The position numbers were made by a program, and so were the translations under genes. Positions 1-64,000 of a stretch of DNA of 64,000 bases are shown piece after piece (position 1 is the first letter of the stretch; each line of letters opens with the position of its first letter). The stretch lies in the NCBI RefSeq assembly GCF_027247405.1, contig NZ_CP097463.1, positions 2,108,001-2,172,000 on the forward strand, written 5' to 3'. The DNA comes from Jatrophihabitans cynanchi (GTDB taxonomy: Bacteria > Actinomycetota > Actinomycetes > Mycobacteriales > Jatrophihabitantaceae). A model generated the notes under the pieces. It was given only the letters and a program-made list of their open reading frames with translations. It ran no database searches and was not told where the DNA came from.

Positions 1-284
1 CGGTCGAGGCGCTCGGCCCGCTGGGCACCGTCGGCGTGATCGGGATCGGGCCGAGCGAGTCGATGAGCTTCGAGTGGCGCAGCGTGCTCAACGGCCGCAC
101 CATCACCGGCATCATCGGCGGGGCGAGCCTGCCGCAGGTCTTCCTGCCGCGGCTGCTCGACCTGCACGCCGAAGGCAAGTTCCCGGTCGACCGGATGATC
201 AGCTACTTCCCGTTCGCGCAGATCAACGAGGCGGTCTCGGCCGTCAAGGCCGGCAGCGTCGGCAAGGCCGTGCTGGCGTTCTGA
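1..284 (+). CDS. Zinc-type alcohol dehydrogenase, C-terminal part (5' end outside window)
   Basis: The reading frame is open from base 3 to a TGA at 282-284, giving about 93 C-terminal residues. The sequence GTVGVIGIG is the end of a Rossmann fold, and the ending (PVDRMISYFPFAQINEAVSAVKAGSVGKAVL) is typical of medium-chain NAD(P)-dependent alcohol or aryl-alcohol dehydrogenases, in which the last helix reads INEA..A...G...K.VL. The catalytic zinc site and cofactor-binding N-terminus lie upstream of the window, so the substrate cannot be read. Its position at the edge of an aromatic catabolic island suggests oxidation of an aromatic alcohol, which is inference only. Confidence 0.8.
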   Translation, partial: VEALGPLGTVGVIGIGPSESMSFEWRSVLNGRTITGIIGGASLPQVFLPRLLDLHAEGKFPVDRMISYFPFAQINEAVSAVKAGSVGKAVLAF

Positions 285-295
285 CCCGCTCGCTG

Positions 296-337
296 TGTCA
301 TGCGATCGCGGTGCCAGGACCCCACGATCGCATGACA
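296..337. terminator. Perfect 13-bp inverted repeat between convergent genes
   Basis: TGTCATGCGATCG at 296-308 is exactly complementary to CGATCGCATGACA at 325-337, with a 16-base loop. It starts 12 bases after the dehydrogenase stop and ends 17 bases before the end of the convergent PucR gene. There is no T tract, so a bidirectional actinobacterial terminator is inferred. A protein-binding site is the alternative. Confidence 0.6.
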
Positions 338-353
338 GATCCGGGCCGACAGC

Positions 354-1514
354 TCACTCCAGTGCGGCCAGCACGTCCATCGCGACGAGGGCGGTCTGCA
401 ACTGCACGGCGACGGCGGGATCCGTCGGGTCCACCCCGAGCAGGGTGCGCAGCCGGTCCATCCGGTGGCCGACCGAGTTGCGGTGGATGTGCACCGCTGC
501 CGCCACGCTGAGCCGGCTTCCGCCGCTCGCGTACCAGGCCCGCAGCGTCGCGACCAACTCCGGGTGGGCGAGCAGCGGCTGCAGCCGGGCGGCCACGTAC
601 TCGGCCAGCTCGCCGCGCGGCACCGCGAACAGCAACCCGGCCAGCCCGAGTTCGTCGAAGCTCACCGTGCCCGCGGCGCGCACCGACGGCACCCGCCCGG
701 CTGCCAGCAACCGCAGCGCGAACCCCGCCTTCTCGAAACCGCCGCGGATCGCCTCGACGCCCAGTGCCGGCGGCCCGGCGGCGACCAGCACCTGCCCGGA
801 GCCGAGGAACGCCTGCAGCCGGCGCTGGATCAGGGCGGCCCGCTCCCGCGCATCGGCTCCGAGCACCGTCCAGGCCCGGCCGCCGTCCACCCGGATCGGC
901 GCCTCGACCCACGACAGCGCGGTGCTGAACGTCCGCAGGTCCGGCCCGTCGTACCCGATCACCGCCGCTGTCTGCGGCTCGGCGAGGTTCACCCCGAAGC
1001 GCTGCGCCATCGCGGCCACCTCGTCGGCCGAGCGGCGCGAGCCGAAGCGCAGCTCGTCGACGAACCAGCCCGCCGTCTCGGCCACCGCCGAGGCCTGCGC
1101 GTCGCGGCGCACGGCCACGATCGCGACCGCCGTGCTTCCGGCACGCAGCAGTGCCTCGGCCCCCGCGCCGGCGCTCCCGACGAGCAGCACGCCCACCCGC
1201 CGCCCGCCGGAGCGCACCGCGAGGCCACGCATCGCCAGCCCGTCCAGTGTCCGAACCGCGACCGGCGAGCCAGCCGCGAAGGCGCGGGCCACGTCGGCAG
1301 CGTCGAGGATCGGCGGGCGGGGCGCGTCGAACTCCTCTGCCCCGGGCAGCGAGCTCGCCCCGTCCGGCCCTGCCGCGCACAGCAGCGCGGCGTCCGCCGC
1401 CGCCAGCCGCACCGGGCACCGGCCCGCCTCGGCCAGCGCGACGATCAGCTCCAGCCAGTCGGCGCCGGCCAGCGCGCGCGCCTCCAGGGCGTCCCGCAGG
1501 GCCGGCTGATCCAC
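354..1514 (-). CDS. PucR/CdaR-family transcriptional regulator
   Basis: 386 residues from a GTG start. The C-terminal 60 residues carry the helix-turn-helix of the PucR family (AAVHIHRNSVGHRMDRLRTLLG, followed by VQLQTALVAMDVL). This family places its DNA-binding domain at the extreme C-terminus and often controls purine or aromatic catabolism. The N-terminal two thirds are Ala/Leu/Gly-rich with no recognisable metal or cofactor motif and probably form a GAF-like sensor. The start lies 18 bases after the stop of the HD-domain gene with no Shine-Dalgarno sequence, so translation is probably coupled. It is a second local regulator candidate for the island besides the IclR protein. Confidence 0.8.
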   Translation of the reverse strand: MDQPALRDALEARALAGADWLELIVALAEAGRCPVRLAAADAALLCAAGPDGASSLPGAEEFDAPRPPILDAADVARAFAAGSPVAVRTLDGLAMRGLAVRSGGRRVGVLLVGSAGAGAEALLRAGSTAVAIVAVRRDAQASAVAETAGWFVDELRFGSRRSADEVAAMAQRFGVNLAEPQTAAVIGYDGPDLRTFSTALSWVEAPIRVDGGRAWTVLGADARERAALIQRRLQAFLGSGQVLVAAGPPALGVEAIRGGFEKAGFALRLLAAGRVPSVRAAGTVSFDELGLAGLLFAVPRGELAEYVAARLQPLLAHPELVATLRAWYASGGSRLSVAAAVHIHRNSVGHRMDRLRTLLGVDPTDPAVAVQLQTALVAMDVLAALE

Positions 1515-1532
1515 CCGGCAAGTGTGCCGCGG

Positions 1533-2189
1533 CTACCCGGCGTTGGCGACGCCCGCCACCAGCGGCGTCCAGTTGTCCGGGCGCTTGGCCTTGCGGCTGA
1601 ACACCTCGCGCACCATCGGCTCGAAGTGCTCCAGCGGCTGCATCGGGTAGTCCGGGTCGAACGCCTTCTCGTCCCACTCGTCGGCGAACCGCTCGGCCAG
1701 CTCGTACGCCGGGTGGTCCTTGTGCTGCAGCCTGATCATCGGGTCGACGCCGATCTCGGCGAGGTAGTGGATGCCTTCGAAGTCCTGGTGGACCTTGACC
1801 ATCCAGTACGCGTCGTCGCTGACGAACGGCTTGATCATCTCGGCGGCGATCGCGGCGTGGTTGGGCGTGGAGATCACCTTGCTCATGTCGTGGCACAGCG
1901 CGGCGACGACGATGTCCAGGTCCATGCCGGCCCGCTCGGCCATCGTGGCGGTCTCCAGACCGTGCTCGAGCTGGGTCACCTGCATGCCCTGCACCAGCCG
2001 GTCGGAGGCCGCCAGCATGGCCAGGATCCGGTCCGGGATGCACTCGACGTCGCGGTCCACCTGGCGCTGCAGGAACGCCTGGTAGTCCTTGCTGAAGCCG
2101 GACATCCACGGCGCCTTCTCGCCCTCGAACGTCTCGTCCGCGGGCGCGACGGCGGGGAACTGGACGGTGCCGATCTGCACAGAAGTCAT
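1533..2189 (-). CDS. HD-domain metal-dependent protein, possibly PhnZ/MIOX-like oxygenase
   Basis: 218 residues from ATG at 2189. Metal-ligand candidates are in HD-superfamily order: H76 (QLEHGLETA), H100-D101 (ALCHDMSK), H111 and H134. The helix pattern QLEHxLxTA...G.D...V.AALCHD resembles the HD di-iron oxygenase branch (PhnZ, myo-inositol oxygenase) more than nucleotide phosphohydrolases. That assignment is inference. The gene is divergent from the enolase-superfamily gene and shares its 156-base control region with an island palindrome. A carbon-oxidising role on a polyol or phosphonate-like substrate would fit the neighbouring lactonase. A plain phosphohydrolase is the alternative. Confidence 0.65.
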   Translation of the reverse strand: MTSVQIGTVQFPAVAPADETFEGEKAPWMSGFSKDYQAFLQRQVDRDVECIPDRILAMLAASDRLVQGMQVTQLEHGLETATMAERAGMDLDIVVAALCHDMSKVISTPNHAAIAAEMIKPFVSDDAYWMVKVHQDFEGIHYLAEIGVDPMIRLQHKDHPAYELAERFADEWDEKAFDPDYPMQPLEHFEPMVREVFSRKAKRPDNWTPLVAGVANAG

Positions 2190-2256
2190 GCCGGCAACCT
2201 AGGGCGGCCCGGCGGCGGACGCACCGTGCGCGGCACGCCAGTTCACGGGCGCCCGG

Positions 2257-2271
2257 TGTGCTCCGAGCACA
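2257..2271. promoter_or_regulatory. 15-bp palindrome TGTGCTC-C-GAGCACA
   Basis: Perfect 7+1+7 inverted repeat in the divergent region between the HD gene and the enolase-superfamily gene. It differs from the island-wide palindrome and occurs only here among the regions I compared. It may be the operator of the PucR regulator encoded next door (inference). Confidence 0.4.
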
Positions 2272-2288
2272 GTCAGCTGTATTTCGTA

Positions 2289-2338
2289 TCGCGAGACGTC
2301 ATCTTGCATTGACGGACGGGGTAGCACCCGGCCATAGT
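2289..2338 (+). promoter_or_regulatory. Island operator (site A) and promoter of the enolase-superfamily gene
   Basis: Bases 2289-2309 match the operator at 4381 at 16 of 21 positions (GCGAGACG ... TCT.GCAT). The last base starts a -35 box TTGACG (2309-2314), followed after 18 bases by a -10 box CATAGT (2333-2338). The predicted start point falls on or next to the ATG at 2346, so the transcript is probably leaderless. Confidence 0.6.
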
Positions 2339-2345
2339 GCACCGC

Positions 2346-3512
2346 ATGCGCATCCGTTCGCTCACGCCGATCACCGTCACCTACCCGCTGGGCCGCGAGC
2401 CCATGTCGTTCTGCTTCGTCCGCGTCGAGACCGACACCGGGCTGGTCGGCTACGGCGAGGCCTGCGACAGCTACGGCTGCTCGTACGCCGGCGTGCTCGC
2501 CGAGGTGATCAGCCAGGTGTACGCGCCGCTGCTGCTCGAGCAGGAACTCGTCGCGGTCGGCCCGCTCGCCGACCGGCTCCGGCTGTCGACCCGGCGCCGG
2601 CTCGGCGACCAGTGGATCGCGGTGCAGGCCCGCAGCGCCGTCGAGATCGCCCTGTGGGACCTCGTGGCGCAGCAGGCCGGCCGCTCGGTCAGCGCGCTGC
2701 TCGGCCAGGTGCGGGAGCGAGTGGAGGTGTACGCCTCGTCGACCTTCCTGGACGAGGGGCCGGCGCAGTTCCATGCCGACCTGCTCGCCCCGCTGCTCGA
2801 GCGCGGCGTGCGGCTGGCCAAGGTTCGGGTCGGTCCGGAGTGGCAGCAGGACCTGCGCACGCTGCGCGACCTGCGCGCGCTGCTGCCCGAGGACGTGGAG
2901 CTGATGGTCGACGGCAGCGAGACGTTCACGCTGCCGACCGCGATCGAGGTGGCCGCGCGGCTGGGCGAGCTCGGCGTGCGCTGGTTCGAGGAGCCCATCC
3001 CGCAGGGCAACCGCGCCGCGATCGCCACCTTGTCAGCCCGCTCCGCCGTCCCGATCGCGTACGGCGAGCACCTGTACGGCCGCGAGGACGTGCTGGACGC
3101 ACTGAACAACGGCGGGATCCAGGTGCTGCAGCCGGACGTCTCGATCAGCGGCGGCATCGCCGAGTCGCAGCTGATCGCGAACCTCGCCTCGTACTACGGC
3201 GCCCGCGTCGTGCCGCACGTGTGCGCCGGGCCGGTGTCGTTGGCCGCCAACCTGGCGCTCGCGGCGACGGTGCACGCGATCCGCGCGATCGAGTACCCGC
3301 TCAGCCTGATCCCGGCCTGGGACGCCCTGGGCGTCGGCGCGCCGCTCGGCCCGGACGCGATCGAGGGCGGCAGCATCGCGATCCCGTCCGGCCCCGGCCT
3401 GGGCGTCCGGCTGGCCGAGGACGTCGCCGCCGAGCACCCGTACCGGGCCCCGGGCGCGCGCGTCGCCGGCACCGTCGGCGGGCTGCCGGACCGCTTCGTC
3501 GGCGACCGCTGA
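2346..3512 (+). CDS. Mandelate racemase/muconate lactonizing enzyme family protein (enolase superfamily)
   Basis: 388 residues. Residues of the superfamily are visible: K159-x-R161 (AKVRVG) at the end of strand 2, metal ligands D189 (MVDGS), E215 (FEEP) and E241 (YGEH), then D264 (QPDVS) and H291 (VPHV) as the His-Asp general-base pair. This is the mandelate racemase subgroup, whose members are mostly sugar-acid dehydratases or racemases. ATG 2346 is preferred over GTG 2337 because the -10 box ends at 2338 and no ribosome site precedes either. The lactonase gene follows after two bases, so the pair probably handles a lactone and its acid. The exact substrate is unknown. Confidence 0.85.
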   Translation: MRIRSLTPITVTYPLGREPMSFCFVRVETDTGLVGYGEACDSYGCSYAGVLAEVISQVYAPLLLEQELVAVGPLADRLRLSTRRRLGDQWIAVQARSAVEIALWDLVAQQAGRSVSALLGQVRERVEVYASSTFLDEGPAQFHADLLAPLLERGVRLAKVRVGPEWQQDLRTLRDLRALLPEDVELMVDGSETFTLPTAIEVAARLGELGVRWFEEPIPQGNRAAIATLSARSAVPIAYGEHLYGREDVLDALNNGGIQVLQPDVSISGGIAESQLIANLASYYGARVVPHVCAGPVSLAANLALAATVHAIRAIEYPLSLIPAWDALGVGAPLGPDAIEGGSIAIPSGPGLGVRLAEDVAAEHPYRAPGARVAGTVGGLPDRFVGDR

Positions 3513-3514
3513 GC

Positions 3515-4369
3515 ATGCCGGACATCGAGCAGGTCACCGGCCCGCTCAGCCGGCACGGCGAGTGCCCGGTCTGGTCGGACGGCTGGGGCGGGCTGCACTG
3601 GATCGACCTGACGGCCGGCGACGTGCTCGCGCTCGATCCGGACGGGGGCGTGCGCCGCTGGCACGTCGCGCCGCAGGTCACCGCCATCCGACCGCGCCGC
3701 AACGGTGGGCTGGTGCTGGCGCTGGAGCGCAGCTTCGCGCTGGCCGACGGGTGGGGCGCGCCGCTGCGCGCGTTCGCCCCGGTCTGGCCGGAGGAGGACG
3801 TCCGGTTCAACGACGGCGGCTGCGACCCGCAGGGCAACTTCCTGTGCGGCTCGATGGGTACCGACTACGCCGCCGGTCGCGGTGCGCTGTTCCGGCTCGC
3901 CCCGGACGGGTCGGTGCGCCGGCTGTTCGGCGGCCTCGGCGTGTCCAACGGCCTGGACTGGACGGTCGACGGCGGCACCGCGTACCTGGCCGACACGCTC
4001 GCCGGCACGATCGACGCGTTCGACCACGACGCCGAGCACGGCCTGCACAACCGGCGTCCCTTCGTCCGGATCGACACCGACCGCGGGATGCCGGACGGGC
4101 TGGCCGTCGACACCGAGGGCTACGTGTGGGTGGCGCTGTGGAGCGGCGGCGCGGTGCACCGGTACGCACCGAGCGGGCGGCTGGACGCGGTGCTGGAGTT
4201 CGGCGTGAAGCGGGTCAGCGCGTGTACCTTCGGCGGTCCGCGGCTCGATCAGCTGTACGTCACCACGATCGGCACGGATGCCGCGCAGCACGAAGTGGGC
4301 CTGGCCGGCGCGGTGTTCAAGGTCGACGTCGGCGTCCGCGGCCAGCCCGCGCGAACCTTCGCCGGCTGA
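3515..4369 (+). CDS. SMP-30/gluconolactonase-family lactonase
   Basis: 284 residues, starting two bases after the previous stop. Metal-binding residues of the six-bladed SMP-30 propeller are recognisable: the Glu of GECPVW near residue 16, the Asn of VRFNDGG, the Asn of VSNGLDW and the Asp of MPDGLAVD. Blade motifs such as DPQGNF, GSMGT and YLADT are present. The family hydrolyses sugar or aliphatic lactones with Ca or Zn. No signal peptide is seen, so a cytosolic enzyme acting with the enolase-superfamily protein is inferred. Confidence 0.88.
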   Translation: MPDIEQVTGPLSRHGECPVWSDGWGGLHWIDLTAGDVLALDPDGGVRRWHVAPQVTAIRPRRNGGLVLALERSFALADGWGAPLRAFAPVWPEEDVRFNDGGCDPQGNFLCGSMGTDYAAGRGALFRLAPDGSVRRLFGGLGVSNGLDWTVDGGTAYLADTLAGTIDAFDHDAEHGLHNRRPFVRIDTDRGMPDGLAVDTEGYVWVALWSGGAVHRYAPSGRLDAVLEFGVKRVSACTFGGPRLDQLYVTTIGTDAAQHEVGLAGAVFKVDVGVRGQPARTFAG

Positions 4370-4380
4370 CCACCACGCTC

Positions 4381-4419
4381 ATGCGAGACGTTGTCTCGCA
4401 TCGCGTCCCGGGTTATGCT
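4381..4419 (+). promoter_or_regulatory. Island operator (site B, perfect palindrome) and P450 promoter
   Basis: Bases 4381-4401 form a perfect inverted repeat, ATGCGAGAC-GTT-GTCTCGCAT. A -35-like TTGTCT (4391-4396) lies inside it and is followed after 17 bases by TATGCT (4414-4419). The overlap of operator and -35 box suggests direct control of the P450 gene. The best copy of the five-site family. Confidence 0.7.
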
Positions 4420-4497
4420 GCCGCACACGAGCACCACCCCGGTGGCGCGGCCGGACAACACCGCGCACCAGCACGAAGCACGTGGAGCGTGCCAGCC

Positions 4498-6699
4498 ATG
4501 ACCACCACCACCGGTTTCGACCACCATTCGGACGCCGCCAACGAAGACCCGATCGGCTACTACGCGCGGTTCCGGGAGCAGTGCCCGGTCGGGCACACCG
4601 ACGCGCACGGCGGTTTCCACTACACGACCCGGTACGCCGACATCGCCCGGATCGCCCGCGACGACGAGAACTTCTCCTGCTCGCGCGAGGTCGCGGGCGG
4701 CGAGGGCACCGCGATCGTCATCCCGCGCGGCGCCGGCATCGAGCAGTACCCGCTCGAGCTGGACCCGCCGCGCTCGGGCCAGTACCGCGACCTGATCAAC
4801 CCGCTGCTGACGCAGGGCGAGATCGCCAAGCTGGTCCCGATGATCGCCCGGCACGCCACCCGCGTCGTCGACGAGTTCATCGAGTTCGGCTCGGCCGACC
4901 TGGTCCGCGACCTGACCAACCCGCTACCGGCCGCGGTCACCTTGGACTGGCTGGGCTTCCCGGCGGAGGACTGGCCCAAGCTGGCCGGCCCGATCCACGA
5001 CATCTTCGCCGCCGTCGCCGGCACGCCGCGCGCCTCGCGCGGCGCCGAGGGCCTGGCCTACATGGACCAGCGCATCCGCGAGCTGATCCGCGAGCGCCGT
5101 GCCGAACCGCGCGAGGACGCGGTCAGCGTGCTGGCCGCTGCGTGCCACCCGGACGGCACCCCGCTGGGCGAGGAGGAACTCGTCTCGGTCATCGGGCTGC
5201 TGATCGCCGGCGGCGTGGACACCACCACCTCGCTCACCGGCTCGGTGCTGGTGCACCTGAGCCGGCACCCGGACCAGAAGCGCCGGCTGATCGAATCGCC
5301 GGACCTGCTCGACGGCGCGACCGACGAGTTCCTGCGCGCGTTCTCGCCGTCGCAGTCGATGGCCCGGACGGTGCGGGCCGACGTCGAGATCGGCGGCTGC
5401 CCGATGCACGCGGGCGAGCGGGTGCTCATCCCCTGGGTCGCCGCCAACCACGACCCGGCGGTGTTCGCCGAGCCGACCGAGGTCCGGCTGGACCGGGACG
5501 CCAGCCGGCACCTCGCGTTCGGGATCGGCAGCCACCGCTGCGCTGGCGCGCACCTGGCCCGGGCGATGTTCCGCGAGATGATGACCCAGGTCCTGACCCG
5601 GCTGCCGGACTACGAGGTGCTCGAGGACGGCCTGGTCGCCTACCCCACGCGGGGCAACCAGTCCGGCTGGGACGCGATCCCGATCGTGTTCCCGCCCGGG
5701 CAGCGGCTCGGGGCCGACGGCGGTGCCGTCCGCCGGCTCGCCGTGACCGAGACGCTTGCCGTCACCGACGTGGCCACCTCGGCCGACGGCGTCCTCGCGC
5801 TGCGGCTGGCACACCCGGACGGGACGCCACTGCCCGCCTGGGCACCCGGCTCGCACGTCGAGCTGCGGCTGCCGTCCGGCCGGTTGCGGCAGTACTCGCT
5901 GTGCGGCGACCCGGCCGACGAGCACGGCTGGCGCATCGGCGTGCTGCGCGAGGAGAACGGCCGCGGCGGCTCGGCCGAGCTGCACGCGCTGGCGGCACCG
6001 GGCGCGACCTTCACGGTGCGCGGGCCGCGCAATCACTTCCCGCTCGTCGACGCGCCGGACTACCTGTTCCTGGCCGGCGGCATCGGCGTGACGCCGATCC
6101 TGGCGATGGTGCGCGAGGCCGCCGCGCGGGGTGCCGACTTCCGGGTCGTCTACGGCGGCCGCACCCGCTCGTCCATGGCGTTCGTCGACGAGCTGCGCGC
6201 CGCCGCGGGCGACCGGCTCACCCTGCTGCCGCAGGACGAGGCGGGATTGCCCGACCTGGACGCGCTGCTCAAGGGGGGCGGCCCGGACACCGCGGTCTAC
6301 TGCTGCGGCCCGGCCCCGATGCTCGCCGCGGTCGAGCGGGCGTGCGCCGCGCACGGTGCCGCCGACCGGCTGCACATCGAGCGGTTCACTGCGGGCGACG
6401 AGCTCGAGGTGGCGTTCGACCCGGCGCAGAACACCGCGTTCGAGGTGCACCTCGCGCGCAGCGGCGTCACCCTGCAGGTGCCGCCGGACAAGCGGCTGAT
6501 CGAGGTCATCCGCGACGCGATCCCCGGAGTTTCCTACGACTGCGAGAAGGGCTACTGCGGCACCTGCGAGACCCGGGTGCTCGCCGGCACGCCCGAGCAC
6601 CGCGACTCGGTGCTGACCGAGGAGGAGCGCGCGGCGGGCAGGAGCATGATGATCTGCGTCGGCCGGTGCTCGTCCGGCAGGCTCGTGCTCGACCGCTGA
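4498..6699 (+). CDS. Self-sufficient cytochrome P450 fused to FMN reductase and 2Fe-2S ferredoxin (CYP116B type)
   Basis: 733 residues. Domains: P450 (about 1-400) with I-helix AGGVDTTTS, ExxR helix EFLR and heme loop FGIGSHRCAG with ligand C348; phthalate-dioxygenase-reductase-like FMN/NAD(P)H domain (about 410-630) with RQYSLCG near 463, GGIGVTP and YCCGPAPM; and a C-terminal plant-type ferredoxin with C682, C687, C690 and C720. This order is that of class VII self-sufficient P450s, which need no separate electron carriers. GTGGAG lies about ten bases before the ATG. Family members hydroxylate or O-dealkylate aromatic compounds. With the Rieske dioxygenase and extradiol enzyme in the same island, demethylation or hydroxylation of an aromatic growth substrate is inferred. 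Confidence 0.92.
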   Translation: MTTTTGFDHHSDAANEDPIGYYARFREQCPVGHTDAHGGFHYTTRYADIARIARDDENFSCSREVAGGEGTAIVIPRGAGIEQYPLELDPPRSGQYRDLINPLLTQGEIAKLVPMIARHATRVVDEFIEFGSADLVRDLTNPLPAAVTLDWLGFPAEDWPKLAGPIHDIFAAVAGTPRASRGAEGLAYMDQRIRELIRERRAEPREDAVSVLAAACHPDGTPLGEEELVSVIGLLIAGGVDTTTSLTGSVLVHLSRHPDQKRRLIESPDLLDGATDEFLRAFSPSQSMARTVRADVEIGGCPMHAGERVLIPWVAANHDPAVFAEPTEVRLDRDASRHLAFGIGSHRCAGAHLARAMFREMMTQVLTRLPDYEVLEDGLVAYPTRGNQSGWDAIPIVFPPGQRLGADGGAVRRLAVTETLAVTDVATSADGVLALRLAHPDGTPLPAWAPGSHVELRLPSGRLRQYSLCGDPADEHGWRIGVLREENGRGGSAELHALAAPGATFTVRGPRNHFPLVDAPDYLFLAGGIGVTPILAMVREAAARGADFRVVYGGRTRSSMAFVDELRAAAGDRLTLLPQDEAGLPDLDALLKGGGPDTAVYCCGPAPMLAAVERACAAHGAADRLHIERFTAGDELEVAFDPAQNTAFEVHLARSGVTLQVPPDKRLIEVIRDAIPGVSYDCEKGYCGTCETRVLAGTPEHRDSVLTEEERAAGRSMMICVGRCSSGRLVLDR

Positions 6700-6713
6700 G
6701 TCGGCAGACCTGA

Positions 6714-6725
6714 TTCTCGCGAGAA
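6714..6725. promoter_or_regulatory. 12-bp palindrome TTCTCGCGAGAA before the CoA-transferase genes
   Basis: Perfect palindrome 15 bases after the P450 stop. Its half CTCGC/GCGAG echoes the island operator but with different spacing. The right half also provides the purine-rich GAGAAGGG ribosome-binding region for GTG 6739. Function is unproven. Confidence 0.35.
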
Positions 6726-6738
6726 GGGCGATCGTTTC

Positions 6739-7503
6739 GTGGACAAGACCTGTGCCTCGGCGGCCGAGGCGGTCGCCGACATCGGTACCGGCTCGTCGCT
6801 GGCCGTCGGCGGCTTCGGGCTGTGCGGCATCCCGCTGGTACTGATCCAGGCGCTGCTGGAGCAGGGCGCCACCGATCTGGAGACGGTGTCGAACAACTGC
6901 GGCATCGACGACGCCGGGCTGGGAGTGCTGCTCGGCGCGGGCCGGATCAGGCGCACGATCAGCTCGTACGTCGGGGAGAACAAGGAGTTCGCCCGGCAGT
7001 ACCTGGCCGGCGAGCTGGAGCTGGAGCTCACCCCGCAGGGCACCCTGGCCGAGCGGCTGCGCGCCGGCGGGTCCGGCATCCCGGCGTTCTACACGCCCGC
7101 GGGTGTCGGCACGCTGGTCGCCGACGGCGGGCTGCCGTGGCGGCACGGGCCGGACGGGTCGGTGGTGGTGGCCTCGCCGCCGAAGGAGGTGCGCGTGTTC
7201 GACGGGCGCGAGTACGTGCTCGAGCGCGGCATCGTCACCGACTTCGCGCTGGTGCGCGCCGCGCGTGGCGACCGGCACGGCAACCTGTCCTACGACGCGT
7301 CGGCGCGCAACTTCAACCCGCTGTGCGCGATGTCCGGGCGGATCACGATCGCCGAGGTCGAGCAGCTCGTCGAGCCCGGCGAGCTGGACCCCGAGCACAT
7401 CGATACCCCGGGCGTGTTCGTGCAGCGGGTCGTGCAGGTGGGCGAGGAGGGCAAGCGGATCGAGAAGCGGACGCTGCGCCCCCGACCGGAGGCCGCGCGA
7501 TGA
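6739..7503 (+). CDS. 3-oxoacid CoA-transferase, subunit A
   Basis: 254 residues from GTG, with GAGAAGGG upstream. The glycine-rich start [17 protein letters not shown] and the segment [16 protein letters not shown] are family I CoA-transferase alpha-subunit signatures (ScoA/PcaI/AtoD). [47 protein letters not shown] is close to full consensus. The protein forms a heteromer with the product of the overlapping next gene and activates a 3-oxoacid (3-oxoadipate or acetoacetate type) with CoA from succinyl-CoA. It follows the P450 gene by 39 bases and is probably in the same transcript. Confidence 0.92.
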
Positions 7504-8168
7504 CCCTCTCCCGCACCGAACTGGCGGCCCGCGTCGCCGCCGAGCTCACCGACGGGCAGTACGTGAACCTGGGCATCGGGCTGCCGACCCTCGTCCCGAA
7601 CTACGTGCCGGACGGCGTGCACGTGGTGCTGCAGTCCGAGAACGGGATCCTCGGCGTCGGGCCGTACCCGTACGAGGGCGACGAGGACCCGGACCTGATC
7701 AACGCCGGCAAGGAGACCGTGACGCTGCTGCCCGGCGCCGCGTTCTTCGACTCGGCCACCAGCTTCGGGATGATCCGCGGCGGGCACATCGACGTCGCGG
7801 TGCTCGGCGCGATGCAGGTGGCGGTCAACGGCGACCTGGCGAACTGGACCATCCCCGGCAAGATGATCAAGGGGATGGGCGGCGCGATGGACCTGGTCCA
7901 CGGAGCCAAACGGGTGATCGTGATGATGGAGCACTCGGCGAAGGACGGCACCCCGAAGATCGTCAACGCCTGCTCGCTGCCGCTCACCGGCAAGGGCTGC
8001 GTGCAGCAGATCATCACCGACCTCGCGTTCCTCGACATCACTCCCGACGGCCTGGTGCTGCGCGAGATCGCCCCCGGGCACACCGTCGCCGACGTCCGCG
8101 CCGCCACCGAACCGACGCTGATCGAGGCGGCCGACCTGCGCGAGATGGCGATCCCGACGGGCGTCTGA
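7500..8168 (+). CDS. 3-oxoacid CoA-transferase, subunit B
   Basis: 222 residues. ATG overlaps the upstream stop by four bases (ATGA), which implies translational coupling. The catalytic glutamate is in [12 protein letters not shown], the [12 protein letters not shown] motif starts the fold, and [14 protein letters not shown]...[20 protein letters not shown] is the standard beta-subunit core. It completes the transferase with subunit A. Whether the substrate is 3-oxoadipate, acetoacetate or another 3-oxoacid cannot be told from sequence. An aromatic catabolic context favours a ring-cleavage product. Confidence 0.92.
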
Positions 8169-8185
8169 GAGCAGGGGGTCTGAGA

Positions 8186-8863
8186 TCAGTGCAGCTGCTC
8201 GGCCCGATTGAGCACCCGTACGTTGCACTCGCCGTCGGCGTAGTAGTCGACGACCGACAGCGACGCGGTGTCCAGGTGGAACCGGAAGATCGCCTCGTGC
8301 GGCGCACCCAGCGCGAGCCGCAGCGCGGTCTTGATCGGCGTCACGTGCGAGACGGCGACGACCCGCCGTCCTGCGTGCCGGGTCAGCACGTCGGCCAGCA
8401 GCCGCTGCATCCGTGCCGTCACCGCCGCGAACGCCTCGCCGCCGGGCGGCGCCGCATCGGCGCGCGCCAGCCACGCGGTGAGCTCGGCCGGCCAGGCCCG
8501 CTCGACCTCGGCGAAGGTGTGCCCCTCCCAGTCGCCGAAGTCCAGCTCGATCAGGTCCTCGGCGATCTCGACCTGCCCGCCGGTCCGTGCGGCGATCGCC
8601 TCGGCGGTCTCGCGCGCCCGCCGCAGCGGTGAGCTGAGCACCACGTCCACCCGCTCGCCGGCGCCGACCAGGCCGGCCACCGCGGCAGCCTGCCCGCGAC
8701 CGGCGGCGTCGAGCGGCAGGTCGTTGCGTCCGGAGAAGCGACCCTCGAGCGAGTGCTCGGTCGAGCCGTGCCGGACCAGGAGCACGGTCGTGGCGACCTG
8801 GTCGGTCTTGCCCCAGCGCCGCTCGGGTAGGCGTTCGGCAGCGTCGGTGGGGATGGCGGGCAT
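8186..8863 (-). CDS. Histidine phosphatase (phosphoglycerate mutase-like) family protein
   Basis: 225 residues. The phosphoacceptor motif LVRHGST is near residue 31, the second basic region is SSPLRRARETAEA, and the distal His is in VAVSHVTPIK. The sequence resembles the phosphatase half of actinobacterial RNase H/phosphatase fusions (about 20 residues ending in WGKTDQVATTV before the catalytic strand), but no RNase H domain is attached. It converges on the CoA-transferase operon with a 17-base gap. It lies inside the catabolic island but has no clear link to it. Confidence 0.85.
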   Translation of the reverse strand: MPAIPTDAAERLPERRWGKTDQVATTVLLVRHGSTEHSLEGRFSGRNDLPLDAAGRGQAAAVAGLVGAGERVDVVLSSPLRRARETAEAIAARTGGQVEIAEDLIELDFGDWEGHTFAEVERAWPAELTAWLARADAAPPGGEAFAAVTARMQRLLADVLTRHAGRRVVAVSHVTPIKTALRLALGAPHEAIFRFHLDTASLSVVDYYADGECNVRVLNRAEQLH

Positions 8864-8904
8864 GCCTCATGCTAACCGGGCCGGCGCAGGAGCTGCGCTG
8901 CACC

Positions 8905-8952
8905 CTGCGAGACGCCGTCTTTCTTGACGGTACACATCGGCTCGCTTACCGT
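8905..8952 (+). promoter_or_regulatory. Island operator (site C) and promoter of the TauD-like gene
   Basis: Bases 8905-8925 match the perfect operator at 14 of 21 positions (TGCGAGACG..GTCT). TTGACG (8924-8929), 17 bases and TACCGT (8947-8952) form a good promoter, with the -35 box at the operator edge as at site A. The start point would be near 8959, leaving a leader of about 220 bases. Confidence 0.55.
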
Positions 8953-8987
8953 GGTCGCAACACCGTTAGCGAAACGATGGGATCTCG

Positions 8988-9122
8988 ATGGCACTCACCG
9001 ACGGCCGGGCGGCCGTTCCGGTGTGCGGATGTCCGGGGTACCGCGAGCCGCTGCGCATCAGGCCGCCTCGCCAAGGGCTGCGTCCGGGCACGGCCGCCGG
9101 TGATCCTCAGGTGCTCTGGTAA
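8988..9122 (+). CDS. Possible 44-residue leader peptide
   Basis: An ATG at 8988 opens a 44-residue frame that ends in TAA at 9120-9122, wholly inside the long leader of the TauD-like gene and downstream of the predicted promoter. It contains the pattern VCGCPGY. There is no strong ribosome site. A stable hairpin starts five bases after its stop, an arrangement seen in attenuators. It could equally be chance. No similarity is recognised. Confidence 0.25.
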   Translation: MALTDGRAAVPVCGCPGYREPLRIRPPRQGLRPGTAAGDPQVLW

Positions 9123-9126
9123 AGAC

Positions 9127-9144
9127 GGTCCGCACCTTCGGACC
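9127..9144 (+). promoter_or_regulatory. Hairpin GGTCCG-N6-CGGACC in the TauD leader
   Basis: Perfect 6-bp stem with a 6-base loop between the small leader frame and the TauD-like start at 9179. It could be an attenuator stem or a translation-control hairpin. No T tract follows it. Confidence 0.35.
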
Positions 9145-9178
9145 CGAGACCATCACCTGCCACCGAAAGCGAATCACC

Positions 9179-10252
9179 ATGACTACAACCGTCAACCTCG
9201 AACCGATCTCCGGGCCGTCCGCCTGGCGCGGTGACGAGCTGGCCAAGAGCACCGAATGGATCTACCACCTGTCCGACGCCGAGCTGGCCGAACTGGAGAC
9301 CGTCGGCCGCCGGTTCGTCGCGGACGACCCGGACCTGCGCACCGTCACCGCCGCCGACTATCCGATTCCCGCGTGCGCTCGGTTGAACGAGGAGAGCGCG
9401 CGCCAGCTCGACAGCGGCCGCGGCTTCCTGCTGGTGCGCGGGCTCAAGACGCAGGAGTACGGCGACACGCTCGCCGGCGCGATCTTCTTCATTCTCGGCC
9501 TGCACCTGGGCAAGCCGATCGGGCAGAACCAGATGGGCGACCTGCTGGACCACGTGGTCGCCACATCGAACAAGACGATGGACGACGAGGGCGCACTGCC
9601 CTCGCGCGTGCGTGACCGGCTGCCGTTCCACTCCGACAGCTCCGACGTCGTGGCGCTGATGTGCCTGCGCGGCGCGAAGGAGGGCGGCGCGAGCAGCCTG
9701 GTCAGCGGCACCACGATCTACAACGAGATCCTGCGCCGCCGCCCGGACCTCGCCCCGCTGCTGTTCGAGCCGTTCCACTGGGACTGGCGGCGGCAGGACC
9801 CGGACTCGCCGGAAATGACGTACGACTCGCCGATCATCAGCTACGTCGACGGCATCTTCAGCATGTACGCCGGGAACTCGATGATCTTCTCGGCGCAGGA
9901 GTACCCGGGCGTGCCGCCGCTGACCGACGACCAGGTCGAGCTGCTGCACCTGTTCGACGAGATCTCGCAGGAGCCCGGCCTGCCGATCGACATGGACTTC
10001 CAGCCCGGCGACGTCCAGTGGCTGCTGAACTACGCGGCGCTGCACTCGCGCACCAGCTACGACGACTACGCGGAGCCCGAGCGGCGCCGGCACCTGTTGC
10101 GGCTCTGGCTGCGCCGCGATGTCGGCCGGCCGATGGTGGACCGGTTCGGCAAGCACGTCGTGGTGATGGGCGAGCCGTCGACCCCGGTCAAGTCCGGTGG
10201 GCGGTTCCGCATCGCCGAGGCCGTCCAGGTCAATGACGACTGGGGAAACTGA
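9179..10252 (+). CDS. TauD/TfdA-family Fe(II)/2-oxoglutarate-dependent oxygenase
   Basis: 357 residues. The facial triad is H151-x-D153 (FHSDSSD) and H289 (NYAALHSR), with R308 (HLLRLWLR) to bind 2-oxoglutarate. This spacing is that of TauD/clavaminate synthase-like enzymes, which hydroxylate and often cleave sulfonates, aryloxyacetates or quaternary amines. The upstream region has island operator C and a long leader. The ribokinase gene overlaps its end by 20 bases, so the two are co-expressed. Substrate is unknown. The annotation as oxygenase is firm. Confidence 0.9.
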   Translation: MTTTVNLEPISGPSAWRGDELAKSTEWIYHLSDAELAELETVGRRFVADDPDLRTVTAADYPIPACARLNEESARQLDSGRGFLLVRGLKTQEYGDTLAGAIFFILGLHLGKPIGQNQMGDLLDHVVATSNKTMDDEGALPSRVRDRLPFHSDSSDVVALMCLRGAKEGGASSLVSGTTIYNEILRRRPDLAPLLFEPFHWDWRRQDPDSPEMTYDSPIISYVDGIFSMYAGNSMIFSAQEYPGVPPLTDDQVELLHLFDEISQEPGLPIDMDFQPGDVQWLLNYAALHSRTSYDDYAEPERRRHLLRLWLRRDVGRPMVDRFGKHVVVMGEPSTPVKSGGRFRIAEAVQVNDDWGN

Positions 10253-11153
10253 GCCGTCGGTCACCGTCGTCGGCAGCCTGAACCTCGATCTGGTCGTCAC
10301 CGTCGGGCGGTTGCCCGGCCGGGGCGAGACCGTCGTCGGCTCGGCGGCGGTGACCGGTCCGGGCGGCAAGGGCGCGAACCAGGCCGCCGCGGCAGCTGCC
10401 CTGTCGCCGCACGTGGCGATGGTCGGCTGCGTCGGCGCGGACGAGGCGGGCGCGCGGCTGCGCGCGGATCTGGCCGACCGCGGTGTCGACGTGACGTCGG
10501 TGCTGACCTCGTCGTCCTCCGTGACCGGCACGGCGACAGTGGCGGTCGAGGAACCGGGCGGTGAGAACCTGATCGTCGTCGCCCCCGGCGCCAATTTCGC
10601 GCTGAGCGCCGCGGACGTCGACGTGCGCGCCGTGCGGTCGGCCGCGGTGCTGCTCGCCCAGCTGGAGGTGCCGCTCGCGACGGTGCGGGCGGCCGTGCAG
10701 CTGGCGGGCGGGATCGTGGTGCTCAACCCGGCGCCGCCGCAGCCGCTGCCCGCCGAGCTGCTCGCCGCCGTCGACGTGTTGGTGCCGAACGAGTGGGAGC
10801 TCGCCGCCCTCGCGGGCGCGCCGAGTTCGCCGCACTCGCCGGACGAGCTCGCCGCGCTCGCCCGGTCGGTGACCTCGCGTGACGTGGTCGTGACCATGGG
10901 CGGCCGCGGTGCGCTGGTCGTGCCGGGCGACGGGACGCCGGTGGTGATCGCGCCGCCGGCGGTGACGCCGGTCGACACCACCGGTGCCGGCGACTGCTTC
11001 TGCGGCGCGCTGTGCGTCGGGCTGGCCGATGGTCTCGACCTCGTGGCGGCCGCGCGCTACGCGGTCACCGCGGCGGCGCTGTCGACCACCGCCGCCGGGG
11101 CGCGTGGCCTGCTGCCCGACGACGCCGCCGTCCGCTCCCTGTTGGCCCCGTAG
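10233..11153 (+). CDS. PfkB-family sugar kinase, ribokinase-like
   Basis: 306 residues from ATG 10233, inside the end of the previous gene. The first PfkB signature GPGGKGANQA is near residue 45 and the second, DTTGAGDCFCGAL with the catalytic Asp, near 250. VVGSLNLDLVVTVGRLPGRGET is the standard ribokinase N-terminus. It phosphorylates ribose or a similar pentose or nucleoside with ATP. With the upstream lactonase and sugar-acid-type enzyme it hints that the island substrate may carry a sugar (for example a glycoside), which is inference. Its last four codons lie in an inverted repeat shared with the convergent gene. Confidence 0.87.
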   Translation: MTTGETEPSVTVVGSLNLDLVVTVGRLPGRGETVVGSAAVTGPGGKGANQAAAAAALSPHVAMVGCVGADEAGARLRADLADRGVDVTSVLTSSSSVTGTATVAVEEPGGENLIVVAPGANFALSAADVDVRAVRSAAVLLAQLEVPLATVRAAVQLAGGIVVLNPAPPQPLPAELLAAVDVLVPNEWELAALAGAPSSPHSPDELAALARSVTSRDVVVTMGGRGALVVPGDGTPVVIAPPAVTPVDTTGAGDCFCGALCVGLADGLDLVAAARYAVTAAALSTTAAGARGLLPDDAAVRSLLAP

Positions 11154-11192
11154 CAGGGCGACACGCCGCTGGCGACCCTGCTACGGGGCCAA
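11142..11192. terminator. 17-bp inverted repeat spanning both stop codons of convergent genes
   Basis: TTGGCCCCGTAGCAGGG (11142-11158) is exactly complementary to 11176-11192, with a 17-base loop. The left arm encodes the ribokinase end LAP-stop, and the right arm, read on the other strand, encodes the M20-like end LAP-stop. It is probably a bidirectional terminator. The identical coding ends suggest that one arm was copied from the other. Confidence 0.7.
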
Positions 11193-12407
11193 GCCGGAGC
11201 GGAGCAGCTCGGCGTAGACGCGGGTGAACGCGTCCAGGTCGGCTAGCTGCACGACGTCGCGGCGCGGGTCGGCGGGCGAGCGGGCGCTCTGCGGGCCGAG
11301 GCGCACCGCGTCGATGCCGTGGGCGCGGAACACCACGCCGTCGGTCGAGCCGGTCCAGCCGGTGATCGCCGGCGGCGGCTCGCCGAACTCATCGGCCCAC
11401 GCCGCACGCGCCGCCCGCACGATCGGCGCTCCGGGCGCGGTGGCCGCGGCGGCGTGGATCGGCTCGACCGAGACGTCGAGCGCGCAGCCGCTCAGCGCCG
11501 AGCCGGCGAGCGCGGCGCGCAGCCGCCCGTCGAGTTGGCCCCGCAGCACCGCCAGATCCTCGCCCGGCACGGTGACGACGTACAGGTCGACGAGGAGTTC
11601 GGCCGGTAGCAGGTCCGGCTTGGCCGCCCAGCCCGAGCGCACCGCGCCGACGCCGGCCTGCGGGCCGACCTGGCCGACCGGCGGGCGTGCACCCAGGTAG
11701 TCCTCGCGCCAGGCAGCGAGCGCGTCGAGCACGACACCTGCGTGCACAGCGACGCCACCGGCCGGTACGGCCGACTCGGGCGCCAGCGCCGCGCCGTACC
11801 GGCCGCTCACCCGCACCCGCAGGTACGCGGCGCCGGGCTCCTCGAACAGGACTGTCGGCGGCCCGCACTTGGCCACGATCGCGGACGGCGGTGCGGGAGA
11901 GCTTTGCAGATAGGCAAGAACCCCGTCGGCGCGGCCACCGCGCCGGTGCGTGCCCGACCCGGCCAGCAGCAGCGTCCCGCGCCGGGCCGCGAGGAATGCG
12001 GCCAGCGCGGCAGCAGCCGGAGCGCGTGCCACGCCCAGACCGAAGCCCTCCACCCGGTCGCCGTCGACGACAAGCGGGCCGGCCGCATCGGCACGTCCGG
12101 TCACCGCGACGTCCGGTGCGGCACCGTCCAGGCCGGCACCGTCCAGGCCGACACCGTCCAGTGACGTGTCCAGATGCGAGTACAACACCGGACCGGCGCC
12201 GCACGAGGCGACCAGGTTCGCGCCGCCGTCGCCGTACGGCTGCAGCGTCCAGCCGAGCTCCGGCCATCGCCCGGCGCACCAGTCGCGCAGCGCGGTCGCT
12301 GCGGCGTGCTCGTGCCCGCGCGGTGCCGGCGTCGCGTCCAGTACCCGCAGGACGTCGGCGATCAGCTCGCTCAGAAACGTCCCCAGTCGTCCGAGGCCGG
12401 ACGCCAC
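11181..12407 (-). CDS. M20-like peptidase/deacylase with a degenerate metal site
   Basis: About 408 residues if translated from GTG 12407, which overlaps the upstream gene by 37 bases. No ATG is available and the start is uncertain. M20 features visible are LYSHLDTS (first His and Asp), a lid-domain pattern VRVSGRYGAALAP and a C-terminal GSTDGVVFRAHGIDAVRLGP. The bridging Asp of the usual G.G..D.K motif is replaced (GFGLGVARAP), and the usual EE pair is replaced (GTHRRGG). A two-zinc peptidase would need these, so it may be inactive or have another chemistry. It is last in the minus-strand dioxygenase operon. Confidence 0.6.
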   Translation of the reverse strand: MASGLGRLGTFLSELIADVLRVLDATPAPRGHEHAAATALRDWCAGRWPELGWTLQPYGDGGANLVASCGAGPVLYSHLDTSLDGVGLDGAGLDGAAPDVAVTGRADAAGPLVVDGDRVEGFGLGVARAPAAAALAAFLAARRGTLLLAGSGTHRRGGRADGVLAYLQSSPAPPSAIVAKCGPPTVLFEEPGAAYLRVRVSGRYGAALAPESAVPAGGVAVHAGVVLDALAAWREDYLGARPPVGQVGPQAGVGAVRSGWAAKPDLLPAELLVDLYVVTVPGEDLAVLRGQLDGRLRAALAGSALSGCALDVSVEPIHAAAATAPGAPIVRAARAAWADEFGEPPPAITGWTGSTDGVVFRAHGIDAVRLGPQSARSPADPRRDVVQLADLDAFTRVYAELLRSGLAP

Positions 12408-13588
12408 ACGTCGATGTTGCGCGGGTCGGCCGGCATCCTGCGCGCCCGATGCGTCTCGTGCTCCTCGGGCGTGAACACCCGGTGCCGGTCGCACAGCTCG
12501 AAGCGCGGCCCGAACTTCGGCTCGTGCATGTAGAACGCGATCGAGGTGGACGCCGAGTGGTTCACGATGTCCGATGCGATCGGCGCGCCCTTGTACAGCG
12601 CCCGGGCCCGCATCCGCATGACGTGATCCAGGCTCTTCATCGCGAAGCACAGGTGCGCCACGTAGTGCTCGGTGTTGTTCTGCAGCGCCAGGCTGTGGTG
12701 GTAGCGGTCCTCGCAGCGCAGGAAGGTCGTGGAGCCGACGATCTGGTCGGAGGCCTGGAAGCCCAGCACCTTCGTGTAGAACTCGAGCATCTCGGCGTAG
12801 CGCGGCGTCGCGATGAACGGGTGCACCAGGTCGACCGGGCGGATCTCGGTGTGCGGCGGCTCGGCGTACTCCTGGAACTCGGTGAACAGCTCGACGATCA
12901 GGCCGTCCGGGTCACGCACGGCGAAGCCGTTGTCGCACAAGGCCCGCTGGCGTTCCTGCAGCGGCAGCACCTCGTAGCCTGCGTCCACGACGCGCTTGTG
13001 CAGCTGCTCGAGCACCTCCTCGCTCTCGACGCTGTAGCCGACTGCGACGGTCCAGCCGTTCTCGCGCTCCGGGGCGCTGATCAGCTCGATCGAGTGGTGC
13101 TCGATGTCCGCGCGCAGGTAGGCGTACTCGTCGGTGTGCGCCTCCAGCTGAAGCCCCACGTGATAGACGAGGAAGTCGATCGTCGCCTGCAGGTCGGGCA
13201 CCTCGATGCGCGCGTACTCCATGCCGTACGGCCCGCGCGGCCGCTCGCTGTGCGTCATCTGCGCTCCCCTTCGTGCGGCGGCGTCCGGCCGCGGCGTGTA
13301 CTCGTACGCGACGATCGCCTGCTGCGCGATCACCGGGCGCCACCGCTCGCGCACGAAGCGCTCGTGCGACTCGCTCTGCAGGTAGCCGAGCAGGTTCTCG
13401 TTGGTGTCGAACTCGACGGACATGCTGTGCGTGAACGTGGTGTCGCGCGTGCTCATGTTCTGGCCCATCGACCAGTTGCGCATGTCGGGGTAGACGTCCG
13501 GGAACGTGCCGAGCTCGGCGAGGATCGACGCGCGGACGTCCTCGGCGACGTCGTCCTTGAACCGGAACGAGAGGGTGTGCCTGATCAT
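12371..13588 (-). CDS. Dabb-domain fused to type I extradiol ring-cleavage dioxygenase (VOC fold)
   Basis: 405 residues in one frame. Residues 1-100 are a stress-responsive A/B barrel (Dabb) domain (MIRHTLSFRFKDDV...). Residues 120-390 are two vicinal-oxygen-chelate modules, and the second carries the Fe ligands H256 (VDLVHPF), H312 (YVAHLCF) and E364 (PRFELCD) of extradiol dioxygenases. It should open a catechol-type ring made by the Rieske enzyme. An internal ATG at 13258 (residue 111) is preceded five bases upstream by GGGGAG, so a separate 295-residue dioxygenase may also be made. The linker between the domains reads like a translated ribosome-binding site, which suggests a recent loss of a stop codon. 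Confidence 0.85.
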   Translation of the reverse strand: MIRHTLSFRFKDDVAEDVRASILAELGTFPDVYPDMRNWSMGQNMSTRDTTFTHSMSVEFDTNENLLGYLQSESHERFVRERWRPVIAQQAIVAYEYTPRPDAAARRGAQMTHSERPRGPYGMEYARIEVPDLQATIDFLVYHVGLQLEAHTDEYAYLRADIEHHSIELISAPERENGWTVAVGYSVESEEVLEQLHKRVVDAGYEVLPLQERQRALCDNGFAVRDPDGLIVELFTEFQEYAEPPHTEIRPVDLVHPFIATPRYAEMLEFYTKVLGFQASDQIVGSTTFLRCEDRYHHSLALQNNTEHYVAHLCFAMKSLDHVMRMRARALYKGAPIASDIVNHSASTSIAFYMHEPKFGPRFELCDRHRVFTPEEHETHRARRMPADPRNIDVWRPASDDWGRF

Positions 13589-13595
13589 CGCGTCC

Positions 13596-14117
13596 CTACA
13601 GGATGAAGCTCAGGCGCGCGCCGGGTGGCAGCGCCTCGTGGGTCAGGATGGACCGCCGTAGCCGGAAGCGCAGCCCGTCGTCGGTCGGCACCAGCAGGTG
13701 TTCGTAGCGGCCGACGTACGTGTCGAACTGCCCGTCGCGGGCGCGGTGCACGATGAACGACGCGGTCACGCGTAGCGCGTCGTCCTCGTGCGCGAACGCC
13801 CGCACGTTGGAGATCAGCCGGTGCGTGCGCGAGTGCGGGTTCTCCGCGTGCGCCTTGCGCGACTTGAGCCGCTTCACGCGCGCGCGCAGCAGGTCGTAGT
13901 CGTCGTCGACGAACGAGCCGCCCTCGTGCAGCGACCAGCCGCGGTAGTCGGTGGTGGGGATCTCGTAGCGGGCTTCGTCGACGAACAGCGCCAGCCAGTC
14001 GTCCAGCTGCCACGCATCCAGCAGATCTGCCTCGACGTACAGGAAGTCCTCGACCTGCGCACGGCTGAACGAGCGGCCGGCCACCGTCACCACGCCGTAC
14101 TCCTCGACGCTGGTCAT
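13596..14117 (-). CDS. Aromatic-ring-hydroxylating dioxygenase, beta (small) subunit
   Basis: 173 residues with the cone-shaped SnoaL/NTF2-like fold typical of beta subunits. Recognisable family segments are VEDFLYVEADLLDAWQLDDWLALF.DEARYEIP, a central TRHLISN-like stretch (SRTHRLISNVRAF) and YVGRYEHLLV. The subunit is structural, forming an alpha3beta3 hexamer with the Rieske subunit. It starts inside the last codon of the alpha gene (ATGA overlap) and is followed after seven bases by the extradiol dioxygenase gene, so the three are one operon. Confidence 0.88.
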   Translation of the reverse strand: MTSVEEYGVVTVAGRSFSRAQVEDFLYVEADLLDAWQLDDWLALFVDEARYEIPTTDYRGWSLHEGGSFVDDDYDLLRARVKRLKSRKAHAENPHSRTHRLISNVRAFAHEDDALRVTASFIVHRARDGQFDTYVGRYEHLLVPTDDGLRFRLRRSILTHEALPPGARLSFIL

Positions 14118-15469
14118 CGCACGTCCCGCCCTTCCAGGAACGCGGCGGGACGTTCCCCGCTGACCTGCAGTGCCCTCTCGATGCCGACCGCGCCGACCCA
14201 GTGCCGCCAGAAGCCGCGCATCGCGCCCTCGTCGATCGAGCGGCCCTGCACGCCCTTGACCTCGTCGACCATGCCGCGGGACATGTCGCTGTAGTCCAGC
14301 CCGGCGCGCACGTCGCCCGCGGTGGCCTCGATGCCGCGCTGCACGGCTTCGTACGCCTCGATGTCGTCCGGCGTCGCCAGCCCACCGGGGCCGACGAAGC
14401 TGACGACCGTCTTCATCCGCAGCGCGCGCGCCGCCGGGTCCTCGTTGCGCGGCACCAGCTGCCAGGCGCGCACGTCGGTCTGCCCGGCGCTGACCGGCTC
14501 GAGCTGGCGGATCGACAGGCCCTCGATGTCGAACAGCAGCAGGTTGGGGAACACGAACAGGATGTGGCTCTCGTCGGCCACGTAATGCGCGCGCTGCTCG
14601 CCGAGCCGCTCGAGCATCTCCCTGCGGTGCTCCTCGGTGCGCAGCTTCTCGTCCTCGCCGAAGCGCGGTTCCCAGATCATGCTGATCCGCCCGCCGTGGC
14701 CGGTGAGCACGAGCAGGCCGTGGCCGTTGCCGAGGTTGTATGCGTACTGGTCGTCGTCGGTGACCGCGAAGCCGCTCTCGCGCAGGTACCCGACGAAGGT
14801 GTTGTGCGTGGGCGAGAAGTGGTAGCCGTCCATCGCGTTCTCGACGGCCAGCTTCCAGTTGCCGCGCACGCTGTACAGCTGCACGCCCGGCGTGGTGGTC
14901 ATGCCGCCGACGTGCTGCTGCTCGATCATCGTCATGTAGTCGGCGGCGTCGCCGAGGTGCTCCAGCAGCGGCGGGACGTCCGGGTTGAAGGAGACGAAGA
15001 CGTAGCCCTCGTGGATCGCGAGCCGCGGCACCGAGCGCAGCTTCATGCTCTCGCGCAACCCCTCGCTACCTTCATATGCGGCGTCGTCCGGGATGGCCGC
15101 GACGTCACCGTTGTTGCGGAACGTCCAGGCGTGATAGAAGCACTGGAACAGCTTGTTCGAGCCCTCGCTCTCGCGACACAAGATGGTGCCGCGGTGCGGA
15201 CAGGAGTTCAGCCAGGCGTGCACCTCGCCGGCGGTGTCGCGGCAGAAGATCAGCGGACGGCCGGCCAGGGTGCGCACCTTGAAGTCGTTCGGCTCGGCGA
15301 TCTCGCTCTCGTGGCCGAGGTAGAGCCAGGTCCGCATCCAGATGTTGTCGCGCTCCTGCGCGAACACGTCCGGGGAGCGATAGGCGGCGCGGTTGACCCG
15401 GAACGTCAGGGCGTCCCAGTCCTCGACGATCATCGGTGTGGCTGACCCGTCGCGACCCGCCTGCGGCAT
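14114..15469 (-). CDS. Aromatic-ring-hydroxylating dioxygenase, alpha (Rieske) subunit
   Basis: 451 residues. The Rieske cluster ligands are C90-x-H92 (NSCPHRG) and C110-x2-H113 (FQCFYHAW). The mononuclear iron site has H217 and H222 (DGYHFSPTH), with the third ligand Asp probably in the DDIEAYEAVQ region. This is the catalytic subunit that inserts O2 into an aromatic ring to give a cis-dihydrodiol or catechol. GAAGGAG lies nine bases before the ATG. Electrons probably come from the 7Fe ferredoxin and ferredoxin reductase encoded divergently 211 bases away. Island operator D sits 39 bases upstream. Confidence 0.92.
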   Translation of the reverse strand: MPQAGRDGSATPMIVEDWDALTFRVNRAAYRSPDVFAQERDNIWMRTWLYLGHESEIAEPNDFKVRTLAGRPLIFCRDTAGEVHAWLNSCPHRGTILCRESEGSNKLFQCFYHAWTFRNNGDVAAIPDDAAYEGSEGLRESMKLRSVPRLAIHEGYVFVSFNPDVPPLLEHLGDAADYMTMIEQQHVGGMTTTPGVQLYSVRGNWKLAVENAMDGYHFSPTHNTFVGYLRESGFAVTDDDQYAYNLGNGHGLLVLTGHGGRISMIWEPRFGEDEKLRTEEHRREMLERLGEQRAHYVADESHILFVFPNLLLFDIEGLSIRQLEPVSAGQTDVRAWQLVPRNEDPAARALRMKTVVSFVGPGGLATPDDIEAYEAVQRGIEATAGDVRAGLDYSDMSRGMVDEVKGVQGRSIDEGAMRGFWRHWVGAVGIERALQVSGERPAAFLEGRDVR

Positions 15470-15507
15470 TGCGATCCCGCTCCTTCATTCGTCCGATTCG
15501 TCGTGCA

Positions 15508-15528
15508 TAACGAGACGCTGTCTCGCAA
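15508..15528 (-). promoter_or_regulatory. Island operator (site D) upstream of the Rieske operon
   Basis: CGAGACGCTGTCTCG at the core, 16 of 21 matches to the perfect site B. On the minus strand a TATGCA box overlaps its downstream edge. It controls the dioxygenase operon (inference from position). Confidence 0.6.
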
Positions 15529-15590
15529 TGCGCCAAGCCTCTCCCAGCGCGCCGGGGGTGTCAAGAGTAGGCCGGCCGCGCGCTACACGG

Positions 15591-15651
15591 TTGACGACGC
15601 CGGACCCGGTCGTCATGATGGTATCTCGTAATGAAAGACGGCATCTCGCCG
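15591..15651 (+). promoter_or_regulatory. Ferredoxin promoter with island operator (site E)
   Basis: TTGACG (15591-15596), a 17-base spacer and CATGAT (15614-15619) form a strong-looking promoter. The operator at 15631-15651 (14 of 21 matches, GAC.-N-TCTCGC half best conserved) lies just downstream of the predicted start point near 15626, a typical repressor position. Confidence 0.5.
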
Positions 15652-15680
15652 TGTGCAGGACTGATCGGAGGCTCACGCCC

Positions 15681-15980
15681 GTGCCGTACGTCATCACCTC
15701 CTCGTGCGTCGACGTCATGGACCAGTCCTGCGTCGAGGAGTGCCCGGTCGACTGCATCTATCAGGGCGGCCGGATGATGTACATCCAACCCGAGGAGTGC
15801 GTCGAGTGCGGACGGTGCGAGCCGGTGTGCCCGGAGATCTCGATCTTCCACCACGACGACGTGCCCGAGCCGGTGCAGCACTTCACCCGGATCAACGCCG
15901 AGTTCTTCACCGTGCTCGGCTCCCCCGGCGGCGCGCGCAAGGTGGGCTCGGTCGGCACCGATCACCCGGACGTCGCGTAG
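15681..15980 (+). CDS. 7Fe (3Fe-4S/4Fe-4S) ferredoxin
   Basis: 99 residues from GTG, with GGAGG upstream. Cysteines follow the FdxA pattern: C-x7-C-x3-C-P in the first half (SSCVDVMDQSCVEECPVDC) and C-x2-C-x2-C-x3-CP (ECVECGRCEPVCP) in the second, followed by the conserved helix region. It carries electrons. The FAD reductase starts on the base after its stop, and the Rieske operon is divergent, so it probably feeds the dioxygenase. Ferredoxins of this type more often serve P450s, and the island P450 has its own. Confidence 0.9.
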   Translation: MPYVITSSCVDVMDQSCVEECPVDCIYQGGRMMYIQPEECVECGRCEPVCPEISIFHHDDVPEPVQHFTRINAEFFTVLGSPGGARKVGSVGTDHPDVA

Positions 15981-16958
15981 ATGGGCGAGCACCGCGTTGA
16001 CCTGCTGATCGTCGGCGCCGGACCGACCGGGCTCTACGGCGCCTACTACGCCGGCTTCCGCGGGCTGTCGGTCGCGCTGCTGGACGCACTGCCCGAGGTG
16101 GGCGGCCAGATCGCCGCGCTCTACCCGGAGAAGGCGATCTACGACGTCGCGGGCTTTCCGGCCGTCCGCGGCCAGGACCTGGTCGACGCGCTGCGTACCC
16201 AGGCGGAACAGGCCGACCCGGTGCTGCTGCTCGGGCGCAGCGCGGTCGGCGTGCTCGAGCACGACGAGGGCATCGACGTCACGACCGACACCGGCGAGGT
16301 GGTGCACGCGAAGGCACTGCTGATCACCGCCGGCATCGGAAACTTCACCCCGCGCGAACTGCCGGCCGGCTCGGAGTACGCCGGGCGCGGGCTGCGCTAC
16401 TTCGTCCCCCGGCTGGACGAACTGGCCGGGCTGGACGTGGTGGTCGTCGGCGGCGGCGACTCGGCGCTGGACTGGGCGCTCGGGCTGGAGCCGGTCGCGC
16501 GCAGCGTCACGCTGGTGCACCGCCGGCCGCAGTTCCGCGCGCACGAGCATTCCGTGGCGTTGTTGCGGGCGTCGTCGGTGCGGGTGCTCACGCCGTACGA
16601 GGTGCGCAAGATCGGCGGCGAGGCGGCCGTCGAGGAGGTCGTGGTGACGACCCGCGCCGGCGAGCAGGTGGTCCTTGCGGCGCAGGCGGTCGTCGCGGCA
16701 TTGGGCTTCATCGCCGACCTGGGGCCGATCGAGGGCTGGGGGTTGGCGCTGCGGCACCGGCACGTGCTCGTCGACCGGACGATGCGCACCAACTTGTCGC
16801 GCGTATACGCCGCGGGAGACGTCGCCGACTACGACGGCAAGGTCAAGCTGATCTCGATCGGCTTCGGCGAGGCCGCGCTCGCCGTCAACCACATCGCCGC
16901 CGCGGTGCACCCGGGAGCGGCGCTCAACCCCGGCCACTCCTCGGACCAGGTCGCGTGA
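15981..16958 (+). CDS. Ferredoxin--NADP+ reductase, thioredoxin-reductase-like type
   Basis: 325 residues. FAD motif [18 protein letters not shown] at residues 7-24, [25 protein letters not shown] motif [15 protein letters not shown] (residues about 153-167) and C-terminal [24 protein letters not shown] are all diagnostic of type 2 ferredoxin reductases (YumC family). The CxxC of thioredoxin reductase is absent, as expected. It begins directly after the ferredoxin stop codon, so the two form an electron-transfer pair from NADPH to the ring dioxygenase (inference from context). Confidence 0.9.
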
Positions 16959-17263
16959 TGGGCATGGTCCGCGGCGAGTTCGCCGGGCACCGTCCTTGCC
17001 CGGCGCGGGACGCGTACGTCGAGCTGGTGATCCGGATCGAGCAGAAGCGGCTGAACTGGTGCGTGCCCGCCGGCGCGCCCGGCGCCGTGGCCGGGCAGGC
17101 TCCCGAGCGGCTCGAGTTGCGCTGGCACCACAGTGGCGTGCAACTGGTCGCCGTTCGGGCGTCGGACGAGGTACCGGTCTCCGGCGCCGAGGCCGTCGAA
17201 CTGCTGGCCGACCGGCAGCTCGACCTGTTCGTCGACGACCGCTTGATCGCGCTGCACCAATGA
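16958..17263 (+). CDS. Small conserved-looking protein of unknown function
   Basis: 101 residues from ATG 16958, which overlaps the reductase stop (TGATG). GTG 16955 is an alternative. I do not recognise the family. The sequence is mostly beta-strand-like (AYVELVIRIEQKRLNWCVPAG, LELRWHHSGVQLVAVRA) with two cysteines and ends in LDLFVDDRLIALHQ. Overlap with the reductase gene implies co-translation and a role in the same electron-transfer or catabolic unit. Confidence 0.6.
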   Translation: MGMVRGEFAGHRPCPARDAYVELVIRIEQKRLNWCVPAGAPGAVAGQAPERLELRWHHSGVQLVAVRASDEVPVSGAEAVELLADRQLDLFVDDRLIALHQ

Positions 17264-17366
17264 CGGCCTCGACGCCCGGAGCGCACCGACCCATCCCGGA
17301 TGGTGCAATCGCATGTCATACTCCTGCACGCCGATCGAGACGAAAGCCCCGCCGAATCGAGGACCG

Positions 17367-18161
17367 ATGAGCCCGAGCACTCCGCGAGAATCGGCAGCCA
17401 CCGAGACCGCCGCCGCGCCCACCATCCAGACCGTGCAGCGCGCCGCGCTGGTGTTGGGCTCGTTCACGGTGAGCAAGCCGCACCTGAGCCTGAACGAGAT
17501 CACCAGCAGGCTGGGCGCGAGCAAGGCCACCGCGCACCGGTACACCAAGGCGCTGCGCGCGGCCAACCTGCTGCGCTACGACGAGCGCACCGCGCTGTAC
17601 TCGCTCGGCCCCCAGGTGCTCACGCTCGCCGCATCGGCCCGCGCCGGGCTGCCGATCGTCAACGTCGCCGAGCCGTACATGGACGAACTGCTCAAGCGGG
17701 TGGACGAGACGGTGGTGCTGAGCGTCTGGGACGGCGAGACCGCCACCGTGGTGCGCTCGGTGGACAACACCGACCACATCATCCGGATCGGCGTGCGCAC
17801 CGGCTCGCGGCTGGACCTGCTGAACTCCGCGCAGGGACGGGTGTTCTGCACCTACCTGCCGCGCGATCAGGTTCCCGGCCTGACCAAGCTGCTGCGCCGC
17901 TCGCCCGAGGTGGAGCACGAGTACGAGACGATCCGTGAGCACGGGCTGTCGCTGAACTCCCCGGACATCAACGGGGTCCGCAGCATCGCTGCCCCCATCT
18001 TCGAGGGCTCCTCGATCGTCGCCGCGATGGCGATCGTCGGGACCACCGTCAGCGTCTCGACGGACGTCGACTCGCCGATGGCGCAGGCCCTGCTGGAGAC
18101 GACGCGCGCCCTGTCCCGCCGGCTCGGCAACGCCGACGAGGGACTGGACAGCTCCGCCTGA
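17367..18161 (+). CDS. IclR-family transcriptional regulator
   Basis: 264 residues from ATG 17367, with GAGGA just upstream (ATG 17313 would add 18 residues but lacks a ribosome site). Winged helix: TIQTVQRAALVLGSF...LSLNEITSRLGASKATAHRYTKALRAANLL. The ligand domain contains VVRSVDNTDHIIRIGVRTGSRLDLLNSAQGRVFCTYLP and GVRSIAAPIFEGS, typical of IclR proteins controlling aromatic or acid catabolism. IclR dimers bind palindromes, so this is the best candidate for the five island operators. A half site CGAGACG lies at 17334-17340, just upstream. The end of the gene runs into a 16-bp tandem repeat. Confidence 0.9.
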   Translation: MSPSTPRESAATETAAAPTIQTVQRAALVLGSFTVSKPHLSLNEITSRLGASKATAHRYTKALRAANLLRYDERTALYSLGPQVLTLAASARAGLPIVNVAEPYMDELLKRVDETVVLSVWDGETATVVRSVDNTDHIIRIGVRTGSRLDLLNSAQGRVFCTYLPRDQVPGLTKLLRRSPEVEHEYETIREHGLSLNSPDINGVRSIAAPIFEGSSIVAAMAIVGTTVSVSTDVDSPMAQALLETTRALSRRLGNADEGLDSSA

Positions 18162-18289
18162 CCGTTCCTCCGCCTGACCGTTCCTCCGCCTGACCGTTCC
18201 TCCGCCTGACCGCTCCTCCGCCTGACCGCTCCTCCGCCTGACCGCTCCTCAGCCTGACCGTTCCTCAGCCTGACCGCTCCTCAGCCTGA
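18152..18289. repeat. 16-bp tandem repeat, about 8.6 copies, starting at the iclR stop
   Basis: Units of CTCCGCCTGACCGTTC with C/T and C/A variants run from 18152 to 18289. The first unit contains the last codons and TGA of iclR, and each later unit repeats that TGA. It is noncoding after the first unit. Confidence 0.9.
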
Positions 18290-18345
18290 TCAGACACGCG
18301 CGCCCGACTGTCCGGCGCCGCTGAACCACCTACGCCTGGACTCGA

Positions 18346-19197
18346 ACATCGGGCTCTGCATGCAATCGTGCGCGCAGACCCCGATGTCGCGCGGCACTGG
18401 GCCGTTCCCCGCACCGCGCACCCCCGGGTGCCCGCAGCACCGCGCGATGGGCCGCAGCACCGCGCGATGGGCCGCACCGCGCACCCCCGGGTGCCCGCAG
18501 CACCGCGCGATGGGCCGCAGCACCGCGCGATGGGCCGCACCGCGCACCCCCGGGTGCCCGCAGCACCGCGCGATGGGCCGCAGCACCTCGCGATGGGCCG
18601 CACCACCAACCCCCTGGGCTCGCACATCGGGCTCTGCATGCAATCGTGCACGCAGACCCCGATGTCGCGCGGCACTAGGCCGTTCCCCGCACCGCGCACC
18701 CCCGGGTGCCCGCAGCACCGCGCGATGGGCCGCAGCACCTCGCGATGGGCCGCACCACCAACCCCCTGGGCTCGCACATCGGGCTCTGCATGCAATCGTG
18801 CACGCAGACCCCGATGTCGCGCGGCACTAGGCCGTTCCCCGCACCGCGCACCCCCGGGTGCCCGCAGCACCGCGCGATGGGCCGCAAGCACAGCGCGATG
18901 GGCCGCACCACCAACCCCCTGGGCTCGCACATCGGGCTCTGCATGCAATGGTGCACGCAGACCCCGATGTCGCGCGGCACTAGGCCGTCCCCCGCACCGC
19001 GCACCCCCGGGTGCCCGCGGCACCGCGCGATGGGGCGCAGCACCGCGCGATGGGCCGCACCGCGCACCCCCGGGTGCCCGCAGCACCGCGCGATGGGCCG
19101 CAAGCACAGCGCGATGGGCCGCCCCACCAACCCCCTGGGCTCGCGCATCGGGCTCTGCATGCACTGGTGCGCGCAGACCCCGATGTGTCGGCGGCAC
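18346..19197. repeat. Nested tandem repeat array (63-bp units within about 153-bp units)
   Basis: Five copies of the anchor ACATCGGGCTCTGCATGCA begin at 18346, 18624, 18776, 18929 and 19145. The steps are 278, 152, 153 and 216 bases, which equal one 152-153-base unit plus two, none, none and one extra 63-base units. The 63-base unit contains CACCCCCGGGTGCCCGCAG and two copies of CACCGCGCGATGGGCCG. Long open frames on both strands are by-products of repeats without stop codons. I see no gene between iclR and the AAA ATPase. Confidence 0.9.
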
Positions 19198-19318
19198 TCG
19201 AAGACTTGAAGCGCTCGAACACCCGCCGTCCCGGCAGGAACCGAGGATGCTTCGCAGCCACGGGGCCAGCCGGCGCAGCCAGAGCCTGGCGATCAGATGC
19301 GGGTGCGCCGACGGCGAG

Positions 19319-21370
19319 TTAGCCGAGCAGGGCGTAGTAGCGGCCGAACTCGTGTTCCAGGCAGAGCCGGCCCATCTTGCGGTACTCGCGCTGCACGGCC
19401 GTGATCAGGTGCCCCATCGTCACCTCGGCACCGTCCTCAGCCGCCAAGTACGCGGCGGTCACCGACGCCGAACGGATCCCGCCGCCGGCCAGTTCGAACG
19501 ACGTTGCCAGGAACGGCAGGTCGACATCATCGGCCCGGCGCAGCGCGGGAGCGAGGCAGCGGTCCCACAGCGCCAGCCGGTGGTCGGCGTCCGGTACCGG
19601 GAAGTCGACCAGCACGTCCAGTCGCCGGGTGAACGCGTCGTCGATGTTCGCGCGCAGGTTGGTCGCGAGCAGCACCAGCCCGTCGAAGGACTCCATCCGC
19701 TGCAGCAGGTAGGCGCTCTCGACGTTCGCGTACCGGTCGTGCGCGTCGCGGACCTCCGAGCGCTTGCCGAACACCGCATCGGCCTCGTCGAACAGCAGCA
19801 CGCCGTTCACCCCCGCGGCCGCGGCGAAGATGCGCTCGAGATTCTTCTCGGTCTCGCCCACGTACTTGTCCACCACGGTCGCGAGATCGACGACGTACAG
19901 GTCCAGGCCCAGCGAACCGGCGACGACCTCGGCGGACATCGTCTTGCCGGTGCCCGAGTCACCGGCGAACAGCGCCGCCACGCCCATGCCGCGCCCGCCG
20001 CCCGGGCGCATCCGCCACTCGCCGAGCACCCGCTCCCGATGCCGCGCCCGCAACGCCACCTCCTGCAGTGCGGTCCTCGTCGCGGTGGGCAGGATCAGGT
20101 CGTCCCAGCCGACTGCGGGCTCGACCCGGCGCGCCAGCCGCTGCAGCGCCGAACCGTTCTCCGCGCGGGCGCCGGCCTGCAGGTGCCCCGCCGTGATCCG
20201 CCCGTCCGCACCCAGCCGCGACTGCACCGCCGCCGCCCGCGCTGCCCGCGCCACCTGCTCGGGCCGCAGCAGGAACTGCTCGGTGGCCGGGCCGGGATCA
20301 AGCTGCGCGTCCCGGCCCGGCGCCAGCGCGTCCAATGCCGCGCGCCACAACCGGGACCGCTCGGTCGGGGTGCTCGCGGGAACCTCGACCAGCAGCGGCT
20401 GGACCGCCGCCCAGGCCGGGTCCCACGGCACCTCCCCCACCAGCAGCAGCGGCCGCGCCGAGAGCGCCTCGACCAGTGGCGGGCTGAGTGCCTCCGCGAC
20501 GACGGACGCCACGATGAGCCCGGCGCCGCGCAGCCCGGCCTCGCGCGCCGCCGTCCTGGCCGTCGCCGGCGGGTCGGGTTCGGCGAGCAGCCGGGCCAAC
20601 TCGACGGCCAGCACACCGCGTCCGGCCGCGGTCAGGGCGCGCGCGGCGAGCACTCGGCCGGAACCGGTGGGCGGTTCGCGCAAGTACGCCAGGTCGACCC
20701 CGGCGCCCAGTGCCGCCGCCAACGGCCCGGCTTCGCCCCAGTCGACGTCCGGGACGTCGGCGAGCACGCCCGCCAGCATCGCGTCCGGGGCGTCGTCGCC
20801 GAGCAGGTGAGCGACCACGCGGTCCGGCACCCGCAGCGCCCGGCTCGGGAACGGCCGCTCCGGATCGTCCACCCGCAACAGGCCCTCGCGCACCAGCGGG
20901 CCACCGGCCAGCCGTGCGCGGGCCGCAGCTGAGCCGAGCGGTTCCCCGCACAGCGCAAGGGCGACACCGACCGACGGCCGCCGCCTGGTCACGTCATCGT
21001 TGAGGTACCCGAACAGCTGCTCGAACCTCGAGTCCAGGTCACCGGCCAGCGCGATCAGCAACAGGTCGACGTCCAGCGGGGTCAGCGCGAACGCGGCGGC
21101 GAGCTCCCGCAACCGCACCCGGGCACCGGCTGCCTGCGCGCTGTCGGCGCGCAGTTCGCACGCGGCGAGCGCGTCGTCCGGCCTGGTCAGCACCGGCGCG
21201 GACGCCGGCGCGAGCAGCCGGTCGACGGCATCCTCGCTGAGGTACAGCCCACGGAACGGGTCGTCCGGCTGCGGATCCTCGGCCCGCCGGGCGGCGACCA
21301 GTTCACGGATCCGCTGCTCGAGCAGGCGGACCCGGTCGAGCAGGTACTGCAGGCCGACGTCCTCGCTCAC
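19319..21370 (-). CDS. AAA+ ATPase of the contractile-injection-system type
   Basis: 683 residues from GTG 21370, which overlaps the DUF4255 stop (GTGA). The C-terminal AAA+ module has Walker A GDSGTGKT near residue 470, Walker B VLLFDEADAVFG, sensor LATNLRANIDDAFTRRLD and an arginine-finger region. The N-terminal 430 residues are a helical, Ala/Leu-rich extension beginning LQYLLDRVRLLEQRIRELV. ATPases of this layout (Pvc15/Afp15-like) sit next to DUF4255 genes in extracellular contractile injection systems, where they are thought to aid assembly or loading. No sheath or tube gene is in this window. A general chaperone ATPase is the alternative. Confidence 0.85.
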   Translation of the reverse strand: MSEDVGLQYLLDRVRLLEQRIRELVAARRAEDPQPDDPFRGLYLSEDAVDRLLAPASAPVLTRPDDALAACELRADSAQAAGARVRLRELAAAFALTPLDVDLLLIALAGDLDSRFEQLFGYLNDDVTRRRPSVGVALALCGEPLGSAAARARLAGGPLVREGLLRVDDPERPFPSRALRVPDRVVAHLLGDDAPDAMLAGVLADVPDVDWGEAGPLAAALGAGVDLAYLREPPTGSGRVLAARALTAAGRGVLAVELARLLAEPDPPATARTAAREAGLRGAGLIVASVVAEALSPPLVEALSARPLLLVGEVPWDPAWAAVQPLLVEVPASTPTERSRLWRAALDALAPGRDAQLDPGPATEQFLLRPEQVARAARAAAVQSRLGADGRITAGHLQAGARAENGSALQRLARRVEPAVGWDDLILPTATRTALQEVALRARHRERVLGEWRMRPGGGRGMGVAALFAGDSGTGKTMSAEVVAGSLGLDLYVVDLATVVDKYVGETEKNLERIFAAAAGVNGVLLFDEADAVFGKRSEVRDAHDRYANVESAYLLQRMESFDGLVLLATNLRANIDDAFTRRLDVLVDFPVPDADHRLALWDRCLAPALRRADDVDLPFLATSFELAGGGIRSASVTAAYLAAEDGAEVTMGHLITAVQREYRKMGRLCLEHEFGRYYALLG

Positions 21371-22083
21371 CCGCCGGCCCTCTTGCGCGCCCGCGCGCGG
21401 CGCCCGCCCGACGCCGTCGAGGTAGCCGACGTCGCGGCGCCGGACGATGCCGCCGCGGCCGGTTCGGGCGGCTGGTGCTGGTGCCGCCGCTCGTCTGTGC
21501 CGCCGTCGACCCGGTCGGCGAGCGTGACGTACAGGCCCTCGCGCACCGGCGGGCCGGCCGCCTCCTCGAGCCCGGCGGCCATCGGCACGATGACCACCAG
21601 GTCGATCGACGGCTTGAGCTCGCCGCCCAGGGCGGTCCACACGTCGGCGAACGCACGGTCCTCCGGCGGCGGCAGGCCGATGGTCAGCGGCGCGACCAGG
21701 CCGTTGTCGGTGAGCACGCCCGGCACGACGTGCGGCGGCAACGCGTCGTAGCGCAGCAGGCAGTTCAGCAGCGCGGCCAGCAGCCGGTGCTCGTCCTCGG
21801 GTCGTTGCGTCCACGCCGTCACCAGGTAGGACAGCTTGAAGTAACGCGGCGCGGGGATCCGGCCCAGGACCGCCCCGTCCGGTCCGAGCCGGTCCCGCAC
21901 GCCGACCTCGCGGCGGCGCAGGTCTTCGCGGATGTCGTACAGGTACAGGTTGACGGTCGGTGCGTTGCGCCGCGCGGCCCAGTCCTTGGTCGGCGCGTCC
22001 AGCACGACCTCGACGTCACTCGCCCCGTCCAGTGCCTCGGCGCGCACCAGCGTGCGCAGTGCCTCGTCGATCTGCGAGATCAC
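21367..22083 (-). CDS. DUF4255 (Pvc16-type tail terminator) protein
   Basis: 238 residues from GTG 22083. The N-terminal 185 residues match DUF4255: ISQIDEALRTLV, a strand ending in VNLYLYDIREDLRRRE, PRYFKLSYLVTAWTQRPEDEHRLLAALLNCLLRYDALP and a beta-rich end (GGELKPSIDLVVIVPM). In contractile injection systems and phage tails this fold caps the sheath/tube. The last 50 residues are a Ser/Ala/Arg-rich low-complexity tail. Coupled by a 4-base overlap to the AAA gene and by a 4-base gap to the secreted propeller gene, so the three form one operon. Confidence 0.85.
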   Translation of the reverse strand: MISQIDEALRTLVRAEALDGASDVEVVLDAPTKDWAARRNAPTVNLYLYDIREDLRRREVGVRDRLGPDGAVLGRIPAPRYFKLSYLVTAWTQRPEDEHRLLAALLNCLLRYDALPPHVVPGVLTDNGLVAPLTIGLPPPEDRAFADVWTALGGELKPSIDLVVIVPMAAGLEEAAGPPVREGLYVTLADRVDGGTDERRHQHQPPEPAAAASSGAATSATSTASGGRRARARKRAGG

Positions 22084-22087
22084 CGGC

Positions 22088-25000
22088 TCACCCCCGTCCC
22101 AGGAAGCGCGGCGGCGACTCGGTGCGCGGGACCACCAGCATCGTCCCCTTGACCTTGCTGAACAGGTGCGCCGGGCTGGACGCCACGATGTCGCGGGCCC
22201 CGAGCAGGTCACGGCGCACGATCAGCACCTGCACCCGCAGCGTGCCGTCGGCCGCAACGATGTACGGGCCGTCGAACGCGGTGATGCCGTCGGACCACCT
22301 CAGCAGGACGTGATCACCGGCGGGGAAGTCCTCGCCGAACGCGAGCGTGACGAAGCCGGGTGGCCCGATCGCGGGCAGCAACCGGATCGCCGGCTGCTTG
22401 ACCGGCAGCACCACCGAGCGCGAGTTGTTCGCCGGGATGGGATCGGGCACGGTCGAGGCGATCGTGGCCGTGAGCGTGCGCGAGTAGCCGTGCGCCGGGT
22501 TGCCGACGGGCGCCGGGTCGAGGGCGATCACGAAGCTCTGCTGCGCGCCGGGGGCGAGCGTGCCGACCGCGCACGGCGTACCGCCGGCAAGGCAGGCCGG
22601 CGCGGCGCTCGGGTGCAGCGCCGCCGGAACGGTCACCGTCAGCGTCGCCGCCGTCGCGGCCAGCGGGCCGTGGTTCACGATCTTGACGGTGGCGCTGAGC
22701 GCTCCGCCGACGAAGCCGACCGGACGGGACAGGTGGATGGTGACGCCCAGGTCGGCTGTACGGGCCCGTGGCGCAGGCGGCTGGACGGTCGGCTCGGTCT
22801 CCGGCTGCGGGCGCTGAGCGACGGTGCGCACCCCGCTGCCGTCCGGCCTGATCGCGTAGCCGCCGATGTTCGTGACCTGCCGGGCCGGTTCGCCGGCGAG
22901 GTAGAGCTGAGCGCCGTCTGCCGACCAGGTCGGGTCGTGGGCCGCCGCGATCGACGTGCGGCTCGGGGTCGGGACGGCCCGCTTGATCGGGACGAAGTTC
23001 AGTTCGTAGCCGGTGAGCGCGCTGACCTGCTGCGCGGGCACGGACGTCGGCGTGCCGGCGATCGAGGCGGGCAGCGTGATCGTGCGCAGCATGCCGCTGT
23101 CGTCGTAGGCGAGCCGGGCGCCGTCGGGCGACCACGCCGGGGAGCGGCCGTTGATCGCACACGGCGTCGTGGCCGAGCAGGCCGTGCCGCTCGATGTCGG
23201 GACCGTCGTGGTGATCGGGCCGCCCTGCCCGGTGGCCGCGTTCACGACCCACAGCTGCGGACGTGGGTAGCTGCGCCGGGTGACGTCGTCGCGCTGGGTG
23301 TCGTTGCGCAGCCAGCCGGTCTGGCTGATCGCGGTGCCCACCGGCGGGTCGGCCGCCACGAAGTCACCGGTCCCCCCCTCGCCGACCGAGATGGTCGTCG
23401 CCGCGCGGTTGTCCGCGAGGTCCGCGTCCGGCGAGGGCGCACCGACGCCGGCCTTGAGCTCGTACACGCCGAACGGGGCGTCGCCGCGTTCCACCGCCGA
23501 GAAGGTGACCTGCCTGCTGGCGAAGCCCGGCAATGGCCCGAGCACGCAGCGCAACCTGGTGGCCGCGGTAGGCACCGGCAGGCTCGTGCACGAGACGCCG
23601 GCAGGCAGCCCGCCCGCGGTGACCAGGAACATCGCGTTGTCGGCGTCGCCGGTGCTGCCGACCGTGATCGTCAGCGTCGCGTTCGCCGACTCCACGGCGG
23701 TGCCGTTGCGGACCGTCGCGACGAACACGCCGGTGGCGCCCGCGACGGGTGCCAGGGTGAGCCGCAGGTCGGGCACCGGGGTGGAGCGGACGAGCGCGAG
23801 GTGCGTGCCGTCCGGTGACCAGGACGGGTCCAGGTCCTGGACCTGGGCGGTCGGCTGGACACTGTGCGGCGTGACCTGCACGGGGATGGACGGGGTCGCG
23901 TCCGCAGGCACGTCCGCGATCATCACCGCAGCGGACTGGACGTCATTGCGCAGGGCGAACCGGGTGAACGCGATGCGGGTGCCGTCAGGCGACCAGGCCG
24001 GCTCGGTGTCGTACTCGACACCGTCGGCATCCTGGCTCGCGAGTTGCCGCGGCGTGCCGGTGCCGTCCGCGTCGGCGATCATGATGACGCGCCGGTCAGG
24101 CGACTCGCTCTGCGGGTCGCCCGGGACGAGCTGGCTGTAGGCGAGCCGGGTTCCGTCGGGCGAGTAGGCCGGCTGCGACTCGTCCGGGTCCGCGGACAGG
24201 AACGGCTGCCGCCCGGCGCCGTCCGCCGCGACAGCGGTGGAGATGCCCGCGGACCCGCTGCGCGCGGTGATGTAGACGCCGGCGTGCTCGCCGTCGGAGT
24301 TGTTGCCGGTCACGATGGCCGGCTGCGACTCGGCCGCGCCGGGCGTGTTCGCGACGTCGACCGGGGCACCGATCGCGATCAGCCCACCGTCCTGGGTGAG
24401 CTGCTGCAGCAGGACGTCGCCGTACGGATCGGCGCCCGTCGCGGTGTACGCGAGCGACGGCGCGCAGTTCTCGCTGCCGATGCACAGGTCGCCGAAGGCC
24501 GGCTGCGCGCCCTGCGGCGGCGCGTCGCCGTACAGCGAGCTGACCTCCCGCTGCGCAGCGGGCACCGAGGCGACGTCCGCCGGCGGCAGCACCAACCAGC
24601 CGAGCGAGCCGTCCGGACGGAACCGGGTGGTGGTCAGTGCCAGGTAGACGCGCGCATCGTCCAGGCCGGACGGGTCGTTGAGCGCGACCGGCTCGGTGTT
24701 CGCGACGCCGGCCGCGCCGAACGTGCGCCGCGACGGGCCGGCATCGACGCCGGCGACGGGTTGGAGGTTGCCGTCGCGGCACACGTCGACGCACTGCTGG
24801 TAGATGTCACCGAGCGGGTTGTCCCGGGTGCTGCTGTACACCAGCTCGTTGCCGACGCTCGCGGAGTTGGCGGCCAGCGCCTGCGTGCCGACCCAGTTCG
24901 GCCAGAGATTGTCGCCGCGCTGGTGCGCGAGCGGAACGCGCGAGGTGACCAGCGGCGAGCAGCCGGCCGGGCTCGTCGGCGCCGCGCGCACCGACACGGT

Positions 25001-25636
25001 GGCCACCCAGATGTTGACGTGGCCGTCGTTGCCCGCGCCGCCGGCGGTGCTCGCGTACGCGACCTGGACCGTGCGGCCCGAGCCCGTGCCGATGACGGCC
25101 GAGGCGACCGGGTGCGACTCGGTCGCGGCGTCGCAGGTGACCCGGATCGGCTGGGCGCCGAAGGCCGAGCTGCTCAGGAACACGTCCGGTACGCCGCCGG
25201 CCCTGGTGCTGACGAACACGGTGACCAGCGGCACCCCGGTGTCCGTCTCGCTCACCGCGAGCTCGCCCTCGTGCGCGGCGGTCGCGCTCGCGAACCCGGG
25301 CGCGGCGTCCGCGAAGAAGGAGCCGTCGGCCGGGGTGAACCGCGCGATGTGGTCGGTGTCATCGGTGAACGCGACCCGCGCCCGGGTGGTGGGGGTCGGG
25401 GTCAGCCCGGTGAGTGGCGCGGCGAGCGGCGACATGAGCCGCGAGGCGAGCTGCACCGCGGGCGACGACGCGGGCGACGCGGCCGACGCGGGCGACGCGG
25501 CCGACGCGGGCGACGCGGCCGACGCGGTGACGGGCGCCGCGGGCGACGTGACGGCGCGCGCCGTCACCGCGAACTGCGCGCACGCCAGCACGACGGCGGC
25601 ACCGGCCAGCCGGAGCCCGATCCAGCGAGATCGCAC
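22088..25636 (-). CDS. Large secreted TolB-like beta-propeller/CARDB-type repeat protein
   Basis: 1182 residues from GTG, with AAGGGGA six bases upstream. A signal peptide (RWIGLRLAGAAVVLACAQFAVTARA) is followed by a Pro/Ala/Ser linker with ASPASA repeats (residues about 35-57). TolB-type propeller blades with the motif PAWSPDGTRIAF recur (SQPAYSPDGTRLAYS, DPSWSPDGTHLALV, SPAWSPDGARLAYD, DPTWSADGAQLYLA). Between and after them are DUF11/CARDB-like Ig domains (ATLTITV, ADLGVTIHLSRPVGFVGG, PANNSRSV). Several paired cysteines fit an extracellular protein. In an operon with DUF4255 and AAA genes it may be a surface or particle-associated component. No enzyme motif is seen. Confidence 0.75.
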   Translation of the reverse strand: MRSRWIGLRLAGAAVVLACAQFAVTARAVTSPAAPVTASAASPASAASPASAASPASSPAVQLASRLMSPLAAPLTGLTPTPTTRARVAFTDDTDHIARFTPADGSFFADAAPGFASATAAHEGELAVSETDTGVPLVTVFVSTRAGGVPDVFLSSSAFGAQPIRVTCDAATESHPVASAVIGTGSGRTVQVAYASTAGGAGNDGHVNIWVATVSVRAAPTSPAGCSPLVTSRVPLAHQRGDNLWPNWVGTQALAANSASVGNELVYSSTRDNPLGDIYQQCVDVCRDGNLQPVAGVDAGPSRRTFGAAGVANTEPVALNDPSGLDDARVYLALTTTRFRPDGSLGWLVLPPADVASVPAAQREVSSLYGDAPPQGAQPAFGDLCIGSENCAPSLAYTATGADPYGDVLLQQLTQDGGLIAIGAPVDVANTPGAAESQPAIVTGNNSDGEHAGVYITARSGSAGISTAVAADGAGRQPFLSADPDESQPAYSPDGTRLAYSQLVPGDPQSESPDRRVIMIADADGTGTPRQLASQDADGVEYDTEPAWSPDGTRIAFTRFALRNDVQSAAVMIADVPADATPSIPVQVTPHSVQPTAQVQDLDPSWSPDGTHLALVRSTPVPDLRLTLAPVAGATGVFVATVRNGTAVESANATLTITVGSTGDADNAMFLVTAGGLPAGVSCTSLPVPTAATRLRCVLGPLPGFASRQVTFSAVERGDAPFGVYELKAGVGAPSPDADLADNRAATTISVGEGGTGDFVAADPPVGTAISQTGWLRNDTQRDDVTRRSYPRPQLWVVNAATGQGGPITTTVPTSSGTACSATTPCAINGRSPAWSPDGARLAYDDSGMLRTITLPASIAGTPTSVPAQQVSALTGYELNFVPIKRAVPTPSRTSIAAAHDPTWSADGAQLYLAGEPARQVTNIGGYAIRPDGSGVRTVAQRPQPETEPTVQPPAPRARTADLGVTIHLSRPVGFVGGALSATVKIVNHGPLAATAATLTVTVPAALHPSAAPACLAGGTPCAVGTLAPGAQQSFVIALDPAPVGNPAHGYSRTLTATIASTVPDPIPANNSRSVVLPVKQPAIRLLPAIGPPGFVTLAFGEDFPAGDHVLLRWSDGITAFDGPYIVAADGTLRVQVLIVRRDLLGARDIVASSPAHLFSKVKGTMLVVPRTESPPRFLGRG

Positions 25637-25781
25637 GTCGTCCCCTTCGTGAGGTTGAGCGGCACTGGGCGCGCACGTCCACGCTCGTGCAGCGGCCGGC
25701 AGCGGCGCAGCCGGGGATGGGCAGTCGTTGGTGCCGGCGGCACCGCCTGTTCGGGCACGGCACGACCGGACGTCCGTTCGA

Positions 25782-26405
25782 TCAGATGAGCCCCTCGCGC
25801 AGCGCGTACGCGACCGCGTGGCAGCGATTGCGCAGCTGCAGCCGGCTGCTCACGTCATGCAGCACCGTCTTCACCGTGCGTTCGGAGTAGCCCAGCTTCG
25901 AGGAGATCTCGGCGGTGTCGAAGCCGTCGGCGACCAGGCGCAGCACCTCGACCTCGCGCGCAGCGAGGCCGCTGAAGGTCAGCCCACGGGGCACCAGCAC
26001 CTGGCGCTGCAGGCTGCCGACCTGGCTGAGCAGCCGACCCAGCAGGTCGGACGGCACGCTGCCCTCGCCGCTGGCCGCGCGGCTGATCACGTGCACCATC
26101 CGCTCCGGGGTCGCCTCGCAGCGGCGCACCAGGCCGATCACGCCCGCTTCCACCGCCGCGATCAGCCCGGCGTCGTCCAGGGTGCTGGCCACCAGCACCG
26201 CGCGGGACGGGCCCTGCCGCTGGACGGCACGCAGCAGCCGCACCGCGTCGTCGTCGACTGCGTCCACGACGATCAGGGCGACCCGGGCGTCGGCGATCTC
26301 GTCCGCGCGGACGACCCGCACCTCCGGGCGCGGCCGCAGCGCACTCGCCACGCCCGCCTCCGAGATCGGATCCCGCGCGTGGATGTAGACCGGTACTCGC
26401 TCCAT
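25782..26405 (-). CDS. LuxR/NarL-type transcriptional regulator with a degenerate receiver-like domain
   Basis: 207 residues from ATG 26405, with GGAGAGG eight bases upstream. The C-terminus is a complete LuxR helix-turn-helix (LTFSGLAAREVEVLRLVADGFDTAEISSKLGYSERTVKTVLHDVSSRLQLRNRCHAVAYALREGLI). The N-terminal 130 residues have receiver-like strands (VALIVVDAVDDDAVRLL, SRAVLVASTL, GVIGLVRR) but I cannot identify a conserved acidic triad, and no kinase is nearby. It lies between the propeller operon and the divergent Ig-membrane gene and probably regulates both. Confidence 0.82.
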   Translation of the reverse strand: MERVPVYIHARDPISEAGVASALRPRPEVRVVRADEIADARVALIVVDAVDDDAVRLLRAVQRQGPSRAVLVASTLDDAGLIAAVEAGVIGLVRRCEATPERMVHVISRAASGEGSVPSDLLGRLLSQVGSLQRQVLVPRGLTFSGLAAREVEVLRLVADGFDTAEISSKLGYSERTVKTVLHDVSSRLQLRNRCHAVAYALREGLI

Positions 26406-26490
26406 GTGCACACCTCTCCGCCCGTTCGGGCTGAACTCGCTCACGTCGCGTCCGAAGCAGACGGCGGTCTTGCTCGAAGGACGGCCCGGG

Positions 26491-26518
26491 TGCCCGAATT
26501 GATACGTCCCTTCGGGCA
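26491..26518. promoter_or_regulatory. Inverted repeat TGCCCGAA-N12-TTCGGGCA in the LuxR/Ig-protein divergent region
   Basis: Perfect 8-bp arms in the 265-base region between the divergent LuxR gene and the gene at 26671. A partial copy (CCCGTTCGGGC) lies near 26417. It is a plausible LuxR-type operator. No further gene is seen in this region. Confidence 0.4.
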
Positions 26519-26670
26519 TCGGATCGCCCCCACCGTCGCGTGCCGAGGGGCGCAGAATGGACCGGCGTCCTCTTCGTGCAGTCAACGTGGACTCAACGGG
26601 CAGCCGAAGTGCCTTTCTGCCCACCCTCGAGTTCGTCCCACGGGCGCCTGGTGTCCCTACCTTCACAACC

Positions 26671-27951
26671 ATGAGCACAACTGCGACCCTCGAGTCGCCC
26701 CAAGTCCGCCTGGATGCAGGCAGCGAGGCCGTCGTCCCGCTGCACATCCGCAACAACGGCACGATCGTCGAGGGCTACCGGTTCGAGATCGTCGGTGCGC
26801 CGGCGGACTGGACGATCGTCGAGCCGCGGGAGGTCTCGCTGTTCCCGGGCGACTCGACCACGGCCACGGTCAGCTTCCGGCCGCCGCGCTCGGCCGCGAT
26901 CCCGGCGGGCACGCTGCCGTTCGGCGTCCGGGTCGTCCCGACCGAGCACCCCCGCGACACCGTCGTGCCCGAGGGCGTCGTCGAGGTACTGCCGTTCCTG
27001 GAGACGACCGCCGAACTGGTGCCGCGGACCTCGCACGGGCGGCACGGCGCCAAGCACCAGGTGGCGGTCGACAACAGGGGCAACGTCCCGGTGTCCGTGC
27101 TGTTCAGCGCGGCCGATCAGGGCAATCAGCTCGAGCTGGCGTGCACTCCGGAGTCGATGACGGTCAACCCGGGCAACGCCGCGTTCTCGGACGTGCGGGT
27201 GAAGCCGGCCAAGCGCATGTGGCGGGGCCAGCCGATCACGCACCCGTTCGCGGTGACGGTCGTGCCGCACGCCGGGCAGCCGGTCACGCTCGAGGGCGCC
27301 CACGTGCAGGACCCGGTGCTGCCGAAGTGGCTGCTCAAGGCACTGCTGCTGCTGCTCGCGCTGTTGCTGCTGCTCGCCGCGCTGTGGTTCCTCGTGCTCA
27401 AGCCGACGATCAAGTCCGCCGCGAAGGACGCCGTCAAGGACCCGCTGGCCAAGGCGTCCAGCCAGGCGGCCGCTGCCCAGAAGCAGGCTGCCGCGGCGCA
27501 GCAGCAGGCAGCGGCAGCGCAGTCGGCGGCTGGTTCGGGCGGGCCGGTCGCGCCGGTCAGTACCGCGCGGCCGGCCGGCCCGAAGGTGATCACCGCTGCG
27601 TTCAGTGACCGGCTGCACGTCCTGACCAACGCAGGCGCCACGAACTCGACCGGCGTGACCGTCCCGTCCAAGACCACGCTGCAGCTGACGGACCTGGTGT
27701 TCGAGAACCCGCAGGGAGACTTCGGCACCGTCACGATCACCCAGGCCGGCAACACGCTGCTGTCGATGGCGCTGGAGAACTTCCGCGACACCGACTACCA
27801 CTTCGTCTCGCCGATCGTGGTGAAGGCCGGTGACGCGGTGGTCGTCAGGGTCACGTGCAACACGGTCGGCAAGCCGCCGGACGCCCCGCCGCCGACCCAG
27901 TGCGACACCGCAGTGTTCGTGGGCGGCACCACCAGCAAGCCGGCGAGCTGA
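26671..27951 (+). CDS. Membrane-anchored Ig-like (COG1470-type) protein
   Basis: 426 residues from ATG 26671 (an earlier in-frame ATG at 26557 reads unlike protein). Residues 1-215 form two Ig-like domains (VRLDAGSEAVVPLHIRNNGTIVEGYRFEIVGAP; VPRTSHGRHGAKHQVAVDNRGNVPVSVLFSA). A single strongly hydrophobic helix (about 218-242, KWLLKALLLLLALLLLLAALWFLVL) follows, then a helical KQAAAAQQQAAAAQ stretch and a C-terminal beta-rich domain. There is no signal peptide, so the Ig domains are probably cytoplasmic and the C-terminal domain outside. Similar proteins occur in actinobacterial injection-system loci, as far as I recall. A TACCTT box seven bases before the ATG allows a leaderless transcript. 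Confidence 0.7.
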   Translation: MSTTATLESPQVRLDAGSEAVVPLHIRNNGTIVEGYRFEIVGAPADWTIVEPREVSLFPGDSTTATVSFRPPRSAAIPAGTLPFGVRVVPTEHPRDTVVPEGVVEVLPFLETTAELVPRTSHGRHGAKHQVAVDNRGNVPVSVLFSAADQGNQLELACTPESMTVNPGNAAFSDVRVKPAKRMWRGQPITHPFAVTVVPHAGQPVTLEGAHVQDPVLPKWLLKALLLLLALLLLLAALWFLVLKPTIKSAAKDAVKDPLAKASSQAAAAQKQAAAAQQQAAAAQSAAGSGGPVAPVSTARPAGPKVITAAFSDRLHVLTNAGATNSTGVTVPSKTTLQLTDLVFENPQGDFGTVTITQAGNTLLSMALENFRDTDYHFVSPIVVKAGDAVVVRVTCNTVGKPPDAPPPTQCDTAVFVGGTTSKPAS

Positions 27952-28027
27952 GCGGCATTCGCGCGCGCGGCGGCGCTCCCCCCACGCGCTGACCACTGTT
28001 CGCGCCGCTTCCCCCACGCAGTTACCG

Positions 28028-28120
28028 ACATACGCGCGCTTCCCCCACCCGGTTACCGACATACGCGCGCTTCCCCCACCCGGTTACCGACATACGCGCG
28101 CTTCCCCCACCCGGTTACAG
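28028..28120. repeat. Three 31-bp tandem repeats
   Basis: Units beginning ACATACGCGCGCTTCCCCCA start at 28028, 28059 and 28090, and a diverged half unit precedes them. They lie in the 468-base stretch between the Ig-membrane gene and fkbp, which contains only repeats and a duplicated gene end. Confidence 0.9.
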
Positions 28121-28157
28121 AATTCCAAGCCGAAATCTCGTCAGCCGGTGGGGGAAG
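28101..28157. repeat. Palindromic element, copy 1 (intergenic)
   Basis: CTTCCCCCACCCGG (28101-28114) and CCGGTGGGGGAAG (28145-28157) pair with a single bulge around a core containing GCCGAAATCTCGTCAG. The same core and arms recur at 28256-28315 and, in another form, inside a methyltransferase gene at 35014-35120. Confidence 0.75.
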
Positions 28158-28176
28158 CCGGCGCGGGGCGGGCAAC

Positions 28177-28225
28177 CGGTGGGGGGAGCGGGACGGGGCT
28201 ATTTGACGCCGAGTAGGTCGACCAC
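28177..28225 (-). pseudogene. Duplicated 3' end of the fkbp gene
   Basis: About 49 bases here match 28399-28446 with roughly five differences. On the minus strand they still read V-D-L-L-G-V-K-stop, the last residues of the FKBP protein encoded 220 bases away. It is a copied gene end without the rest of the gene. Confidence 0.8.
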
Positions 28226-28255
28226 TCCCCCCACGCAGTTACCGACATACGCGCA

Positions 28256-28315
28256 CTTCCCCCACCCAGTTACCGATTTCCAGGCCGAAATCTCGTCGGC
28301 CGGTGGGGGAAGCCG
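28256..28315. repeat. Palindromic element, copy 2 (intergenic)
   Basis: CTTCCCCCACCCAG and CCGGTGGGGGAAGCC flank CAGGCCGAAATCTCGTCGG, nearly the same core as copy 1. A partly decayed third right arm (CCGGTGAGGGAAGCCGG) follows near 28340. Confidence 0.7.
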
Positions 28316-28419
28316 GCCCGACCCCGTGCGGAGTCGTCGGCCGGTGAGGGAAGCCGGCCCGACCCGGTGCGGAGCGGGCAACTGGCCCGGGGGGCAGCCG
28401 GTGGGGGAGCGGGACGGGG

Positions 28420-28785
28420 CTACTTGACGCCGAGCAGGTCGATCACGAACACCAGGGTCTTGCCGGACAGCCGATGCCCGCCGCCGGCCGGGCCGTACGC
28501 CTTCTCCGGCGGGATGGTGAGCTGGCGGCGGCCGCCGACCTTCATGCCCGGGATGCCCTCCTGCCAGCCCTGGATCAGGCCGCGCAGCGGGAACTCGATC
28601 GACTCGCCGCGGTTCCACGAGGCGTCGAACTCCTCGCCGTTGTGGAACTCGACGCCGACGTAGTGCACCTCGACGGTGTCGCCGGCCTTGGCCTCGGCGC
28701 CCTCGCCGACCACGATGTCCTCGATCTTGAGGTCGCTGGGGGCCTCGCCGCCCGGGTACTCGATCACTGGCTTGGAAAGTGGCAT
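28420..28785 (-). CDS. FKBP-type peptidyl-prolyl cis-trans isomerase
   Basis: 121 residues from ATG 28785. The fold is complete: DIVVGEGAEAKAGDTVEVHYVGVEFHNGEEFDASWNRGESIEFPL, then GLIQGWQEGIPGMKVGGRRQLTIPPEKAYGPAGGG and LVFVIDLLGV. Tyr, Phe, Asp and Trp of the active-site pocket (HYVG, FDAS, GWQEG) are present. It has no signal peptide, so it is a cytosolic proline isomerase. It is divergent from the GNAT gene with a 35-base shared region. Its 3' end is partly duplicated downstream (28177-28225). Confidence 0.93.
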   Translation of the reverse strand: MPLSKPVIEYPGGEAPSDLKIEDIVVGEGAEAKAGDTVEVHYVGVEFHNGEEFDASWNRGESIEFPLRGLIQGWQEGIPGMKVGGRRQLTIPPEKAYGPAGGGHRLSGKTLVFVIDLLGVK

Positions 28786-28820
28786 ACGTCCATCCAACAC
28801 GACGTGGCAGGCTCGCGTTC

Positions 28821-29294
28821 ATGCCGCCCGTCCGTGACGCCACCCTCGCCGAACTCGACCCGTGCACGCTGTACCGCATCCTGGCGCTGCGCAGTGCCGT
28901 GTTCGTGCTGGAGCAGGACTGCGTGTACCTCGACCAGGACGGCCGCGACCTGGAACCGGACGCCCGGCAACTGTGGGTCGAGCGGGACGGCGAGGTGCTG
29001 GCCACGCTGCGCCTGCTGCGCGATCGGAGTGCGGCAACCCCCGCCGCGGAGGGCGGGGCCGGAACGGCCCGCATCGGCCGGGTGGCCACCGCGAAGAGCG
29101 CACGCGGTGCCGGGTTCGCAGCCGACCTGATGCGCCGCGCGCTCGAACTCGCCGGCGACGGCCCGATCGTGCTCGATGCGCAGAGCTACCTGGCGGACTG
29201 GTACGCCCGGTTCGGCTTCGTCCGCGACGGCGCCGACTTCATCGAGGACGGCATCCCCCACATCCCCATGCGCCGCCCCGCTGTAGAGCGATGA
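28821..29294 (+). CDS. GNAT-family N-acetyltransferase (ElaA-like)
   Basis: 157 residues from ATG 28821. The ElaA-type start (LYRILALRSAVFVLEQDCVYLDQDGRDLEPDARQLWV), the acetyl-CoA loop (RIGRVATAKSARGAGFAADLMRRALE) and the end (LDAQSYLADWYARFGFV.DG..FIEDGIPHIPM) identify the family. The substrate is unknown for most members. It is divergent from fkbp. Confidence 0.88.
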   Translation: MPPVRDATLAELDPCTLYRILALRSAVFVLEQDCVYLDQDGRDLEPDARQLWVERDGEVLATLRLLRDRSAATPAAEGGAGTARIGRVATAKSARGAGFAADLMRRALELAGDGPIVLDAQSYLADWYARFGFVRDGADFIEDGIPHIPMRRPAVER

Positions 29295-29345
29295 ATCCCG
29301 CACGCCGCCAAGGGGAGTGAGGACGGGACGCGGCCAAGCAGACGG

Positions 29346-29418
29346 AGCCGCCTCGGGGAATCGAACCCCGGACAACCTCATTACGAGTGAGGTGCTCTAC
29401 CGACTGAGCTAAGGCGGC
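29346..29418 (-). tRNA. tRNA-Thr (anticodon CGT)
   Basis: A 73-base cloverleaf on the minus strand. The acceptor stem is GCCGCCT/AGGCGGC, the D arm begins TAGCTCAGT, the anticodon stem CCTCA/TGAGG closes the loop CTCGTAA with anticodon CGT, and the T arm is CGGGGTTCGATTCCCCG. The CCA end is not encoded. Confidence 0.96.
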
Positions 29419-29472
29419 GGGTGCCGGCGAACCGGCACGATGGGCCAGTCTAGCGGGTTCGAACGGCCGCCT

Positions 29473-29575
29473 CGCACACCGCAGTTCAGGGCTGGCGCAC
29501 ACTGCAGTTCCGGGCTCGCGCACCGGACTGTCCGGGCTCGCGCACCGGACTGTCAGGGCTGGCGTACCGCACTAT
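29473..29575. repeat. 22-23-bp tandem repeat, about 4.5 copies, over the ricT 3' end
   Basis: Units CGCACACCGCAGTTCAGGGC..., CGCACACTGCAGTTCC..., CGCACCGGACTGTCCGGGC... and CGCACCGGACTGTCAGGGC... run from 29473. The stop codon of ricT (29553-29555) and its last residues lie inside the array. Confidence 0.85.
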
Positions 29576-30383
29576 CGCGCGACTCGTACGCCTTGCGGCT
29601 CGCGCACACCGAGGCGAGCGCGCACGGGCTGGTCCGCCCGTCGGCACTCATCCGGACGACGACCTGTTCGGCCGGCACGCTGTGCCCGACCACGGTGCCC
29701 GGCCCCTCGTCCGTGTCGACCTGCTCGCCGATCGCGGGCGCCTTCGCGGCGAAGTCCTGATACAGCGGGTGCTCGTACTTCAGGCAGCACATCAGCCGCC
29801 CGCACGCGCCGGAGATGCGCAGCGGGTTCAGCGGCAGGTCCTGGTCCTTGGCCATCCGCACGGTGACCGGTTCGAAGTCGACGAGGAACGTCGAGCAGCA
29901 CAGTTCGCGCCCGCACGAGCCGATGCCGCCGGTCAGCCGGGCCTCGTCGCGGGCGGACAGCTGGCGCAGCTCGACCCGCCCGTCCAAGGTGGCGGCCAGG
30001 TCGCGCACCAGGGCGCGGAAGTCGACCCGATGCGGGGCGGTGAAGTAGACGACCGTGTGCTTGGTGGAGGTCACGTAGTCGACGCCGCTGACCTTCATCG
30101 GCAGGCCGTGCTCGCGGATCAGCCGGCGGGCCGCGACCCGCGCGGCGGCGCGCTTCTTGCGGCCGGCCTCGGCGGCGGCGACGTCCTCGTCCGAGGCCAT
30201 GCCGAGCAGGACGGGCAGGCCGCCGACGTCCTCGCTCACCCACTGCGGCGCCCACATGACCTCGGCGACCTCAGGATCGGAGTCGGTCGGGTACAGCACG
30301 TGATCGCCGACCTGTGGCGTGAGCGATCCGGGGTCGGCGTAGTACAGCCGGCCCTGCCGCTGGAAGACCACGGCGCAGATCAT
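29553..30383 (-). CDS. ricT: PSP1/RicT (YaaT)-family protein
   Basis: 276 residues from ATG 30383 (GTG 30389 adds two). The PSP1 C-terminal domain carries the cysteine clusters GSCGRELCCSTFL and SGACGRLMCCLKYEH, which bind iron-sulfur clusters in the Bacillus RicA-F-T complex. There RicT affects RNase Y and phosphorelay activity. In actinobacteria its function is unknown. The gene follows holB by 35 bases, a conserved neighbourhood. The C-terminal tail (SRDSAVRQP) is read from a repeat unit and is probably dispensable. Confidence 0.9.
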   Translation of the reverse strand: MICAVVFQRQGRLYYADPGSLTPQVGDHVLYPTDSDPEVAEVMWAPQWVSEDVGGLPVLLGMASDEDVAAAEAGRKKRAAARVAARRLIREHGLPMKVSGVDYVTSTKHTVVYFTAPHRVDFRALVRDLAATLDGRVELRQLSARDEARLTGGIGSCGRELCCSTFLVDFEPVTVRMAKDQDLPLNPLRISGACGRLMCCLKYEHPLYQDFAAKAPAIGEQVDTDEGPGTVVGHSVPAEQVVVRMSADGRTSPCALASVCASRKAYESRDSAVRQP

Positions 30384-30418
30384 GCTCACGGCGCCCACCC
30401 TAACCGCGGCCGGTCACC

Positions 30419-31642
30419 TCAGGGCAGGCGCAGCGCCGCGGTCATCGCCTCGACGGCGATCTCCGGCTTGACGTTCAGTTCCAGCGCGGTGCGGCAGGCC
30501 AGCACCGCGTCCAGCCGGCGCAGCACGCCGGCGGACGGCACCCGCGCGGCGACTGCGCGCACGTCGTCGTCGAAGTCCGGATGCGCGCGTGGGACGTCGG
30601 TGCCTGCGTGCACGAGCAGCACGTCGCGGTAGAACGCCGCGAGGTCGACGAGCGCCCGGTCCAGCGAGTCACGCACCGTCCGGGTGGCCCGCGACTTCTG
30701 CCGCTTCTCCAGGTCCTTGATCGCGCCGGCCGTGCCGCGTACCGAGGCGGCCGTGCCCTTGCCGGTCGCGCCGATGCCCAGCGCGTTGTTCAGCGCCTCC
30801 AGCTCGTCGGCGTCCCGCTCGCCGGAGACCGCGTCGGCCTCGGCCTTGGCCGCCGACACCAGCTGGTCGGCCGCCTGCAGGCAGGCGCGCAGCGAGGTGA
30901 GCGAGGCCGGGATCGCCAACACGGTCGCGCGATGCTCGCGGGCGGCGGCATCGACGGCCAGCCGGCGCGAACGGCCCACATGCCCCTGGCCGGCGGCAGC
31001 CGCCCAGGACGCCGTTGCACCGTCGATGCCGCTGCGTTCCAGCACCGCGGCCACCGCCGCTGCCGGCGGCGTGCGCAGGCCGACGAGCCGGCAGCGCGAG
31101 CGGATCGTCACGGCGATGTCGTCCGGGTGCGAGGACGGCGAGCAGAGCATGAACACGGTCCGCGGCGCCGGCTCCTCGATCGCCTTGAGCAGCGCGTTGA
31201 ACGCGCGCTCGCCGAGCCGGTCGGCGTCCTCGATGATCACCACCTGCCAGCGGCCGGTCGCGGGCAGCCGGGCGGACTGCTGCACGATCTCGCGGGTCTC
31301 CTTGACGCTGATCGACAACCCCTCGGGGTTCATGATCCGCACGTCCGGATGGGTGCCCGCCCGCACCGTGTGGCACGCCGTGCACTCGCCGCAGCCGGGG
31401 TCCGCGACCCGCTCGCACTCCAACGCGGCCGCGAACACGCGCGCCGCGACCGAGCGCCCTGACCCGGCCGGCCCGGTGAACAGCCACGCGTGCGTGAACG
31501 CGCTCGCATTGCCCGCGCTCGCGGCGTCGCTCCCCCGCTCGCTCCCCCGCTCGCTCACCAGCACGGCCGCGGCACGCGCGGCATCACGCAGCACGGCCAC
31601 CGCCTCGTCCTGCCCGATCAGCTCGTCCCACAGCGAGGTCAC
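30419..31642 (-). CDS. holB: DNA polymerase III subunit delta'
   Basis: 407 residues from GTG 31642, which overlaps the tmk-fusion stop (GTGA). The clamp-loader fold is clear: SLWDELIGQDEAVAVL, a degenerate P-loop GPAGSGRS as usual for delta', the zinc cysteines of CERVADPGCGECTACH, VKETREIVQQSARLPATGRWQVVIIEDADRLGERAFNALLKAIEEP and SRCRLV. It helps load the beta clamp. A SERGSERGS repeat near residue 30 is an insertion. It is co-translated with the upstream kinase gene, as in many actinomycetes. Confidence 0.93.
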   Translation of the reverse strand: MTSLWDELIGQDEAVAVLRDAARAAAVLVSERGSERGSDAASAGNASAFTHAWLFTGPAGSGRSVAARVFAAALECERVADPGCGECTACHTVRAGTHPDVRIMNPEGLSISVKETREIVQQSARLPATGRWQVVIIEDADRLGERAFNALLKAIEEPAPRTVFMLCSPSSHPDDIAVTIRSRCRLVGLRTPPAAAVAAVLERSGIDGATASWAAAAGQGHVGRSRRLAVDAAAREHRATVLAIPASLTSLRACLQAADQLVSAAKAEADAVSGERDADELEALNNALGIGATGKGTAASVRGTAGAIKDLEKRQKSRATRTVRDSLDRALVDLAAFYRDVLLVHAGTDVPRAHPDFDDDVRAVAARVPSAGVLRRLDAVLACRTALELNVKPEIAVEAMTAALRLP

Positions 31643-33768
31643 TGCGGCGCAACCGCCTTCGGCGGCGGGGCGGGCGCACAGTCCGGCCGGATCAGCCGGC
31701 TGACCGCGGCGCGCACCTTCGCGGCGATCACGTCCGGCTGTAGCGAGGCGTCGAGCACCAGGTAACGCCGCGGGTCGGACTCGGCGAGCATGCGGAACGC
31801 CTCGCGCACCCGCTCGTGGAAGCTGATCGACTCGGCCTCCAACTTGTCCTCGCCGCCGCGCCCGCGCACGCGCGCCAGACCCAGCTCGGCAGGCAGGTCG
31901 AGCAGCACGATCAGGTCGGCCTGCAGCCCGCCGGTCGCCCAGCGCGAGATCTTGCGCACCTCGTCGATCTGCAGGTTCCGCCCGACACCCTGGTAGGCGA
32001 GGGAGGAGTCGACGTACCGGTCGGTGACGACCACCTGGCCGGCTTCGAGCGCCGGACGGATCACCGACTCGACGTGGTGGGCGCGGTCGGCCGCGAACAA
32101 CAGCGCCTCGGCCCGCGGCGACAGCGCCGGCGAGTCGTGCAGCAGCAGCCGGCGGATCTGCGCCCCGACGTCGGTGGCGCCGGGCTCGTGCGTGGTGGTG
32201 ACAGCGGTGCCGCTCTCGCGCAGCCACTCGGCGAGCCGTTCGACCTGGGTGGACTTGCCCGAGCCCTCGCCGCCTTCGAACGCGACGAACAGACCGCCGG
32301 TGCGCATCCGCCGGCGCGCGGAGGAGTCGCCGCGCAGCGCGGACGTGACGTCCTGCCACACCGCGCCCTGCTGGCGGTCGTCCATCTTGCGGTAGGCCAG
32401 CAGGCCGGCGAACAGGGCCAGGATGCCGCCGACGATCAGCACGATCCGGGTGCCGTCCACGACGTAGTCGACCGACCCGAAGTGGAACGTCTTGCGCCCC
32501 ACCTGCGCGACGGCGAACGGCACCGCGGCGAGCGCGAGGATGAGCACGACGCGGATCAGCGACTGCAGCATCGCGAAGACCCGCCCGCGCATCTCGTCGT
32601 CGACGTCGGTGCCCATCAGCGTCATGCCGGCCAGGTACGCGACGCCCGCGCCGAACCCGAGCCCGAGGACGAACACGGTGGCGAGCGCGACGTGCGGCAT
32701 GACGGCCGTCAGGATCAGGCAGACTGCGGCGAACACGATGGCGAGCCCGAACAGCCGCCGCCGGGACAGATCGCGCGCGATGCGCGGGCCGAACGCCATG
32801 CCCGAGCCGAGGCCGACGAACACCGAGCCGAACAGCACGCCGTACGCCGCGTTGCCACCGCCCAGGCTGGTGACGAAGATCTTGCCGGCGCCGATGACGG
32901 CACCGGCTGCGACGAAGGCGCCGACCAGCCCGACGATCAGGCCGCCGACCAGGCGCGAGGACTTGATGAACGACAGCCCCTCGCGGAGCAGGTGCAGCAA
33001 CCCCGACTGCCCCTCGACGACCCGGCCGTTGCGGTGCCCGCTGATCTCCGGGATGAACACCACGATCACCGCGCCGGCCAGGAACGTCGCCGCGTTCAGG
33101 TACAGCGCCAGGTTGACGGGTTGGGTCTTGAAGAAGTCCAGGTGCCTGGCCAGCACGTTGGTGATCAGTGACAGCACCGAGAACAGCCCCGCACCGGCGA
33201 CCGGGGTCAGCCCGTAGGTCGTCACCAGGCTGAGCTGGTTGGCGGCCTCGATCTGATCGCGCCGCACCAGGTTCGGCACCGACGCGTCCTTGGCCGGCAT
33301 CCAGAACAGGCTGACGCATTCGATCAGGAAGCTGGAGATCAGCAACCAGGCCAACGTCCGGTCGCGGTCGACGACCAGGTGGGCCAGCGGGATGGACAGG
33401 AACAGCACGAAGCGGACGGCATCGGAGACGATCATCGTCATGCGGCGGTCGAAGCGGTCGGCGAACGCGCCGGCCAGCGGGCCGAGGAAGATCGCGGGCA
33501 GCAGCTTGACCACCAGCACGCCGCCGAGGGCGTAGTTCTTCGCCTGATAGCCGTTCGCGAGCGAGGTCGCCAGCGCCGTGGTGGCCAGCAGCCCGAGCCA
33601 GTCGCCGAGGCTGGACAGTGCCGTGGTGTACCAGAGGCGGCGGTACGAGCGGACGCGCATGACGCCACGGATCGCCGACGAGGCCGAGATTCCGGCGGGT
33701 GTCGGCGAGGCAGCCGTGGCGCCGGCGGCCCTGTTCTCGCTGATGACGGCCCCCCTCTTCTCGGACAA
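31639..33768 (-). CDS. tmk: MFS transporter fused to thymidylate kinase
   Basis: 709 residues if started at TTG 33768. No ribosome site is seen and the true start may be further in (for example ATG near residue 37). Residues about 40-470 are a twelve-helix major facilitator (LGDWLGLLATTALATSLA, LGPLAGAFADRFDRRMTMIVSDAVRF, AGMTLMGTDVDDEMRGRVFAML). Residues about 490-700 are dTMP kinase, with P-loop FEGGEGSGKSTQ near 500, DRYVDSSLAYQG and a lid with RGRGGEDKLE. The kinase makes dTDP and is essential. The fusion is known in several actinomycetes, and the role of the transporter half is unknown. Confidence 0.9.
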   Translation of the reverse strand: MSEKRGAVISENRAAGATAASPTPAGISASSAIRGVMRVRSYRRLWYTTALSSLGDWLGLLATTALATSLANGYQAKNYALGGVLVVKLLPAIFLGPLAGAFADRFDRRMTMIVSDAVRFVLFLSIPLAHLVVDRDRTLAWLLISSFLIECVSLFWMPAKDASVPNLVRRDQIEAANQLSLVTTYGLTPVAGAGLFSVLSLITNVLARHLDFFKTQPVNLALYLNAATFLAGAVIVVFIPEISGHRNGRVVEGQSGLLHLLREGLSFIKSSRLVGGLIVGLVGAFVAAGAVIGAGKIFVTSLGGGNAAYGVLFGSVFVGLGSGMAFGPRIARDLSRRRLFGLAIVFAAVCLILTAVMPHVALATVFVLGLGFGAGVAYLAGMTLMGTDVDDEMRGRVFAMLQSLIRVVLILALAAVPFAVAQVGRKTFHFGSVDYVVDGTRIVLIVGGILALFAGLLAYRKMDDRQQGAVWQDVTSALRGDSSARRRMRTGGLFVAFEGGEGSGKSTQVERLAEWLRESGTAVTTTHEPGATDVGAQIRRLLLHDSPALSPRAEALLFAADRAHHVESVIRPALEAGQVVVTDRYVDSSLAYQGVGRNLQIDEVRKISRWATGGLQADLIVLLDLPAELGLARVRGRGGEDKLEAESISFHERVREAFRMLAESDPRRYLVLDASLQPDVIAAKVRAAVSRLIRPDCAPAPPPKAVAPQ

Positions 33769-33814
33769 ATCGTGGTCAGCCTAGCTGGGCGGTACGCCAG
33801 CGATCGGCGTTCGC

Positions 33815-34303
33815 TCAGCGCGCAGCGGCCAGCAGCAGCACGCGCAGGGCGGCCGCCAGGTCGTGGCGCCGGCCCGGGTCCAGACTGCGCAGCAGCTCGG
33901 TCTCGCTCGCGAGCAGGGCGGCGACGGCGTCGTCCACCCGGGTCCGCCCCTCGGCGGTGAGCCGCACCCGGACCAGGCGGCCGTCGGCGGGGTCGGCACG
34001 GCGCGAGACGAAGCCGCGGCCGCTGAGCCGGTCGAGCCGGCTGGTCATGGTGCCGGACGTGACGTGGGTGCGCGTGGCGAGCTCGCCCGCGGTGAGCTCG
34101 AACGGCTCGCCGCTGCGGCGCAGGACGGACAGCACGTCGAACTCGTGCGCCTGCAGGCCGTGTTCGACGAAGGCGATGGCCCGCCGCTCGTCCAGCACGT
34201 CCGCAAGCCGGGCCACCCGCGAGAGCACGTGCAGCGGCTGGACGTCCAGGTCGGGACGCTCGCGCGTCCAGGCCTCGACGATCTCGTCGACCTCGTCGGT
34301 CAT
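33815..34303 (-). CDS. MarR-family transcriptional regulator
   Basis: 162 residues. Winged helix: GLQAHEFDVLSVLRRSGEPFELTAGELATRTHVTSGTMTSRLDRLSGRGFVSRRADPADGRLVRVRLTAEGR, the classic MarR wing pattern. It is divergent from a trans-aconitate methyltransferase-like gene, and an inverted repeat lies between them, so it probably represses both genes. Ligand unknown. Confidence 0.9.
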   Translation of the reverse strand: MTDEVDEIVEAWTRERPDLDVQPLHVLSRVARLADVLDERRAIAFVEHGLQAHEFDVLSVLRRSGEPFELTAGELATRTHVTSGTMTSRLDRLSGRGFVSRRADPADGRLVRVRLTAEGRTRVDDAVAALLASETELLRSLDPGRRHDLAAALRVLLLAAAR

Positions 34304-34317
34304 CGGTCCATCCTGCC

Positions 34318-34341
34318 ATATCTCTTGACCTCAAGATATAT
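34318..34341. promoter_or_regulatory. Probable MarR operator in a divergent promoter
   Basis: ATCTCTTGA-CC-TCAAGATAT is an imperfect inverted repeat of the CTTGA/TCAAG type often bound by MarR proteins. It lies between the MarR and methyltransferase genes. A TATATT box (34337-34342) overlaps its right end. Confidence 0.6.
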
Positions 34342-34367
34342 TTGCTGCCGGGACGAGGGAGCGGCCG

Positions 34368-35249
34368 ATGCGATGGGATCCGGCGCAGTACGGGCGGTAC
34401 GCGGCCGAGCGCGGCCGTCCGTTCGGGGACCTGCTGGGGCGCGTCGGGGCCGCCGCGCCGCGCCGCGTCGTCGACCTGGGCTGCGGGCCGGGGACGCTGA
34501 CCGCGCTGCTGGCAGCCCGCTGGCCGGACGCGCTGGTCGAGGGCGTGGACGCCTCGCCGGAGATGATCGCGCGAGCGGCGTCGGTGCCGGGCGTGGTGTT
34601 CGGCGTAGGTGACGTGTGCGAGTGGACGATGCCGGCCGACTGCGACGTGCTGATCTCCAACGCGACGCTGCAGTGGGTGCCCGGGCACGACGCGCTGCTG
34701 CGGTCCTGGGCGCGCACGCTGCCGCTGCGTGGCTGGCTGGCGTTCCAGGTTCCCGGCAACTTCGCCGCGCCGTCACACGCCCTGCTGCGCGCTCTTGCGG
34801 AGTCGGAGCGATGGGCGCCGCTGCTGGGTGGCGTGCTGCGGCACGAGGACGCTGTGCTCTCACCGGCGTCGTACGCGGACCTGCTGCTGTCCTGCGGCCT
34901 GGCGGTGGACGTCTGGGAGACGACGTACCTGCACGTGCTGGCCGGGCCCGACCCGGTGCTCGAGTGGATGCGCGGCACCGGGCTGCGTCCGGTGCTCGGC
35001 GCGCTGGCAGACTCCCGCTCCCCCCACCCGGTACCGAAATCCGGGCCCGACATTTCGTCAGTAGGTGGGGGGAGCGGGTCAGTCGGTGGGGGGAGCGGGT
35101 CAGTCGGTGGGGGAAGTGAGGCGGAGGGCAGCGCGGCCGACGCGTTCGAGGCCGAGTACGCGGCACTGCTGCGCGAGGCCTACCCGGCGGGCGAGCACGG
35201 CACCCCCTTCGAGTTCCGCCGCATCTTTGCGGTCGCCCACAAGCCCTGA
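34368..35249 (+). CDS. Trans-aconitate 2-methyltransferase-like SAM methyltransferase with an inserted repeat segment
   Basis: 293 residues. Rossmann SAM motif VVDLGCGPGTLTALLA near residue 35, VEGVDASPEMIARA, and the family motifs DVLISNATLQWVPGHD.LL, GWLAFQVPGNF and YLHVLAGPDPVLEWMRGTGLRPVL support Tam. After residue about 212 an extra stretch of about 40 residues (SRSPHPVPKSGPD, then SVGGGSG three times) precedes the normal end (FEAEYAALLREAYP..GTPFEFRRIFAVA). This stretch is encoded by a palindromic repeat element (35014-35120) in frame. The family methylates trans-aconitate to relieve citric-acid-cycle inhibition. The inserted loop may be tolerated. Confidence 0.85.
   Translation: MRWDPAQYGRYAAERGRPFGDLLGRVGAAAPRRVVDLGCGPGTLTALLAARWPDALVEGVDASPEMIARAASVPGVVFGVGDVCEWTMPADCDVLISNATLQWVPGHDALLRSWARTLPLRGWLAFQVPGNFAAPSHALLRALAESERWAPLLGGVLRHEDAVLSPASYADLLLSCGLAVDVWETTYLHVLAGPDPVLEWMRGTGLRPVLGALADSRSPHPVPKSGPDISSVGGGSGSVGGGSGSVGGGSEAEGSAADAFEAEYAALLREAYPAGEHGTPFEFRRIFAVAHKP
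35014..35120 (+). repeat. Palindromic element inserted in frame in the methyltransferase gene
   Basis: CCCGCTCCCCCCACC (35014-35028) pairs perfectly with 35064-35078. An inner stem CGAAAT/ATTTCG (35035-35040/35052-35057) closes a CG-rich loop. The right arm is repeated with a 21-base period (35064, 35085, 35106), encoding SVGGGSG units. Arms and core resemble the intergenic elements at 28101 and 28256. Confidence 0.8.
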
Positions 35250-35274
35250 CACGAAAGGTGCACGTGGCCTGCGT

Positions 35275-35593
35275 GGCGACGCTGCGCGTGCTGGTCCCGG
35301 GTCCACTCCCGCGCACGGCAGACGGTGATCGAGCGGAACCGCGCGCTGCAGGAACGCGACGCGCACAAGCTCACCGAGCCCGCGACGTCGATCGCCGATG
35401 CCCTGCGCGCGCGGGGCGCCGACGATCTGACCGCCACGTTGGCCGCGAGTCCGGCGTCACCGTCTTCGCGGTCGCCTTCGCGCAGTGGATCGGCAAGGGC
35501 GAGAAGCGCCGGCTCGCCGATCTCTGCACCGACGTCCTGCGCGACCTGCAGACGCTCACCGCACGGACGAGGCCCTCACGCGGCCGCCGCTGA
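35275..35593 (+). pseudogene. Decayed C-terminal half of a TetR-family regulator
   Basis: One frame reads VHSRARQTVIERNRALQERDAHKLTEPATSIADALRARGADDLTATLAA and then another frame continues ESGVTVFAVAFAQWIGKGEKRRLADLCTDVLRDLQTLTA. Joined, they match the ligand domain of a TetR protein. A one-base deletion near 35450 separates them and the DNA-binding half is missing. It overlaps the end of the convergent esterase gene. Confidence 0.7.
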
Positions 35594-36496
35594 CGGCTCG
35601 GCCCGAACGTGTGCGCCGAGGAAGGCGGCGGCGCGGTCCAGCGCCGCGTCGCCCTCGTCCAGGATGGCGGCGAAAGCCTGGAAGACGTGCGGCACGCCCG
35701 GAGTGACGTCCAGCGTGACGGCGACGTCGTGCGCCGCAGCGCGTACCGCGAGGGTGGTGGCGTCGCTCAGCAGGACCTCGTGCGAACCGGCCTGGACCAG
35801 CAGCGGGGGCAGCCCGGTGAGGTCGGCGAAGATCGGGCTGACCGACGGGTCGCCGGCCGGCGTGCCGGTGCCGTCCAGGTAGTCCTTCGCCCGGGTGCCG
35901 ATCGCGGCGGCGGTGATGTTCGGATCGCGCTCGGCATTGGTGCGGTAGCTGTCGCCGCTGACAGTCAGGTCGGTCATCGGCGAGAACAGCAGGGCCGCGG
36001 CGGGCATGGCCACGCCGGCGCGCAGGCCGCTGATCAGCACCTCGACCGCCAGGTTCCCGCCGGCCGACTCACCCGAGACCACGATCGTCGCTGCGTCGTC
36101 GACCTGCTCGAGCAGCGCGCGGTAGACGGCGGTCGCGTCCTGCAACGCCGCCGGATAGGGGTGTTCCGGGGCGAGGCGGTAGTCGACGGCCACGGCGCGC
36201 ATGCCGCTCTTGCGGGCGAGCGTGGCAAGCAGCCCGGCCGATCCGCGCGCCGAACCGACGGCAAAGCCGCCGCCGTGCAGGTGCAAGATCACGCCGCGTG
36301 ACTCCGTCCCGGCGATGTCGAGGAACACGACGGGCACGCCGGCCAGTTCGCCGTCGGACAGGCGCACGTCGTCCGGGAGCGGGTTCGCCGTCAGCATCGC
36401 GTCGAGGAGCGGCCGTTGCACTGCAGGCACGCCGCCGAGATCGAACGGTGCGTCCCGCAGGATGCGGTGCACCAGCTCTCGTTGTTGCTGGCTCAT
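35576..36496 (-). CDS. Alpha/beta hydrolase of the hormone-sensitive lipase family
   Basis: 306 residues from ATG 36496, with AAGGAG upstream. The oxyanion motif LHLHGGGFAVGS, nucleophile elbow VSGESAGGN, the acid region (QAGSHEVLLSDAT) and VPHVFQAF with the catalytic His are all present. It hydrolyses acyl esters. It is divergent from a MarR gene, and the shared 112-base region holds a MarR-type palindrome, so it is probably repressed by that regulator. Confidence 0.9.
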   Translation of the reverse strand: MSQQQRELVHRILRDAPFDLGGVPAVQRPLLDAMLTANPLPDDVRLSDGELAGVPVVFLDIAGTESRGVILHLHGGGFAVGSARGSAGLLATLARKSGMRAVAVDYRLAPEHPYPAALQDATAVYRALLEQVDDAATIVVSGESAGGNLAVEVLISGLRAGVAMPAAALLFSPMTDLTVSGDSYRTNAERDPNITAAAIGTRAKDYLDGTGTPAGDPSVSPIFADLTGLPPLLVQAGSHEVLLSDATTLAVRAAAHDVAVTLDVTPGVPHVFQAFAAILDEGDAALDRAAAFLGAHVRAEPSAAAA

Positions 36497-36548
36497 GGTG
36501 CTCTCCTTGTGGTCTGCATCGTGCTCGGTTCTGCGCGACGCCTCGCAA

Positions 36549-36602
36549 ACTAGATTAGCAGTAACCTGCATAGAAGCAAGCTAGTTGGAACTAAGGTAGT
36601 CT
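36549..36602. promoter_or_regulatory. Divergent promoter and MarR-type operator
   Basis: TAGTTGGAACTA (36582-36593) is a palindrome next to the MarR start, with a partner half ACTAGATTAG at 36549-36558. On the minus strand TTGCTT, 16 bases and TAATCT form the esterase promoter. A TAGTCT box ends seven bases before the MarR ATG, which allows a leaderless MarR transcript. Confidence 0.5.
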
Positions 36603-36608
36603 GTTGTG

Positions 36609-37076
36609 ATGCGAAGCGACCCGAAGGAGACCGGCCTGCGGCAGGTCTTCGACGACCTGGTCCGGTTCGAGACGATGCTGTGGAACGCCCTCGACCGGCG
36701 CCTGCAGGCCGAGTGCGCCCTCAGCCTGGGCAGCCTGAACACCATGCTGGTGATCGCGTCCACGGAACACTGCCGCGTCTACGACATCGCCTCGGCCCTG
36801 GTGATCACGGTCGGCGGCGCCAGCCAGGCCGTCGACCGGCTCGAGGCCGCAGGGTGGTGCGCACGGCAGCCCAATCCGGCCGATCGCCGCTCCTCGATCG
36901 TTGTGCTGACCGAGCGTGGCGAGAAGCTACTGGCGGCCGGCGGTGCGGTGTTCGACGCCGAACTCGAGCACCGGCTGCGCGAGCCGCTGTCGGCGACGGC
37001 GCTCGGCCACCTCGGCCGGACGCTCGGCACCCTGCGGCGCGCGCACGCACGGGACGAGGACGATCCCGCCGGTTAG
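36609..37076 (+). CDS. MarR-family transcriptional regulator
   Basis: 155 residues from ATG 36609 (GTG 36606 adds one). Winged-helix residues: SLGSLNTMLVIASTEHCRVYDIASALVITVGGASQAVDRLEAAGWCARQPNPADRRSSIVVLTERGEKL. DRR at the wing tip is the family signature. It is divergent from the esterase gene and probably regulates it and itself. Confidence 0.9.
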   Translation: MRSDPKETGLRQVFDDLVRFETMLWNALDRRLQAECALSLGSLNTMLVIASTEHCRVYDIASALVITVGGASQAVDRLEAAGWCARQPNPADRRSSIVVLTERGEKLLAAGGAVFDAELEHRLREPLSATALGHLGRTLGTLRRAHARDEDDPAG

Positions 37077-37106
37077 CCTCCGCGCTCGGCGTACCAGTTG
37101 CAGCGG

Positions 37107-39797
<2,691 letters not shown>

Positions 39798-39875
39798 ATC
39801 CACTCCAACTAGAGGTCCCGTCCGGCGCCTACCGGTGCCGTCGCGGACGGTACCCCACCAGTCCAAACAGGCCGC

Positions 39876-40586
39876 TCAGCGCACCGCCGGCCAGGCGGCC
39901 CCGGCCCCGTCCGGAGCGGCGCCGAGCAGCTCGACGAGGCGGCGGATCCGCTTGGCCGAGGTGACCCGCCAGCCGGGTCCGCCGCGGTGGGAGATGGAGA
40001 CCGCGGCCAGCCCGAGGCGCGACAGTTGCGCGCCCGCGGCCACATGCAGCGGACCGTCCGGTGCGGATGGGGTCCCTCCGCCGTTCCGGGTGTGGCCGGC
40101 GGGCGAGGTGGCCAGCAGGTACCCGACGTCGTCCGGACGTCCGGCGGCCAGCGCCCACAGCCGCAGCCCACCCGCGGTGAGGGCGAGCCCGGCGGGCGGC
40201 ACCAGGTTGGCCCCCCGGGTCCAGCGGTCCGCGTGCGGCAGCAGTTCGGCGCGGAAGGCGGTGCGGGCGGCGAATCCGCTCTCGGCCGGTGAGACGGCGG
40301 GCTCGTCGCCGGAGTCGCTGCCGGAGTCGCTGCCGGAGTCGCTGCCGGAGTCGCTGCCGGAGTCGCTGCCGGAGTCGCTGCCGGAGTCGCTGCCGGAGTC
40401 GCTGCCGATGCCGCGGAGCGCGAACTCGGCGGCCAGCGCGTCCGCGCGCCAGCGGTCGGCCACCACGACGGACAGCCGCGCGCGTGCTCCGGAGCGCACC
40501 CAGTGCCCGCCGGCGAGCAGGATCCCGTCCAGGTCTTGCAGGGACGGCTCGGCGACGGCGGCACCGAACAGCGAGAACTGCGTCAT
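39876..40586 (-). CDS. Uncharacterised protein with an SDSG repeat
   Basis: 236 residues from ATG 40586. I do not recognise an enzyme motif. The N-terminus MTQFSLFGAAVAEPSLQDLDGILLAGGHWV and the segment RLSVVVADRWRADALAAEF look conserved, and the C-terminus (GWRVTSAKRIRRLVELLG) is basic and helical. In between, residues about 60-92 are eight SDSG repeats encoded by a 12-bp minisatellite. It lies 78 bases downstream of topA on the same strand order as topA-linked unknown genes in other actinomycetes, and a DNA-related role is possible. Confidence 0.65.
   Translation of the reverse strand: MTQFSLFGAAVAEPSLQDLDGILLAGGHWVRSGARARLSVVVADRWRADALAAEFALRGIGSDSGSDSGSDSGSDSGSDSGSDSGSDSGSDSGDEPAVSPAESGFAARTAFRAELLPHADRWTRGANLVPPAGLALTAGGLRLWALAAGRPDDVGYLLATSPAGHTRNGGGTPSAPDGPLHVAAGAQLSRLGLAAVSISHRGGPGWRVTSAKRIRRLVELLGAAPDGAGAAWPAVR
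40309..40404. repeat. Eight exact 12-bp tandem repeats within the gene at 39876
   Basis: CCGGAGTCGCTG is repeated eight times without a mismatch, coding SDSG on the minus strand. Exact copies in frame suggest a recently expanded, length-variable site. Confidence 0.95.
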
Positions 40587-40710
40587 CGCCTGCCTCCCCC
40601 GCCGCTCGTGGTGCTCATCGTTCCGCGTCCGGTCGCAGATCCTCCGCCGGAAACGCCGAAGCGGCCCGGACGCGGGCTGTTGCCGCATCCGGACCGCCTC
40701 AGGTGATCGG

Positions 40711-43035
40711 TCAGGCCGCGGCCTCGGCCGGTTCGCGGTCGGCCGGGTTCTCGCCCATCGACACGACCCGCTTCTTCGACACGATCACCGCGGCGGCGAT
40801 GATCAGGAACGCGATGACCGCAATGACGACCCGCACGGCTGCCGACGAATCGTTGCCGAGGCTGAACTTGACGATGGCAGGCGCGATCAGCACGGCCACC
40901 AGGTTCATCACCTTGATGAGCGGGTTGATCGCCGGCCCGGCGGTGTCCTTGAACGGATCGCCGACGGTGTCACCGATGATGGTTGCCTCGTGCGCCTGGC
41001 TGCCCTTGCCGCCGTGGTGGCCGTCCTCGACCATCTTCTTCGCGTTGTCCCAGGCGCCACCGGAGTTGGCCAGGAACACCGCCATCAGCACGCCCGCGGC
41101 GATGGCCCCCGCGAGGAAGCCGGCCAGCGGCGCGACGCCGATCGCGAAGCCGACGCAGATCGGCGCGAAGATCGCCAGCAGGCCCGGGGTGGCCAGCTCG
41201 CGCAACGAGTCCTTCGTGCAGATGTCGACCACGCGGGCGTAGTCGGGCTTCTCGGTGTAGTCCATGATCCCGGGCTTGGTGCGGAACTGGTCGCGCACCT
41301 CGAACACCACGCGCCCGGCGGCGCGACCCACGGCGCTGATCGCCAGGCCGCTGAACAGGAACACGACCGCCGCGCCCAGGATGATGCCGACCAGGTTGTT
41401 CGGCTGCGTGACCAGGTACTGGAACGCGTAGTTCGTCCCGCTGATCGTGCCGTCGGCGCCGATCGCCTTGATCGTCGCCGTCCCGATCGCGTCGGCGAAA
41501 GAGCCGAACAGCGCGGTCGCCGCCAGCACCGCCGTGGCGATCGCGATGCCCTTGGTGATCGCCTTCGTGGTGTTCCCGACGGCGTCCAGATCGGTCAGGA
41601 TGCGCGCGCCGGTCTCGTCGATGTCGCCGCTCATCTCGGCGACACCCTGCGCGTTGTCACTCACCGGGCCGAAGGTATCCATCGAGACGATGACACCGGC
41701 CGTCGTCAGCAGCCCGGTACCGGCCAGCGCGACCGCGAACAGCGCCACCCCGATCGAACCGCTACCGAGCAGGAACGCTCCGAACAGCGCGATGGCGATG
41801 AGGATCGCGGTGTAGACCGCGGACTCCAGGCCGAGCGCGATACCCGAGAGCACCACGGTGGCCGGTCCGGTCAGTGACGTCTTCGCGACGTCCTTGACGG
41901 GGCGCCGGATGGTGTCGGTGAAGTAGCCGGTCAACTGCTGGATGAGCACCGCGAGGACGATGCCGATCAGTACCGCGACGAACGCGATCACGGCCGGGTT
42001 GCCCTTGCTGGCGAAGCCGGCACCGAACTTGGAGAAGTTGCTCGGCAGGAAGGTGAACGCGGCGATCGCGACGAGGACCAGCGAGGTGGCCGCCGAGATC
42101 ATGAAGCCGCGATTGATCGGGACGAGCCCGTTGCGGTCGGTCGCGCGCAGCTTGGTGGCCAGGATGCCGACGACCGAACTGATCACGCCGATCCCGCCGA
42201 TGATCAGCGGGAGCATCAGGCCCTTCGAACCGAATGCGGACTGCCCCAGGATCAGGGCGGCGACCAGCATGACGGCGTAGGACTCGAACAGGTCGGCAGC
42301 CATGCCGGCGCAGTCGCCGACGTTGTCGCCCACGTTGTCGGCGATCGTGGCCGCGTTGCGCGGGTCGTCCTCCGGAATACCGGCCTCGACCTTGCCGACC
42401 AGGTCGGCGCCGACGTCGGCGGCCTTGGTGAAGATGCCGCCGCCGACACGCATGAACATGGCCAGCAGCGCGCCGCCGAAGCCGAAGCCCTCGAGCACGG
42501 TCGGAGCGTGGTCGTTGTAGCAGAGCAGCACGACGCACGCGCCGAGCAGGCCGAGGCCGACCGTGAGCATGCCGACGATGCCGCCGGTTCGGAACGCGAT
42601 GTGGAAGCCACGCTGGCCGCCGCCACCACGGGCGGCGGACGCGACCCGGACGTTCGCGCGGGTCGCCATCGTCATGCCCACGTAGCCGACGGTCGCCGAG
42701 AACGAGGCGCCGACGAGGAAGAAGACGGCCCTGCCGATGCGCACCGGCCAGCCGCCGTCGTTCACCGGCAGCAGCAGGAGCAGCAGGAAGACGATGATCG
42801 CGAAGACGCCCAGGGTGCGGAACTGCCGGTTCAGATAGGCCGCCGCGCCCTCCTGGACCGCCTTGGAGATCTCCTGCATCTTCGGCGTGCCCTGGTCGGC
42901 CTTGAGGACCTCCTTGACCAGGACGACCGCGTAGACGAGCGCCAGCAGCGCCACTGCGCCGAGGACGAGGACGAAGCCGCGCTGCCCGCTGGTGATTCCG
43001 GGCAGGCTTGCGGCGATCTGGTGGTGCGCAGCCAT
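40711..43035 (-). CDS. hppA: H+-translocating membrane pyrophosphatase, K+-independent type
   Basis: 774 residues with about sixteen membrane helices. The catalytic loops GGGIFTKAADVGADLVGKVEAGIPEDDPRNAATIADNVGDNVGDCAGMAADLFESY and, near the end, TIIGDTVGDPFKDTAGPAINPLIKVMN are intact. The motif GNTTKAITKG carries the lysine that marks K+-independent enzymes (Ala in K+-dependent ones). It couples hydrolysis of pyrophosphate to proton export. AGGGGAG lies six bases before the ATG. Confidence 0.97.
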   Translation of the reverse strand: MAAHHQIAASLPGITSGQRGFVLVLGAVALLALVYAVVLVKEVLKADQGTPKMQEISKAVQEGAAAYLNRQFRTLGVFAIIVFLLLLLLPVNDGGWPVRIGRAVFFLVGASFSATVGYVGMTMATRANVRVASAARGGGGQRGFHIAFRTGGIVGMLTVGLGLLGACVVLLCYNDHAPTVLEGFGFGGALLAMFMRVGGGIFTKAADVGADLVGKVEAGIPEDDPRNAATIADNVGDNVGDCAGMAADLFESYAVMLVAALILGQSAFGSKGLMLPLIIGGIGVISSVVGILATKLRATDRNGLVPINRGFMISAATSLVLVAIAAFTFLPSNFSKFGAGFASKGNPAVIAFVAVLIGIVLAVLIQQLTGYFTDTIRRPVKDVAKTSLTGPATVVLSGIALGLESAVYTAILIAIALFGAFLLGSGSIGVALFAVALAGTGLLTTAGVIVSMDTFGPVSDNAQGVAEMSGDIDETGARILTDLDAVGNTTKAITKGIAIATAVLAATALFGSFADAIGTATIKAIGADGTISGTNYAFQYLVTQPNNLVGIILGAAVVFLFSGLAISAVGRAAGRVVFEVRDQFRTKPGIMDYTEKPDYARVVDICTKDSLRELATPGLLAIFAPICVGFAIGVAPLAGFLAGAIAAGVLMAVFLANSGGAWDNAKKMVEDGHHGGKGSQAHEATIIGDTVGDPFKDTAGPAINPLIKVMNLVAVLIAPAIVKFSLGNDSSAAVRVVIAVIAFLIIAAAVIVSKKRVVSMGENPADREPAEAAA

Positions 43036-43224
43036 TCAACTCCCCTTGCTGTGACGTCGACTCGACGTGAGCGACGGGTTCTGCCGGTGGTTAGGGCAGG
43101 ATGCGCCCGCCGGCGCGGGAGGAATTCGCACCAGTTGCGGACTCGCGGAGTCTAGCCGGGGTTTCGCGGCAGCACCGAGCCGGGTTCGGTATTTGTTCGC
43201 CGGGCCCGGGCGCGCCGACCGGCC

Positions 43225-43311
43225 CGGGTCAGCGCAGGGTCAGCGCGGGGTCAGCGCGGGGTCAGCGCGGGGTCAGCGCGGGGTCAGCGCAGGGTGAGCG
43301 CGGGGTCAGGC
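43225..43311. repeat. 11-bp tandem repeat, about 7-8 copies, over the STAS gene end
   Basis: Units GGGGTCAGCGC with A/G variants run from about 43225 to 43311. The stop codon (TCA on the plus strand, 43306-43308) of the STAS gene is in the last unit. The remaining space to hppA (43036-43224) holds no gene that I can see. Confidence 0.9.
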
Positions 43312-43656
43312 CCGGTCGGGCACCGACGCGAGGGCCTCGTCCAGGCTGGTGTGCAGGTCGAACACGCCGTCGAGCCCGGTGATGGTGAACAGCTTGCGGA
43401 TCCGCTCGCTGGTGCAGACGACGGGCATCAACACGCCTCGTTCGCCTGCGGTCGTGCGCGCCGAGACCAGGGCGCCGAGCCCGGTGGAGTCCAGGAAGCC
43501 GACCTCGCTCAGGTCCACCACCACCGCGGACGCACCGGGGGTCAACTCGGCGCTCACGCCCTCCCGCAGGCGCGGCGCGGAGTGGACGTCCACCTCACCG
43601 GCCACGCTGACCACGGATACTGAGGACTCGCTTCGGCGTTCGACGCTCAGGTCCAC
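43306..43656 (-). CDS. STAS-domain anti-sigma factor antagonist
   Basis: 116 residues from GTG 43656, with GGAGGT seven bases upstream. The phosphorylatable serine is in VGFLDSTGLGALVSA, and the fold runs VSVVSVAGEVDVHSAPRLREGV...VVVDLS. It binds and neutralises an anti-sigma kinase when unphosphorylated (SpoIIAA/BldG family). No partner kinase or sigma factor is nearby. It is divergent from the helicase gene, as in related actinomycetes. Confidence 0.92.
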   Translation of the reverse strand: MDLSVERRSESSVSVVSVAGEVDVHSAPRLREGVSAELTPGASAVVVDLSEVGFLDSTGLGALVSARTTAGERGVLMPVVCTSERIRKLFTITGLDGVFDLHTSLDEALASVPDRA

Positions 43657-43734
43657 GGTTCACCTCCTGGCGTCGACAACTGGACTGCAGTACTCGGCAG
43701 CGGCCAGCATGCCACATGCGGGTGAGGGGATGAG

Positions 43735-46032
43735 GTGCGCGCACTGCTCGAGCGGCTCCTTGCCGGCACGGCACCGGGCGATTCGCCGTGCACGCACGTG
43801 CGGGAGTTGCCCGGCCGGGCCGGGCGCGCCGAGCCGTGGCCGCAGTGGGTTCCGGCGGTGCTGGCCGGGCGCCTGGCCGAGGCGGGCGTGGCCGCACCGT
43901 GGTCGCATCAGGTCGAGGCCGCCTCGCTCGCGCACGCCGGGGAGTCGGTGGTGGTGGCGACCGGGACGGCGTCCGGGAAGTCGCTGGCCTACCAACTGCC
44001 CGGACTGACCGCGCTGGCGGCCGACGAGCGGGTCCGCGTGCTCTACCTGGCCCCGACCAAGGCGCTGGCCGGCGATCAGCTGCGCTCGCTGCTGCAGCTG
44101 GCGGTGCCCGGCGTGCGGCCGGCCTGCTTCGACGGGGACACCCCGCACGAGGAGCGCGACTGGGTCCGTGCGCACGCGAACTGGGTGCTGACCAACCCGG
44201 ACATGCTGCACCGCTCGCTGTTGCCTGCGCACGCCCGGTGGGCCTCGTTCTTCCGCCGGTTGCGGTACGTGGTGGTGGACGAGTGTCACGCGTATCGCGG
44301 CCTGTTCGGCTCGCACGTGGCGCTGATCCTGCGGCGGCTGCGGCGGGTGTGCGCGCTGTACGGGAGCGCGCCCACGTTCGTGCTCGCCTCGGCCACGGTG
44401 TCCGACCCGGCCGCTTCGGCGAGCCGGCTGATCGGCGCACCGGTGCGGGCGGTGACAGCCGACGGATCGCCGCACGGCGCGACCACGTTCGCCCTGTGGG
44501 AGCCACCACTGACCGCGTTGCGCGGCGAGCACGACGCGCCGGTGCGCCGGGCGGCCGGGGCGGAGGCGGGCCGACTACTGGCCGACCTGGTCGTCGAGGG
44601 CGCGCGCACCCTCGCGTTCGTGCGCTCGCGCAACGGCGCCGAGCAGACCGCGCTGGCCGCGCAACGGCTGCTGGCCGAGGCCGGTCTGGACGAGCTTGCC
44701 GGCCGCGTGTCGGCGTACCGGGCCGGGTACCTGCCCGAGGAGCGCCGCGCCCTGGAGGCGGCGCTCTGCTCGGGCGAGCTGCTCGGTGTGGCGGCGACGA
44801 ACGCGCTGGAGCTGGGCCTGGATGTCAGCGGCCTGGACGCGGTGATCCTGGCCGGCTTCCCCGGCACGCTCGCTTCGCTGTGGCAGCAGGCCGGCCGGGC
44901 CGGCCGTTCCGGTGCGCACGCCCTGGTCGTGTTCGTGGCGCGCGACGACCCGCTGGACACGTTCCTCGCACACCATCCGGACGCGGTGTTCGGGCGGCCG
45001 GTCGAGGCGACCGTGTTCGACCCGGCCAACCCGTACGTGCTCGGTCCGCAGCTGTGCTGCGCGGCCGCCGAATCACCGCTGCGTCCGGGCGAGCTCGAGC
45101 TGTTCGGCGGCCCGGCGGCGCTCGCCGTGCTGGACGACCTCGTCGCGCGCGGTGAGCTGCGGCGGCGCCAGACCGGCTGGTACTGGACGGCCCGCGAGCG
45201 GCCGGATGCCGACATCCGGGGCTCGGGCGGCCCACCGGTGACCGTGGTGGACGGAAGCAACGGCGCGCTGATCGGCACGGTGGACGCCGGGGCTGCGCAC
45301 TCGACGGTGCACACCGGCGCGGTCTACCTGCACCAGGGACGATCCTTCGAGGTCGACGAGCTGGATCTGCACGGGTCGGCGGCGATCGTCCACGCCGCTG
45401 ATCCGGAGTGGACGACGACGGCGCGCGAACTCACCGACATCGCGATCGTGGACGTCGCACGGTCGTCGGCGTTCGGCCCGGTTACCGTCGCGTTCGGCAC
45501 CGTCGATGTCACCAACCAGGTGCTGAGCTACCTGCGGCGGCGGATCAGCACCGGCGAGATCATGGACGAGGTGCCGCTGGACCTGCCGCCACGCGAGCTG
45601 CGCACCCGCGCCGTCTGGTACACCGTCGATCAAGAAGCGCTCGACGCGATCGGGTTGGACGCGGCGGCGGTGCCCGGTGCCGCGCACGCCGCCGAACACG
45701 CGGCGATCGGGCTGTTGCCGTTGTTCGCCACCTGCGACCGCTGGGACATCGGCGGTGTGTCCACCGCGCTGCACCCGGACACCGGGCGCCCCACCGTGTT
45801 CGTGTACGACGGGCACCAGGGCGGGGCGGGCTTCGCCGAGCGCGGGCACGCGGCGATCGCGGACTGGCTGGCCGCGACGCGTGAGGCGATCGACTCGTGC
45901 GAGTGTGTCGCCGGCTGCCCTTCGTGCGTGCAGTCGCCCAAGTGCGGCAACGGCAACGACCCGCTCGACAAGCGCGGCGCCGTCCATTTGCTCGACCTCC
46001 TACTCGCGCGGCTGACGTGCTCGCCCGGCTGA
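43735..46032 (+). CDS. DEAD/DEAH-box helicase with C-terminal DUF1998 (MrfA-like)
   Basis: 765 residues from GTG 43735, with AGGGGA upstream. Motifs: Walker A ATGTASGKSLAY, motif II VVVDECHAY (DECH), motif III ASATVSD, motif V ATNALELGLDVSGLDAVILAGFPGT and motif VI QQAGRAGRSG. The C-terminal domain carries cysteines CECVAGCPSCVQSPKCGNGN of DUF1998, as in Bacillus MrfA, which repairs mitomycin adducts. The last codons sit in a short repeat. The TadE genes downstream on the other strand are its usual neighbours. Confidence 0.93.
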   Translation: MRALLERLLAGTAPGDSPCTHVRELPGRAGRAEPWPQWVPAVLAGRLAEAGVAAPWSHQVEAASLAHAGESVVVATGTASGKSLAYQLPGLTALAADERVRVLYLAPTKALAGDQLRSLLQLAVPGVRPACFDGDTPHEERDWVRAHANWVLTNPDMLHRSLLPAHARWASFFRRLRYVVVDECHAYRGLFGSHVALILRRLRRVCALYGSAPTFVLASATVSDPAASASRLIGAPVRAVTADGSPHGATTFALWEPPLTALRGEHDAPVRRAAGAEAGRLLADLVVEGARTLAFVRSRNGAEQTALAAQRLLAEAGLDELAGRVSAYRAGYLPEERRALEAALCSGELLGVAATNALELGLDVSGLDAVILAGFPGTLASLWQQAGRAGRSGAHALVVFVARDDPLDTFLAHHPDAVFGRPVEATVFDPANPYVLGPQLCCAAAESPLRPGELELFGGPAALAVLDDLVARGELRRRQTGWYWTARERPDADIRGSGGPPVTVVDGSNGALIGTVDAGAAHSTVHTGAVYLHQGRSFEVDELDLHGSAAIVHAADPEWTTTARELTDIAIVDVARSSAFGPVTVAFGTVDVTNQVLSYLRRRISTGEIMDEVPLDLPPRELRTRAVWYTVDQEALDAIGLDAAAVPGAAHAAEHAAIGLLPLFATCDRWDIGGVSTALHPDTGRPTVFVYDGHQGGAGFAERGHAAIADWLAATREAIDSCECVAGCPSCVQSPKCGNGNDPLDKRGAVHLLDLLLARLTCSPG

Positions 46033-46421
46033 CATGCTCGCCAGGCTGACGCCCGGCTGACCTGCGCGCGCCCGGCCCGCGCCGATGCGATGACCGTGCG
46101 CGTCCCCGCGATCGGCAGGTGCACCGTGATCGCGACCTGCACCCGCACCGTCCCACTGCGCCCGTCGGCACCCAGCCGCACAGCGCAGGAGCGCACCGCC
46201 GCACCGTTCGCGGCGGCCAGCGCCGACGCGACGCCGCACACGTCGCCGCCCACGCCGATCCGGCCGGCCCCGGCGAGTGCCGCCAGGTCGGCGGCCGCGT
46301 CGGCGCGGTGGCGGGCGAGCACGGCCTGCGTCCGCGCGACCCCCAGGAAGCCGACCAGCATGACCAGCGCGCAGCAGGCGAGCACCCAGATCGTCGCCGA
46401 TCCGCGTTCCGCGCCCGTCAC
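45630..46421 (-). CDS. TadE-like secretion-neighbourhood protein with a run-on C-terminus antisense to the helicase
   Basis: From GTG 46421 (GTGA overlap with the TadE gene) about 110 residues match the helicase/secretion-neighbourhood TadE-like family: RGSATIWVLACCALVMLVGFLGVARTQAVLARHRADAAADLAALAGAGR, CGVASALAAANGAAVRSCAVRL and ending IASARAGRA. A stop would be expected near 46090. Instead the frame passes through the helicase-end repeats (VSRASAWRACQPGEHVSRAS) and 403 bases antisense to the helicase, to 263 residues. The N-terminal helix anchors a pilus-like protein. The extension is probably an accident of repeat growth. Confidence 0.6.
   Translation of the reverse strand: MTGAERGSATIWVLACCALVMLVGFLGVARTQAVLARHRADAAADLAALAGAGRIGVGGDVCGVASALAAANGAAVRSCAVRLGADGRSGTVRVQVAITVHLPIAGTRTVIASARAGRAQVSRASAWRACQPGEHVSRASRRSSKWTAPRLSSGSLPLPHLGDCTHEGQPATHSHESIASRVAASQSAIAACPRSAKPAPPWCPSYTNTVGRPVSGCSAVDTPPMSQRSQVANNGNSPIAACSAACAAPGTAAASNPIASSAS
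46005..46062. repeat. Short direct repeats at the helicase 3' end
   Basis: GCTGACGTGCTCGCCCGGCT, then a near copy GCTGACATGCTCGCCAGGCT and two shorter GCCCGGCTGAC copies. The helicase TGA (46030-46032) is in the second unit and the following units repeat it. Confidence 0.75.
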
Positions 46422-46795
46422 GGCGGCACACCGCCGGTCCCGCCGTCCGCGCCGGGCTCGAGCGCTGCGACCGCCCGCGCGGTCACGGTCACCGACGGCA
46501 GCCAGCGCGCGAGCAGATGCATCGACCCGCCGGCCACCACCGTCACCTGTCCACCGGACCTGTCGATGCTGACCGTCGCGCCCGGCGCGTACTGGTGCGC
46601 AAGCCGCCGCGCCGTCGCATCGTCGCCGCGCGCCGCCGCCCGAGCCGCCTCGCGCACCGCGTCCTGCATGCGCACCCGCTGCCCCGCGACGGACACCGCA
46701 CTGAGCGCCACCGCCAACAGCAGCACGAGCACCGGCAGGCAGGTGGCGAGCTCGGCGGTCACCGTGCCGCGATCCCCGAGCACCCGTGTGCGCAC
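46418..46795 (-). CDS. TadE-like pilus assembly protein
   Basis: 125 residues from GTG 46795. Family features: short N-terminus DRGTVTAELATCLPVLVLLLAVALSAVSVAGQRVRMQDAVREAARAAARGD (RGxVTAE before one membrane helix, then the AxxAARAAARG stretch), followed by a beta-rich C-terminal part (GATVSIDRSGGQVTVVAGG). It is a minor pseudopilin of a Tad/Flp system. The pilin, ATPase and membrane genes that should follow upstream are missing, because the locus is broken at 46.9 kb. Confidence 0.87.
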   Translation of the reverse strand: MRTRVLGDRGTVTAELATCLPVLVLLLAVALSAVSVAGQRVRMQDAVREAARAAARGDDATARRLAHQYAPGATVSIDRSGGQVTVVAGGSMHLLARWLPSVTVTARAVAALEPGADGGTGGVPP

Positions 46796-46797
46796 CT

Positions 46798-46925
46798 TCA
46801 GATCGCGTGCAGTGCCGACGTGACGATCGACGACAACGCCGAGGACACCGCGCCACTGCGCACCACCTTGTAGAGCACGGCCGCGAACGCGACGGCCGCG
46901 ACGGCGCTCGCGTAGCCATTGGGTA
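46798..46925 (-). pseudogene. 5'-truncated Flp-pilin-like (DUF4244) gene
   Basis: The frame ending at 46798 reads YASAVAAVAFAAVLYKVVRSGAVSSALSSIVTSALHAI, the C-terminal membrane helix of a DUF4244 small pilin. The N-terminal G.xTAEYA processing region is absent. Upstream sequence belongs to an ABC ATPase relic, so the gene has been cut at about 46925. A 60-residue frame from 46980 has a foreign N-terminus and is probably not functional. Confidence 0.7.
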
Positions 46926-46939
46926 GTCGCAGTCGCACC

Positions 46940-47092
46940 TCAACAGCGCCAGCCGAGAGCCCTGGTCGATTTGCCGGCACCGTTGGGGCCGAGGAAACCG
47001 AACACCTCAGCGGCCCTCGCCCGGATGTCGACCTCGGTGATGCCCGCGATGGGGTCCTAACGTGTTGGTGAGCCGCTCGATGTGGATACCTC
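46940..47092 (-). pseudogene. ABC-transporter ATPase relic
   Basis: Minus-strand reading: IHIERLTNTLG, a one-base frame change, then [31 protein letters not shown] and a stop after about ten unrelated residues. This is the start of a drug-type ABC ATPase up to Walker A. The rest is gone. It marks a recombination junction between the Tad remnant and the TetR gene. Confidence 0.75.
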
Positions 47093-47094
47093 GC

Positions 47095-47712
47095 TCATCG
47101 GCGCGCCGTCCCGCGCGCGGCGCGGGCATCCTTGAGTGCGAACTCGAGCAGCGCCCGGGCGGTCCACTGGGCGAGGTCAACGTACTGCTCCCGGGTCAGA
47201 CCGGCGATGTCGGTCAGCCAGACCAGCGATTCGATGCCGGTGGCCGCGCGGATGGCGACGGCCAGGCGGCGCACGTCCACGTCCGGCTTGCGCGAGCGCA
47301 GCGGGGCGAGTGCGTCCTCGAGCCAGGCGATGGCGCGCCCCTGCCGCAGCGGCGGCTGCGCGGCTCCCGGTTCCAGCGAGGCGAGCAGCTGGGCGCGCAG
47401 CGCGGCTTCGTTGCGCAGGTTGAACCGGGCGAATCCTTCCACGGTGAGGTCGAGTCTGGTGTGCGCGTCGCGCGGTGCGGGGTCGGGCAGCAGGGTCGTG
47501 GATCCGGTCTCCGGGAAGGCGACGGCGAGCAGCGAGCGCTGGCTCGGGAAGTACCGGTAGGCGGTGGTGCGGGAGATCCCGGCCGCCTCGGCGACGGCGT
47601 CGACGGTCGGGTTCAGGCCGGCTGCGAAGAGCCGCTGCGCCGCTTCGGCCAGCGCGGCGCGGGTGCGTTGCTTCTGGGCGGCCCGACCGCTGGCCTCGTA
47701 TGGCACCGTCAT
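47095..47712 (-). CDS. TetR-family transcriptional regulator
   Basis: 205 residues from ATG 47712. Helix-turn-helix: QKQRTRAALAEAAQRLFAAGLNPTVDAVAEAAGISRTTAYRYFPSQRSLLAVAFPE. The ligand domain is Ala/Leu-rich. An imperfect palindrome overlaps its start codon, and the divergent cupin gene begins 42 bases away, so it probably represses both. Confidence 0.9.
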   Translation of the reverse strand: MTVPYEASGRAAQKQRTRAALAEAAQRLFAAGLNPTVDAVAEAAGISRTTAYRYFPSQRSLLAVAFPETGSTTLLPDPAPRDAHTRLDLTVEGFARFNLRNEAALRAQLLASLEPGAAQPPLRQGRAIAWLEDALAPLRSRKPDVDVRRLAVAIRAATGIESLVWLTDIAGLTREQYVDLAQWTARALLEFALKDARAARGTARR

Positions 47713-47740
47713 GCCATTATGGTATGTGAGTCCCATATGG
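47711..47740. promoter_or_regulatory. TetR operator candidates in a divergent promoter
   Basis: AT-CCAT-T-ATGG-AT (47711-47725, with one mismatched pair) covers the TetR start codon, and the 8-bp palindrome CCATATGG (47733-47740) follows. Placement fits autorepression together with control of the cupin gene. Confidence 0.5.
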
Positions 47741-47754
47741 ATCCGAGGTGCGAC

Positions 47755-48099
47755 ATGTGCGGCGATCCGGTGATCACCAACCCGAGCCTGTACCGGGTGG
47801 TCTTCGAGAACGAGCGGGTCCGGGTGTTGGAGTACCGCGACGGTCCCGGTGACCGCACTACGCCGCACCGGCATCCGGACAGTGTCATGGTCACGTTGTC
47901 GTCGTTCCGTCGTCGCCTGGCCAGCGGCGGCCGCAGGGTCGATGTCGAGATCCCCGCCGGCCAGGTCCGCTGGCTGGATGCGCAGGAGCACAGCGGAGAG
48001 AACGTCGGCGACACTCCGACGCACACGGTGTTCGTCGAACTGAAAGAAGAGGCGCCTGCGCGTGTAGCCGCGGCCCGGCTTGGCCCGGCCGAACCCTGA
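47755..48099 (+). CDS. Small cupin-domain protein
   Basis: 114 residues from ATG 47755, preceded by GAGG at seven bases. ATG 47737 and 47719 are in-frame alternatives. The cupin metal motif is visible: ERVRVLEYRDGPGDRTTPHRHPDSVMVTLSSFRRRL, and the second motif region ends THTVFVELKE. Single-domain cupins bind metal and serve many roles. The function here is unknown. It is divergent from and probably controlled by the TetR gene. Confidence 0.8.
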   Translation: MCGDPVITNPSLYRVVFENERVRVLEYRDGPGDRTTPHRHPDSVMVTLSSFRRRLASGGRRVDVEIPAGQVRWLDAQEHSGENVGDTPTHTVFVELKEEAPARVAAARLGPAEP

Positions 48100-48139
48100 T
48101 ATCGGACCGGCCGCGACAGACGGTGGGCGCTGGCCTGGA

Positions 48140-48751
48140 TCAGGGCTTCCGGCGGAGCCGGTACCAGGACGGCGCGGCCTTGCGCAGCCGTTTCGGCATG
48201 CCGTCGACCACGGCCGCCTCGACGTCGGTGACCGTCCAGCCGGCGAACGCGGCCTCGATGTCGGGCTGGTCGGCGCCCCGCGGAAGTGGGCGCGGCGCGG
48301 CGCCGGCCTTGAACGCCAGCAGCAGCATCGTGGCACCTGTCGTCGCGATCGCGGTGACCGCACGCCCCATGGCGGCGCGCTCGTCCGGCGCGAGCCCGTG
48401 GAAGCAGCCGATGTCGAGGAACAGGTCGTAGCCGGTGCCGACCGTCTCCGGGGGCAGGGCGGTCACGTCCGCGCGCACCAACTCGGCGGTGACGCCGTGT
48501 TGGGCGATCCGTCGGCGGGCACGCTCCAGGGCCTTCGGGACCAAATCCACGCCGGTGACCGTCCAGCCGCGCTCGGCCAGCGTCAGGGTGTGCGCGCCGG
48601 ATCCGCAGCCGAGGTCGAGTGCCTTGGCGGGCCCGCCGTGTTCGGTCTCCTCGCGGGCGAAAAGCCGCGGCAGGGTTTCGGTATCGGCGGCCGCAGCCCG
48701 TTCCCACGGGGTGAACCCGACGGCGTAGGCGAATGTGTAGAAGCGGCTCAT
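48140..48751 (-). CDS. SAM-dependent class I methyltransferase
   Basis: 203 residues. Motif I ALDLGCGSGAHTLTLAERGWTVTGVDLVPKALERARRR is followed by VRADVTALP and YDLFLDIGCFHGL, a pattern of small thiopurine/UbiE-like methyltransferases. The substrate is unknown. It is divergent from a TetR gene, and the shared region holds CTATAG palindromes, so TetR control is likely. Confidence 0.88.
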   Translation of the reverse strand: MSRFYTFAYAVGFTPWERAAAADTETLPRLFAREETEHGGPAKALDLGCGSGAHTLTLAERGWTVTGVDLVPKALERARRRIAQHGVTAELVRADVTALPPETVGTGYDLFLDIGCFHGLAPDERAAMGRAVTAIATTGATMLLLAFKAGAAPRPLPRGADQPDIEAAFAGWTVTDVEAAVVDGMPKRLRKAAPSWYRLRRKP

Positions 48752-48774
48752 TGGCCTCTCCTTCGATTCAGATC

Positions 48775-48806
48775 GCTAGAGCGTAGCTCTATAGTGGTGC
48801 TATAGC
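48775..48806. promoter_or_regulatory. Divergent TetR operator candidates
   Basis: CTATAG-N5-CTATAG (48789-48805), with the palindrome GCTATAGC (48799-48806) and a related GCTAGAGC (48775-48782). TATAGT (48790-48795) may be a -10 box for the TetR gene. Confidence 0.5.
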
Positions 48807-48825
48807 AACGGTCGCGGGGAGTCCT

Positions 48826-49455
48826 ATGTCCACGTCCAGCGGTGCCGGCCGCCGCATCCGTCGCGGAGCCGATACGCGGCGGAGGATCGAACAGGCCGCT
48901 GCCGACCTGTTCGTCGCGCGCGGCTACCATGGCACCTCCATGCAGGACATCGCCACGGCCGCCCGGGTGCACGTCCAGACGATCTACCTCGCATACGGCA
49001 CCAAGGCCGAACTGCTGCGAGCCGCCGCCTCCTGGAAGGTGTCCGAAGGCGAGGACCCGGCGATCCCGCCGCCGGAGCGGCGCTGGGTGCGAGAAGTGAT
49101 CGCCGAGCCCGACCCCCGCCGGAAGGTGCGCCTGTACGTGCGCCACATTCGCCATGTGACGCAGCAGTGGGCGCCGATGCGCGACGTGATGCGCGCCGCT
49201 GCTGGCGAACCCGAAGTCGCCGAGAAACTGGCCGCCATGGAATACGGCCGCTACCAAGGCCCGGAGAACCTGTGGCCGGCCATCGCCGAAAACGGCCAAT
49301 TTCGCGACGGCCTTACCGCCGGCGACGCCGCGGTGCTCACCTACGCCATCGCCAGCCCGGACACCTTTCGGCAGCTACGTGAGCGGGGGTGGTCGTGGGA
49401 CCGCGCCGAGGCCGCCATCGTCGACACGCTCGTCCGGATGCTGCTGAAGACCTGA
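48826..49455 (+). CDS. TetR-family transcriptional regulator
   Basis: 209 residues from ATG, with GGGGAG seven bases upstream. Helix-turn-helix: DTRRRIEQAAADLFVARGYHGTSMQDIATAARVHVQTIYLAYGTKAELLRAAA. The C-terminal domain contains VRLYVRHIRHVTQQWAPMRDVMRAAAGEPEVAEKLAAME. It is divergent from the methyltransferase gene. The 190 bases after its stop hold nothing that I recognise. Confidence 0.92.
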   Translation: MSTSSGAGRRIRRGADTRRRIEQAAADLFVARGYHGTSMQDIATAARVHVQTIYLAYGTKAELLRAAASWKVSEGEDPAIPPPERRWVREVIAEPDPRRKVRLYVRHIRHVTQQWAPMRDVMRAAAGEPEVAEKLAAMEYGRYQGPENLWPAIAENGQFRDGLTAGDAAVLTYAIASPDTFRQLRERGWSWDRAEAAIVDTLVRMLLKT

Positions 49456-49645
49456 CCTTCTGGGCTCCTTGAGTTTGCAACGTTGGGTCCAGCGGGAGCG
49501 CGGGCTGATGCGCGTGCGGCAACCCGGCGCGGTAACCGGCGCGGTTCTTGTCCGCCTACGTGCGCCTTGATACCGGGCACCCATTAGTCGATAGGCTCAG
49601 CGCGAGCTCGAGCGTGCAGCCGCGGACGGCGCCCGGGGAGTGTCG

Positions 49646-50461
49646 CTAGTTGCGTCGCTGGTACAGGGCTGTGGTGAGCGGGGCGAAGATCGCGATGAGG
49701 GCACCGGCCGCGGCGATCACCCACAGCACTTGAGTCGCGCTGGCCGTGCCGGCCATGAGGCCGCGTTCGGCGTTGGCGAGGTGGGTGATCGGGTTGCCGT
49801 CCGCAATGCGGCGCAACCACCCCGGCATGGTGTCGGGTCGGACGAAGACGTTGCTGACGAACACGACGGGGAACAGGATCACGAAGCCGAGGTTCTGTAC
49901 GGCGGTCGGCGTGCGCAGGATCAGCCCGAGCGCGATCCAGAGCCAGGACAGGGCGGAGGCGAACAGGAGCACGAGCGCGATCGCGGCGGCGACCCCGAGC
50001 GGTCCGCCGCCGGCGCGGTAGCCCATGGCGAAGCCGAGCCCGTCGACCAGGCCGGCGGCGATCAGGTAGCGGCCGAGGTCGCCGATCAGGGCGCCGACGA
50101 TCGGTGCGGGCCGCCAGATCGGCATGGACCGGAACCGGTCGAAGGCGCCGGTGGACAGGTCGCGGTTGAGGGTGACGCCGCTGTAGACGGTGACGAACAC
50201 GACTGCGAGCGCAAGGGTGCCGGGGAGCAGGAATTGCAGGTAGTCGTGCGTTGAGCCGGCCAGCGCGCCACCGAAGAGGTAGGTGAACAGCAGGGTGAAC
50301 AGGATCGGGATGCCGAGGACGTCGCCGAGCTGCTCAGGCACGTGTTTGATCTTGAGCAGCGAGCGCCAGGCGAAGGCCAGCGAGGCGCCGGCCGGGCCTG
50401 CGGCGCGCGGGCGCGCGTGCATCGCCAGTGCATGTGGGTCCCGGTTCGTCGGCACGGTCAC
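49646..50461 (-). CDS. ABC-2 type transporter permease (DrrB-like)
   Basis: 271 residues with six predicted membrane helices: [74 protein letters not shown] and [15 protein letters not shown] among them. The conserved [16 protein letters not shown] and [30 protein letters not shown] are typical of daunorubicin-resistance DrrB permeases. Its start overlaps the ATPase stop by four bases. Exports hydrophobic compounds (family inference). Confidence 0.92.
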
Positions 50462-51474
50462 GCGAGTGCCTCCTCTGCAGCCGGTTCGGGTTCGGCACTG
50501 CTGCCGGTGAGGGCCAGGAAGACCTCGTCGAGGCTGGGCTGGCCGAGGGTGAAGTCACTGACGCTGATCCCGGCGCCAGACAGTCGGGTCAGCGCCCGGG
50601 CCGCGAGGTCGGCCAGTTCGGAACGTCGGCCGTTCTGCGGGATGCGAGCACTCAGGCTGGCCGGGTCGGGTCCAGCATGGACGGCGACGCCGAGGTCTCT
50701 GGCGAGGACCGTCTGTGCCTGGTCGCGTTGGGTCGGGTCGAACAGCCGCACCCGGAATCCGCCAGCGCCTGCGGAGGCCTTGAGCTCCCCGCGGGTGCCG
50801 GCCGCGATGACCCGGCCGTGGTCGATCACGGCGATCCGGTCGGCGAGCTGGTCGGCCTCGTCGAGGTACTGGGTGGTCAGTAGCACGGTGGTTCCGTCGG
50901 CGACGATGCTGCGCACGATCGCCCATACGTGGCTGCGGCTGCGCGGGTCCAGACCGGTGGTCGGTTCGTCGAGGAACAGCAGGTCCGGCTTGACGAAGAT
51001 GCTGGCCGCGATGTCCAGTTTGCGGCGCATCCCGCCGGACAGCTGAGCCGTTTGGCGAGCCGCCGCACCGGCGAGGTCGAATGCGGCGAGTAGTTCGTCC
51101 GCGCGCCGCCGTGCGGTGCGTCGGCTGTGACCGAGCAGTCGGCCGACCAGCACCAGGTTCTCCAGAGCGGTGAGATCCTCGTCCACCGAAGCGAACTGGC
51201 CGGTCAGGCTGATCCGGCGCCGCACCGCCGCGGGCTCACGGGCGACGTCGTGGCCGAACACCCGCACGGAGCCCGCGTCCGGGCGCAGCAACGTGGCCAG
51301 CACGCGAATCGTCGTGGTCTTGCCCGCCCCGTTCGGACCCAGCACGCCGAAGACGCTGCCGCGCGGAATCGCCAAATCGAGGCCGTCGACCGCGCGGGCG
51401 GTTCCGAAGGTCTTCACCAAGCCCTCGGCCTCGACGGCCAGATCGGACGTTTCGCGGTGTGTCGTCGTCATCAC
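50458..51474 (-). CDS. ABC transporter ATPase (DrrA-like)
   Basis: 338 residues. Walker [17 protein letters not shown]-loop [14 protein letters not shown], signature [14 protein letters not shown], Walker [13 protein letters not shown] and H-loop region [17 protein letters not shown] are complete. The extended C-terminus ([14 protein letters not shown]) is typical of DrrA. Together with the permease it forms an exporter for antibiotics or lipids. The TetR gene is divergent 27 bases away. Confidence 0.94.
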
Positions 51475-51492
51475 GGGCCGAACCTAGCTAAT

Positions 51493-51510
51493 CTTGTCCA
51501 GATGGACAAG
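51493..51510. promoter_or_regulatory. TetR operator CTTGTCCA-GA-TGGACAAG over a start codon
   Basis: Perfect 8-bp inverted repeat that includes the ATG of the TetR gene (51502-51504). A TAATCT box (51489-51494) overlaps it and would start transcription at or near the ATG. It probably mediates autorepression and control of the divergent ABC exporter. Confidence 0.7.
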
Positions 51511-52191
51511 TCAGGTGGACAACAGGGCCGGCCGGCTGTCGGGGAGCGTGGTCCGGCGTCCCGGCCGACCCGCGAGCGGCTGATGAGCGCTGCGGCCGAG
51601 CTGATCGCCGAGCTGGGGTGGGGACGGGTGACCACCCGCGCGGTCGCCGACCGGGCCGGCCTGCCGCACGGTGCGGTCAGCTACCACTTCCGCGGTAAGC
51701 AGGAACTGCTCATCGACGCGACGATGTTCGCCTTCGAACGCGCGGTGCCGGTCGGTGAGTTCGCGGCACGTGCCACGGTCGCCGGGCTGATCGACCTGGT
51801 CGAGGTGCAGGTGGCCGATCGCGAGGCGATCGATCCGGTGACGTCCCGGCTGATGTTCGAAGCGATGCGCGAGGCCGAACGCGACCAGAAGCTGCGGGCC
51901 CGGATGGGCGCCATGCTCCACCAGTACCGCGAACTGATGATCCGAACCGTTGCCGACGACCAGCAACAGGATGCGGTATTCGCCGGCGCTCCCGCGGACG
52001 CGCTGGCCACCCTGCTCGCCGCCGTCGGCGACGGCCTGCTCCTGCACGCGTTGCTCGACCCGGACCTCGACATACGGGCCGCGCTCGACGCGCTGCGCAC
52101 ACTGCTGCAGGCGCGCGAGGGCAGCGCCGGGGCGCCGCGGCGTCCGAGCACGCGGCGGCGAAAGGAGCCCCGTGCTCGGCGCGAGCCCTGA
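51502..52191 (+). CDS. TetR-family transcriptional regulator
   Basis: 229 residues from ATG 51502. Helix-turn-helix: TRERLMSAAAELIAELGWGRVTTRAVADRAGLPHGAVSYHFRGKQELLIDATM. The ligand domain continues VAGLIDLVEVQVADREAIDPVTSRLMFEAMREAERDQKLRARM, with a basic tail (STRRRKEPRARREP). Start region overlaps its putative operator, so the transcript is probably leaderless and autoregulated. Divergence from the DrrAB-like exporter makes it the exporter regulator. Confidence 0.9.
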   Translation: MDKSGGQQGRPAVGERGPASRPTRERLMSAAAELIAELGWGRVTTRAVADRAGLPHGAVSYHFRGKQELLIDATMFAFERAVPVGEFAARATVAGLIDLVEVQVADREAIDPVTSRLMFEAMREAERDQKLRARMGAMLHQYRELMIRTVADDQQQDAVFAGAPADALATLLAAVGDGLLLHALLDPDLDIRAALDALRTLLQAREGSAGAPRRPSTRRRKEPRARREP

Positions 52192-52281
52192 CCCGCCGGC
52201 CACCGGCGCAACCAGCCAAACGCGCGACGCGGCCGCGGTCGCCAGCCGCGGTGACCGGCGCTATGGCGGGTCGGCCTACCG

Positions 52282-52524
52282 CTACCGTGTCCGGTGACGA
52301 TCGTGACGTAGTTGATCTAGCCGGGTGCGCGCGAGCCGTTGCAGCATCTCCGGAAATGCCGCGTCGAGTACCTGACCGGCGAGGTCGTCTCGCGCGCCCA
52401 GGACGACGCCGCTGATCGTCGACAAGTCGAGGTCGGCCTGAAATTCGAGCATCAACGATTCGGTGACGTCGGCGAGGCTGCCCGCCGTCACGTCACGAGC
52501 AGGATCTCCGCGGCGCTGGCTCAC
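52282..52524 (-). CDS. Small protein with a three-helix-bundle dimerization-like domain
   Basis: 80 residues from GTG. The sequence SLMLEFQADLDLSTISGVVLGARDDLAGQVLDAAFPEMLQRLARTRLDQLR fits the short helical domain (DUF3562-type) found in many actinobacterial small proteins, in which a Phe and a final A.RLxx pattern are conserved. Function is unknown. It stands alone between a TetR gene and the copper-like operon. The 171 bases after it toward 52695 contain no recognisable gene. Confidence 0.6.
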   Translation of the reverse strand: MSQRRGDPARDVTAGSLADVTESLMLEFQADLDLSTISGVVLGARDDLAGQVLDAAFPEMLQRLARTRLDQLRHDRHRTR

Positions 52525-52695
52525 GGTCGATTCCGGCAGACGAGATCAGTGTGCAGCAGGCCGACGAGAGACGTCGCCGGTGCGGAAATCACGCGGCTCG
52601 CCTGGCCGCCACCCCGCTGCCCGCCGCCACGCGACGCCGTGCCCGTGACGCCGCGGGCCAGCACCGTTTCGCCGCCGCGAGCATTTGGCCGGCGG

Positions 52696-53490
52696 TTACA
52701 GCTGCGCATGGGACCAGTCGACGCGCCGCGGCGCCACCGTGGGCGTGCCGAGGTCGAGCTGGATGTCTTCGTGACTGGTCAGGGTGATCGACGCGGGGTC
52801 GCCGGTGTAGCGCTTGCCGTTGACGTAGGTCGTGACGTTGCCGGTTGCCGGTCCGACCTGATGGGGGCCGAGGGTTTGGTGCCAGATGCCGAAGAACTGG
52901 CCGAGGGTGTAGGTCGCGTGGCTGGGCGCCTCGACGTGGATGATGCCGTCCTGCGCGTGGGTGTGCAGCCAGTAGTAGCAGCGCGATGCCTCATCGAAGG
53001 TTCCGCGGCTGCCCTGCTGGGCTACCGGTTCGACGACGCCGATGCCGGCCGGGATCGGGCGCAGGGCGCCGTTGACGTAGACGGTCAGGTGCGTGTGGAT
53101 GTGGTAGACGGCCTGTTCCATGGAGTTGCACTGAACGCCGTCTGTGGTCTGCCCGGTCGCGGCGGTGCTGGCCGGCGCGAGCGGGGTGCCTTCCTCGAGC
53201 ACGATGCCTTCAGGTCCGGGCGGACCGGTCAGTGTCGCGCTCGCCGTGTCGGAGGACGCCGCGCTGGCGCCGGAGCCGTGGTGGCCGCCGCCACCGGAGA
53301 GGGCCAGCACGACGATCACGGTGACCGCGGCGGCGACCAGCGCGACCGATCCACCCCAGCGCAGCACGCGGAGCCGGCGCTGGCGCGCCGCCTCGGCGGC
53401 CCGGAACGCGGCCGCCTTACGTCGCGCGGCTCCGCTGCCGGAGCGGCTCGGCGGCGCGGTGCGTGCCGGACGCGAGGAGCGATTGGTCAT
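52696..53490 (-). CDS. Histidine-rich membrane-anchored protein, possibly metal-binding
   Basis: 264 residues from ATG 53490 with AAGGGGA upstream. A basic N-terminus precedes one membrane helix (VLRWGGSVALVAAAVTVIVVLALSG, near residues 43-67). The extracytoplasmic part contains YHIHTHLTVYVNG, YYWLHTHAQDGIIHVEAPS and QFFGIWHQTLGPHQVG, i.e. H-x-H-x-H and several spaced His residues in a beta-rich domain that could bind copper. Position downstream of a Sco1-like gene supports a metal role (inference). I do not recognise the family name. Confidence 0.6.
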   Translation of the reverse strand: MTNRSSRPARTAPPSRSGSGAARRKAAAFRAAEAARQRRLRVLRWGGSVALVAAAVTVIVVLALSGGGGHHGSGASAASSDTASATLTGPPGPEGIVLEEGTPLAPASTAATGQTTDGVQCNSMEQAVYHIHTHLTVYVNGALRPIPAGIGVVEPVAQQGSRGTFDEASRCYYWLHTHAQDGIIHVEAPSHATYTLGQFFGIWHQTLGPHQVGPATGNVTTYVNGKRYTGDPASITLTSHEDIQLDLGTPTVAPRRVDWSHAQL

Positions 53491-53598
53491 CACGGAGTCC
53501 CCTTCCAGGTGTGTCTGGCTCGGAATGCAGCCCGCTTTCCGGCAGGCGCGGGTTCGCCGGGGCCGTGTCGGCCGCCCGGCGGTGCGCCGGCGCCGCGG

Positions 53599-54900
53599 TC
53601 ATGACTTGCCGCCGGGGATGCGGTGGCCGGTGAGCCAGGCGAGGACCTGGAGCTCCTGTGGGAGGGTCCAGGTCTGGCTGTCGGGGTGGGTGAGGTTGGC
53701 TCGTCCGGTGGCGTCCATGAACCGGCGCAAGGTCGGGGGCAGTGGGGCGCCGGGCGCGACGTGCGGGGCGCCTTCGAGCAGGAAGCGTTCATGGCCTTGC
53801 TGGTCGAGGAAGAACAGTTCGTCGGAATGTGTCACGTCGTAGGTGAGCGGCTTGCCGGTGAGCCAGTCCTTAGGCGCGGGCGGGGTGTCCGGCGCTTTTT
53901 GGATGTAGACGCCGAGCTGTTTCCAGAACGCGGTCAGCGCGCCCGGGGCGCCGGCAGCGGTCAGCCAGTCGTTCGGCGCGGGTGCGTAGAGATGGCGGTA
54001 GGCGGTCAGCCGGGCGAGGGTGTCGCGGGCTGGGTCGATGGTCACGCTGAGGAACACGATCTTGTTACCGAGGCCGGCGCGTTCCGCGTCCCGGGCGGCG
54101 GCAACTACGTTGGCCGTGTCCAGCGGGCAGGTTTCCTGGCAGAGGGTCATCATGTCCGAGATCACGACGACCTTGCCGGCCAGTTGTGCCAGGTCCAGCC
54201 GGCGGCCGGCGGAGGTGACCAGGGTGGTGTCGCGCACCGCGACCGGCAGCGCGTCGTTCGCCTGCTGACCCACATTCGGGCCGGGCGCGGCGGGTGGCGC
54301 TGAGCGTCCGCACCCGGCCAGGACGGCGGCGGTCAAGGCGAGCGCCGCAAGCAAACCAATCGTCTTTCGTGCTTGCCGCACGCGGAGTCGACGCCAGCGG
54401 CCGAACGGCACGTCGGGGTCGAGATCGAGGCGGACGAACGGCAGGCTCGGCTCGTCGGGGTCGATGCGGGCCTGCAGGGTGGTTTCGAAAACTGGGCGTA
54501 GCGTGCGCCACGCGTGCGGGTGGTCGGCGGCATAGCCGGCCAGCGCGGCCGAGGCCTGCTGACCGGTGAGTAGCCGGGCGGTGCCAGGTCTGGGTCGGCG
54601 GCTGCCGACCCAGACCCTTACCCGTGGGTTGGCCATGACGTTGCGGAACCACTGTGCGCGGGCGCCGAAGCCGGAGGCGACGACGTAGTGCCCCGGCGCG
54701 GGGCGGGCGACGATCTCGAGCACGACGTGCCGGCGTCGGCCGGAGACGCGGCCGGTGTGTTCGAGCATCAGCAGCCGCGCGCCGAACACGGCGCCGAGTC
54801 TGGCGCGGTAGAGCCAGATCGGTGCCCGCACGAGCCAGCGCAGCCGCAGTAGTCGCGCCGCCACCGCCGCGGCGGCTCGCGAGCTTCTGGTGTCGGGCAT
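53599..54900 (-). CDS. F420/DDN-type nitroreductase domain fused to a Sco1/SenC copper-chaperone-like domain
   Basis: 433 residues in one frame. Residues 1-175 are a deazaflavin-dependent nitroreductase-like fold (LEHTGRVSGRRRHVVLEIV, YVVASGFGARAQWFRNVMANPRVRVWVG). Then KTIGLLAALALTAAVLAGC, a lipoprotein-type signal with the cysteine near residue 195, followed by a thioredoxin-fold Sco1 domain: VVVISDMMTLCQETCPLD (CxxxC) and the distal His in YDVTHSDELFFLD. Sco1 proteins insert copper into cytochrome oxidase. GTG 54381 could start a separate 260-residue lipoprotein, but no stop codon separates the domains. A lost stop is suspected. Confidence 0.75.
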   Translation of the reverse strand: MPDTRSSRAAAAVAARLLRLRWLVRAPIWLYRARLGAVFGARLLMLEHTGRVSGRRRHVVLEIVARPAPGHYVVASGFGARAQWFRNVMANPRVRVWVGSRRPRPGTARLLTGQQASAALAGYAADHPHAWRTLRPVFETTLQARIDPDEPSLPFVRLDLDPDVPFGRWRRLRVRQARKTIGLLAALALTAAVLAGCGRSAPPAAPGPNVGQQANDALPVAVRDTTLVTSAGRRLDLAQLAGKVVVISDMMTLCQETCPLDTANVVAAARDAERAGLGNKIVFLSVTIDPARDTLARLTAYRHLYAPAPNDWLTAAGAPGALTAFWKQLGVYIQKAPDTPPAPKDWLTGKPLTYDVTHSDELFFLDQQGHERFLLEGAPHVAPGAPLPPTLRRFMDATGRANLTHPDSQTWTLPQELQVLAWLTGHRIPGGKS

Positions 54901-54903
54901 CGC

Positions 54904-55416
54904 TTAGCCGCCTCCGGTTTCGACTAGGCCGCCGAGGGCGAGGGCCACGTCCTGGACGACGGATTGCTGCCCCACGCGTTCGCTGGTGTCGGTCGGGGCG
55001 GCGCTCCAGCCCGGGCCGGTGGCGTAGTAGGCAACCCGGTCGCGCAGTTCGGCTTCGACGGCGGCCTGGCTGGCGCGGCTGGTGAAGGTCAGTACGAGGG
55101 CGATGCGGCCGCGGAGCGCGCAGCTCGCGGCGGAACCGAGGTCGCGGGCGGCGGGCAGGTGCAGCCGTTGGGCCGCCGCGGGCGGGGTGAGCGTGTGCGG
55201 TTGGCAGCCGGTGATCTGCCGCGCGAGGGCGGCGGCCGTGGTGTGGTAGCCGGAGACCGGGCGTTGTGCGGCGGCTGCGGTGGGGAGCGGCGGCGATGTC
55301 TGCTGCTTCGCTCCCCCGGCTGCCGGGGTGGACGCGCATCCGGCGGTCAGCGCGAGAAGCACAGTGGCGATCGCGACCGCTGCGGCGCGGCGAGTGGTCG
55401 CGTGCGCGTCAGGCAT
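54904..55416 (-). CDS. Putative lipoprotein
   Basis: 170 residues. A lipoprotein signal (AAAVAIATVLLALTAGCAS) is followed by a Pro/Thr-rich linker and a domain (PVSGYHTTAAALARQITGCQPHTL..., RIALVLTFTSRASQAAVEAELRDRVAYYATGPGW). Two further cysteines may pair. I do not recognise the family. It overlaps the ClC gene by eight bases and is followed after three bases by the Sco1 fusion, so it is co-transcribed with both. Confidence 0.75.
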   Translation of the reverse strand: MPDAHATTRRAAAVAIATVLLALTAGCASTPAAGGAKQQTSPPLPTAAAAQRPVSGYHTTAAALARQITGCQPHTLTPPAAAQRLHLPAARDLGSAASCALRGRIALVLTFTSRASQAAVEAELRDRVAYYATGPGWSAAPTDTSERVGQQSVVQDVALALGGLVETGGG

Positions 55417-57250
55417 GCTGGTTCGCCGGCGCCGGTGCCGCTGTTGGTGCGGGGGTGGCGGGTGGGGTGCTGAGCGCGCGGAGCACGTCCTGGTGGCTGA
55501 GCCAGCCGAGCAGCCGGGCGCGGTCGTGATCGAGGACGGGCACGGGTCCGTCGGTGGTCGCGAGCACGTCGAGGGTGTGCTGCAGCGGTTCGGCGGCGCT
55601 GACCGTGGGCGGGTACTCGACGATGGAGGCGACGGTGTCGGACTCGTGTCCGGGTCCAGCCAGGGTGTCGGCGAGGGCTCGGGCGGTGGCGACGCCGCGG
55701 TAGGCGCCGGCGGCGTCGATGACCGGCAGCTGGCCGTAACGGGTGCGGCTGAGCTGGGCTGCGGCCTCGGTCAAGGGCAGGTCGGCCGGCAGCGGCGTGC
55801 CCGTGGCGGGGCGCATGACCTGCCCGACGGTGACCGATGCCAGCGCGGCCGCGGCGGGGTCGGTGTTGAGGTCGATGCCGCGGCGGCGCAGCTTGAGGGT
55901 GTAGATGGTGTCCGGGGTGAGCAGGTGGCTGATTCCGGCGGCGAGCACGATGGCCGCCATCAGCGGCAGGATGATCGCGTAGTCGCCGGTGAGTTCGAAC
56001 ATGATGATCACTGCGGTGATCGGCGCGCGGGCCGCGCCGGCGAACACGGCGCCCATCCCGATCAGCGCGTAGGCGCCGGCCTGCCCGGACAGGCCGGGCG
56101 CAAGCTGGTGCAGTGTCTGGCCGTAGGCGGCGCCGGCCATGGCGCCGATGAACAGGCTGGGCGCGAACACTCCGCCGGAGCCGCCAATGCCGATGGTGAG
56201 GCTGGTCGCGACGATCTTGCCGGCGAGCAGGGCGAGCAGGAACGCGATGCCGTATCCGCCGGCGACGCCCTTGCCGAGGACCGGGTAGCCGACGCCGTAC
56301 ATTTCCGGCAGCACCAGCAGCAGGCCGCCGAGCAGGATGCCGCCGACCGCCGGGCGGGCCCACTCCGGCCCCCGCACGCGCTGCCAGGCCGCGTCGCAGC
56401 CGTCCTCGATCAGGTACAGCACCCGGGTGAACACGACACCGATCACGCCGGCCGCGAGCCCGAGGGCGGCGAACAGCGCGTACTCGATCGGATCCTGGAC
56501 GGTGAAGGCGGGCAGGTGCAGGAAGGGTTGGTTGCCGAACGCGGCGCGGCCGATCACGCTCGCGGTCACCGAAGACAGCACGACCATGCCGAAGGATTGG
56601 GCGGCGAAGTCGCGCAGGATCAGCTCCATCGCGAAGAACACCCCGGCCAGCGGCGCGTTGAAGGTGGCCGCGATCCCGCCCGCGGCGCCGCAGGCGACCA
56701 GCACCCGCATCCGTGGCTCGGCCACCCGCACGATCGAACCCAGGGTGGAGCCGAGCGCGGAGCCGATCTGCACGATCGGTCCCTCGCGGCCGACCGAGCC
56801 GCCGCCGCCGATGCACAGCGCCGAGGCCAGTGCCTTGACCGCGGCCACCTGTGGGGGGATCCGCCCGCCGCGGCGGGCGACCGCGTACATCACCTCCGGC
56901 ACGCCGTGACCGCGGGCCTCGCGGGCGAAGAAGTGCACCAGCGGCCCGTACACCAGCCCGGCCGCGACCGGGGCCAGCAGCACGAACCACCGTCCCAGTC
57001 CCGGCAGGTGCGGGTTGGCGGCGTGCCCGGCCAGCGAGTAGTCCCCGTGCCCGGACAGCAGGAGGGTGAACTGCTTGATCAGCCAGCGGAACAGCACCGC
57101 CCCGCCGCCGGCGCCGGCGCCCACGACCAGCGATAAGGCGAGCAGCCCGGTGTTCGAGGCGCGCATCGCGGTGACCAGCCGCGCGGGACCGGCTTGCGTT
57201 CGCAGCGGGGTGGCGAGCCGGCGCCGTTGTCCACCTCGACCATCGCTCAT
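55409..57250 (-). CDS. ClC-family chloride channel/antiporter with C-terminal CBS domains
   Basis: 613 residues from ATG 57250. The ClC motifs GGGSVGREGPIVQIG and TIGIGGSGGVFAPSLFIGA are complete, with about eleven membrane segments, followed by two CBS domains (residues about 460-590, TVGQVMRPATGTPL...; ASIVEYPPTVSAAEPLQHTLDVL...) and a Pro/Ala tail. The gating-glutamate equivalent (GREGP) is present. Chloride or proton exchange is the family role. First gene of an operon with the lipoprotein, Sco1 fusion and His-rich genes. Confidence 0.92.
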   Translation of the reverse strand: MSDGRGGQRRRLATPLRTQAGPARLVTAMRASNTGLLALSLVVGAGAGGGAVLFRWLIKQFTLLLSGHGDYSLAGHAANPHLPGLGRWFVLLAPVAAGLVYGPLVHFFAREARGHGVPEVMYAVARRGGRIPPQVAAVKALASALCIGGGGSVGREGPIVQIGSALGSTLGSIVRVAEPRMRVLVACGAAGGIAATFNAPLAGVFFAMELILRDFAAQSFGMVVLSSVTASVIGRAAFGNQPFLHLPAFTVQDPIEYALFAALGLAAGVIGVVFTRVLYLIEDGCDAAWQRVRGPEWARPAVGGILLGGLLLVLPEMYGVGYPVLGKGVAGGYGIAFLLALLAGKIVATSLTIGIGGSGGVFAPSLFIGAMAGAAYGQTLHQLAPGLSGQAGAYALIGMGAVFAGAARAPITAVIIMFELTGDYAIILPLMAAIVLAAGISHLLTPDTIYTLKLRRRGIDLNTDPAAAALASVTVGQVMRPATGTPLPADLPLTEAAAQLSRTRYGQLPVIDAAGAYRGVATARALADTLAGPGHESDTVASIVEYPPTVSAAEPLQHTLDVLATTDGPVPVLDHDRARLLGWLSHQDVLRALSTPPATPAPTAAPAPANQHA

Positions 57251-57253
57251 ACG

Positions 57254-57276
57254 TGCATTATGCAACTAATGCTGTG
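57254..57276. promoter_or_regulatory. MarR operator, copy 1, before the ClC gene
   Basis: TGCAT-N3-GCAACTAATGCTGTG, starting four bases before the ClC ATG on the minus strand. Bases 57817-57839 repeat it with two or three changes. Confidence 0.65.
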
Positions 57277-57304
57277 TGCCTGGAAATTTGGTCTGCGGTG
57301 GGGC

Positions 57305-57802
57305 TCAGGTCGCGCGGGGGGTCGATCCGTGTCCGCTGGACTCCGCGGCATCGACGAGCATCCGCAGCGCTGCGCTGAGCTGCAGCCGTTCGGTGGCGGG
57401 GATGGTCTTGATCAGCCGGGCGATCTGCTGCTTGCGGCGTTTCGTGCTCGCCGCGATCAGCTCGTGCCCGGCCGCATGCAGGGTCAGCCGCATCCGCCGC
57501 CGGTCCGCGCGGTCGACCGCGCGGCGCACCAGCTTCTTCGTCACCAGCCGTTCGCACATCCGGCTCGCCGTCGACGGCGCGACCCCAAGTTCGCCGGCCA
57601 GCTCGGCGACCGTCATCGCCCCGCGCGCCTCGAGCAACACCAGCGCGCGGAACTGCGGCAGCGTCACCTCCGGCGTCAGCCCGGCTAGGGCGTTGGAGGC
57701 GACCGCGACGAACACGCGGCTGGCCGCCAGCACCGCGTCGACGACCTCCGCCTGCCCCTCCAGCACCTCGGCGGCGTCGGCAGCCGAACCCGCCACCGGC
57801 AT
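57305..57802 (-). CDS. MarR-family transcriptional regulator
   Basis: 165 residues from ATG 57802 with GGAGAG upstream. Winged helix: TLPQFRALVLLEARGAMTVAELAGELGVAPSTASRMCERLVTKKLVRRAVDRADRRRMRLTLHAAGHELI. The DRADRR wing is the family signature. Near-identical sites lie before the ClC gene and before its own start, which suggests that it controls the ClC operon, itself and the divergent DUF4396 gene. Confidence 0.92.
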   Translation of the reverse strand: MPVAGSAADAAEVLEGQAEVVDAVLAASRVFVAVASNALAGLTPEVTLPQFRALVLLEARGAMTVAELAGELGVAPSTASRMCERLVTKKLVRRAVDRADRRRMRLTLHAAGHELIAASTKRRKQQIARLIKTIPATERLQLSAALRMLVDAAESSGHGSTPRAT

Positions 57803-57816
57803 CACTCTCCATTCCG

Positions 57817-57839
57817 TGCATCAAGCAACTAATGCTGTG
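57817..57839. promoter_or_regulatory. MarR operator, copy 2, before the MarR gene
   Basis: TGCAT-N3-GCAACTAATGCTGTG, the second copy of the 23-bp site, between the MarR start and the divergent DUF4396 gene. Confidence 0.65.
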
Positions 57840-57938
57840 ACCACGATAGGCGGCTCGATGACCTGCAGCGGCGGCACCACGTCGGTTCGGCTCAGCTGGC
57901 GTGCGGGTAGCCCACTGTTGAAGGAGGTTCTTGCCGCT

Positions 57939-58631
57939 GTGCCCGAACGATGGCTGGTCACGCTGAGCTGGCTCGCACTCGCGGCCGGGTTTGCCGCCGC
58001 GGCCGACATCCTGATCGACACCTACCTCCGCCGCTACCGGCAGCAGATGCCGATCATGGAAGCAGTGTGGCCGGTCACCGCCCTGTACTTCGGCCCCCTC
58101 GCGTCCTGGGCCTATCGGCGCTTCGGCCGCCCCATGACCCGCCACTGGCTCGCCGAGCACGACCGCGACGAGCCGCCGGACAAGCCCGGCTGGGCCACCA
58201 CCGCCGTCGGGGTCAGCCACTGCGGCGCCGGCTGCACGCTCGGCGACATCCTCGCCGAATTCGTGATCTTCGGCCTCGGCGCTGCGATCGCCGGCGAGGT
58301 CGTGTACGCGGAGATGGTCGGTGACTACCTGGCCGCGGTCGCGCTCGGGATCGCGTTCCAGTATTTCGCCATCGCCCCCATGCGCGGGCTGAGCCTGCGC
58401 AAAGGCCTGCGAGAGGCGGCCAAAGCGGACGTGCTCTCGCTCACCGCGTTCGAGGGCGGCGTGTTCGGCTGGATGGCGCTCATGGCTTTCGTGCTGTTCC
58501 CGGCGCCGCACCGCCTGCACCCGGACTCACCGGTCTACTGGTTCCTCATGCAGGTCGGCATGATCATCGGCTTCGGGACCGCGTGGCCGGCCAACGTGTG
58601 GCTGATCCGGCGCGGCATCAAGGCGATGTAG
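57939..58631 (+). CDS. DUF4396 membrane protein
   Basis: 230 residues from GTG 57939, 11 bases after a strong AAGGAGG (ATG 57858 is an alternative). At least four membrane helices (LVTLSWLALAAGFAAAADILID, AVWPVTALYFGPLASWAY, ILAEFVIFGLGAAIAGEVV, VYWFLMQVGMIIGFGTAWPANVWLI). VGVSHCGAGCTLGDILAEF is the characteristic motif of DUF4396, a family linked to copper or thiol biology by context only. It is divergent from the MarR regulator. Confidence 0.8.
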   Translation: MPERWLVTLSWLALAAGFAAAADILIDTYLRRYRQQMPIMEAVWPVTALYFGPLASWAYRRFGRPMTRHWLAEHDRDEPPDKPGWATTAVGVSHCGAGCTLGDILAEFVIFGLGAAIAGEVVYAEMVGDYLAAVALGIAFQYFAIAPMRGLSLRKGLREAAKADVLSLTAFEGGVFGWMALMAFVLFPAPHRLHPDSPVYWFLMQVGMIIGFGTAWPANVWLIRRGIKAM

Positions 58632-58765
58632 TCGCCGGAGTTGCGGAAAGGCGGTGCCATGGCGGCAAGCACGGGGCGAACAGCGGAGTCACGCGCCACG
58701 ACTCGGCACGCGCAACTGAGACAAGGACAGCGGCGGGTGACTGGAAGCAGAAGGAGTGGGAGCGC

Positions 58766-59320
58766 ATGTCCTGGCTGACATCATCATGGAGCGATCTCGG
58801 CATCACCGCAGGCAAGGCCGTGTTGATGTACGCGACAGCCTTGGTCGGACTCCGGCTCGGCGAACGCCGCACGCTGGCGCAATGGACGGCCATCGACTTC
58901 GCCGCTGCGGTCGCCATCGGCGCCATCATCGGCCGCACCGCAGTTGCGAGCACCCAGACCTACGCGATCGGTGCCGTCGCCCTCGTCAGCCTGCTCCTGC
59001 TCCACCGGCTGACCAGCCTCGCCCGCTTCCAACCGCTCTTCGGCCGGCTGACCGACCACCGCGTCCGCGTCCTCGTCGCCGACGGCCACCTGCGCCGCGA
59101 CCAGCTCCGGCGTTGCGGGCTCACCGACGATGATCTCCTCGCCCAGCTCCGACAGCACGGCGTCTTCGACCTGCACACGCTCAAGTACGTGCTGTACGAA
59201 GCCACGGGCGGACTCACCATCGTCCCCGAAAACGACCAACACCACGCCAGCGATCTCGTGGACGCCGGCCTGCGATCCAGCGCCGGGTTCCCCATTGACC
59301 AAGCGCAACGGCAGAATTAG
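58766..59320 (+). CDS. DUF421 (YetF-like) membrane protein
   Basis: 184 residues from ATG with AAGGAG upstream. Three N-terminal helices (AGKAVLMYATALVGLRLGERRTLAQWTAIDFAAAVAIGAIIGRTAV; TYAIGAVALVSLLLLHRLT) and the cytoplasmic DUF421 domain (VLVADGHLRRDQLRRCGLTDDDLLAQLRQHGVFDLHTLKYVLYEATGGLTIVP) are complete. The family's role is unknown, although some members influence spore coat or membrane properties. 134 bases separate it from the DUF4396 gene. Confidence 0.88.
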   Translation: MSWLTSSWSDLGITAGKAVLMYATALVGLRLGERRTLAQWTAIDFAAAVAIGAIIGRTAVASTQTYAIGAVALVSLLLLHRLTSLARFQPLFGRLTDHRVRVLVADGHLRRDQLRRCGLTDDDLLAQLRQHGVFDLHTLKYVLYEATGGLTIVPENDQHHASDLVDAGLRSSAGFPIDQAQRQN

Positions 59321-59539
59321 CGCCGGAGGCACTGCGGATAAGACGTCCTACGGGAGCGACCGGAGCACTCTGGTTCGCGGTTTTCGCGCCGGCTATCCGC
59401 CGCTTCCGGGTCGGCAGCACCTTTCTCACCCCTCGCCGGTGTGGTCTTCCCCGGCCGCGCATCTGATGATGTTGGGGTGGCCGCTCGGTCCCGCTGCGCT
59501 GCGTCCGCCGGGGCAGCGGGCCCGGAGCATCTGGCCGGC

Positions 59540-59662
59540 TCACGCCGTATCCGCGCCACCGTCTATCTGCGGGTCTCGACCGAGGGGCAGATCGGCGGGA
59601 CCTCGATCGACTTGTCACGCGCCGCCACTGCTGCGTTCGCCAAGGAACCTCGTGAATCGCAG
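59540..59662 (+). pseudogene. Serine-recombinase (resolvase) N-terminal relic
   Basis: The frame reads RIRATVYLRVSTEGQIGGTSIDLSRAATAAFAKE, the start of a large serine recombinase including the catalytic-serine motif YLRVST. Sequence before and after is unrelated, so the rest of the gene has gone. The stretch 59321-59665 otherwise holds no gene that I can see. Confidence 0.55.
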
Positions 59663-59665
59663 CAC

Positions 59666-60325
59666 TCAGCTCGGCACTGGGGTCGCGGCGGTCGCAGCCT
59701 GTTGCAATACCTCGAGGCTCGTGCCCGCGGCCTCGACGACGAGCCGGACAGGACTGGGTCCGCGCAGCGGCAGTCCGAGGCGCCCGCGCAGCCGCCGCCG
59801 CCAAGGGTTGTTGAAGCAGCGGGGGCGATCTACCGGTTGCTCGGCGTCGCGCAACAGTCCGAGCAGAAGATCCGGCGCCTCGATGACGGGCCTGTTTCGT
59901 TCGCGACGCTGTTGCCCGGCGTAGTAGAGCGCCTGCTTGACCAGAATTGCCTTGCCGCACAGCGGTGACCACCCGGTGCGGCGGGTGACCTGTCGGGCGG
60001 CGTTATCGACCGCGGCGTCGCCGAAGGTTTGGCGCGCCGCGCGCATGACCGCGTCCAGGTCGATACCGAGCCCGCGGAGCAGGTCGGCATCGTTGTGCCA
60101 GGGCGGCGGCAGAACGCCTTGCTCGACGAGCCGGTCGAGCTCGCCGCGGATGGACTCGATATCCAGTCCGTGCCCGACGAGGATGCGGTTCGCGGGCGTC
60201 CCGGGCTGCTGGGCGAGCGCGGCGAGGACGTGTTCGCAGCCGATGTAGTTGTGGCCGAGGCGGTCCGCTTCCTGTTCGGCGACACGCAGGATGCAGCGTA
60301 CGGGTTCGGCGAACTGATCAAGCAT
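59666..60325 (-). CDS. Clp N-terminal-domain protein without ATPase
   Basis: 219 residues. Two Clp_N repeats are visible: MLDQFAEPVRCILRVAEQEADRLGHNYIGCEHVLAALAQQPGTPANRILVGHGLD and GWSPLCGKAILVKQALYYAGQQRRERNRPVIEAPDLLLGLLRDAEQPVDR. No AAA domain follows, so it may bind substrates or act as a decoy adaptor for ClpC. The HTH gene ends six bases upstream, a pair often seen in streptomycete-like genomes. Confidence 0.85.
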   Translation of the reverse strand: MLDQFAEPVRCILRVAEQEADRLGHNYIGCEHVLAALAQQPGTPANRILVGHGLDIESIRGELDRLVEQGVLPPPWHNDADLLRGLGIDLDAVMRAARQTFGDAAVDNAARQVTRRTGWSPLCGKAILVKQALYYAGQQRRERNRPVIEAPDLLLGLLRDAEQPVDRPRCFNNPWRRRLRGRLGLPLRGPSPVRLVVEAAGTSLEVLQQAATAATPVPS

Positions 60326-60331
60326 CGCGAT

Positions 60332-60571
60332 TCACCGCCCGACACCGATACGGCGCCGGTATTTCTTGTGGACGGCCTGCTTGGTGACAGTCAGCCGATC
60401 GGCGATCGCCGGCCAGGTCCATCCCTGCGCTCGGGCGTTGTCGACCTGCAGGGCCTCGAGCACCTCCACCATGCTGCGCAGCGCGGCTACCGCGGCGAGG
60501 CCGATCGCGGGATCCTGATGTCGAGTCGCCGCCGCCAAAGTCGTCACCTCGTCCAGTTCGAGTTCACCCAC
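60332..60571 (-). CDS. Small helix-turn-helix protein
   Basis: 79 residues from GTG 60571. The end ARAQGWTWPAIADRLTVTKQAVHKKYRRR is a helix-turn-helix. TTGACC, 17 bases and TTAGAT (minus strand) end about nine bases before this GTG, so the transcript is probably leaderless and the earlier TTG 60580 is excluded. It sits upstream of the Clp-N gene and likely controls that operon through the two palindromes over its promoter. Confidence 0.8.
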   Translation of the reverse strand: MGELELDEVTTLAAATRHQDPAIGLAAVAALRSMVEVLEALQVDNARAQGWTWPAIADRLTVTKQAVHKKYRRRIGVGR

Positions 60572-60574
60572 GCT

Positions 60575-60620
60575 GGTCAATCTAAGTTGACCCGACCCGG
60601 TCGGTCAACCCACGTTGACC
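60575..60620 (-). promoter_or_regulatory. Promoter with two 18-bp palindromes
   Basis: GGTCAATCTAAGTTGACC (60575-60592) and GGTCAACCCACGTTGACC (60603-60620) share GGTCAA...TTGACC ends. The -35 and -10 boxes of the HTH gene lie inside them, so autorepression is likely. Confidence 0.75.
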
Positions 60621-60719
60621 GTGCCGCTGGTGGTACGGCCCTCGCCGCGAAGGCACACGGCCGTCCCACCGGCATGCTGCCCCCGCCGACCGGCCGCCGC
60701 GAGAAACTAGCCTTGCCCC

Positions 60720-61552
60720 GTGACGGAGGTGGGAACGCAGTCACGCCTCGCGCTCCACGCGGCGGTTTCCGTCGCGGATCGCGCGGGCTATGCGGTAGCC
60801 GACGCCGCGTGCTGGCCGATTCGAATCACACGATCGTGTGGCTGCGACCGCATCAGATCCTCGCCAAAGTTGGTCGACGATCTGCAGAGCGCCTGCTGCT
60901 GCGTGAGCATCGCGTCGCGCGTGCGCTCGGCGAGGTCGGCGCACCCGTCGTCCCTCCCTTGTCGGGGGTAAAGCCCACGCGAGATCCGGACACCGCCCTG
61001 CTCGTGACGCTGTGGCCGCGAGTCGAGCACCTGGGCGAGGACAGCGCCGATGCCGCCGACGTCGGGCAGTCCCTTGGGGAGGTGCACCGTGCTCTCGACC
61101 GGTACGACGGCGAGCTGCCGAGCTTTCTCGACAAGCTGGAAGACGCCAGGGCGCTGCTCGGCGACGACGCTCGCATGAGCGCCCTCGACCTGGACAACCG
61201 ACGCTGGCTTCGGACCGCTTTCGACGCACTGTTCGACGAGTTGAGATCACGCCGGTACGCCGTGCGAGGACTCCATGGTGAACCCCACGGCCAGAATCGG
61301 CTGACGACGCCGGCGGGTGTGAGATGGATCGACTTCGAGGGAGCATGTCTCGGACCGGTCGAATGGGACCTCGCCTTCCTGCCCGATGCTTCGTTGCCGG
61401 CGTACCCGCCACCGGATGAGGCGCTCGTCCAACTACTGCGCACGCTGAACAGCGCCCGCACCGCCACGCTGTGTTGGGCGCGCTACGACGTACCAGCGCT
61501 ACGGTGGCACGCCAGGTTCCACCTCCAGCAGCTCCGCAGTCACCTGGTCTGA
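60720..61552 (+). pseudogene. Aminoglycoside-phosphotransferase-like kinase with an N-terminal frameshift
   Basis: A frame from GTG 60720 (VTEVGTQSRLALHAAVSVADRAGYAVADA) stops matching near 60807 and another frame continues VLADSNHTIVWLRPHQILAKVGRRSAERLLLREHRVARAL to 61552. Joined they make a normal APH-family N-lobe. Later motifs are RGLHGEPHGQN (Brenner motif, with Glu for Asp) and WIDFEGACLGP. A shorter protein from GTG 60809 (247 residues) would lack the first strand. A real frameshift or a sequencing error is possible. Confidence 0.6.
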
Positions 61553-61780
61553 CACCGCGATCATCGCGGTTCGCTGACTTCCGGACCGCCCGCGGGCGGT
61601 GGAACGACGCCAACGGTCGGCAACGGCTCGCGCCGCCGGACTGCGCTAGCGTGTGCGGTGGGTGCGTGAGGGCGCCTCCGGGTCCGCGGGCAGAACTGAG
61701 TTCACCTCTCGAGCGTGATCACCGGTCTTGTGATCATCTCCGGCCCTGGTACGCGGACCGCCGGGCACCGAGGAGATGTC

Positions 61781-63226
61781 ATGTCGGACCTTCCTGTTCG
61801 CCCGGATGTAGCGCAGGCACGCCGCCAGGCGAAAGAGCTGTTGCGTGCGGCGCGCGCCGGCGATGCGGACGCGCTCGCGCGGCTGGCGCGCGTGTCGGCG
61901 CCGTTGACGCTGGCTGGGGCGCAACTGGCCCTTGCCCGAGAGCTGGGGCTGCCGAGCTGGGCGGCGCTGACCCGCGAGATCCAAGCGCGCAACACCGCAA
62001 TCCCCGAGGACGTGCTGCGGTTCTTGAGCTCAAGCGTGAATCTGCAGATCGGCGCGGCCGCGCGCATGCTCCACGACGACCCGGCCTTGGCGCTGTCGGG
62101 GTTCCCGGCGGCGGTGGTTCTCGGCGATGCGGCGCGGGTGGAGGCCGAGTTGGCCCGCGATCCCGGTGCCGCCACCCGCGTGGACCCGGGGACGGGCTGG
62201 ACCGCGCTGCACTTGGCGTGTGCGTCGCGGTTCCATCTCGATCCGGCACGAGCGCCGGGACTGGTCGCCGTGGCCCGCCGGCTGCTCGACGCCGGCGCGG
62301 ACCTCGACGGGGCAAGCAGCGGCCGGCGGTGCTGGCGACCGCTGGAGTGCGCGGTCACCAGCGCCAACTCCAGCCGCAACAACGAACCGATCATCCGGCT
62401 GCTGCTCGAGCGCGGCGCTCCGGTGCGACCCGAAACCCTGGTTGCGGCGCTCTACGCGGCCGGCGGCACCTGGTGCCAGGAGCTGCTCACCCGCGCCGCC
62501 GCCGAGACGCCGGAGGTGTTCACCGACGCGCTCGCCGAAGCCGTGACGGGGCCGGACCTGGACGCGGTGGCGGTTCTGCTGGCCGCCGGCGCCGACCCGG
62601 ACGCGCCCGGCAGCGACGGCCGCACGCCGCGCCGGCGCGCGTTGACCGCCGGACTCGCCGCCACCGTCGCCGCGCTCGGCGGCGCGGGCGCGGATCCGGT
62701 CGAGCACCTGCTGGAAGCGATCGTGACCGGTGACGCCAGCCGCGCCCGCCGGATCGCCGCCGCTGATCCAGGGCTCGTCGACCGCCTCCAACCCGACGAC
62801 CGCGCAACCCTCGTCGCGACCGCCGAGCACGGCAACCGCGCGGCCGTCGCCGTCATGCTCGACCTCGGGTTCCCGATCGGCACACGCCGCGAGGGCGCCG
62901 ACGAGGACGGCGCCACCGCGCTGCACGCCGCGAGTTGGGCCGGGTCCGCCGACACGGTCGCGCTACTCCTCGAGCGCGGCGCGGACATCGGCGCGCGCGA
63001 CGCCCGATGGGAGGGTCAGCCGCTGCACTGGGCGCTGGTCGGCAGCGGCGAGGCCCCCGACACCGCGCCGGCACCGGACTGGGTCGCGACCGTCCAGATG
63101 CTGCTGGACGCGGGCGCGCCGATCGCGGAGATAACGCTCGACGCGGACGACCCGAAACCTCCCAGCCCGGCGGTGCGCGAGCTGCTGCGCACACGCGGGA
63201 TCACCGGCACGGGACGCACCGGGTGA
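61781..63226 (+). CDS. Ankyrin-repeat protein
   Basis: 481 residues from ATG with GAGGAGA upstream. Degenerate ankyrin repeats throughout: GWTALHLACASRFHLD, LLDAGADLDGASSG, LLAAGADPDAPGSDGRTPRRRALTAG, DGATALHAASWAGSADTVALLLERGADIGARDARWEGQPLHWAL. The N-terminus (PDVAQARRQAKELLRAARAGDADALARLARV) is typical of actinobacterial ankyrin proteins. Protein-binding function is inferred. It overlaps the next kinase gene by four bases. Confidence 0.88.
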   Translation: MSDLPVRPDVAQARRQAKELLRAARAGDADALARLARVSAPLTLAGAQLALARELGLPSWAALTREIQARNTAIPEDVLRFLSSSVNLQIGAAARMLHDDPALALSGFPAAVVLGDAARVEAELARDPGAATRVDPGTGWTALHLACASRFHLDPARAPGLVAVARRLLDAGADLDGASSGRRCWRPLECAVTSANSSRNNEPIIRLLLERGAPVRPETLVAALYAAGGTWCQELLTRAAAETPEVFTDALAEAVTGPDLDAVAVLLAAGADPDAPGSDGRTPRRRALTAGLAATVAALGGAGADPVEHLLEAIVTGDASRARRIAAADPGLVDRLQPDDRATLVATAEHGNRAAVAVMLDLGFPIGTRREGADEDGATALHAASWAGSADTVALLLERGADIGARDARWEGQPLHWALVGSGEAPDTAPAPDWVATVQMLLDAGAPIAEITLDADDPKPPSPAVRELLRTRGITGTGRTG

Positions 63227-64000
63227 ACGCCCGGCGCGCCGGGCACGGGTCGTCGCGCGCACGCGTGCCCATTCCGCCGCGGCTGGCGGAGGCGGTCGCC
63301 GAGGACGACCTGCCCAGCCGCTGGCAATGGCTCAGCGCACTTCCCGGACGAATCGAGGAGATAGCGGCCGATTGGGGCCTGCGCCTTGGCGAGCCCTACC
63401 TGCCCGGTGGTCAGTGCGCCTGGGTCGCGCCCGTCCGCGCCGCCGACGGCGAGGACCTGGTGCTCAAGGTCGCGTGGCGGCACCGGGAGGCCGAACACGA
63501 AGCCGCCGGGCTACGGCACTGGGACGGCGACGGCGCGATCCGCTGCCACGCGGCACGCGACCTCGACGACGCGACGACCGCGCTGCTGCTCGAACGATGC
63601 CGACCAGGTCGACCGTTGGCCGCCGTCCCGCCGACGCAGCAGGACGAGATCATCGCGGAATTGCTGCAGCGCCTCTGGGCCCGCCCACGGCGGACGGGGC
63701 ATCCATTCGACACGCTGGAAAGCCTCTGCAACGAATGGGCCGACACCGTCGAGACCGCCTACGCCAGCAACACCCACCGGCTCGACCCCGGCCTCGCCCG
63801 GGCCGGCCTGGACATCCTGCGAACCCTGCCCGCCAGCACCTCCACCCACGTGCTGTTGTGCACCGACCTGCACGCCGAGAACGTCCTCTCGGCCGAACGC
63901 GAGCCGTGGCTGGTGATCGACCCCAAGCCGTTCATCGGCGACCCGGCCTTCGACGTCGTGCAGCACATGCTCAACTGCGACGACCGGCTCCATACCGATC
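63223..64000 (+). CDS. APH(6)/hydroxyurea-phosphotransferase-type antibiotic kinase (3' end outside window)
   Basis: The frame is open from GTG 63223, which overlaps the ankyrin stop (GTGA), to the window end, 259 residues so far. AADWGLRLGEPYLPGGQCAWVAPVRAADGEDLVLKVAWRHREAEHEAAGLRHWDGDGAIRCHAARDLDDATTALLLERCRPG and LLCTDLHAENVL...PWLVIDPKPFIGDPAFDVVQHMLN are typical of the StrB-like family. The catalytic Asp and Asn are in CTDLHAEN and the metal Asp in VIDPK. It could phosphorylate streptomycin-like compounds. Resistance is not proven. Confidence 0.85.
   Translation, partial: MNARRAGHGSSRARVPIPPRLAEAVAEDDLPSRWQWLSALPGRIEEIAADWGLRLGEPYLPGGQCAWVAPVRAADGEDLVLKVAWRHREAEHEAAGLRHWDGDGAIRCHAARDLDDATTALLLERCRPGRPLAAVPPTQQDEIIAELLQRLWARPRRTGHPFDTLESLCNEWADTVETAYASNTHRLDPGLARAGLDILRTLPASTSTHVLLCTDLHAENVLSAEREPWLVIDPKPFIGDPAFDVVQHMLNCDDRLHTD

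What the first reader, a model, noticed from the sequence alone, without database searches (positions are those of the whole stretch)
19319..27951. Orphan injection-system module: AAA ATPase, DUF4255, secreted propeller and Ig-membrane protein without sheath or tube
An operon couples a Pvc15-like AAA ATPase and a DUF4255 tail-terminator-like protein by GTGA overlap, preceded by a 1182-residue secreted propeller protein, next to a LuxR regulator and an Ig-like membrane protein. These are accessory parts known from extracellular contractile injection systems, yet no sheath, tube, spike or baseplate gene lies between the repeat array at 18.3 kb and the housekeeping genes at 28.4 kb. Either the structural genes are elsewhere or the proteins form a different secretion or assembly device.
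Basis: partly seen in the sequence, partly recalled or inferred. Interest (0 to 1): 0.75.

Follow-up and report, generated by a model that had tools for sequence, protein, structure and literature searches.

The report
Split half of contractile injection cluster
The five genes are not an orphan device: they are one half of an ordinary bacterial contractile injection system whose sheath, tube and baseplate genes lie about 50 kb away on the same chromosome, and tracing that link turned up a short repeated DNA signal that may switch on this class of machine.

Summary
In detail: propeller, Pvc16_N/DUF4255 cap and AAA genes (GTGA overlap), a LuxR gene and an Ig-like membrane protein, with no structural gene in the interval. 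The 'orphan' reading does not. The same 4.5-Mb chromosome carries, about 29-44 kb left of the window, a body with sheath, two tubes, hub, PAAR, gp25, baseplate J, tail protein and a CisA-like protein, with no cap or AAA gene detected. In a sister genome the AAA and first body genes adjoin; here about 48 kb of mostly metabolic genes separate them, and both halves sit at one site that is nearly empty in a relative. All 59 well-flanked AAA loci examined have a sheath on the same contig, and 62 of 62 sheaths compared are nearer to this body than to the chromosome's second CIS. So this is the detached head of a split, S. coelicolor-type CIS. Asking how the halves could stay coupled, I found a palindrome, CTGCCC-N4-GGGCAG, often in tandem 22 bp apart, the top-ranked palindrome upstream of CIS genes in 80 related loci: 30 of 39 exact sites in 6.8% of the DNA. 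I infer it is the operator of the SCO4263/SlpR-type LuxR regulator. Binding is untested, and the box is weak in this head's own promoter.

The parts
19319..21370 (-). AAA+ ATPase (winged helix + AAA) of the CIS head, in the role of SCO4259
   Evidence: Pfam AAA 8.6e-22, PF22977 2.7e-32; Walker A GDSGTGKT at residue 470, Walker B at 524; 73% identical to the G001 homologue
21367..22083 (-). Tail terminator / cap protein (Pvc16_N, DUF4255)
   Evidence: Pfam 2.8e-42; matches a chain of PDB 9gts, the S. coelicolor CIS cap, 2.5e-57 over residues 1-217; GTGA overlap with AAA
22088..25636 (-). Fast-evolving TolB-like propeller with DUF11/Ig-like tail, probably exported
   Evidence: PD40, DUF11; TolB structures by sequence and, from a low-confidence model, by fold; 43% identical to the G001 homologue
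25782..26405 (-). LuxR/NarL-type regulator in the position of SCO4263/SlpR
   Evidence: GerE 5.3e-13; 87% identical to G001, dN/dS 0.14; a homologue on the same contig in 59 of 59 well-flanked loci (48 within 10 kb; 11 further away)
26418..26433 (.). Palindrome CCGCCCGTTCGGGCTG in the divergent LuxR/Ig promoter: weak copy of the CIS box (2 mismatches)
26671..27951 (+). Membrane protein: two Ig-like domains, one transmembrane helix, C-terminal beta-sandwich
   Evidence: hydropathy; model with mean pLDDT 83; Cep192/central-apparatus-type Ig folds among the best fold hits
18152..19198 (.). Repeat array at the junction of the AAA gene and the intervening DNA
   Evidence: tandem repeats of period 16, 63 and 152; last copy to 19198 and short matches on both strands elsewhere in the genome
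1..18151 (.). Right-hand part of the about 48-kb stretch separating head and body (C1:2079364-2127319)
   Evidence: 19 of 20 proteins scanned in the stretch have metabolic, transport or regulatory Pfam hits; only scattered matches, the longest about 1.4 kb, in 7 family genomes

Best explanation
The module is the head (regulator, envelope proteins, cap and AAA ATPase) of a contractile injection system of the S. coelicolor type. It is separated from its body (core-domain protein, sheath, tubes, hub, spike, baseplate, CisA-like membrane protein) by about 48 kb of other genes lying between the AAA gene and the eCIS-core gene. Shown: both halves, their families, their matching lineage, and contiguity in relatives. 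Inferred: the 48 kb was inserted into a once contiguous cluster; the particle still assembles, its cap coming from the head locus and the rest from the body locus; the head's LuxR activator reaches the body in trans through CTGCCC-N4-GGGCAG operators, so splitting need not break co-expression; by analogy with S. coelicolor, the AAA protein is dispensable for particle formation but needed for function.
For: Second sheath at C1:2075164-2076681(-). Body families: sheath, two gp19 tubes, CIS_tube+LysM, hub, PAAR, gp25, Baseplate_J, Tail_P2_I, eCIS_core; Zn-ribbon + transmembrane + C-terminal-domain protein in the CisA position. G001 keeps FKBP-Ig-LuxR-propeller-cap-AAA-593aa-core on one contig; the 593-aa and core homologues lie beside the G000 sheath. 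In 62 of 62 loci the sheath near a head-type AAA is nearer to body 2 (57-81%) than to CIS 1 (43-54%), two of the 62 being fragments under 180 residues; the G001 sheath is 89.9% versus 49.9%. Sheath in 52 of 59 well-flanked loci within about 10 kb and in the other 7 on the same contig, by matching contig length. The genes flanking the two halves are 4.0 kb apart in G003, which has no DUF4255 or sheath hit. Solved S. coelicolor homologues of sheath and cap. CIS box statistics.
Against: No expression or particle data. The separation (50.6 kb from AAA to sheath) is about twice the largest among the 59 loci (25.8 kb), so the head could be on its way to loss. In this genome the head promoter has only a 2-mismatch box, 21 bp from the LuxR start; the propeller promoter has no box better than 3 mismatches; 2-mismatch sites are common by chance (28 versus 18 for the reversed pattern in 124 kb). 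The 12-bp core of the box also has one copy in the other CIS, at C1:613267. That the AAA gene is dispensable for particles comes from S. coelicolor (PMC10020575, passages), not from here. Only one genome of this genus was available, so the event cannot be dated, and its mechanism is unknown.
Confidence: 0.85

Rival explanations
1. The head is a decaying remnant: the body was cut off and the split system no longer works.
For: Longest head-body separation of those examined; the propeller has diverged strongly (43% identity, dN/dS 0.78); weak box in the head promoter.
Against: The five head genes, sheath and one tube gene have no internal stop and align with G001; AAA, cap, LuxR, Ig, sheath and tube show dN/dS 0.14-0.44, though most of that divergence may predate the split.
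Confidence: 0.12
2. The head serves the second, complete CIS of the same chromosome (C1:589.6-617.5 kb).
For: Same cell, same protein families; one copy of the 12-bp box core lies inside that cluster, at C1:613267.
Against: That system has its own cap and AAA genes; 62 of 62 sheaths next to head-type AAA genes are of the other type; no box within one mismatch in that cluster or in 9 stretches of that type from 6 genomes, 175 kb.
Confidence: 0.03
3. The module is a stand-alone secretion or assembly device without sheath or tube.
For: No structural gene seen inside the interval.
Against: 59 of 59 well-flanked loci have a sheath on the contig; the body at 2064-2079 kb lacks just these parts.
Confidence: 0.02
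4. The CTGCCC-N4-GGGCAG element is a transcription-terminator or RNA hairpin, not a protein-binding operator.
For: It folds into a stable 6-bp hairpin (about -10 kcal/mol); 19 of the 21 sites found within 250 bp after AAA lie within 48 bp of its stop codon; T is slightly enriched after the sites (1.69 versus 1.16 expected in 8 nt).
Against: The stem sequence itself is conserved: seven other hexamer palindromes with the same spacer have 0-1 exact copies and none in promoter masks. Distance to the downstream start clusters (cap: 75-77 or 96-101 bp in 16 of 18; sheath: 100-114 bp in 15 of 31), while distance to the upstream gene end ranges from 2 to over 4000 bp. Only 4 of 49 sites are followed by 4 or more T in 8 nt. 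Tandem copies keep a 22-bp period.
Confidence: 0.15

Closest known systems
S. coelicolor / S. lividans contractile injection system (CIS-Sc, SLP; class IId eCIS)
   Same: Sheath 2.6e-217 and cap 2.5e-57 to chains of the solved S. coelicolor structures; AAA plus Pvc16_N; LuxR-type regulator; two tube genes; CisA-like protein after the baseplate genes; eCIS_core protein near the sheath.
   Different: Head and body are split by about 48 kb; a propeller and an Ig-domain membrane protein accompany the head; a second, different CIS is present on the chromosome.
PVC / Afp extracellular injection systems
   Same: Shared core families (Pvc16_N, AAA, sheath, gp25, baseplate J).
   Different: Cap and sheath are far less similar (Pvc16 9e-4, Pvc2 2e-51).
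Second CIS of this chromosome (C1:589.6-617.5 kb)
   Same: eCIS_core, AAA, cap, sheath, tube, gp25, baseplate J.
   Different: Sheath 50% identical, three very large Ig-rich proteins, cap and AAA of another subfamily, no box within one mismatch.

Membership tests
S. coelicolor-type (class IId) CIS | Sheath, tube, hub, spike and baseplate genes | tested here: met
   found outside the window at C1:2065.5-2076.7 kb
S. coelicolor-type (class IId) CIS | AAA+ ATPase and Pvc16_N terminator (said to be invariable in eCIS regions, PMC10020575, passage) | tested here: met
   both in the window, not beside the body
S. coelicolor-type (class IId) CIS | Sheath and cap closest to S. coelicolor CIS among solved structures | tested here: met
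   no tree was built, and the class label comes from the papers
S. coelicolor-type (class IId) CIS | CisA-like membrane protein after the baseplate genes | tested here: inconclusive
   position, Zn ribbons, one transmembrane segment and C-terminal domain agree; homology to CisA itself was not tested
S. coelicolor-type (class IId) CIS | SCO4263/SlpR-type LuxR regulator | tested here: inconclusive
   LuxR domain and conserved position; the SCO4263 sequence was not compared
S. coelicolor-type (class IId) CIS | All genes in one locus (usual for the family rather than required) | tested here: not met
   about 48-kb gap between AAA and the core gene
S. coelicolor-type (class IId) CIS | Contractile particle made in the cytoplasm | not testable with these tools
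   needs microscopy
Stand-alone AAA/DUF4255 device | Module conserved without structural genes | tested here: not met
   sheath on the same contig in 59 of 59 well-flanked loci

The most novel reading that the evidence does not exclude
Actinobacterial CIS clusters are wired by an operator that I did not find described, CTGCCC-N4-GGGCAG in tandem at 22-bp period, bound by the SCO4263/SlpR-type LuxR activator. This makes cap, core, sheath and propeller operons a regulon in trans, so that a CIS can be split across distant sites and still be built as one machine; this genome is such a split CIS.
Probability: 0.5. Interest if true: 0.5.

Novelty: new member of a known kind. Interest (0 to 1): 0.36.

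Why it matters
It corrects an apparent novel device to a known one and shows that a CIS cluster can be broken by a large stretch of other genes. Linkage-based surveys could miss or divide such systems: PMC8213781 groups genes within 12,000 bp and asks for at least four members (passages). The conserved box is a concrete, easily tested candidate for the binding site of the activator of Streptomyces-type CIS, which is known genetically to be required for sheath transcription (PMC2000904, passages). None of the papers listed by my searches (with 15 of 1,129 listed, 117, 126) showed a described site; only open-licence papers could be searched, and Additional file 11 of PMC2000904, which lists ten motifs upstream of bldA-dependent genes, was not read, so the box could be among them.

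Tried and rejected
Stand-alone device: rejected because each of the 59 well-flanked loci has a sheath on the same contig. Partnership with CIS 1: rejected by sheath type. tRNA or repeat-mediated integration of the 48 kb: no tRNA in the five loci scanned, no repeat shared by the two junctions (A against B), no clear GC contrast; the mechanism stays unknown. LuxR within 10 kb as a predictor of the box: it did not track (9 of 11 loci without a nearby LuxR hit have a box, 30 of 48 with one do). LuxR homologues were then found 17-23 kb from AAA on the same contigs in all 11; those genomes have 1-13 such hits each, and the one near AAA is the best in 8 of 11. LuxR's own promoter rarely has a box (3 of 58). 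27 of 80 loci have no box within one mismatch in the tested promoters. The box was first noticed post hoc by comparing three promoters of this genome, then tested on the 80 loci, one of which (L089) has the length of the G001 contig. One search reported no core palindrome around CIS 1 but scanned that region on one strand only; one search shows one there, at C1:613267. Synteny of the 48 kb was tested for 2088.0-2126.1 kb only, not for 2079.4-2088.0. The AlphaFold model of the propeller is poor overall (mean pLDDT 68), so its integrin-like fold hits carry little weight.
Full report
WHAT IS THERE. The window is C1:2108001-2172000 of a single-contig 4.5-Mb genome. One contig of a same-family genome (G001:C451) has the same length, 12,545 bases, as a Jatrophihabitans MAG contig (L089), so the family is probably that of Jatrophihabitans (inference). 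The head operon reads propeller (22088-25636), Pvc16_N cap (21367-22083), AAA (19319-21370), all on the minus strand with a GTGA overlap between the last two. LuxR (25782-26405, minus) and the Ig membrane protein (26671-27951, plus) are divergent.

THE BODY IS OUTSIDE THE WINDOW. A sheath search of 81 genomes found two sheaths in this chromosome: C1:615853-617430 and C1:2075164-2076681. The second belongs to a block at 2064.3-2079.4 kb with Tail_P2_I, Baseplate_J, gp25, PAAR, hub (GPD and base_V), CIS_tube with LysM, two gp19 tubes, sheath and eCIS_core, plus a 398-aa protein with zinc ribbons, one transmembrane segment and a C-terminal domain where CisA lies in S. coelicolor. No cap gene is there: the only two Pvc16_N hits of the genome are the window gene and the one in CIS 1. 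No AAA relative was seen among the ORFs of that block.

HEAD AND BODY BELONG TOGETHER. (a) In G001 the order FKBP, Ig, LuxR, propeller, cap, AAA, 593-aa protein, eCIS_core is contiguous; the homologues of the last two (47% and 70% identical) sit beside the G000 sheath. (b) In 62 of 62 loci with both genes, the sheath near a head-type AAA is nearer to the body-2 sheath (57-81%) than to the CIS-1 sheath (43-54%), two of them being short fragments; the G001 sheath is 89.9% and 49.9%. (d) Both halves sit at one site: a reductase gene that I read as GGR by eye, left of the body, and FKBP, right of the head, are 4.0 kb apart in G003, which has no cap or sheath hit, and 75.8 kb apart here. Position at one site argues against a translocation and against a simple assembly error.

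THE INTERVENING DNA. About 48.0 kb (C1:2079364-2127319) separates eCIS_core from AAA. Of 20 proteins scanned there, 19 have Pfam hits: amidohydrolase, FAA hydrolase, aldo/keto reductase, malate synthase, ABC permeases, PucR regulators, CoA transferase, ring-hydroxylating dioxygenase and similar. The part tested, 2088.0-2126.1 kb, shows only scattered matches in 7 family genomes. A repeat array (18152-19198) marks its AAA-side end. That it was inserted into a once contiguous cluster follows from the order in relatives; how it arrived is unknown.

MECHANISM. The solved S. coelicolor cap is a Cis16 hexamer (PMC12237407, passages); the window cap matches it over 217 residues at 2.5e-57. In S. coelicolor the AAA gene is not needed for particles of normal appearance but is needed for the cell-death phenotype (PMC10020575, passages). 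The LuxR gene SCO4263 is required for sheath transcription, which starts 32 bp before the start codon (PMC2000904, passages), and its own promoter depends on sigma-E (PMC6767563, passages). SlpR deletion abolishes particles in S. lividans (PMC8505568, passages). The same roles are inferred here. For the Ig protein the model gives two Ig-like domains before one transmembrane helix and a beta-sandwich after it; with no N-terminal hydrophobic segment in the scan, an inside-to-outside topology like CisA is plausible but untested. The propeller is the fastest-evolving part (43% identity to G001 against 71-90% for the six others compared), which would fit a surface-exposed specificity or protection role; this is a guess.

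THE CIS BOX. Comparing the LuxR/Ig, sheath and eCIS_core promoters of this genome showed one shared palindrome, GCCCGWTCGGGC, which occurs at 15 distinct places in the whole genome: 20 strand rows against 4 for the reversed pattern. Three of the 15 are these promoters; one other lies inside CIS 1, at 613267. Tested on the 80 loci, CTGCCC-N4-GGGCAG is the top-ranked of all hexamer palindromes with spacers 0-12. Exact copies: 39, of which 30 lie in promoter masks that make up 6.8% of the DNA, in 24 loci of 12 genus-or-higher labels. Up to one mismatch: 127, of which 86 in masks, in 53 of 80 loci. Other spacers N0-N8 give 0-1 exact copies, and seven control palindromes 0-1 with none in masks. Tandem copies at 22 bp are the most frequent offset: 21 and 9 of 82 anchors, no other offset above 5. 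The box centre lies 75-77 or 96-101 bp before the cap start in 16 of 18 cases, and 100-114 bp before the sheath start in 15 of 31, the other 16 lying at 0-33 or 122-172 bp. If the transcription start is where it is in S. coelicolor, the main sheath position is near -70, a usual activator position (inference). In this genome the sheath promoter has a box (1 mismatch, centre 105 bp before the start) and the eCIS_core promoter a tandem box (1 and 2 mismatches); the head promoter has a 2-mismatch copy only. In G001 the propeller, eCIS_core and sheath promoters have copies with 1, 0 and 1 mismatches. Of six further head loci outside the 80 (L036, L038, L039, L040, L041, L044), five have at least one copy within one mismatch and L039 has none; their positions were not mapped systematically. 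Nine stretches of the CIS-1 type from six genomes (175 kb) have none. LuxR homologues lie on the AAA contig in 59 of 59 well-flanked loci: 48 within 10 kb and 11 at 17-23 kb.

CAVEATS. The box was found post hoc. The 80 loci are related and are the best of 568. Binder and function are inferred; a terminator reading is not excluded for sites just after AAA. In this genome the genome-wide count of one-mismatch boxes is only modestly above the reversed control (42 against 29 places). Class IId is a label taken from papers; no tree was built.

VERDICT. Known kind of machine, split arrangement, with a testable regulatory element as a by-product.

Noticed in passing
C1:589.6-617.5 kb, outside the window (L003-L005, L070): A second CIS of another type on the same chromosome: eCIS_core, AAA, cap, three very large Ig-rich proteins, then baseplate to sheath. 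The core-AAA-cap-Ig block recurs in relatives (L046, L047, L048, L053, L054).
   Followed up: partly
window 18152-19198: Composite repeat array (periods 16, 63, 152). A short element of it, matching on both strands, recurs at other places of the genome, including just after the GGR-like gene at C1:2060.8-2061.1 kb.
   Followed up: partly
C1:2088025-2089591 (L058:25-1591), outside the window: Multi-copy gene with an HNH-like C-terminus (by eye) inside the intervening DNA; 92-93% identical copies or pieces at C1:3710892, 2910803 and 1655551. Reminds me of the 13E12/DUF222 repeat family (recalled, not tested).
   Followed up: no
window 27970-28192: Dispersed repeats between the Ig gene and FKBP, with many 69-85% copies elsewhere in this genome.
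   Followed up: no
C1:2076.9-2078.6 kb, outside the window (L069:14811-16613): 558-aa protein with no Pfam hit between sheath and eCIS_core, conserved in G001 (47% identity); by position it may be a CIS cargo like the Sle1-type proteins of PMC13277306 (passages).
   Followed up: no
G010:C1:3823-3843 kb (L043): Another CIS type (sheath 35% identical to the CIS-1 sheath) lies between the GGR-like gene and the conserved block right of FKBP in another family genome, so this region may be a hotspot for CIS islands.
   Followed up: partly
window 22088-25636: The propeller gene diverges far faster than its neighbours (43% identity, dN/dS 0.78 against 0.14-0.44 for the six others compared).
   Followed up: partly
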